IMG/VR virus record: IMGVR_UViG_3300009158_000219
Span: 1 to 22,562 of that record
DNA from: a virus
Direction: 5' to 3' (one strand)
DNA length: 22,562 nt
Shown piece after piece: positions 1 to 22,562 of the stretch. The stretch's first letter is position 1. Each line of letters starts with the position of its first letter. The notes below the pieces were generated by a model that was not told the origin of the DNA, did no database searches, and saw nothing but the letters and a program-made list of their open reading frames with translations. The position numbers and the translations under genes are program-made.

Positions 1-848
1 GCGGGTTTAATATATCCAAATGTTGTATCCATCTTGGGAGCAATTCCTGCTTCCTCATGAAAGAAGTATTTTACTGGACCCCCTACACCATTTGTTGGAT
101 CTTTCTCAAAAGACATACCTTGCATAGTTCCTTTTAAACCTGCTTCAGTTTTTCTGTCTCCTTTTCTGACCTCAATCTTTTGTTGCCACATCATTACTTT
201 GTCTGGAGACATTGGACGGTACCATGCTGTATGCTCATTTAAGAAAGCTGCATATTCAGATAAGAATTTCCAAGTACCTTTCTCATTAATGTAATCTTTA
301 AGTGATGCACCCATCTTTAGAGTAACACCGGCCTCAAACCATAACTGATTAATAAGTTTACCTGCATGAAAATAGCTCGAAGCGATTTGGCGTTTTTTCA
401 AAATAGCTACGTGCATGTAGTTTATCTCTGCAAGTATTTCATATAACGCCATGTGATATTGTGCATCTCTTATCTTAGCAAATCCAAATTTTTGCTCCTC
501 CTTATCAAAGATAGGTAAGAAGTTTAACCACATGTAATAATCCCTGGTAAGGTACCATGTATTAGCTTTATCTTTAATGATGAGCCCTAATCTACATTTA
601 GCTTTCTGGTCATCCCAGTAGTTAATATAGTCTTTAGATTTAAATGGAGCAATACAATATACTTTATTTCTATTGAATCTTGTAGACTCAGAATTAAATA
701 GCTGATTACTTATCTCATTAAAATTATACTGACCCGGTTCTTTAAATATAGATAAGACAAAGTCACCAAAGTCTTTTCTAGATTCAAAAGATGTAGTAGT
801 CCAAGTACCATTATCCCAAGTAGGTATATCTGAATATATATTTTCCAT
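1..848 (-). CDS. Terminase large subunit, N-terminal part (runs off left edge)
   Basis: The first 282 residues of a large phage protein that continues beyond the window. I read it as TerL, the motor ATPase/nuclease that pumps DNA into the prohead. An ATPase-like P-loop region, VAILKKRQIASS (about residues 147-158), sits where TerL proteins have their Walker A variant. KYFFHEEAG (260-268) fits a Walker B strand followed by catalytic glutamate. The spacing of about 110 residues between them suits TerL, and crAss-like terminases have similar motifs. The nuclease domain would lie outside the window. The ATG at 848 comes one base after the stop of the upstream gene, so it is probably the last or near-last gene of the operon that begins near 4.7 kb. 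The family call rests on motifs only. Confidence 0.8.
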   Translation of the reverse strand, partial: MENIYSDIPTWDNGTWTTTSFESRKDFGDFVLSIFKEPGQYNFNEISNQLFNSESTRFNRNKVYCIAPFKSKDYINYWDDQKAKCRLGLIIKDKANTWYLTRDYYMWLNFLPIFDKEEQKFGFAKIRDAQYHMALYEILAEINYMHVAILKKRQIASSYFHAGKLINQLWFEAGVTLKMGASLKDYINEKGTWKFLSEYAAFLNEHTAWYRPMSPDKVMMWQQKIEVRKGDRKTEAGLKGTMQGMSFEKDPTNGVGGPVKYFFHEEAGIAPKMDTTFGYIKP

Positions 849-849
849 G

Positions 850-1182
850 TTACTTGTTTATTGGTTCATTAATAAAGTTATATAATTCATCCGCAATCCA
901 TCCACCTAAATATGCTTGAGGTTCATCATTATCAAGATCAAGTTTTATATTTCTACTTTTAAAAATATTATTTACTAGATGTATTATTTCATGCATTAAT
1001 GTAGATTCTTTAATTACTGAAAATGCTAATATAAACTGATCCTTTTCTTCAACATCAAACACAACTGCATCATAGTCATTTGGATTAAAGTTTAAATTAT
1101 ATTTATCTTTTACATGTGATAACTCACCATATATAAATATAATCTTTCCTCCATAGATAGGTATTTTTATTTCTTTTTCCAT
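850..1182 (-). CDS. Small HExxH-type putative metallopeptidase-like protein
   Basis: A protein of 110 residues if it starts at the ATG at 1182, which follows the upstream stop with one base between; an ATG at 1194 would overlap that gene. It contains STLMHEIIHLVNN, a classical HExxH zinc signature, and about 20 residues later DNDEPQAYLGGW, where the glutamate could be the third zinc ligand as in gluzincins. There is no signal peptide or membrane segment, so it would act in the cytoplasm or the virion. It lies directly before TerL in the packaging operon. Whether it is an active peptidase (for example in capsid maturation) or only keeps the fold is unknown. Confidence 0.55.
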   Translation of the reverse strand: MEKEIKIPIYGGKIIFIYGELSHVKDKYNLNFNPNDYDAVVFDVEEKDQFILAFSVIKESTLMHEIIHLVNNIFKSRNIKLDLDNDEPQAYLGGWIADELYNFINEPINK

Positions 1183-1183
1183 C

Positions 1184-1699
1184 TTATTGATCATAAGCCA
1201 TACCTATACCTCCACGTACTTTACTAGATTGCTCATCCTGTAAGTCTTTATATACACCTTTGAATGAAGCTCTAATCTGATCAAAGTTTTTAGCTGCTGC
1301 AATTAATGAATTTATATTTCCATCTCTACCTGCACTAATGGTTGTAGTTTCCATATATCTAGCTAATCTATCTAACATACTTCCTATACCTTTGTATGCT
1401 CTTGATGTAGGTGTGCTATACATATCTTCACAGAATTTTAATGCTTGTCTGATGGCATCATCTTCTGTAGAAAAATCTGCTTCTATTTCCTCTATAATAA
1501 TTTCTTCTTTATCTATCTCAGGAGTATGGAAGAATGGATTAGAATCTGGATTAGGACAAGTCATATAAAACAAGTACTGATATACCTTAAGGTGATTATC
1601 CGGATACTTTTCCATTATGTTTTTAAGAGTACGTAGAGTATAACAGTGTTCTGTTGGTACTACTACTCCATTCTGTATGTCAAATAGTTTAGTATACAT
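1184..1699 (-). CDS. Conserved-looking phage protein of unknown function
   Basis: 171 residues, not recognised. The middle is acidic (IDKEEIIIEEIEADFSTEDD, about 83-102). The C-terminal half is helical and more basic, with DRLARYMETTT and IAAAKNFDQIRASFKGVYKD. It lies two genes upstream of TerL in the same operon, a place where a small terminase subunit could sit, and its helical, charged make-up would not contradict that. However, I see no clear DNA-binding motif, so this is only a positional guess. Confidence 0.6.
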   Translation of the reverse strand: MYTKLFDIQNGVVVPTEHCYTLRTLKNIMEKYPDNHLKVYQYLFYMTCPNPDSNPFFHTPEIDKEEIIIEEIEADFSTEDDAIRQALKFCEDMYSTPTSRAYKGIGSMLDRLARYMETTTISAGRDGNINSLIAAAKNFDQIRASFKGVYKDLQDEQSSKVRGGIGMAYDQ

Positions 1700-1700
1700 A

Positions 1701-1994
1701 TTAAAAAGGATTTATTACTTTTGGTTTAGACTTTATATTTAATAGTTTTTTTAAACCATCTATGAATCCAGTAGCAAGGTATGCATTAAAAAATAAATTT
1801 TCATTATTAACTACAACATACCCTTTTAAGTATATTTCATCACTTTCTGAATAGTTCCTAGTTAATTGTTTATTAGGTTTAATCTTTACAAGTATTTTAC
1901 CTTTATATCTAAATAATACTAAACCTGAATAACCTAATATAACTGTTCTACCTGGGTAGTTCTTGTCATAATGTCTTACTTGATAAAATTTCAT
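1701..1994 (-). CDS. Hypothetical protein, basic, beta-rich
   Basis: 97 residues, not recognised. It is rich in Tyr, Lys and beta-branched residues (TVILGYSGLVLFRYKGKILVKIKP), suggesting a small beta-barrel, and ends in a short basic tail. It sits two bases from its upstream neighbour, the PD-(D/E)XK protein, and one base from its downstream neighbour, so it is co-transcribed in the packaging operon. No membrane segment. Confidence 0.55.
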   Translation of the reverse strand: MKFYQVRHYDKNYPGRTVILGYSGLVLFRYKGKILVKIKPNKQLTRNYSESDEIYLKGYVVVNNENLFFNAYLATGFIDGLKKLLNIKSKPKVINPF

Positions 1995-1996
1995 AA

Positions 1997-2803
1997 TTAT
2001 AAGTTTTTTAAAATTGCTATTACTTCTTCTTTTAAATATGGCATCTCCATAGGTATTACCTGTTTGATTACAGGATCACCTCCGTCATCATATTTGGTAA
2101 TAGGATAACCATTATTATCTTCACCTTCTAATTCAAATAGTACATGGTGTATAAACATCTTTCCTGGTTTTAATCTAGGATTATGCTTTAACATAATATA
2201 CATGTAAATACTTAATTGTAATGCATAATGATTAAAGTTACAGTCATCTAAATGAGATACTGGTTCTTGTAGTTTATCACTGATACCATCCCAGTCTTTA
2301 TATGATTCTGTATCAATTTTTTTATTAGTTTTGTAATCTATGATATTTATTTTATCATTAACTACTTCAACTAAATCTGACTGACCACAAATACCTGCAG
2401 ATTTTAAAAACACCATATGCTCTGGATATACTCCAGGCTCTAACTTTTGTGAGGGTGCATATTTTAAGTTATCTATTTCAGGTACAGGAGGTATGATAGG
2501 TATTATAACACCATCAACTTCTAATGATGATAAACCACATAAATCAGCCTCTCTTTGGTTGTGATAATATGTACCTAATGTAGTAGCTCTTAATGCTTCA
2601 TCATCCCATATCTTAATGATATCTTCAGGTTTAATCCCATACCATTTAGACTTTTTATTCTTAGAAACCTTTTTAGCTACACCTTCTTTATCAAAATGTT
2701 TCTTAAGTTTTGATATAAGACTTGTTACACTAGTCCATTTGATTTGTTCTTCACCCTCAATACTAGTGTAACTGTGATCATCTGCTTTAAATACTATACT
2801 CAT
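1997..2803 (-). CDS. PD-(D/E)XK superfamily nuclease (RecB/Cas4-like fold)
   Basis: 268 residues. The order of motifs is that of RecB-like nucleases: TYYHNQREAD (78-87) with a candidate His81; VYPEHMV with Glu128; GQSDLVEV with Asp143; IIDYKTNKK with Asp156 and Lys158; and HYALQLSIYMY (192-202), the QxxxY motif. Proteins of this superfamily cleave DNA with two metal ions. Its place in an operon with TerL and an IHF-like protein suggests a role in processing or resolving phage DNA around packaging or recombination. Homologous nucleases are widespread in crAss-like phages. The start ATG overlaps the stop of the downstream-coordinate neighbour (ATGA), implying translational coupling. No catalytic residue appears to be missing. 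Confidence 0.85.
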   Translation of the reverse strand: MSIVFKADDHSYTSIEGEEQIKWTSVTSLISKLKKHFDKEGVAKKVSKNKKSKWYGIKPEDIIKIWDDEALRATTLGTYYHNQREADLCGLSSLEVDGVIIPIIPPVPEIDNLKYAPSQKLEPGVYPEHMVFLKSAGICGQSDLVEVVNDKINIIDYKTNKKIDTESYKDWDGISDKLQEPVSHLDDCNFNHYALQLSIYMYIMLKHNPRLKPGKMFIHHVLFELEGEDNNGYPITKYDDGGDPVIKQVIPMEMPYLKEEVIAILKNL

Positions 2804-3054
2804 TTTGCTAGTTGTTCTATTGCAAGTATTGCAATGTTATAATTATCTCTATCTTCTGATTTTAACATCATGATAAGACTATCTGATGTCTCTTTATTTA
2901 TCTTTTTTGTTTCAAGTAACCAGTTTACATAACCAACTGAATTTTCTACTGCAAAAAGATGATTAATCATATCTGCTCCACCTCTACCAGTATAAATGCG
3001 CATTTTTCTCTCAATCTTAGAAACACCGCCAGTTAAAAAATCTTCAAACTCCAT
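2800..3054 (-). CDS. Small hypothetical protein
   Basis: 84 residues from the ATG at 3054, one base after the stop of the preceding gene; a longer reading would start at TTG and overlap that gene. Not recognised. It looks mostly helical (MINHLFAVENSVGYVNWLL, then ETSDSLIMMLKSEDRD). It overlaps the nuclease gene by four bases, so the two are probably translationally coupled, and it may be a partner or regulator of the nuclease. Confidence 0.55.
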   Translation of the reverse strand: MEFEDFLTGGVSKIERKMRIYTGRGGADMINHLFAVENSVGYVNWLLETKKINKETSDSLIMMLKSEDRDNYNIAILAIEQLAK

Positions 3055-3055
3055 A

Positions 3056-3397
3056 CTATTCAACATTATCAATTATTTCTTTAGCTAATATTACAGATGC
3101 TTCATCATTTGACTCTAGCATCTTTTTTAAGTTCTCACACTCTTCTGAATCTAGTTTATTCTCAAGTTGAATAATGCGTATACTCTGCTTATATATTTTT
3201 AACTCAAGTTTATCAACAAATGAATCATTATAGTATGATATTCTAGAACTAATGATGCCACCATCTGCAAATGAACTACCACTTGCAATTGAATAATCAC
3301 TTGCAATTGAATAATCACCACTTGCTGTACTATTTATATCCATACCATTACTACCAATATGATTATCAGTAATTGAATTTATAACCCATTCTCCCAT
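3056..3397 (-). CDS. Hypothetical protein with Ser/Asp repeats and a C-terminal coiled coil
   Basis: 113 residues, not recognised. Residues 20-50 are low complexity, with a duplicated DYSIAS unit that comes from an exact 18-bp tandem repeat. About residues 60-110 form a charged helical region with heptad-like spacing (DKLELKIYKQSIRIIQLENK), likely a short coiled coil. The stop is one base before the start of the next gene. Function unknown. Confidence 0.5.
   Translation of the reverse strand: MGEWVINSITDNHIGSNGMDINSTASGDYSIASDYSIASGSSFADGGIISSRISYYNDSFVDKLELKIYKQSIRIIQLENKLDSEECENLKKMLESNDEASVILAKEIIDNVE
3281..3316. repeat. Exact 18-bp tandem duplication inside a coding region
   Basis: The unit acttgcaattgaataatc occurs twice without a mismatch, and a partial third copy (accacttgc) follows. 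The unit length is a multiple of three, so the reading frame is kept and the hexapeptide DYSIAS is duplicated. It is probably a slippage product that could vary in copy number. Confidence 0.9.
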
Positions 3398-3399
3398 AA

Positions 3400-3699
3400 T
3401 TATAATAAATTAAGTTTATCTTCTTCTTCTTCTGTAAGTACTGCATGCCATCTTAAGTCTGGACACTCAGCAGATAGTGCTCTTAACTTAATACCTAATG
3501 AACATCCACATAGATTACAACAAGGTTGTGTACCTGGTACAACACATGATGATCCCTCATCATCTCTTCTCACACATGAATTGCATAATTTTAATCTTTG
3601 AGTTGCAATTTCTTCTACAAACTCATCTCTAATTACAGAGTTTATTACACCCTCCATAATTTGTTTTCTATTCTTCCAAATCTTTGCTAGTCTTCCCAT
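3400..3699 (-). CDS. Cysteine-rich putative zinc-binding protein
   Basis: 99 residues. The pattern is CNSC at about residues 39-42, then C (52), CC (60-61), CGC (64-66) and C (78), with a conserved-looking ECPDLRWH near the end. This suggests one or two zinc ribbons. The N-terminus is basic (MGRLAKIWKNRKQIM). The first ATG overlaps the end of the IHF-like gene by 32 bases; a second ATG at 3657 would avoid this but would remove the basic region. The operon context of DNA-binding and packaging genes suggests nucleic-acid contact. The exact family is unknown. Confidence 0.6.
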   Translation of the reverse strand: MGRLAKIWKNRKQIMEGVINSVIRDEFVEEIATQRLKLCNSCVRRDDEGSSCVVPGTQPCCNLCGCSLGIKLRALSAECPDLRWHAVLTEEEEDKLNLL

Positions 3700-4057
3700 C
3701 TGCCTTATCTTTTAAAAATTTATTCTTTAACTCTTTCTCTTGTTGTAGTACCAACTTGATTGCATTCATCTTCTCAAGTTTACTCTCAATATTTTTTTTA
3801 TTAAAGTAATTACTAAATGTTTTAGTATCTGCTTTTTCCATTCTAGAGTTATATTTATTGAGTAGACCATCTATAGTTCTTTCTTTTACTACTAGTTGAC
3901 CTAATCCATCAATATTAATTCTAGTATAACTTAAATCACTTAAAAGTTTTCTTACTTCTTTGTAATAAAAAGTCATAAAAGCATCTATTAATGATTCTGG
4001 TAAATCTAAATCTTCAGCAACTTGCTTATATAATACTTTAGGTTTCTTTGGAATCAT
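3668..4057 (-). CDS. IHF/HU-like DNA-binding protein
   Basis: 129 residues. The N-terminal 55 residues follow the HU/IHF layout: a helix, VAEDLDLPESLIDAFMTF, like the paired N-terminal helices of HU; then EVRKLLSDLSYTRINIDGLGQLVVKER, which matches the turn into the first beta strands (compare the GFGxF segment). The DNA-embracing arm seems diverged and is followed by a charged helical tail rich in Lys and Glu. Crassvirales genomes commonly carry IHF-like genes, some in the virion or early operons. A role in DNA bending during packaging or transcription is inferred. It overlaps the gene upstream by four bases. Confidence 0.6.
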   Translation of the reverse strand: MIPKKPKVLYKQVAEDLDLPESLIDAFMTFYYKEVRKLLSDLSYTRINIDGLGQLVVKERTIDGLLNKYNSRMEKADTKTFSNYFNKKNIESKLEKMNAIKLVLQQEKELKNKFLKDKADGKTSKDLEE

Positions 4058-4416
4058 TTGCCTAAAAACTTATAATCTAATAATATATCACCTTCAGTTT
4101 GTACTTTTAAACTTGGGTTTAATTTAATCATTTTTTTATCATCATCTTCTTTAATCACCAGTTGACTTTTCATTGCTTTATTTACAGCATTTCTAACAGT
4201 TTGTGGAGATTTAAAAATCATATGTTCATCTGATGATGCATCATAACAAAAATGAGTCAATTCAATAGGTCCTGTCATGCTCAATAATGTTAAACAGTTT
4301 AAGTCAGATTCACTCACTGCTATACGATTAATATAACAGTGAGATAAAATCTGAAACTTTACAATTTCCCATTTAGGCATCACAGCACGTTTCTGTACTT
4401 GTATTACTAATGCCAT
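4054..4416 (-). CDS. Putative winged-helix DNA-binding protein
   Basis: 120 residues. The middle looks like a helix-turn-helix, SPQTVRNAVNKAMKSQLVI (about 70-88): a recognition-type helix after a Pro-led turn, followed by a beta wing (KEDDDKKMIKLNP). Upstream are helices with LNCLTLLSMTGPIELTHFC. It starts six bases after the stop of the first operon gene and overlaps the IHF-like gene. It may be a replication or packaging DNA-recognition factor or a regulator. The fold is inferred from pattern only. Confidence 0.5.
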   Translation of the reverse strand: MALVIQVQKRAVMPKWEIVKFQILSHCYINRIAVSESDLNCLTLLSMTGPIELTHFCYDASSDEHMIFKSPQTVRNAVNKAMKSQLVIKEDDDKKMIKLNPSLKVQTEGDILLDYKFLGK

Positions 4417-4422
4417 ATCTAA

Positions 4423-4704
4423 TTATTTTTGTCCTTGCTCAGGGATGTTTGGGGAATTATCAATGTCATGATCAGCACCTGTAACTTGCTCTTTTTGCTC
4501 TTGTGCCATCATTGCATACTGATATTGAATTGAAGTTCTTTTAAATCTTGCTTCATCTATTTCACACAATGCTTTCTCATATTCTGCTTGTGCTTTTAAA
4601 TAAGGCAAAGACTCTGTGTAAAACTTCATCATTTGTTCTTTTTTTTCAGCTAACTCTTCTGCTGTTAACTCTACTTCTGGCTCTTGTTGGTTTACATTTT
4701 CCAT
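4423..4704 (-). CDS. Coiled-coil hypothetical protein, first gene of the packaging operon
   Basis: 93 residues, Glu/Gln/Lys-rich and almost all helical from about residue 14 to 75 (AEELAEKKEQMMKFYTESL, then KALCEIDEARFKRTSIQYQ), with a disordered polar tail. Not recognised, although the amino-acid pattern resembles small helical proteins I associate with crAss-like phage structural operons. It is the first gene after the promoter at 4727-4758, with a leader of about 20 bases. Confidence 0.55.
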   Translation of the reverse strand: MENVNQQEPEVELTAEELAEKKEQMMKFYTESLPYLKAQAEYEKALCEIDEARFKRTSIQYQYAMMAQEQKEQVTGADHDIDNSPNIPEQGQK

Positions 4705-4726
4705 TTTATATAAATTTATGTTTATA

Positions 4727-4758
4727 CAAATATACCCTGTTGTTTTAAACTTTACAAA
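4727..4758 (-). promoter_or_regulatory. Bacteroidota-type promoter for the packaging operon
   Basis: On the minus strand, TTTG (4755-4758), a 20-bp spacer, then TATATTTG (4727-4734). This matches the Bacteroidota primary sigma consensus, TTTG-N19-21-TAnnTTTG, exactly. The predicted start lies about 7 bases further and gives a leader of about 20 bases to the gene at 4704. This is the best promoter match I found in the window. Confidence 0.75.
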
Positions 4759-4802
4759 TTTATTTAATAATATTAATTTAAACTTTATATTAGTTTAAAT
4801 AT

Positions 4803-4810
4803 TATATTTG
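4803..4810 (+). promoter_or_regulatory. Possible -7 box for the HNH endonuclease gene
   Basis: TATATTTG fits the Bacteroidota -7 box and lies about 22 bases before the ATG of the HNH gene. The expected -33 position has no TTTG, so the site is weaker than the divergent promoter next to it. Confidence 0.4.
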
Positions 4811-4832
4811 TAAGAATATAAATTTAAACATT

Positions 4833-5306
4833 ATGAAAAATTGTAGATATTGTAAAAAAGATTTGAATCATATATGCTTTCCTAAAAATAAAGCTACTAA
4901 AGATGGACTATCCTATTATTGTAAAGGTTGTTCTGTAAAAAAAACTATGGAATCTAGAAATAGAGAAAAAACTATAAACCCTTTAACTGGTAAAACTAAT
5001 TATAAAAAAAAATACTATGAATACCCCGTAAATAGTAAGGAATACATTAAAAATAACATATTAAAGAAAAAATATAATATTACATTAAACATTTATAATC
5101 AAATGCTAATTGATCAAAATAATACATGTGCAATATGTAATAGACACGCTGATGAATTACCTAAAAAGTTAGATGTAGATCATGACCATATTACTGGAAA
5201 AGTAAGAGGTTTATTATGCGGTAAATGTAATATGGGAATTGGTTATTTTCAAGATGATATCAATATTATAAATAAAGCTTTACTTTATATTACTCATACT
5301 AAATAA
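4833..5306 (+). CDS. HNH endonuclease, endonuclease VII type (probable free-standing homing endonuclease)
   Basis: 157 residues. An N-terminal zinc knuckle has C4-C7 and C30-C33, followed by a Lys-rich linker. The nuclease core is CAIC (99-102), LDVDHDHITGKVRGLLCGKC (113-132) with the catalytic DHDH around 116-119, and then N133. This is the endonuclease VII (recombination endonuclease) subgroup of HNH proteins, which cut DNA and are often carried by selfish homing genes in phages. It is the only plus-strand gene among minus-strand genes, sits exactly between two operons, is very AT-rich and has its own weak promoter. All of this fits a mobile insertion rather than a core gene. Confidence 0.85.
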   Translation: MKNCRYCKKDLNHICFPKNKATKDGLSYYCKGCSVKKTMESRNREKTINPLTGKTNYKKKYYEYPVNSKEYIKNNILKKKYNITLNIYNQMLIDQNNTCAICNRHADELPKKLDVDHDHITGKVRGLLCGKCNMGIGYFQDDINIINKALLYITHTK

Positions 5307-5328
5307 GTTTAAACTTTAATTATTTAAA

Positions 5329-5360
5329 CAAAAAAAACTCAGACCTTATAAGTCTGAGTT
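5329..5360 (-). terminator. Intrinsic terminator of the lysis operon
   Basis: Perfect 9-bp stem AACTCAGAC/GTCTGAGTT (5336-5344 and 5352-5360) with a 7-base loop. On the minus strand it runs into a T tract; on the plus strand no T tract follows, so it serves the minus-strand genes to its right. Confidence 0.85.
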
Positions 5361-5381
5361 AAACATGTATTATGGAACGTG

Positions 5382-5540
5382 TTATCTATTTTTGATAGTA
5401 AAATTTAAAACTGTAAGCATATAAAAACATCTATCTATATCCATTTCTATTGTAAAAATATCTACTATACCTATTCTTATTTTTACACAAACCTTATCCC
5501 ATTGTTTATGCTTTATTGTCCAAGCATTTCTTACTTTCAT
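5382..5540 (-). CDS. Small hypothetical protein, last gene of the lysis operon
   Basis: 52 residues, starting six bases after the stop of the M15 peptidase gene and ending about 20 bases before the terminator. The protein begins MKVRNAWTIKHKQWDKV and continues with alternating hydrophobic residues (VKIRIGIVDIFTIEMDID), suggesting beta strands. Not recognised. Position and spacing support it as a real gene. Confidence 0.5.
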   Translation of the reverse strand: MKVRNAWTIKHKQWDKVCVKIRIGIVDIFTIEMDIDRCFYMLTVLNFTIKNR

Positions 5541-5546
5541 ATTAAC

Positions 5547-6008
5547 TTATTTTGTTTTTCTAATATAAGGCAGATAAGTTGATTTACCATTTTTCTTAAC
5601 CATTCTTAATACCTCTTTACGATTTCTACTTGCTCTATAAGAAATATGAAACCAGTCTGCTTCATCTTCTGTACCACCTTCAAAAATCATTTGATCAAAA
5701 GTAATATTATCTATTATCCACTCAAATAATTCTCTATCATGTAAATCTAAATCCATTGCTTCCCCAAAACAATGTTGAGATGTAGATGATGAACCCGGTA
5801 TTGCTTTATTTAATCCTGCACTTCTATATCCAGAATTAATTCTAATAGCTTTACCTACATGATCTCTAATTGGTTCAAATACATTAAGTGCTAATTTTTT
5901 AGCATTTTCTAAATGTACAGAATTTACAATTGTGTTATCAATACCTTTTGCTTTAGCAGTATTAGAATCACAAAATTCTTTTAATGTTACATGTTCACTT
6001 AATTGCAT
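5547..6008 (-). CDS. M15-family D-Ala-D-Ala carboxypeptidase-like endolysin
   Basis: 153 residues, close to the usual length of single-domain M15A phage peptidases. INSGYRSAGLN (57-67), SQHCFGEAMDLDL (77-89) and WFHIS (119-123) give the zinc site His79, Asp86 and His121. Such enzymes cleave peptide cross-bridges in peptidoglycan; here it would lyse the host or open the wall at infection. There is no signal peptide, so it would need the nearby holin-like proteins for release, or be virion-borne. It lies just downstream of the permuted NlpC/P60 hydrolase, forming a two-enzyme lysis set. Confidence 0.88.
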   Translation of the reverse strand: MQLSEHVTLKEFCDSNTAKAKGIDNTIVNSVHLENAKKLALNVFEPIRDHVGKAIRINSGYRSAGLNKAIPGSSSTSQHCFGEAMDLDLHDRELFEWIIDNITFDQMIFEGGTEDEADWFHISYRASRNRKEVLRMVKKNGKSTYLPYIRKTK

Positions 6009-6025
6009 AATGTTTGATTTTACTG

Positions 6026-6517
6026 TTATATAATTATTTTATAAAAAAAATTAGCTTTACACCAGTCATAAAGATCTTGTGGTGAAAACTTGTATGCTTT
6101 TTCTACACCGTATACCCAAGCTACGTATTCTGAACAATACATTTTCTTTTCTGTATCTCCTTTTTCAAGCCATTTACCTGTTACTAACTTAATTGGTTGT
6201 TTTACAAGTAATCCTTCAAAGTCATATGCTGTATGTCCTACTTTTGTAAGAGCTCTTTGTGCAAATGTTTTTTCATTTACTAAATCAGATGATCTATGTA
6301 CTGTAATATCATAATCATACATATCTAACCACTCACTCCATGGTCTCAAGTTTACGCCATCTTTTTGTGCATCTATTATATATGGTTGACCCCATATTTC
6401 TATAAATAGTGCGGTATGACTAAATTCAGATTTAGTAGCTTTTTTAATTAATCTACTAATTAATCTTTTTCCACTACAATGTAGTATGTCTCCTGTTTTT
6501 AATGCTGTAGGATTCAT
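6026..6517 (-). CDS. Permuted NlpC/P60 (YiiX/YaeF-like) cysteine hydrolase
   Basis: 163 residues from the ATG at 6517, which lies just after the upstream stop; an ATG at 6544 would overlap that gene. The catalytic order is permuted, with His first: LKTGDILHCSG at the start, EFSHTALFIE with His34, and MYCSEYVAWVY with Cys128 near the C-terminus. This is typical of papain-like YiiX-type amidases or peptidases. Likely roles are cleavage of peptidoglycan peptides or of lipid-linked amides. The location between membrane proteins and the M15 peptidase points to lysis. No transmembrane segment. Confidence 0.8.
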   Translation of the reverse strand: MNPTALKTGDILHCSGKRLISRLIKKATKSEFSHTALFIEIWGQPYIIDAQKDGVNLRPWSEWLDMYDYDITVHRSSDLVNEKTFAQRALTKVGHTAYDFEGLLVKQPIKLVTGKWLEKGDTEKKMYCSEYVAWVYGVEKAYKFSPQDLYDWCKANFFYKIII

Positions 6518-6522
6518 TGTTA

Positions 6523-6831
6523 TTATTTTTCTTTCATTTGACATTTAATCATTTCTCCAAATGCATCAGATAGTTTAGAGAGTTGTAATGCCATATTTGT
6601 AATTTCTTGTTGAGTTGTTTCTTGCATCATCTGGTATTTAAGTTTGTGTTCTTGTTCAAGTAACTCAAGTTTTCCTTTTAATTTACCATGATAATCACTG
6701 TGTTTTTGAAAATCATTTTTAAAATCATTTACACTGTTTTTAATATCCTTATAAGCATTGTTTATTAAAGAGCCAATAATTGTTAATATTGTTCCTAAAA
6801 TAAATAAACCAATTGTAATTATTCCGTCCAT
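6523..6831 (-). CDS. Membrane-anchored coiled-coil protein of the lysis block
   Basis: 102 residues. An N-terminal hydrophobic segment (IITIGLFILGTILTIIGSLI, about 4-23) is followed by a long charged helix (about 27-100) with coiled-coil character. The topology of one membrane anchor and an extended coiled coil is that of some inner-membrane spanins or holin partners, but no family can be named. The predicted gene is preceded by an AT-rich gap of about 80 bases. Confidence 0.55.
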   Translation of the reverse strand: MDGIITIGLFILGTILTIIGSLINNAYKDIKNSVNDFKNDFQKHSDYHGKLKGKLELLEQEHKLKYQMMQETTQQEITNMALQLSKLSDAFGEMIKCQMKEK

Positions 6832-6909
6832 TACATTAAATTTTAAATTAAATATATTATATTTATAATATAATGAAAAAATACTACATTTTACATGTTT
6901 TTAATAAAC

Positions 6910-7113
6910 TTATTCAACAGTTAATTGTGATAAAGTTGCAGTTAATGAACCTGCTAAAAGTAAGTATCCACCAATTGATACAATTGTTGCTGGTAACATA
7001 ACAGGAGAAGCTGCTAATACACCACCAATAGTACCTGCAGCTATACCAATTTTTTGTATTTTTTTCCAGAATTTAGGAGTTTTACTACTCCATCTATTTT
7101 TAAGTGTTTCCAT
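6910..7113 (-). CDS. Small membrane protein, holin candidate
   Basis: 67 residues: a basic N-terminus (KNRWSSKTPKFWKKIQK), then two hydrophobic stretches (IGIAAGTIGGVLAASPVML and IVSIGGYLLLAGSLTATL). Length, two membrane segments and position next to two cell-wall hydrolases suit a holin or pinholin. No sequence family is recognised. Confidence 0.5.
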   Translation of the reverse strand: METLKNRWSSKTPKFWKKIQKIGIAAGTIGGVLAASPVMLPATIVSIGGYLLLAGSLTATLSQLTVE

Positions 7114-7118
7114 ATTTT

Positions 7119-7394
7119 TTATTTATTAGATTTATCATTAAATTGATAACCAAATACTACTAATACAATATTTTTTATTAATTCAAATAAATTATTAGAC
7201 ATTTCATCAGTTAAGAGTGGCGTTTTAAAAGATACAAGTTTATCAACCATAAAAAGCCCAAGCAATCCTGCAAGTAATAAAGATATAAATCTTGTTAACC
7301 ATGCTTTTTGATCTAAACCAGAATCAATCATTTTATTAAAGTACCAAACCCCTAAAGCTGTAAAACCTAAAGATAATAATACTCCAAATATCAT
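7119..7394 (-). CDS. Membrane protein, second holin candidate
   Basis: 91 residues. The ATG at 7394 is chosen because GGAGG lies 7 bases upstream (GGAGGTTATATAATG), an unusually strong Shine-Dalgarno sequence for this window; a longer frame from 7418 would bury it. Membrane segments are likely at about 2-17 (IFGVLLSLGFTALGVWYF), 37-53 (FISLLLAGLLGLFMV) and near the C-terminus (LIKNIVLVVFGY). Its place in the lysis block suggests a holin or holin-associated protein. Confidence 0.55.
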   Translation of the reverse strand: MIFGVLLSLGFTALGVWYFNKMIDSGLDQKAWLTRFISLLLAGLLGLFMVDKLVSFKTPLLTDEMSNNLFELIKNIVLVVFGYQFNDKSNK

Positions 7395-7427
7395 TATATA
7401 ACCTCCTTCAGCGTACATGATTTTTTA

Positions 7428-7655
7428 TTATAATGAATAGTTATTAGTAAATTCTGTTTTATAAATATCAGTCAAAATATTATAAAGTTCTGATTTTACA
7501 GATTCTAAATACAGACTGTCTTCCAATGTAACTTTACTTACTTTATCACATTTTTTTACAATGTCATAATATTCATTTTGTGGTATAAATTCCACATAAA
7601 ATAAATTACCGCCTTGCTGAACTTTTATTGCTAGTTCAATATTAAAAATTTCCAT
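7428..7655 (-). CDS. Small hypothetical protein between tail fibre and lysis genes
   Basis: 75 residues, not recognised. It starts with its ATG sharing one base with the TAA of the fibre gene upstream, so it is translationally coupled. Predicted mixed beta/alpha (FNIELAIKVQQGGNLFYVEF). It may be a fibre-assembly helper by position, but nothing in the sequence shows that. Confidence 0.5.
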   Translation of the reverse strand: MEIFNIELAIKVQQGGNLFYVEFIPQNEYYDIVKKCDKVSKVTLEDSLYLESVKSELYNILTDIYKTEFTNNYSL

Positions 7656-8584
7656 TAGTATAAAGTTGAAGCTGTTAATTGTATTAAATCAATTGAAATA
7701 TTCTGTGAAGTGGCACCTGATGTTCTAACTATTTGTGGGCCAAGCACGGTTGCTGATGCAGGTAAATTTGTATTAATTGTTCCAGTCACAATTGTATTAT
7801 CAGAAAGTTTTGTAACAGTATAATTTACTGAAGTTGCATTATACGGAGCATATAGTTCTAATTGATAAGCTACTCCATTTAGAACTGCTCCTGTTTTATT
7901 TGCAGGAAAATTAACTCCTAAATCTATTTTAGTTGCTGTACCTGTTCCATCATTATGAAATATTTGTAAATTAGTATCACTAGCATCTGAACCCATACCA
8001 ATAATATTAATTTGACTTTCAACAGTAGTACCTGAGTTAATTCCTAAAATTGACGGACTAGAACTTAAACCACAAAATTGTCTAGCACCTGGAACAAACC
8101 ATTCTGTCCCTCCTGCTGATTGATCTGTGTAAATATAAGACCCAACAAACTTAAAACCAAAGGCAAGTGTATTAACCATTGCATTATTTCCAATTCCAAA
8201 TGCCATACCAACTGTTGAATTTGTTACAGCAGTATTTGTAAAAAATCTAACTTTTGGTAGTTTTGTTATTCCACCAAAAGGAATTGCAACTACAGAACCT
8301 GTTATTATTTGAACCAATCCTCCATAAATTGCTACGTTTGTTGTATTATTTATTGCAATGGCTCCTCTTCTAATTTCAGTAGATTTTACAGTACTACCAT
8401 TACTATTACCATTAGAAAATAATTCAATTACTGTATTTGATCCATCTTTATAATGTACTAACTTATCAGTTAGATCATAAAAATATGTATCATTTGCAAC
8501 AGAAGCCCAGTCTGCTGAACTTGCTGTTGTTACTGAATATTTAACTCCTACGACAGGATTTCCTGTTACTGCTACTACTGCCAT
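7655..8584 (-). CDS. Tail fibre or virion surface protein with C-terminal beta domain
   Basis: 309 residues. Low in charge and rich in Thr, Ser, Asn and Gly, with short beta repeats, as in phage fibres. The N-terminus MAVVAVTGNPVVGVKYSV and TYFYDLTDKLVHYKDG (about 34-49) suggest a small attachment module. The remainder looks like a jelly-roll or lectin-like head (for example YQLELYAPYNATSVNYTV). Such a module might bind host glycans. It is co-directional and tightly packed with the other fibre genes. Confidence 0.6.
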   Translation of the reverse strand: MAVVAVTGNPVVGVKYSVTTASSADWASVANDTYFYDLTDKLVHYKDGSNTVIELFSNGNSNGSTVKSTEIRRGAIAINNTTNVAIYGGLVQIITGSVVAIPFGGITKLPKVRFFTNTAVTNSTVGMAFGIGNNAMVNTLAFGFKFVGSYIYTDQSAGGTEWFVPGARQFCGLSSSPSILGINSGTTVESQINIIGMGSDASDTNLQIFHNDGTGTATKIDLGVNFPANKTGAVLNGVAYQLELYAPYNATSVNYTVTKLSDNTIVTGTINTNLPASATVLGPQIVRTSGATSQNISIDLIQLTASTLY

Positions 8585-8586
8585 AA

Positions 8587-8763
8587 TTATTTAGATTTAA
8601 TCATATCAACACAAGCATTTAATTGTGCTTTTTGCTCAACTGTAAAATCTTCCCACACAAGAACTTTAATATTGTTTCCATTCACATCTTGAGTTATAAT
8701 TCTCATATGCTCCATCATTTTTAATTGAGCAATTATCTGTCCTATTTCTACTATTTCTGGCAT
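8587..8763 (-). CDS. Small hypothetical protein between fibre genes
   Basis: 58 residues, beginning MPEIVEIGQIIAQLKMMEHM and ending VEQKAQLNACVDMIKSK, with a central VLVWEDFT segment. It fills the space between two fibre genes and stops three bases before the start of the next. Mostly helical. Together with the 50- and 73-residue proteins at 11905-12275, it may belong to small fibre accessory proteins; this is a positional inference. Confidence 0.55.
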   Translation of the reverse strand: MPEIVEIGQIIAQLKMMEHMRIITQDVNGNNIKVLVWEDFTVEQKAQLNACVDMIKSK

Positions 8764-8783
8764 AATATTTATTTATTTAGTTA

Positions 8784-11207
8784 TTAATTTAATCTTTGGT
8801 TTCCAACTGCATCTGCTGTATATGTTTGCAAGTTAGTCATATTTAATTGGAAATTAGTTGTGTTATAAGTATTGTTTGATGCGGTGAAGTTTTTAGCACT
8901 TCCTCCATACACAGGATAAGCAGCAACATTAAATAATTGGAAATTACAGTTGTTTAATTTAATAGTACCAGAAATTAAATCTTGGAATGAATTTGAACTA
9001 TCTCTAACAATGAATGTACAGAAATTAAATGTAGCTCCATAAGATAAATAGAAATTATATGAAGTGTCTGAAATTAATACACATTTATCCATATTACAAA
9101 TATTACTATCAAATTTCCACAAATAAGAAAACCCAGAAATTTTAGTGTTACTTATCAAGCCTTTACCTTGTCCATTTCCAGATCCAAAAACATCACCTGA
9201 ACATCTAAAATAACAAGTATCAATAAAGTTGTCATCTTGAGAAGCATAAGCACAAGTGATAGAAGTTAAATTAGTAAATGAACTATTTCTAATTGATGTG
9301 CCTTGCATATAGAAACTTATGTTACCATTTATGACACCGCTACAATTATTAACAACTGTTACATATTGAATAGCATAACTAGCACTAACAGATGTTGAAT
9401 TAATAACTGAATTATATACTTCACCGTAAGCCAAAGCAGTACCTCCTGTACAATTTATAGTTACTCCATAAGCCTTTCCTTTTACACTTGCCGAATACAA
9501 ATTAAGAGGGTCATTTCCTTTGAATTGTAATCCATACACCGTTGCTGGCCCATATAAGCCGAATGAACCTGTTCCTCCACCTCCTGCAAGAGAACTATTA
9601 ACTAAAACATTACCTCTAATGATAGTTCCAGAATTTGTTATTGTTATAGCAATTTGACCTGCAACTCCTTTTTTGATTTCACCATTTAAAAGTTGAACTT
9701 CACAAGCAACATTATTATCAATAATTCCAAACCCACTTGTAAAAGTTAACGTATATCCGTTGTAATTAATATTTACATTAGGCTTTAAAATGTGATTTGC
9801 TGTTGATTCAGTTTGAGAACCAAACATTTCAATAGTTTGACCTGCTACTGCAACTGCATACGCTAATGGATAAGTTGCATAATAAGTGTATATTCCTGAA
9901 GCATTAGCAATACCCCATTTACCATTTGCTGCACTTACAACAATATCTCCACTACCTAATATACTATTTCCATTTATAGTTTTAACAGAAGTAAAACCTA
10001 ATTGTGCGGCACTTACAGCATAGGGTATTTGGTTTACTGTTGGTTGCACATTTGGAAAAGTATATCTTCCTCCCGTGCCACTTGCGTAAATACCTACACC
10101 AAGATTATCAACATAAAATGATTTTGAAAAAGAACCAGTTCCTGCAGTCAAGTTAAAACCTCCAAGAGTTTGGTAAAAAGATGAATAATCACCTCCACCA
10201 TCATCTATACCAAAATTGACATAAGATGTTCCAATACTATCTGTAAAATTTATACCAAAACCACTTAAATCAACAGTTCTTGTACCTGTAAGAACACCGC
10301 TTGAATTATAAATATTTACAGAAGAAGGTGTAGGTATATTTAATGTATTTGATATTAATGTTGCTGCACCTGATGTTCCTATAGTAGTAAGAGTAATTGC
10401 ATTTTGTTTAGCATTAAATACTGACCAGTCAGAAGAAGATAAATATCCGGCTACTGTTGCTGATGATTGAGGTATACTAATAGCTGGTGTTGTACCTCCT
10501 GAAGATGCTATTGGAGCTGTACCTGTTACTGATGTAACTGCTCCTGTAGGTACTGCTTGGTTAAGTGTAGTAGTTGCACATGAGTAATGCTGAGAACCTT
10601 CTGTTCTAAAGTTTGCAGTTTGAGATACACCTCTTGTATTTTCTAAGTCAATCTTAACTACAATTCTATCTGTAGCAAGAAGTATTGTATTAGGTACTAC
10701 ACTTTCAGTAGTATATAATGTAGTTACTGTAGACATATTAGTTACAGTTATAGGATCAATTGAAAAAAGCAATGTCTCTATACCACCTAAATCTCTTTTG
10801 TAAACTAAAGGTCTGATGATCCAATTCTGTCCTGCTGAACCTGCATTAAAATGTAAGAATAACTGCCAAAGACCTTGAGGAATAACTATTGAACCAGGAA
10901 TTCCTGAAGGAGTTTGATAAGAAGCAATAGTTGCTGTAGCTCCACCTGCAACTGTAGCAGGAACAACTTGTTCTGCTGCTATTGTACCTATAGATGAAAA
11001 CTCTTTATATGGAGCCTGAGTAACTGTTTCATTCATGTAATACAATACACTACCTGCTGCGGCTGTAATATCTACAGTAACATCATTACCTGTTGCACTA
11101 GCTGTAACTCCTGCTCCTGTAAAATTTATGCTGTTTACATCAGGTGTAATTGATACTCCTTCTTCTTGAATATCAATTCTCTTCTTTATATTAATTTCTG
11201 TACTCAT
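8784..11207 (-). CDS. Large tail fibre/tailspike with beta-helix-like C-terminus
   Basis: 807 residues. The N-terminal module (residues 12-48: IQEEGVSITPDVNSINFTG, then VTASATGNDVTVDI) is of the kind that starts many phage fibres. A central segment with GTAPIASSGG, SSATVAGYLSSSDW and FNAKQ (about 227-268) is a fibre motif widely shared in Bacteroidota phages. From about residue 440 to the end there are irregular short beta repeats rich in Asn, Ser, Gly and Tyr (NNCNFQLFN, FNFCTFIVRDSS), which look like a right-handed beta helix as in tailspikes. The likely role is host receptor binding or polysaccharide contact; no catalytic site is evident. Confidence 0.72.
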   Translation of the reverse strand: MSTEINIKKRIDIQEEGVSITPDVNSINFTGAGVTASATGNDVTVDITAAAGSVLYYMNETVTQAPYKEFSSIGTIAAEQVVPATVAGGATATIASYQTPSGIPGSIVIPQGLWQLFLHFNAGSAGQNWIIRPLVYKRDLGGIETLLFSIDPITVTNMSTVTTLYTTESVVPNTILLATDRIVVKIDLENTRGVSQTANFRTEGSQHYSCATTTLNQAVPTGAVTSVTGTAPIASSGGTTPAISIPQSSATVAGYLSSSDWSVFNAKQNAITLTTIGTSGAATLISNTLNIPTPSSVNIYNSSGVLTGTRTVDLSGFGINFTDSIGTSYVNFGIDDGGGDYSSFYQTLGGFNLTAGTGSFSKSFYVDNLGVGIYASGTGGRYTFPNVQPTVNQIPYAVSAAQLGFTSVKTINGNSILGSGDIVVSAANGKWGIANASGIYTYYATYPLAYAVAVAGQTIEMFGSQTESTANHILKPNVNINYNGYTLTFTSGFGIIDNNVACEVQLLNGEIKKGVAGQIAITITNSGTIIRGNVLVNSSLAGGGGTGSFGLYGPATVYGLQFKGNDPLNLYSASVKGKAYGVTINCTGGTALAYGEVYNSVINSTSVSASYAIQYVTVVNNCSGVINGNISFYMQGTSIRNSSFTNLTSITCAYASQDDNFIDTCYFRCSGDVFGSGNGQGKGLISNTKISGFSYLWKFDSNICNMDKCVLISDTSYNFYLSYGATFNFCTFIVRDSSNSFQDLISGTIKLNNCNFQLFNVAAYPVYGGSAKNFTASNNTYNTTNFQLNMTNLQTYTADAVGNQRLN

Positions 11208-11209
11208 AA

Positions 11210-11815
11210 TTATGTATTGTAAGTAATTAATAATTCAGTACCTGTACCATCATATGCAAATCCTGTATAAGAATTGTTTAATGAACCTGCATCAAAATTA
11301 AGTGATTCACCTGGTTTAATTATTTGACCAAGTATGGTTCCGTTTCCTAAACCAACATTTGCTACTGAGAATGAATATACTGTAGCACTTACTGTTCCTG
11401 CAACAGATGTTCTAAGTATATTTGGAGTTCTGCTTGCACTTGTTGTGTTAATTACAAGTTGAGCTAAATAACTATTTGAATTAACATAAGTAATAGGGGC
11501 TGTTGGTGTACCTGGTACATTACTACCTGCTTGAAAATAAACCGGTGGATTAAATGTTCCTGTATCAGGATTATATATTCTTACTTCTAACCAAGTTATA
11601 TTATTTGCATCAACAACCAAAGAAGCTTCATAGTCAGCTTCAGCTTGTATTGCTGCAAGAATTTGAGTTAAAAGTGTATTAGTACCTGGATCACCTCCAC
11701 CGCCAGGTATTCCTGATATTGCATCAACAACAGCTTCTTGCCCCAACAACATTTTTAATTGCCATGGCAGGTTTGTCCCTTTACCACCGTATGTTTTTAA
11801 ATTTCCTACAGACAT
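11210..11815 (-). CDS. Virion protein, probable tail or baseplate surface component
   Basis: 201 residues from the ATG at 11815 (MSVGNLKTYGGKG). A longer frame to 11887 would run into the promoter and the terminator, so it is rejected. The N-terminal part, NLPWQLKMLLGQEAVVDAI, is a pattern I associate with fibre-linked proteins of Bacteroidota phages. A Gly-rich linker (GIPGGGGDPG) leads to a beta-rich C-terminal half (LGNGTILGQIIKPGESLNF). Its leader of about 40 bases follows the promoter at 11863, so it starts a transcription unit that continues into the large fibre genes. Confidence 0.55.
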   Translation of the reverse strand: MSVGNLKTYGGKGTNLPWQLKMLLGQEAVVDAISGIPGGGGDPGTNTLLTQILAAIQAEADYEASLVVDANNITWLEVRIYNPDTGTFNPPVYFQAGSNVPGTPTAPITYVNSNSYLAQLVINTTSASRTPNILRTSVAGTVSATVYSFSVANVGLGNGTILGQIIKPGESLNFDAGSLNNSYTGFAYDGTGTELLITYNT

Positions 11816-11862
11816 AATAATTGATTTATATATAATAATATACAGAAAACTTTCTATATAAA

Positions 11863-11870
11863 CAAATATA
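11863..11870 (-). promoter_or_regulatory. -7 box overlapping a terminator, before the 201-residue virion gene
   Basis: TATATTTG on the minus strand, fitting the Bacteroidota -7 box. The T tract of the terminator at 11868-11897 runs straight into it. There is no TTTG at the -33 position, where the terminator stem lies. Confidence 0.45.
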
Positions 11871-11897
11871 AAAAAGAAAAACCACATCTCTGTGGTT
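11868..11897 (-). terminator. Intrinsic terminator after the 50-residue gene
   Basis: Stem AACCACA/TGTGGTT (11879-11885 and 11890-11896) with loop TCTC, followed on the minus strand by a T-rich tract. It closes the transcription unit containing the collagen-like and head-repeat fibres. Confidence 0.8.
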
Positions 11898-11904
11898 CTT
11901 GCTT

Positions 11905-12057
11905 TTAGTTTTCTTTTACTAATTCAATTGTTGGTTCTACATAGAGAACTTGTAAGGCTTGTGTAATCATTGCTGCGTCTTGCAAACTGTAAGCTCCTTT
12001 TAAGAATGCTTGATTTAAAGCTTGCTCAACTACTTGTTTAGCTTGTTCTGGACTCAT
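11905..12057 (-). CDS. Small hypothetical helical protein
   Basis: 50 residues: MSPEQAKQVVEQALNQAFLK, then GAYSLQDAAMITQALQVLYV and a short acidic tail. Almost certainly all helix. Its ATG overlaps the TGA of the preceding gene (ATGA), and a terminator follows within 10 bases. Real by context; function unknown, possibly a fibre accessory protein. Confidence 0.6.
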   Translation of the reverse strand: MSPEQAKQVVEQALNQAFLKGAYSLQDAAMITQALQVLYVEPTIELVKEN

Positions 12058-12275
12058 ATTTTAGATAATTGAGTTTTTTGTGTTTTTGTTAATGCAGCAA
12101 CAAAATAGTCTTTAGTCAACATAATTCTGATGTGCTCTTCATTACGTTTTAATGTATCAGCATCTTCTTCAGTTAAAGTTTCCTTAGCTTTTAATTCAGT
12201 AATTAATGCTACGCTATCATAAGCTGCTTCTACTGATTTTGTAATTTCTTGCTCCGGTGTCAATTCTAATTCCAT
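12054..12275 (-). CDS. Small acidic helical hypothetical protein
   Basis: 73 residues, beginning MELELTPEQEITKSVEAAYDS and rich in Glu, Lys and Thr; probably two or three helices. It lies between a head-repeat fibre and the 50-residue protein, overlapping the latter by four bases. Not recognised. Small helical proteins downstream of fibre genes are sometimes assembly chaperones, but this is inference. Confidence 0.55.
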   Translation of the reverse strand: MELELTPEQEITKSVEAAYDSVALITELKAKETLTEEDADTLKRNEEHIRIMLTKDYFVAALTKTQKTQLSKI

Positions 12276-12314
12276 AATATTTGTTTTTTGTAAAGTTAAT
12301 ATTTTTATTTTTTA

Positions 12315-13214
12315 TTAAGCAACTTGTAATGGGATTTTATAAACTGTACCATTGATTGTAACACGCCATGCGTTAGTTGCTGTTAAACTTTCAGTTGTAA
12401 CTGTACCTGCATTATCAGAAATACTTCCAAAAATAAGTTGAGCATTTCCAGTAGGTACTGAAGCATTTCTACCTATAACAATACAATTAGTGAAAGCACC
12501 TGCTGATGCTGAATCACCTATTACTACGTTATTACTTCCTGTTGTTCCTGTTATACGAGAACCTAAAATGGTATTGTTGTTACCTATTGTACCTGACTGA
12601 GCATCTGTTCCTACTACTGTATTAAAAGTACCTGTTGTAATATTAGATGCTGAACCTCTACCTACTGCCGTATTGTTACCACCTGTTGTATTGCTATTTA
12701 AACTATAAATACCAACAGTTGTATTATTACTACCTGATACATTAGAAGTGAATGATGATCCAAGAGCGGTATTATTGTTACCTGTAGTATTAAAAGCCAT
12801 TGTACCAGATCCAAGAGCTGTATTAGCTGAACCTGTAGTGTTTTTCCATAAAGTATATGATCCAATTGCTAGATTATCATCACCGGTTGTATTAAACTGC
12901 ATAGCCTGAGCTCCGTATGCTGTATTATAATTACCCGTTACATTACTTTTTAAAGCATTTTCTCCAAACACCGTATTTACAGAAAAATCACCTTGACCAT
13001 TATTCCATAAGGTCTTATCAGTTTCATTATACTCAATAAAGTCAGGTAAACTTGATGATCCAGCTAATAAATCAGCTACTGAAATTACACCAGGTAAATA
13101 ACCATCATCTCTTCTTGAATCTTTTAATCCTAATGGGATTAAAGTTTGAGAAGCATCTACTGTTGTCACTAGTCTCTTGCTTTTAAGCCAAGAAATTACA
13201 TTTAAAACATCCAT
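12315..13214 (-). CDS. Tail fibre with YadA-like head repeats
   Basis: 299 residues. Residues 1-50 form an anchor module (MDVLNVISWLKSKR, LKDSRRDDGYL, VISVADLLAG) shared with the next fibre gene. From about 83 to 235 there are at least seven repeats of about 21 residues of the form NTAxG..A...NTTG.NN, typical of the left-handed beta-roll heads of trimeric adhesins. About 236-265 is a transition (FTNCIVIGRNASV). The C-terminus, NAWRVTINGTVYKIPLQVA, is a small conserved end module. The likely product is a trimeric adhesive fibre. A remnant of the same C-terminal module survives next to the neighbouring fibre gene. Confidence 0.8.
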   Translation of the reverse strand: MDVLNVISWLKSKRLVTTVDASQTLIPLGLKDSRRDDGYLPGVISVADLLAGSSSLPDFIEYNETDKTLWNNGQGDFSVNTVFGENALKSNVTGNYNTAYGAQAMQFNTTGDDNLAIGSYTLWKNTTGSANTALGSGTMAFNTTGNNNTALGSSFTSNVSGSNNTTVGIYSLNSNTTGGNNTAVGRGSASNITTGTFNTVVGTDAQSGTIGNNNTILGSRITGTTGSNNVVIGDSASAGAFTNCIVIGRNASVPTGNAQLIFGSISDNAGTVTTESLTATNAWRVTINGTVYKIPLQVA

Positions 13215-13238
13215 TTTTATTTATTTTTAAGTTAATTA

Positions 13239-13331
13239 TTATGCTAATAAAATTTTTCTTTCTACACCATTAATAGTAATATTCCATACTTGAGTAGATG
13301 TGTTAACTTCTTCTACTACAGAACCTACATT
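13239..13331 (-). pseudogene. Stranded C-terminal fibre module, in frame after the stop of the collagen-like fibre
   Basis: After the TAA at 13332-13334, the same frame stays open for 30 codons and ends at TAA 13239-13241. The predicted peptide NVGSVVEEV...TSTQVWNITINGVERKILLA aligns with the C-terminus of the 299-residue fibre (NAGTVTTESL...NAWRVTINGTVYKIPLQVA), sharing N-x-G-[TS]-V, an acidic residue, W, and TING. There is no ATG in the segment. I read it as the original fibre C-terminus left behind when a new receptor-binding domain with its own stop replaced the middle of the gene. Readthrough of the TAA is the alternative. Confidence 0.65.
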
Positions 13332-14294
13332 TTATTGTGAAATATAGGTACCATTAATGTATGCTTTACTAATTGTTGTTAAAGGAACAGGTGTATTTTG
13401 TATCCATAATCCTTCTCTAATTGGAGAATTAGCTCCTCCTGCTTGTTTTAAATAATGTAAATCTAAAACAGTTGTAATACCTGCAGTATCTGCATTAAGT
13501 ATTGTATGACCTATTCCTGTATCTGGATTAACATTTGGATCAGCCCAAATCCAACCACTAAAATGATTATATCCAAAAGCAGGTGCAAATGGTAATTCAA
13601 CTTTATATTGACCAGTACCAAAATTAGTAACAGTTGTAAAATCAATTTCTATTACAAAACTAACTAATAATCCTGATTTAACATAATAAGAATTATATGT
13701 AGGGTAAGTCCCATTACTTCCTGTAAAAGTCATACCAGTTGCTTGAAATGTTGGAGAATATCTAACAAAGGTTTCTAATCCTGAAGTACCGCTTATACCT
13801 TGAACACCTTGTATTCCTTGTATACCTTGAATACCTTGTTCCCCTTGTACTCCCTGAATACCTTGTGGTCCTGCTGGACCTAACAAATCACCAGCATCAT
13901 CCCAAACATTTGTTGTTGTATTCCATACTTCTAATGAACCATCACTAAGGATAATCCATGCTTCTCCTGCATTACCTGGTAAACTACCAGCTCCTGCTAA
14001 GAAACTTGCTTGATCAGGATAAGATCCTAATACTGTTAATGCAGCCCCTGTTTCACCTTGTATACCTTGAGGACCGTCATTACCTTGAGGACCTTGTACG
14101 CCAGGTATACCTTGTGGGCCTTGAGTACCAGTTCCTACTTGAGTTAAGAAATCAGCTACCGATATTGCACCAGCTAAATAATTATCATCACGTCTACCAT
14201 CTTTTATACCAATAGGTAAAAGAGTTTTTACAGGATCAACAACATTAACTTGTCTTTTCCCTTTAATCCAAGAAATAAAATTTAATATATCCAT
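13332..14294 (-). CDS. Tail fibre with two collagen-like segments
   Basis: 320 residues from the ATG at 14294 (MDILNFISWIKGKR); a longer reading from 14330 lacks the conserved module start. Residues 1-50 match the anchor of the neighbouring fibre. Collagen-like Gly-X-Y repeats are at about 57-83 and 139-169, separated by a module (LGSYPDQASFLAGAG...DGSLEVWN) that often sits between collagen stretches. Residues about 172-320 form a beta-rich head ending in KAYINGTYISQ. Collagen helices make rigid trimeric stalks; the head probably contacts the receptor. The gene ends in TAA, after which an older C-terminal module remains in frame. Confidence 0.8.
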   Translation of the reverse strand: MDILNFISWIKGKRQVNVVDPVKTLLPIGIKDGRRDDNYLAGAISVADFLTQVGTGTQGPQGIPGVQGPQGNDGPQGIQGETGAALTVLGSYPDQASFLAGAGSLPGNAGEAWIILSDGSLEVWNTTTNVWDDAGDLLGPAGPQGIQGVQGEQGIQGIQGIQGVQGISGTSGLETFVRYSPTFQATGMTFTGSNGTYPTYNSYYVKSGLLVSFVIEIDFTTVTNFGTGQYKVELPFAPAFGYNHFSGWIWADPNVNPDTGIGHTILNADTAGITTVLDLHYLKQAGGANSPIREGLWIQNTPVPLTTISKAYINGTYISQ

Positions 14295-14341
14295 GATTGT
14301 TTTAATTATACATATATCTATAATATACATATTATTAATAT

Positions 14342-14374
14342 AAAAACAAAATCCCAGATTATTATTCTGGGATT
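14342..14374 (-). terminator. Intrinsic terminator of a putative small RNA
   Basis: Perfect 9-bp stem AATCCCAGA/TCTGGGATT (14350-14358 and 14366-14374) with a 7-base loop, followed on the minus strand by TTGTTTTT. It is the second terminator in tandem after the lipoprotein gene. Its sequence and tail closely resemble the terminator at 17011-17041. Confidence 0.8.
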
Positions 14375-14414
14375 CTCTTACCTAAATTGCTAATTTAATA
14401 CGTTTAAATATTAG
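14342..14414 (-). ncRNA. Putative small RNA 3 (about 73 nt)
   Basis: A minus-strand unit bounded by a -7 box (14421-14428) and a terminator (14342-14374), with no open reading frame. Its 3' half, TTAGGTAAGA then AATCCCAGA, loop, TCTGGGATTTTG, matches the unit at 17011-17088 in order and spacing. The two would be paralogous RNAs of nearly the same length. Alternatively, the arrangement is only a double terminator. No expression evidence is available. Confidence 0.4.
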
Positions 14415-14420
14415 AGTAAA

Positions 14421-14428
14421 CAAATGTA
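14421..14428 (-). promoter_or_regulatory. -7 box fused to the preceding terminator
   Basis: TACATTTG on the minus strand fits TAnnTTTG. It follows the T tract of the terminator at 14429-14466 without a gap. No TTTG is found at the -33 distance. Confidence 0.4.
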
Positions 14429-14466
14429 TAAAAAAAATTCCCAATAAGTATAAACTTACCAGGAAT
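14429..14466 (-). terminator. Intrinsic terminator of the thyA-lipoprotein operon
   Basis: A 13-bp stem on the minus strand: ATTCCTGGTAAGT pairs with ACTTATTGGGAAT through loop TTAT, then eight T. Three of the pairs are G-U, which would be A-C mismatches on the plus strand, so the structure belongs to the minus-strand transcript. It lies about 57 bases after the lipoprotein stop. Confidence 0.85.
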
Positions 14467-14522
14467 CTTTTTTCAGCGAGAAGACTGAGAAGAAAAGGAG
14501 TTGCTAAAGTATATATAATATT

Positions 14523-14756
14523 TTAATTAACATATCTTCTCCCTTTCTTTTTTCTAACTTTTTTTACTTGAGGTAAACCTTTTCTTGCAGATGCTCTATG
14601 TTTTATCATTGCATTTTTCATTCTTATATCTTCACTTTTAACAATTCTTTCTCTATTTCCTAGATCAGCATTGTGTGTCCTACCTTGATTATAGTTGGGA
14701 CCTATAGAGTGAGGAGCACATGAATACAACAATAATAAAACAATTAAACATTTCAT
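14523..14756 (-). CDS. Small lipoprotein
   Basis: 77 residues. A signal peptide of type II: MKCLIVLLLLYSCAPHS, with hydrophobic core and lipobox LYSC, so Cys13 would be lipidated. The mature part is polar and strongly basic at the C-terminus (KKVRKKKGRRYVN). Phage lipoproteins of this size can be outer-membrane spanins or superinfection-exclusion factors; the basic tail could touch peptidoglycan or lipid. No family is recognised. It overlaps the DUF3310 gene by four bases and is the last gene before tandem terminators. Confidence 0.7.
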   Translation of the reverse strand: MKCLIVLLLLYSCAPHSIGPNYNQGRTHNADLGNRERIVKSEDIRMKNAMIKHRASARKGLPQVKKVRKKKGRRYVN

Positions 14757-15193
14757 TTTTTTAATTCAGCAATTCTTCTTTGTAAATATACTTCAGCTTT
14801 TTCTAAGTCTTCTAATTCTTTTGACTTATTTTTTTTACCTGCTCTTGCAACATACTTAATAACATTACCTAAGTAAAAGTCTTTATCCAATCCCCATGCC
14901 TCAAGTACGTTAAATACTTCATAAGTACTATTAGCTCCTCCATAATGAGCAGGTCTTAATGGAGAAACTTTAGCAGTATAATCTGGTATTGTAACTGCTG
15001 TAGGTTTTTGATCAGCAAAAGGATTTTTTCCTACATAAGGACTTGATTCAGTTCTTCTAAGATAATCCTTATACATTTCTTGACTTTTATTAGCAGCAAT
15101 TTCAGCCATAATTTTTAAACTCTTTTTATATGTAGTAGAAGTCTCAGGTTTTCCTACCATCTTTTTATATTCATCACAAACTAACTCGCTCAT
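14753..15193 (-). CDS. DUF3310-type phage protein (putative nucleotide kinase-like)
   Basis: 146 residues from the ATG at 15193, one base after the upstream stop; a longer frame to 15247 would overlap that gene. The C-terminal half carries the family pattern: RPAHYGG (80-86), YEVFNVLEAWGLDKDFYLGN (91-110), VIKYVARAGKKN (111-122) and EDLEKAEVYLQRRI (128-141). DUF3310 proteins are common small phage proteins, sometimes annotated as nucleotide kinases without good proof. The N-terminal 75 residues are a separate basic helical extension. It lies downstream of thyA, which fits a nucleotide-metabolism context. Confidence 0.8.
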   Translation of the reverse strand: MSELVCDEYKKMVGKPETSTTYKKSLKIMAEIAANKSQEMYKDYLRRTESSPYVGKNPFADQKPTAVTIPDYTAKVSPLRPAHYGGANSTYEVFNVLEAWGLDKDFYLGNVIKYVARAGKKNKSKELEDLEKAEVYLQRRIAELKK

Positions 15194-15194
15194 C

Positions 15195-15485
15195 TTACCA
15201 AACAATTGCAATATCATATTCACTAAGCATAAGCTTGATAGTTTCATCTACTTCAATAACTTCTGCACCTTTAATTGCTGCTACTGAAATGTAAACTGAA
15301 TCACCTGCTGCTACAGTTTTAACTTCTTCACCTACTGCAAACACTTCTAAACGTGTCCATTGTTTCATTGCTTCTTGCTCAATGTGCGCTTTATCCGCTT
15401 CACTTAATTGGATAGCTGATTCTTTCATTATTGGTTGGTTAACCAATACTCTACGTCCTTTTAGACTCTTAAATGCTGTACTCAT
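15195..15485 (-). CDS. GroES-like co-chaperonin candidate
   Basis: 96 residues, the length of GroES. The order of elements fits: a start strand GRRVLVNQP, where GroES has its RVIVK strand; a helical and variable region; LEVFAVGEEVKTVAAGDSVYI (46-66), matching the VxAVGxG...VKxGDxVxx segment; and DETIKLMLSEYDIAIVW at the end, very close to the EEVLIMxExDILAIV end of bacterial GroES. The mobile loop in the middle seems replaced by a helical stretch (SEADKAHIEQEAMKQW). If right, it would work with the host GroEL to fold phage proteins, as T4 gp31 does. This is a pattern match, not a search result. Confidence 0.55.
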   Translation of the reverse strand: MSTAFKSLKGRRVLVNQPIMKESAIQLSEADKAHIEQEAMKQWTRLEVFAVGEEVKTVAAGDSVYISVAAIKGAEVIEVDETIKLMLSEYDIAIVW

Positions 15486-16447
15486 GGTTTTTGTTTTTTA
15501 TTATAACTTAACATTTCTACTTTTAATTTTGGATAACTGTTATACCCCACCAAATTAAAGTCCTGTAAAGATAATGAATTAATTACACTATTAAAGTTTA
15601 AACTTGATGGATTTTCTAAAAAAAGTTTAAACTTAGATTTATCAATTTCTAGTTTACTTTCTCCATGCCATTCTGGATCACGAGACATTAACTTTTTAGC
15701 TACATTAATTTGGTTATCATAAATATGTACATTCTTTAACTCTCCTATTACTGCGTTGCATTTGTATCCTGTTAAGATTTCCAGTACTTGTGCTAGTGCA
15801 GCATAGAACATTATATTAACAGGAGTACCTAAGAAAAAATCTGTAGACCTTTGACTCCATACTAATGTAAACTTATAAGTATCATTATATGGTTGGCACA
15901 CTACCTGGAAAGAATAATGACAAGGAGGTAAACACATATTAGGTAAATCAGCAGGGTTCCAAGAGTTAACAATTAATGATGTTGACATAGGTGTTTTAAT
16001 CATGGAAGAAACAAGGTTAAATAACTGATCAACTCCATTGGAGTTTCTCCACTGATGAGAATAGATCTTACCCATATCATAAATATGCGCGGGTAATTCT
16101 TCAATCTTTTTATCATCATTTTTCCAATCCTCATATAATGCTTTTACTGTTGTTTCATTGTACTTATTAAATCTGGCCCAATCTTTATCCCAGAACCTAA
16201 CACCACTTTTCCACAAATCTCTTATATCTGTAGAACCAGACATAAAAAATAATAACTCAGCTATTGCTCCTTTGAAATAAATCTCTTTAGTGGTTAATGC
16301 TGGAAACCCAACACTAGGTCTGCAATACAAATTGATCATTGCTATCTCAATTCTTTCTACTCCTTTTCTATTTGGGTCTTCATACTTGTAACCCCCATAA
16401 TAAATCTCCTCTAATACTTTCTTGTACTGCGTATCAAATACTGCCAT
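15482..16447 (-). CDS. thyA: Thymidylate synthase (ThyA type)
   Basis: 321 residues. It methylates dUMP to dTMP with methylenetetrahydrofolate. The active-site segment NMCLPPCHYSFQ (170-181) has catalytic Cys176 and His177. The substrate-binding stretch WSQRSTDFFLGTPVNI (197-212) has the usual Gln-Arg-Ser, Asp203, Gly207 and Asn211. FPALTTKEIYFKG (48-60) and ELLFFMSGSTDIRDLW (64-79) match the N-terminal folate and structural motifs, and VHIYDNQI is the late conserved HxYxNH-type motif with Asp for His. The length is slightly above the bacterial norm. It supports phage DNA synthesis in an AT-rich genome. It overlaps the GroES-like gene by four bases. Confidence 0.95.
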   Translation of the reverse strand: MAVFDTQYKKVLEEIYYGGYKYEDPNRKGVERIEIAMINLYCRPSVGFPALTTKEIYFKGAIAELLFFMSGSTDIRDLWKSGVRFWDKDWARFNKYNETTVKALYEDWKNDDKKIEELPAHIYDMGKIYSHQWRNSNGVDQLFNLVSSMIKTPMSTSLIVNSWNPADLPNMCLPPCHYSFQVVCQPYNDTYKFTLVWSQRSTDFFLGTPVNIMFYAALAQVLEILTGYKCNAVIGELKNVHIYDNQINVAKKLMSRDPEWHGESKLEIDKSKFKLFLENPSSLNFNSVINSLSLQDFNLVGYNSYPKLKVEMLSYNKKQKP

Positions 16448-16471
16448 ATATCCTTTTTATAAATTACTTCT

Positions 16472-16506
16472 CAAAAAATAAGCTCTAAGTTTTTACCTCA
16501 GAGCTT
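16472..16506 (-). terminator. Intrinsic terminator between the small phage gene and thyA
   Basis: A 10-bp stem on the minus strand, AAGCTCTGAG with CTTAGAGCTT (16480-16489 and 16497-16506), with one G-U pair that would be a mismatch on the other strand. The T tract TTTTTTG follows. It lies about 70 bases after the stop of the gene at 16576 and only about 25 bases before the start of thyA. Confidence 0.8.
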
Positions 16507-16575
16507 AAGTCTTATCAATCAAATAAAAATAAATGTACCGTAAACATCTATATTACGGATGTAAAGATATGTATT

Positions 16576-16839
16576 TTATACTAATTCTTTATACATTTTT
16601 TTAAATATTTTTTCAGGTAGCATATCATACTCCCCGTTCCAATCCTGTATAAGATAGTCCCCCTTATCCATTCTCAATTCTCTACCCCCGGTGTTAATCC
16701 ATAAAGCAAAAAACTTTTTCTGCCTATAATCAACCATACCTTCAAAGTTTTCTCTGCTAGCAATTTCTAAAGCCATCTTCTCTGTACCATCATACTGCAT
16801 TGCCTCAATAGTCTTTGGTCTCTCTGTATATAATTTCAT
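16576..16839 (-). CDS. Conserved small phage protein of unknown function
   Basis: 87 residues from the ATG at 16839; a GTG two codons earlier is possible. The layout ERPKTIEAMQYDGT, then LWINTGGRELRMDKGDYLI, then a Gly-Glu and PEKIFKKMY is a pattern seen in many phage and prophage hypothetical proteins (RP..IEAxxxDG...GDyiI...GE....P.iF...Y). The biochemical role is not known. It has its own promoter box at 16859 and terminator at 16472, so it is a single-gene unit. Confidence 0.7.
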   Translation of the reverse strand: MKLYTERPKTIEAMQYDGTEKMALEIASRENFEGMVDYRQKKFFALWINTGGRELRMDKGDYLIQDWNGEYDMLPEKIFKKMYKELV

Positions 16840-16858
16840 ACTCACAATTTTAATAATA

Positions 16859-16866
16859 CAAAGATA
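16859..16866 (-). promoter_or_regulatory. -7 box for the 87-residue phage gene, fused to a terminator
   Basis: TATCTTTG on the minus strand fits TAnnTTTG. It begins at the end of the T tract of the terminator at 16866-16912. The predicted leader to the ATG at 16839 is only about 13 bases. Confidence 0.45.
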
Positions 16867-16912
16867 TAAAAAAACCCAGGAAGTAATTCTTGATCAGAGA
16901 AACTTTCCTGGG
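16866..16912 (-). terminator. Intrinsic terminator of putative small RNA 2
   Basis: Stem CCCAGGAA/TTCCTGGG (16875-16882 and 16905-16912), extendable past a bulged base, followed on the minus strand by seven T. No coding region lies directly upstream on this strand, so it closes a non-coding unit. Confidence 0.8.
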
Positions 16913-16996
16913 GGTAGTAAAGTTATAGATAAATCTTTTCCCTTACTGAGAAGTCCAAACCTGGGACGCTGTTCTATTGGTAAGCGTGTCTGGCAC
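16867..16996 (-). ncRNA. Putative small RNA 2 (about 130 nt)
   Basis: A minus-strand non-coding unit between the -7 box at 17003-17010 and the terminator at 16866-16912. It contains a hairpin ACGCT/AGCGT (16966-16970 and 16983-16987) and a small CCA/TGG hairpin. The plus strand resembles a tRNA D-arm for a short stretch, but no cloverleaf can be built. No open frame of useful length. Confidence 0.4.
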
Positions 16997-17002
16997 ATAA
17001 TA

Positions 17003-17010
17003 CAAATATA
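17003..17010 (-). promoter_or_regulatory. -7 box fused to the terminator of small RNA 1
   Basis: TATATTTG on the minus strand, directly after the T-rich tail of the terminator at 17011-17041. It is placed to drive putative small RNA 2. No -33 TTTG at the right distance. Confidence 0.45.
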
Positions 17011-17041
17011 AAACAAAATCCCCAGACTGGCATCTGAGGAT
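17011..17041 (-). terminator. Intrinsic terminator of putative small RNA 1
   Basis: On the minus strand, ATCCTCAGA pairs with TCTGGGGAT (17033-17041 and 17018-17026) through a 6-base loop and runs into TTTGTTTT. One pair is U-G on this strand and A-C on the other, so the minus strand is favoured. Confidence 0.8.
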
Positions 17042-17088
17042 CTTCTTACCTAACTAAGTTAACGAGTTTTTTCACATGTAAGTATGAA
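17011..17088 (-). ncRNA. Putative small RNA 1 (about 77 nt)
   Basis: A minus-strand unit from the -7 box at 17095-17102 to the terminator at 17011-17041, non-coding. It shares TTAGGTAAGA, a similar hairpin and the tail ATTTTGTTTT with the unit at 14342-14414. The two would form one small-RNA family within the phage. Confidence 0.45.
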
Positions 17089-17094
17089 CTTGTG

Positions 17095-17102
17095 CAAATA
17101 TA
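17095..17102 (-). promoter_or_regulatory. -7 box for putative small RNA 1
   Basis: TATATTTG on the minus strand, preceded by no terminator. No clear TTTG at the -33 distance, although TTG occurs 12 bases upstream. Confidence 0.4.
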
Positions 17103-17128
17103 ATAACATTGGTACAATATCAGATAAT

Positions 17129-17142
17129 AATTCCCGGGAATT
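17129..17142. promoter_or_regulatory. 14-bp perfect palindrome in the divergent region
   Basis: AATTCCCGGGAATT is self-complementary over all 14 bases, has a GC core in an AT-rich genome and lies between the minus-strand and plus-strand transcription units. This suits an operator for a dimeric regulator. No regulator gene is assigned to it. Confidence 0.35.
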
Positions 17143-17149
17143 TTCACCC

Positions 17150-17425
17150 CGTGTGTAATACATAACTTGACTTACGCCTTTTGGGCCTGATGTATGTAAG
17201 AGAGGGTGGTGGTTTTGTTGTATGCGTGAGGTTGTGGTGACCCCTAAACCGCAAGCCCCCGGCCCTTGCGCCAAGACATGGTACCCCCTGTCTTTTCACA
17301 ATGACCTAAGCAGCTCTGCGCAAAGCTCCGCCAACTTTTACCTCTGGCAAAAAGTTACTACACTTTGCTTGATCCACTTGACCTTGGCATCCTGCTGTCT
17401 GCTTCTGGCAGCCATCAGTCTGTCT
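17150..17425. other. GC-richer, hairpin-rich intergenic stretch without a convincing gene
   Basis: About 275 bases with visibly more C and G than the surroundings. Hairpins include ATACAT/ATGTAT around a GCC/GGC core near 17158-17197, CGCAAG/CTTGCG (17250-17270), AAGACA/TGTCTT (17273-17294), AACTTTT/AAAAGTT (17333-17356) and CTGC/GCAG (about 17392-17412). Short frames exist on both strands but lack protein-like composition. It may be a structured RNA, a leader or a regulatory or replication element; I cannot decide which. Confidence 0.4.
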
Positions 17426-17442
17426 TCTAACCCTGAAGTAAA
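17424..17442 (+). promoter_or_regulatory. CTAACCCT motif, copy 1
   Basis: CTTCTAACCCTGAAGTAAA: the shared plus-strand motif, here with GTAAA in place of TTAAA and without the long T run before it. The ATG of the next gene is about 30 bases further. It is the least conserved of the four copies. Confidence 0.5.
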
Positions 17443-17465
17443 CTTGAAATTATAAATTTAAAGTT

Positions 17466-17723
17466 ATGAAAATCATAGTATCTACAGCCAAATTCTCAAA
17501 GAATGAGAATTCAACTTACGTTAGTGTTCTTAACAACAAAGTTCCAAACTTTGTAGTTAACAACAAGTATGCCGCCGGTGTTGGCATACCTGCGGGCTCA
17601 TTTGCCATTGTAAATTATACAATGGAAAAAAGCCCTTGTGGCAAGTTTGACAATATCAAACTTGAGCTGATTGCTAAAATCAGTGGAACTGATTACGCAA
17701 AGCTAGTGCTCTCTGAGGAATGA
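17466..17723 (+). CDS. Small hypothetical early-type protein
   Basis: 85 residues, not recognised. Beta-rich: MKIIVSTAKFSKNENSTYV, then NKYAAGVGIPAGSFAIVNY and KLELIAKISGTDYAKLVL, suggesting a small barrel. First gene of the plus-strand block, preceded by CTAACCCT copy 1 and ending at a terminator, so it forms a unit of its own. Confidence 0.6.
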   Translation: MKIIVSTAKFSKNENSTYVSVLNNKVPNFVVNNKYAAGVGIPAGSFAIVNYTMEKSPCGKFDNIKLELIAKISGTDYAKLVLSEE

Positions 17724-17752
17724 TATCCTCAAGAGCATTAGCTCTTTTTTTT
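17708..17752 (+). terminator. Terminator with a competing upstream hairpin
   Basis: AAGAGC/GCTCTT (17731-17736 and 17741-17746, loop ATTA) followed by T8 makes an intrinsic terminator. A second hairpin, GCTCT-C-TGAGGA with TCCTCA-AGAGC (17708-17736), uses the same AAGAGC strand and includes the end of the upstream gene. The two cannot form together. Confidence 0.8.
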
Positions 17753-17814
17753 CTCTTGTAAACCTGAATAGCTCATGCATACAGCGCATACATATGCAGG
17801 TGTGCTGTTCCCTA

Positions 17815-17835
17815 TTTTTTCTAACCCTTAAATTA
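17815..17835 (+). promoter_or_regulatory. CTAACCCT motif, copy 2
   Basis: A T run leads into CTAACCCT (17821-17828), then AAA and TTAAAGAGATATAG just before the ATG at 17847. It lies 63-70 bases after the preceding terminator. The T run, the octamer and TTAAAG are shared with copy 3. Confidence 0.6.
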
Positions 17836-17846
17836 AAGAGATATAG

Positions 17847-18302
17847 ATGTTAAACAATATAACCTTGAAACATATGGACAAGATAGTACAAGTTGCTCTG
17901 AATGCAACATTTAAACCGGAAACTATAAACGCGTTGATGGAAGTAATCAATGCTACACCTAATCCTGTAATGGCAACAGAACTGTTGTTAGGGATCTATG
18001 AAGAACCAGAGTTGCTGAAGGTAATAGATGACAGAGGGACAATTAAGACCTTGGAATCTGTGAACCACTGGGAAAACACAGTATACTATAGTTATGATGA
18101 GGAGAAGATCATCAGGTTCTATATTTTACCTGATCAAGACAAGTCTGAGGTAAACTTAGAAAACTATGAACATTTTGAGCAGCAGTGGAGAAGTGGGCAC
18201 GATTTGCAATCTGTACAGTTACCTACAGGTGAAATGAGAAAGTGTAATGGAAGTTGTGGTGTAGATCAATGGCTACATTACAAGAGTCCAGAGGTCAAAT
18301 GA
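17847..18302 (+). CDS. Hypothetical early-type protein
   Basis: 151 residues, not recognised. The N-terminal half is helical (DKIVQVALNATFKPETINAL, then TELLLGIYEEPELLKVI). The C-terminal half is acidic and mixed, with HWENTVYYSYDEEKIIRFY and a CNGSCG pair near the end that could bind metal. It is a single-gene unit between CTAACCCT copy 2 and a strong terminator. Confidence 0.6.
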   Translation: MLNNITLKHMDKIVQVALNATFKPETINALMEVINATPNPVMATELLLGIYEEPELLKVIDDRGTIKTLESVNHWENTVYYSYDEEKIIRFYILPDQDKSEVNLENYEHFEQQWRSGHDLQSVQLPTGEMRKCNGSCGVDQWLHYKSPEVK

Positions 18303-18306
18303 CAAT

Positions 18307-18345
18307 GAGAATAACAGGAGAATACAAATCCTGTTATTCTCTTTT
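18307..18345 (+). terminator. Intrinsic terminator
   Basis: A perfect 13-bp stem GAGAATAACAGGA/TCCTGTTATTCTC (18307-18319 and 18329-18341) and TTTT. It follows the 151-residue gene by four bases. Confidence 0.9.
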
Positions 18346-18354
18346 ATAAACCCC

Positions 18355-18380
18355 TTTTTTTTCTAACCCTTAGCTTAAAG
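18355..18380 (+). promoter_or_regulatory. CTAACCCT motif, copy 3
   Basis: A run of T after CCCC leads into CTAACCCT (18363-18370), then TTAGC and TTAAAGTGATATAC. It matches copy 2 also in GATATA downstream. The next ATG, at 18416, is about 45 bases away. Confidence 0.6.
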
Positions 18381-18415
18381 TGATATACAATGTTTAACTA
18401 ATAAACTTATAAACG

Positions 18416-18850
18416 ATGAAAGCAGTATTCAAGAACTCTTATCCAAGTAAAAACGGTAATGAAGTATTCGTATTCAGATTAGCTGGTAGCACAGAAGAGC
18501 TAGAGCAGTATGTGTCTGATAATCCACGTATGCCTGCTGATGATGATGGAACACCGTTGTTCTTTACAACATTTCCAACATTAAACTATGCTGATAAGGC
18601 AGGTGTGGATGTGTACCGTAGTTCAAAAGGTTCTTATTCTCTGGAGAATTCAGAGATCAGAAGAGCTCAGGCTTTGGCGAAAACTATGGGTGCGGAGACT
18701 GAGTTCAGAAGTGCAATGGTACAAAGTGTTATCGGTTCAGTATTTAAACTGAAAGCAAGTAACCCTTTTGCAGCTGTTACTGATGCTCCTGTAGCTCAAG
18801 TAGCTGAAGTTGCACCTTCTGACCTAGAAGCAGAAGTAGACGGTGAATAA
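18416..18850 (+). CDS. Hypothetical early-type protein
   Basis: 144 residues, not recognised. It begins MKAVFKNSYPSKNGNEVFVF (beta), then GSTEELEQYVSDNPRMPADD, a polar middle, and an acidic Ala/Val-rich tail (VAQVAEVAPSDLEAEVDGE). An acidic tail on a small basic-to-neutral core is common in phage single-stranded-DNA-binding proteins, but there is no other support for that. Its own motif and terminator make it a single-gene unit. Confidence 0.6.
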   Translation: MKAVFKNSYPSKNGNEVFVFRLAGSTEELEQYVSDNPRMPADDDGTPLFFTTFPTLNYADKAGVDVYRSSKGSYSLENSEIRRAQALAKTMGAETEFRSAMVQSVIGSVFKLKASNPFAAVTDAPVAQVAEVAPSDLEAEVDGE

Positions 18851-18921
18851 TAGTACCCGTGTAAAGATGTCCCATAACACAGGGGAGTGAGAAGTCTTGG
18901 AACTCAATGTGTGAAAGTATT

Positions 18922-18962
18922 GCAGCAGTAACGTAGGAAACTATGTTGCTGTTGCTTTTTTT
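18922..18962 (+). terminator. Intrinsic terminator with a 15-bp stem
   Basis: GCAGCAGTAACGTAG pairs with CTATGTTGCTGTTGC (18922-18936 and 18941-18955) over 15 positions with three G-U pairs and a GAAA tetraloop, then T7. The G-U pairs and T tract fix it to the plus strand. The 70 bases before it, after the gene, also look structured. Confidence 0.88.
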
Positions 18963-18974
18963 GTCCTGATACCC

Positions 18975-18999
18975 TTTTCTTTCTAACCCTTTGGTTAAA
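18975..18999 (+). promoter_or_regulatory. CTAACCCT motif, copy 4, before the non-coding region
   Basis: CCCTTTTCTTTCTAACCCT (octamer at 18983-18990) followed by TTGG and TTAAAC. No gene starts within 500 bases downstream; instead the structured non-coding region begins. If the motif is a promoter, this copy would drive that RNA and the alpha-CTD-like gene after it. Confidence 0.5.
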
Positions 19000-19014
19000 C
19001 AGGACTGTGTGCTG

Positions 19015-19495
19015 AATATATACACATACATAAGTGATGATAAGTCAAGACATATAATTATTATAGCCTTACTTATCTACTTATTCACACATAAACAAGA
19101 CTACAATTATTATGTTGTACAAGATATTATATACTCAGTCAGCATCAATAAGATTATACTTATACAATGATATAATGCTTGGTACAATACAGAGAGTTGT
19201 CTCCACCGTGTGGGCAAAGTAGACTCACATCCTGATAATCAGGTAGTTATATTTTAGGCATAATTAAAAATTGTGCGTGAAAAGGTGTGAGAAGATGATG
19301 GACAGAAAAACTATCACCTAATTAAACACTTTAAGTAAGTGAGTTAAATCACTGATACAGCTATACATACAATTAAATATATAGCTAAACAAGTATAAGT
19401 ACATTAATCTATCATACTATTAGTCTTAGTACTAGTATTATCTATAGTAATAGTATTAACAGTATTACTTATATTAGTACTATATCAAATAAGAG
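19015..19495 (+). ncRNA. Structured non-coding region A, candidate RNA or long leader
   Basis: About 480 bases with no gene. Helices seen: GATAAGT/ACTTATC near 19040-19080; a long hairpin 19115-19187 (TTGTAC, AAG and ATTATAT pairing with ATATAAT, CTT and GTACAA, 16 bp in all, with an inner ATAAG/CTTAT); GTCT-CCAC-CGT-GTGG and AGAC (19199-19224); a three-way junction closed by CTCACA/TGTGAG (19224-19229 and 19286-19291) holding CCTGA/TCAGG and GCATAATT/AATTGTGC; CACTT/AAGTG; and AGCTATA/TATAGCT (19359-19386). A U-G pair in the GCATAATT helix favours the plus strand. Random AT-rich DNA gives some hairpins, so the longer nested helices carry the argument. Confidence 0.5.
19428..19481. repeat. 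Nested inverted repeat
   Basis: Outer arms AGTACTA/TAGTACT (19428-19434 and 19475-19481) enclose inner arms AGTAATA/TATTACT (19446-19452 and 19463-19469). The surrounding sequence is almost only A, T and TAGTA-like words. It could extrude as a cruciform, be an operator or unwinding element, or be the end of RNA A. Confidence 0.6.
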
Positions 19496-19498
19496 TAT

Positions 19499-19516
19499 TA
19501 TAGTATCCGGTCTATT
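19499..19516 (+). repeat. Direct repeat, left copy
   Basis: TATAGTATCCGGTCTATT, 17 of 18 bases identical to the copy at 19752-19769. It lies 28 bases before the alpha-CTD-like gene. Confidence 0.75.
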
Positions 19517-19543
19517 TGCAAATTCAACTAAAAAATATAAACA

Positions 19544-19756
19544 ATGGAAGACTTAACAGTAAGAAGTAAAACAGTGCTTAGTATTCTAGGTATTGAAACA
19601 GTAGAACAATTAGTTAATACTGAGTTACCTGAAATAGGTACAGTCTTAAGAAGAGATTTCTTTGGAGTGTATTTAACCTACTCTAGAAAGGTAGATGAGG
19701 AATTAAGAAAACTTATTGATGATACTATAGATAGTGTAGCTAATGCTATACTATAG
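19544..19756 (+). CDS. Stand-alone RNA polymerase alpha C-terminal-domain-like protein
   Basis: 70 residues. EDLTVRSKTVLSILGIETVEQLV (2-24) follows the opening of bacterial alpha-CTD (LxLTVRSxNxLKxxGIxTVxxLV), and SRKVDEELRKLID (47-59) fits the closing helix (GKKSLxEIKxxL). This is a helix-hairpin-helix-like fold that binds DNA and transcription factors. Arg7 and Lys49 line up with E. coli Arg265 and Lys298, which contact UP-element DNA; Thr10 replaces Asn268. The loop between is longer and diverged. No other RNA polymerase part is present. It could redirect host RNA polymerase to phage promoters. It sits alone between two structured non-coding stretches and is flanked by an 18-bp direct repeat. 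The fold call is by eye. Confidence 0.6.
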   Translation: MEDLTVRSKTVLSILGIETVEQLVNTELPEIGTVLRRDFFGVYLTYSRKVDEELRKLIDDTIDSVANAIL

Positions 19757-19769
19757 TATCCGGTTTATT
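19752..19769 (+). repeat. Direct repeat, right copy
   Basis: TATAGTATCCGGTTTATT, containing the TAG stop codon of the alpha-CTD-like gene. The overlapping ATACTATAGTAT (19748-19759) is a perfect 12-bp palindrome. Confidence 0.75.
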
Positions 19770-20560
19770 ATTACTAATCAGTTACCTGAACTAATGATGG
19801 TAACAGATATATATTATGTATCACAATTCAAGCAATGTATCAGCCAATTCATTGCAGTACTTATAGTACTTAACGGCTAACACTTTATACTAGTTCAAAG
19901 AGTGAAAAGAATACTAGTTATATGTCCAACATACGTCAAGACTTTAAATTGTAACGTGGTAAACGGTCTGCTTATACACCAGTCGCAAAACAATAGTGTA
20001 TTATTACTCTCATCCAAGCAGGATTATTTGACATGAGATCCATGTAACAGTTGACGCCTGTAGTCAACTATAAAATAGGCAGGTAAGGGTTGCAACCTTG
20101 TGAGAGTACGACTAAGGGATTTTAATGTAGCTTCTTTTATTCCCTTAAACTGTTTAACCAACAGTTAATCAAAGAAAAAACTAGGTTAGGTGATATTACT
20201 GTGGTAGTAATAGTGTACTAACTGATGTTTCTAAGCTACAAATAACAGCTTACATAGTGCTTATTACAAACTATGTTAAATTGAAAGTAATAAAACTAAC
20301 TTTCTGCTTCAACCTGCATAACGGTCAAAAGGGGTAATCAAGCCCTTTAGTAATGTACCATTCCTGATTCCCAAGGTCAGGCAGTTGTAATAACTACAAA
20401 ACTTTATAGAGTATAAGCGGGTAGACAAATCTATGCTACGCAATTAGCTACCACCTAAACTGCAGTATATTGCAAGATGCAGGTAATGGATACTGAGGTA
20501 AGCTCTCGGTGATTTGTCCTATAAAGATGTTATTATAACTGAGTACAGAGGGGTTATTAA
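19770..20560 (+). ncRNA. Structured non-coding region B, candidate large phage RNA (about 790 nt)
   Basis: No gene is credible here, yet the region is dense in helices. Strongest is a four-way junction closed by TACTCTCA/TGAGAGTA (20005-20012 and 20101-20108) holding ACATG/CATGT, AGTTGAC/GTCAACT (20049-20069) and AAGG/CCTT. The 7-base loop of AGTTGAC contains GCCT, which can pair with AGGC at 20077-20080 as a pseudoknot. A second four-way junction is closed by GACAAATC/GATTTGTC (20424-20431 and 20511-20518) and holds GCTA/TAGC, CTGCA/TGCAG and ACTGAG/CTCGGT. Others: GCAATG/CATTGC with AGCC-GGCT, TAAGGGA/TCCCTTA, AACTGTT/AACAGTT, TATTACT/AGTAATA, TAAGCT/AGCTTA, GAAAGT/ACTTTC, AAAGGG/CCCTTT and CCTGA/TCAGG. 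U-G pairs favour the plus strand. Size and style recall ornate large phage RNAs such as GOLLD and ROOL; homology to these was not tested. Confidence 0.6.
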
Positions 20561-20598
20561 CTGAAAAATATAAACTGAAAATTAAATACTGAAAAGAA

Positions 20599-21327
20599 AT
20601 GAAAATACATTTACACTCAAGACAAGGACTATATGAAGTAGAAAGATTTGGTAGAAATAGTATCACGCTATCTACAAAACATAGTTCATTCTCTGTACCT
20701 ACAAGTGATTTTAAATCATTTGCGGGTGGTCTATGGAATAATCAGGTAAGTAAAAATACCATGGATGAATTTTTAGCTGTTGTTAGACCTGATGAATATA
20801 AAACTCAGGTAGAGCAAGAAGATCAAATCTTGACATTAGCTGCTAGATTAGATTTAATACAAAGTGGTGTTAAATCTGAACTAGAAGAGACTACTAAGAA
20901 AGCTGTTGAAGACAGAGATAGTTTAAATGATAAACTTAGAAGCATTGCTCGTGAAGTTTATAAGCAAAGACTTGATGTGTCACGCATTAAAATCAACAGT
21001 AATGGTATTAAATTTATAATTCAACAGAATTATAAAGATAATACTTACAGATTCTGTTGGGATCCTTATCAATTTGTAGCAAATTATCATAGTAATATCA
21101 GTGATATTTATAGAGATGGTAATTGGGGTACTATGAATGGTGGTTGGATAAGAATCATTGATGGCACTGTTATATTATACTCTAAATCAGGTGATTATGG
21201 AGTATATGATGATAAGATTGCTATTCAAGCAGCTAGAGCTATCTTTCCTAATATGGATATTTATTCATATGCAGGTAGAGCTTGGGATAATGAGTTAACA
21301 GAAATGTTTGACGGTCTACCATTTTAA
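20599..21327 (+). CDS. Hypothetical protein, 242 residues
   Basis: Not recognised. The N-terminal part is beta-rich with Arg and Ser (MKIHLHSRQGLYEVERFGRN). About residues 75-125 form a charged helix with coiled-coil character (GVKSELEETTKKAVEDRDSL). The C-terminal half is rich in Tyr, Trp, Asp and Gly (YRFCWDPYQFVANYHSN, then RDGNWGTMNGGWIRIIDG) and ends acidic. No signal peptide or membrane segment. It follows RNA region B, with a leader of repeated AACTGAAAA, and ends at a terminator. Confidence 0.65.
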   Translation: MKIHLHSRQGLYEVERFGRNSITLSTKHSSFSVPTSDFKSFAGGLWNNQVSKNTMDEFLAVVRPDEYKTQVEQEDQILTLAARLDLIQSGVKSELEETTKKAVEDRDSLNDKLRSIAREVYKQRLDVSRIKINSNGIKFIIQQNYKDNTYRFCWDPYQFVANYHSNISDIYRDGNWGTMNGGWIRIIDGTVILYSKSGDYGVYDDKIAIQAARAIFPNMDIYSYAGRAWDNELTEMFDGLPF

Positions 21328-21331
21328 AAAT

Positions 21332-21355
21332 AAGCAGGTGAAAGTCCTGCTTTTA
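21332..21355 (+). terminator. Intrinsic terminator
   Basis: AAGCAGG/CCTGCTT (21332-21338 and 21346-21352), 7 bp with a 7-base loop, then TTTAT. It begins four bases after the stop of the 242-residue gene. Confidence 0.75.
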
Positions 21356-21387
21356 TATATTATTAACTGAAACTAAACTGAAAAGAG

Positions 21388-21504
21388 ATGACTGAAGAAG
21401 AGTATGAGCAATATCAATTGCAGGTAGAAGAATTTAAAAGATTATTGTATTCAACTGATAATCTAGGACCAGAGGAAAAGAATCCTTTTGGTATATTTTA
21501 TTAA
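21388..21504 (+). CDS. Very small acidic protein
   Basis: 38 residues, MTEEEYEQYQLQVEEFKRLL and then a short polar tail ending NPFGIFY. Acidic helix; not recognised. The leader TTATTAACTGAAA...TAAACTGAAAA just before the ATG is shared with the gene at 20599, which supports this start. Followed closely by the next gene. Confidence 0.5.
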   Translation: MTEEEYEQYQLQVEEFKRLLYSTDNLGPEEKNPFGIFY

Positions 21505-21520
21505 ACCTAAAAAAGAAAAG

Positions 21521-21790
21521 ATGAAAACATTTGAAGATTTAAAATTTAGGCGTGATGACATGGGAAAACACGCATTTGAAATATTCCCAAATCATTATGG
21601 TATCTCTGTAATAAGAGGACCATATAGTTATGGTGGTAAACAAGGACTGTATGAAATAGCAGTACTTATAATGACTCCAGAAATGAAGTATTCAGAAATA
21701 TGTTATGACACACCTATTGCAAATGATGTAGTAGGTTACTTAACACCTGAAGAAGTAACTCAGTATATGAAAAAAATACAGGAGTTATGA
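21521..21790 (+). CDS. Conserved small phage/prophage protein
   Basis: 89 residues from the ATG at 21521; a TTG reading from 21488 is discarded. The order MKTFEDLKFRRDDM, FPNHYGISVIRGPYSYGG, YEIAVL and then YDTPIANDVVGYLTPEEVTQ, MKKIQEL matches a small hypothetical family that I know from many Bacteroidota and Firmicutes phages. Function unknown. Its TGA overlaps the ATG of the next gene. Confidence 0.7.
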   Translation: MKTFEDLKFRRDDMGKHAFEIFPNHYGISVIRGPYSYGGKQGLYEIAVLIMTPEMKYSEICYDTPIANDVVGYLTPEEVTQYMKKIQEL

Positions 21791-21891
21791 TTCTACTAGA
21801 GATTATATTTGGGTTTATCTTTGTTACCCAAATATATAGTTGGGTAAGAGAATTGAATATTCATCACAAGAAAATCAATAAAAGAAGATGA
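21787..21891 (+). CDS. Small single-span membrane peptide
   Basis: 34 residues: MILLEIIFGFIFVTQIYSWV, a membrane segment, then a basic tail (HHKKINKRR). Coupled by ATGA to both neighbours, which supports it as real. A possible inhibitor or membrane effector; no homologue recognised. Confidence 0.5.
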   Translation: MILLEIIFGFIFVTQIYSWVRELNIHHKKINKRR

Positions 21892-22037
21892 GATTTAGTA
21901 TTAACTACACTGTGGGGAGATTTCCTCACAGTGATATAGTAACTTGTGTTACTGTAGGTGATTTAATAAGGGCTATAGACCTAGTACTATATGAAAATAA
22001 ATTAAACCGGGAAGAAATTAAAGTTGAAGAGATATGA
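21888..22037 (+). CDS. Small hypothetical protein
   Basis: 49 residues, MRFSINYTVGRFPHSDIVTC, then VGDLIRAIDLVLYENKL and a Glu-rich tail. Joined by ATGA overlaps to the genes on both sides. Not recognised. Confidence 0.5.
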   Translation: MRFSINYTVGRFPHSDIVTCVTVGDLIRAIDLVLYENKLNREEIKVEEI

Positions 22038-22321
22038 TAGGATTTGGAGGATACATCTGTGATGTAATAATACAAAGATATGGTACAGGTAATTTAGCAA
22101 TTAGATTGCTTGACGCAGAGGATGGTATGCCAGTAGCAGTAGCTACAACTAATGCTAATGGTCTTGACTTAGATGAAGTAGCTATTAAAGACTACTCAGA
22201 AAATGAAGGGATGTATGAAACATTGGTTGAGAATGGTATTATACACCCAAAACATAGGGAAATAAGTACAGGTTATGTTACTGTACCAGTGTGTAAACTA
22301 ACTGAATATTATACACTATGA
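22034..22321 (+). CDS. DUF4313-like small phage protein
   Basis: 95 residues. The layout DVIIQRYGTGNLAIRLLDAE, then GMPVAVATTN, VAIKDYSENEGMYETLVENG and GYVTVPVCKL matches my memory of a small family frequent in mobile elements and phages (AIxLxdxxDGxPxaxxTxN...IKdYxENxG). The biochemical role is unknown. The start overlaps the upstream stop; the stop overlaps the start of the next gene. Confidence 0.65.
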   Translation: MIGFGGYICDVIIQRYGTGNLAIRLLDAEDGMPVAVATTNANGLDLDEVAIKDYSENEGMYETLVENGIIHPKHREISTGYVTVPVCKLTEYYTL

Positions 22322-22562
22322 CACAGGAGTTTGTAAATTATAATCAAGCCTTAGCTCTTAAAGAGTTAGGGTTTGATGAACCTTGTTTTGGTTTCTATTC
22401 AGTGTTATATGATTTAATGATTACACAAACAAATGGTAGAAAATCATTATTTGAATCTGAATGTTTAGCACCACTTAAACAACAAGTATTTAGATTTTTT
22501 AGAGATAAGTATGATTTATGGTTTATACCAGATTATTATGATGAAATGAGAGAGTATAACTA
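22318..22562 (+). CDS. Conserved phage protein, partial at right edge
   Basis: The first 81 residues of a frame still open at the window end. It starts MTQEFVNYNQALALKELGFD, followed by EPCFGFY, an opening I know from a common small phage and prophage protein of unknown function. The residues after it (RFFRDKYDLWFIPDYYDEM) are aromatic and acidic. ATGA-coupled to the preceding gene. Confidence 0.7.
   Translation, partial: MTQEFVNYNQALALKELGFDEPCFGFYSVLYDLMITQTNGRKSLFESECLAPLKQQVFRFFRDKYDLWFIPDYYDEMREYN

Follow-up and report, generated by a model that had tools for sequence, protein, structure and literature searches.

The region at 19770-20560 (+ strand) of the window, by which we mean the whole stretch of DNA analysed (a 22,562-nt, or 22.6-kb, virus record), appears from comparison of its relatives to be a chain of separate RNA modules and not a single 790-base molecule. 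Two of these modules, B and C, are best read as two new RNA families, each with a near-invariant scaffold made by its own 5’ and 3’ ends. These scaffolds enclose interiors that are exchanged as cassettes, and the modules are found together at a single locus. Our best overall explanation is that several separate structured RNAs, with fixed scaffolds and cassette heads, make up an early RNA locus of crAss-like phages; taken whole, we give it an even chance of being right, and its structural part we hold to be nearly certain. What is new is the RNA families, as phage structured RNAs with a variable arm are already known as a broad kind.

We gathered relatives of the region by searching IMG/VR with the flanking genes. 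One contig (3300027733_000523) is identical to the window over 18850-20700, and alignment to the other relatives gave short, very highly conserved blocks between unrelated sequence, the blocks being the paired ends of the modules. The original prediction had described a gene-free stretch holding one large RNA with two four-way junctions, each closed by an 8-bp helix. We found no credible gene in the region, and both perfect helices are present (20005-20012/20101-20108 and 20424-20431/20511-20518). Coding potential in the modules was likewise rejected: through-open frames were near shuffled levels in both B and C, and stops close three of the six reading frames of C. The folding energy of the whole stretch did not differ significantly from that of shuffled sequence on the + strand (z -1.06; 3 of 20 shuffles as stable), with z -2.16 on the - strand and, for the separate domains, -2.34 for the first junction and -1.62 for the second. 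Since the + strand fold was no more stable than shuffles, energy was uninformative and we relied on comparison.

Table 1. Features of the RNA locus and its flanks, in window coordinates.
Feature	Position	Strand	Description
Element F	19198..19219	+	TTGTCTCCACCGTGTGGGCAAAG...; conserved non-coding, 16 distinct sequences in related loci
70-aa ORF	19544..19756	+	just 5’ of RNA modules; no family; 64-100% identity in relatives
Module A	19772..19921	+	conserved; covarying pairs in several hairpins
A first hairpin	19781-19786 with 19799-19804	+	conserved loop TGAACxAATGAT
A further hairpins	19832-19837 with 19850-19855 and others	+	covarying pairs
Module B	20005..20109	+	comparative alignment, covariation; the first predicted junction
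B P1	20005-20012 with 20101-20108	+	8 bp
B P2	20014-20015 with 20021-20022	+	loop AAGCA
B exchangeable interior	about 20023-20083	+	
B P4	20084-20088 with 20096-20100	+	loop GTTGCAA, 20089-20095; stacked directly on P1
Spacer before C	20306..20347	+	further conserved hairpin AAGGGGTAATCAAGCCCTT; 86% identical in L023-L026
Module C	20354..20553	+	comparative alignment, covariation
C P1	20354-20358 with 20543-20547	+	
C P2	20363-20367 with 20377-20381	+	loop TTCCCAAGG, 20368-20376
C P3 base	20382-20391 with 20532-20541	+	
C pseudoknot	CCC 20370-20372 with GGG 20550-20552	+	hairpin loop to 3’ tail
Second predicted junction	20424..20518	+	part of C exchangeable interior
242-aa gene	20599..21327	+	next downstream; no family

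The structure of module C is secured by covariation. Its 5’ end reads AATGCACCATTC..TTCCCAAGG..CAGTTGTAAT and its 3’ end ATTACAACTGAGTGCAGAGGG. In a core alignment of 51 sequences (A1), from which the interior was removed and in which P1, P2, P3 and the loop/tail pseudoknot were scored, 98.1% of cells were paired and both sides had changed at 12 of 23 pairs. Double-change cells numbered 146, against 35.8 ± 7.1 expected from 500 shuffles, and controls with a slid register were 28-48% paired. When variants were tallied over at least 135 canonical copies, P1 occurred as TGCAC/GTGCA, TGTAC/GTACA, TGCGT/ACGCA, TGCAT/ATGCA, TGTAT/ATACA and TGTGT/ACACA, P2 took more than a dozen fully complementary sequence versions, and the CCC/GGG pseudoknot was compensated to CAC/GTG twice. 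A pseudoknot of a hairpin loop with the 3’ tail closes the junction that makes up the scaffold of C. We also retrieved contigs by changed 3’ ends (CAACTGAAYRCAGAGGG) as a held-out test, and obtained 14 new loci with a recognisable loop. Nine of these were canonical, and every one of the nine had the P1 partner that was predicted as well as a fully paired P2; among the P2 helices were some absent from the alignment, for instance CCAGT/ACTGG and CCTAG/CTAGG. The remaining five belonged to a second 5’ type of C. About a dozen copies of this other form, which begins TTAATCA..TCTCCCAAGG and has no canonical P1, were set apart (it occurs in L057, L063, L125, L165, L219, L245, L246 and L263).

Covariation in module B is weaker than in C but real. 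The 5’ end of B is TTACTCTCATCCAAGCAGG (or ..CCAATTGCAGG) and the 3’ end CAAGGRTTGCAACCTTGTGAGAGTAC. P1 (8 bp) and P4 (5 bp with a 7-nt loop) were together 97.8% paired, and over at least 112 copies every pair except the first was at least 98% paired. Double-change cells numbered 9, against 1.4 ± 1.0 in shuffles; the covariation rests on few changes because the sequence of B hardly varies. The loops of P2 and P4 change together: the common form combines AATTGCA with GTTGCAA, two phages with different interiors have AATTGTA with ATTACAG, and three copies have AATA with ATTAGAA, so that loop-loop pairing between L2 and L4 is possible. In both modules wobble pairs exceed A-C mismatches (14:3 in B, 19:7 in C), which identifies the + strand as the RNA sense strand.

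The layout of B resembles that of tRNA and of tRNA-like domains such as the one in tmRNA. An acceptor-like helix bears, on its 3’ strand, a stacked T-arm-like hairpin (5 bp, 7-nt loop); a second, short hairpin is D-arm-like, and the loops co-vary in an elbow-like arrangement. Its scaffold is a closing helix plus the T-arm-like hairpin, with probable contact between the loops. It differs from tRNA in that RTTGCAA is not the T-loop consensus TTCRANY, there is no CCA, and a variable insert replaces the anticodon arm; searches of B with ARAGORN and the Rfam tRNA model gave no match.

Comparison shows that, of the two 8-bp helices in the original prediction, only the first is a conserved closing helix, that of B; the second falls within the variable insert of the larger module C. 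The junction it closes, proposed as a domain of its own, belongs to this exchangeable insert and is readable in near-identical relatives alone. The original prediction also lacked module A and three conserved parts of C, namely its hairpin, its pseudoknot and its 3’ tail. It was right about structured RNA of an unlisted kind, since relatives show covariation (strong in C, weaker in B) and neither B nor C matches any of the 4,227 Rfam families; unit, borders and kinship were wrong. Permissive thresholds gave Rfam matches around the modules at chance scores only.

By pattern scans we collected at least 114 distinct B and at least 147 distinct C modules. Among the matches listed, interiors measured 24-158 nt in B and 17-187 nt in C, and 260 of them fell into 160 unrelated families, none shared between B and C. 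Interiors within one family look structured, and some show compensatory changes. Several pairs of phages record their exchange. L104 and L109 share their B-C spacer and are 94.6% identical in the downstream DNA, but their B interiors are unrelated and their C modules differ in hairpin and interior; L096 and L116 differ in the B interior; and in L014 and L015 a replaced block of B and E lies between flanks that are 99.7% (upstream) and 100% (downstream) identical. Such clean replacements between near-identical flanks show that heads and modules are traded as units. Single modules are also missing (C from L003, B from L005, A from L019 and L020), duplicated (L014) or set apart, with ORFs or over 1 kb in between (L043, L066, L092). 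Because modules are lost, doubled and separated independently, B and C are not domains of one fixed RNA, and the single large molecule with two four-way junctions finds no support.

B and C occur in more than 100 IMG/VR contigs, and records of 80-128 kb mostly carry one B and one C in a single place. In G001 (123 kb, 34% GC), the one genome in which we read through the gene layout, the locus is situated close to the beginning of a + strand block made up of replication genes and small ORFs, and away from the structural gene block; we call it early on the basis of this position. The G001 terminase matches those of crAss-like phages (cr55_1, cr1_1) and Flavobacterium phages. A homologous terminase was present in 31 of 32 records, with at least 60% identity in 21 and about 26-35% in ten, and in those ten the RNA cores are nearly identical all the same. 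Near letter-identity of the cores across such distant terminases, together with the trading of interiors, points to an important early function in crAss-like phages, a group that is very abundant and mostly uncultured. Among 50,697 records of annotated phages we found neither B nor C; a B match there amounted to 26 bases in terminase genes and was put down to chance. The exact B pattern matched once in 84,980 prokaryote genomes, which we also judged to be chance, as the match falls within a coding sequence and nothing else of the module accompanies it.

The neighbours of B and C are RNA-like as well. Module A opens with TACTAATCAGTATCC..GAACAAATGATAGGAACAGATT, and its first stem varies in a compensatory manner (GTTACC/GGTAAC, ATCC/GGA, ATCTC/GAGA). 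Element F opens the same RNA-rich locus upstream of the modules; a consensus fold for it was looked for in related loci and not found. Element E (CAATAGAAAGGCAGTGA..TCTGCGTATACCTGAGCATGTAGACAAACTGCTC) lies between B and C in other phages (L008:3515-3570, L015:6800-6860 and others) and has covarying stems GCAG/CTGC and GACG/CGTC. Element D (ACCACAAGGTTTCAGGCATAACCTCTCATCCTG...CAGGGGTTGACTTGTGGT; L014:6469-6550 and 17 other sequences) forms a closed helix, mostly directly 5’ of B. The order in other phages is F - A - (hatchet region) - D - B - E - C, and a hatchet ribozyme region can replace the part of A that lies 3’ of its first hairpin. Hatchet ribozymes adjoin A upstream of B and C in relatives at 78-83 bits (cut-off 51), in L005:2917-3054, L007:2751-2909, L096, L099, L101, L116 and L147, and in L215 two C modules follow, at a distance of about 0.5 kb, a pistol ribozyme in the same locus (L215:13780-13840, - strand, 56 bits). 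By the Rfam models the window itself contains neither ribozyme. In 2015 hatchets were reported from metagenome sequence only and in no completely sequenced genome (PMC4604424); hatchet and pistol ribozymes can now be placed in identifiable crAss-like phage genomes.

As to function, we suspect that B and C are transcribed early and that the transcript is processed into separate small RNAs, in relatives perhaps by the neighbouring hatchet and pistol ribozymes. The released RNAs would act in trans, the fixed scaffold docking on a conserved host or phage partner and the exchanged head giving a host-specific or escape function, as in arms-race RNA. This trans-acting mechanism of head and scaffold is tentative, and we give it rather less than an even chance. 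Ribozymes and riboswitches also have variable peripheral arms, so an arms race cannot be deduced from variability by itself. It is possible, if somewhat unlikely, that the locus is an RNA ‘display’ system, in which fixed pseudoknotted or tRNA-like scaffolds would present a large repertoire of unrelated heads, swapped by recombination, that early in infection target host factors, or escape them, as these change.

B and/or C might instead be self-cleaving ribozymes of a kind not yet described, or punctuation elements processed by RNases, at which the early transcript is cut into pieces, with the interior serving as a peripheral arm like P4 of the HDV ribozyme. Hatchet (RF02678) and pistol (RF02679) ribozymes do share the early locus of related phages, and the compact pseudoknotted core of C with its variable arm looks like a small ribozyme. 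We nevertheless find this explanation unlikely: B and C fit neither of those covariance models and match no Rfam ribozyme at E up to 1-10, P1 and P4 of B and the P3 base of C are nearly invariant beyond what a ribozyme core needs, and interiors are replaced outright between near-identical phages.

The position of C fits a cis role too, which is a counterpoint to action in trans. Among the matches listed, C is frequently followed by a small ORF with no other element in between: for 56 of 129 copies, an ORF of 50 aa or more begins no further than 100 nt downstream. B and C could accordingly be cis elements of early mRNAs, either exonuclease-blocking knots or shapers of the 5’ UTR of the next gene. 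The pseudoknot of C, in which a hairpin loop pairs with a tail 3’ of the closing helix, recalls the topology of viral exonuclease-resistant RNAs; C shows no homology to them, comes from a bacterial phage, uses another hairpin in the pseudoknot and bears a large exchangeable arm. Furthermore, the 76 ORFs found after C fall into 44 unrelated families, the 242-aa gene belonging to one of them, which argues against gene-specific regulation: a riboswitch or gene-specific 5’ UTR would be followed by one constant family. B is mostly far from the next gene (median 276 nt among the matches listed), and a block to decay needs no hypervariable exchanged interiors. We regard a cis role as distinctly unlikely.

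A single large ornate RNA of the GOLLD (RF01998) or ROOL (RF03087) kind, with all 790 bases as one molecule with variable domains, is very improbable. The order F-A-B-C is mostly kept, and the locus is phage-encoded, structured and single-copy, combines a conserved core with a variable part, and in several relatives has tRNA genes within a few kb, much as GOLLD and ROOL do (PMC12286853). It differs in consisting of separate 60-250-nt modules rather than one continuous RNA of 600-800 nt, in the independent loss, duplication and separation of these modules described above, and in the swapping of interiors as cassettes. The kinship originally suggested also fails at the level of sequence models: neither covariance model matched within 18800-20700 at the gathering score or at E up to 10, nor did either match in relatives. 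GOLLD and ROOL form homo-oligomeric RNA cages, and B might form kissing dimers through its loop TTGCAA, which is self-complementary.

We see little prospect that C mimics a host RNA, for example the repeat:anti-repeat duplex of type II CRISPR systems, and so works as an RNA anti-CRISPR. The GTTGT...ACAAC ends usual in such repeats may have a counterpart in the invariant CAGTTGTAAT/ATTACAACTG of C, and paired bases that do not vary point to sequence-specific recognition. Phages are known to encode repeat-mimicking RNA anti-CRISPRs (Racrs; PMC10651486). Like C, these are small intergenic RNAs with sequence-conserved paired bases; they are solitary CRISPR repeats, whereas C is a larger element with several helices and a pseudoknot. 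Chance hairpins in AT-rich DNA, or inverted repeats that act as DNA (an origin, for example, or recombination sites), would agree with the shuffled-like folding energy of the whole region and with module ends that are inverted repeats, but compensatory changes, the pseudoknot, wobble asymmetry and the held-out test require RNA, leaving this explanation a negligible chance overall and already refuting it for C.

Several further features surround the modules. A second gene-free stretch of nearly 700 bases (18851-19543), which holds element F, lies upstream, with a strong terminator-like hairpin at 18922-18955 and a repeated block at 18972-18999 (...TTTCTAACCCTTTGG...) that is also found upstream of neighbouring genes in relatives. 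The sequence TATAGTATCCGGT(C/T)TATT flanks the 70-aa ORF at 19500-19520 and 19749-19769, as if marking an inserted unit. In L005 (2800-3370), past A and the hatchet ribozyme, a long conserved stretch ending CCTGTGTACCTAGCACAGGCAAGTCCTCA is probably another RNA.
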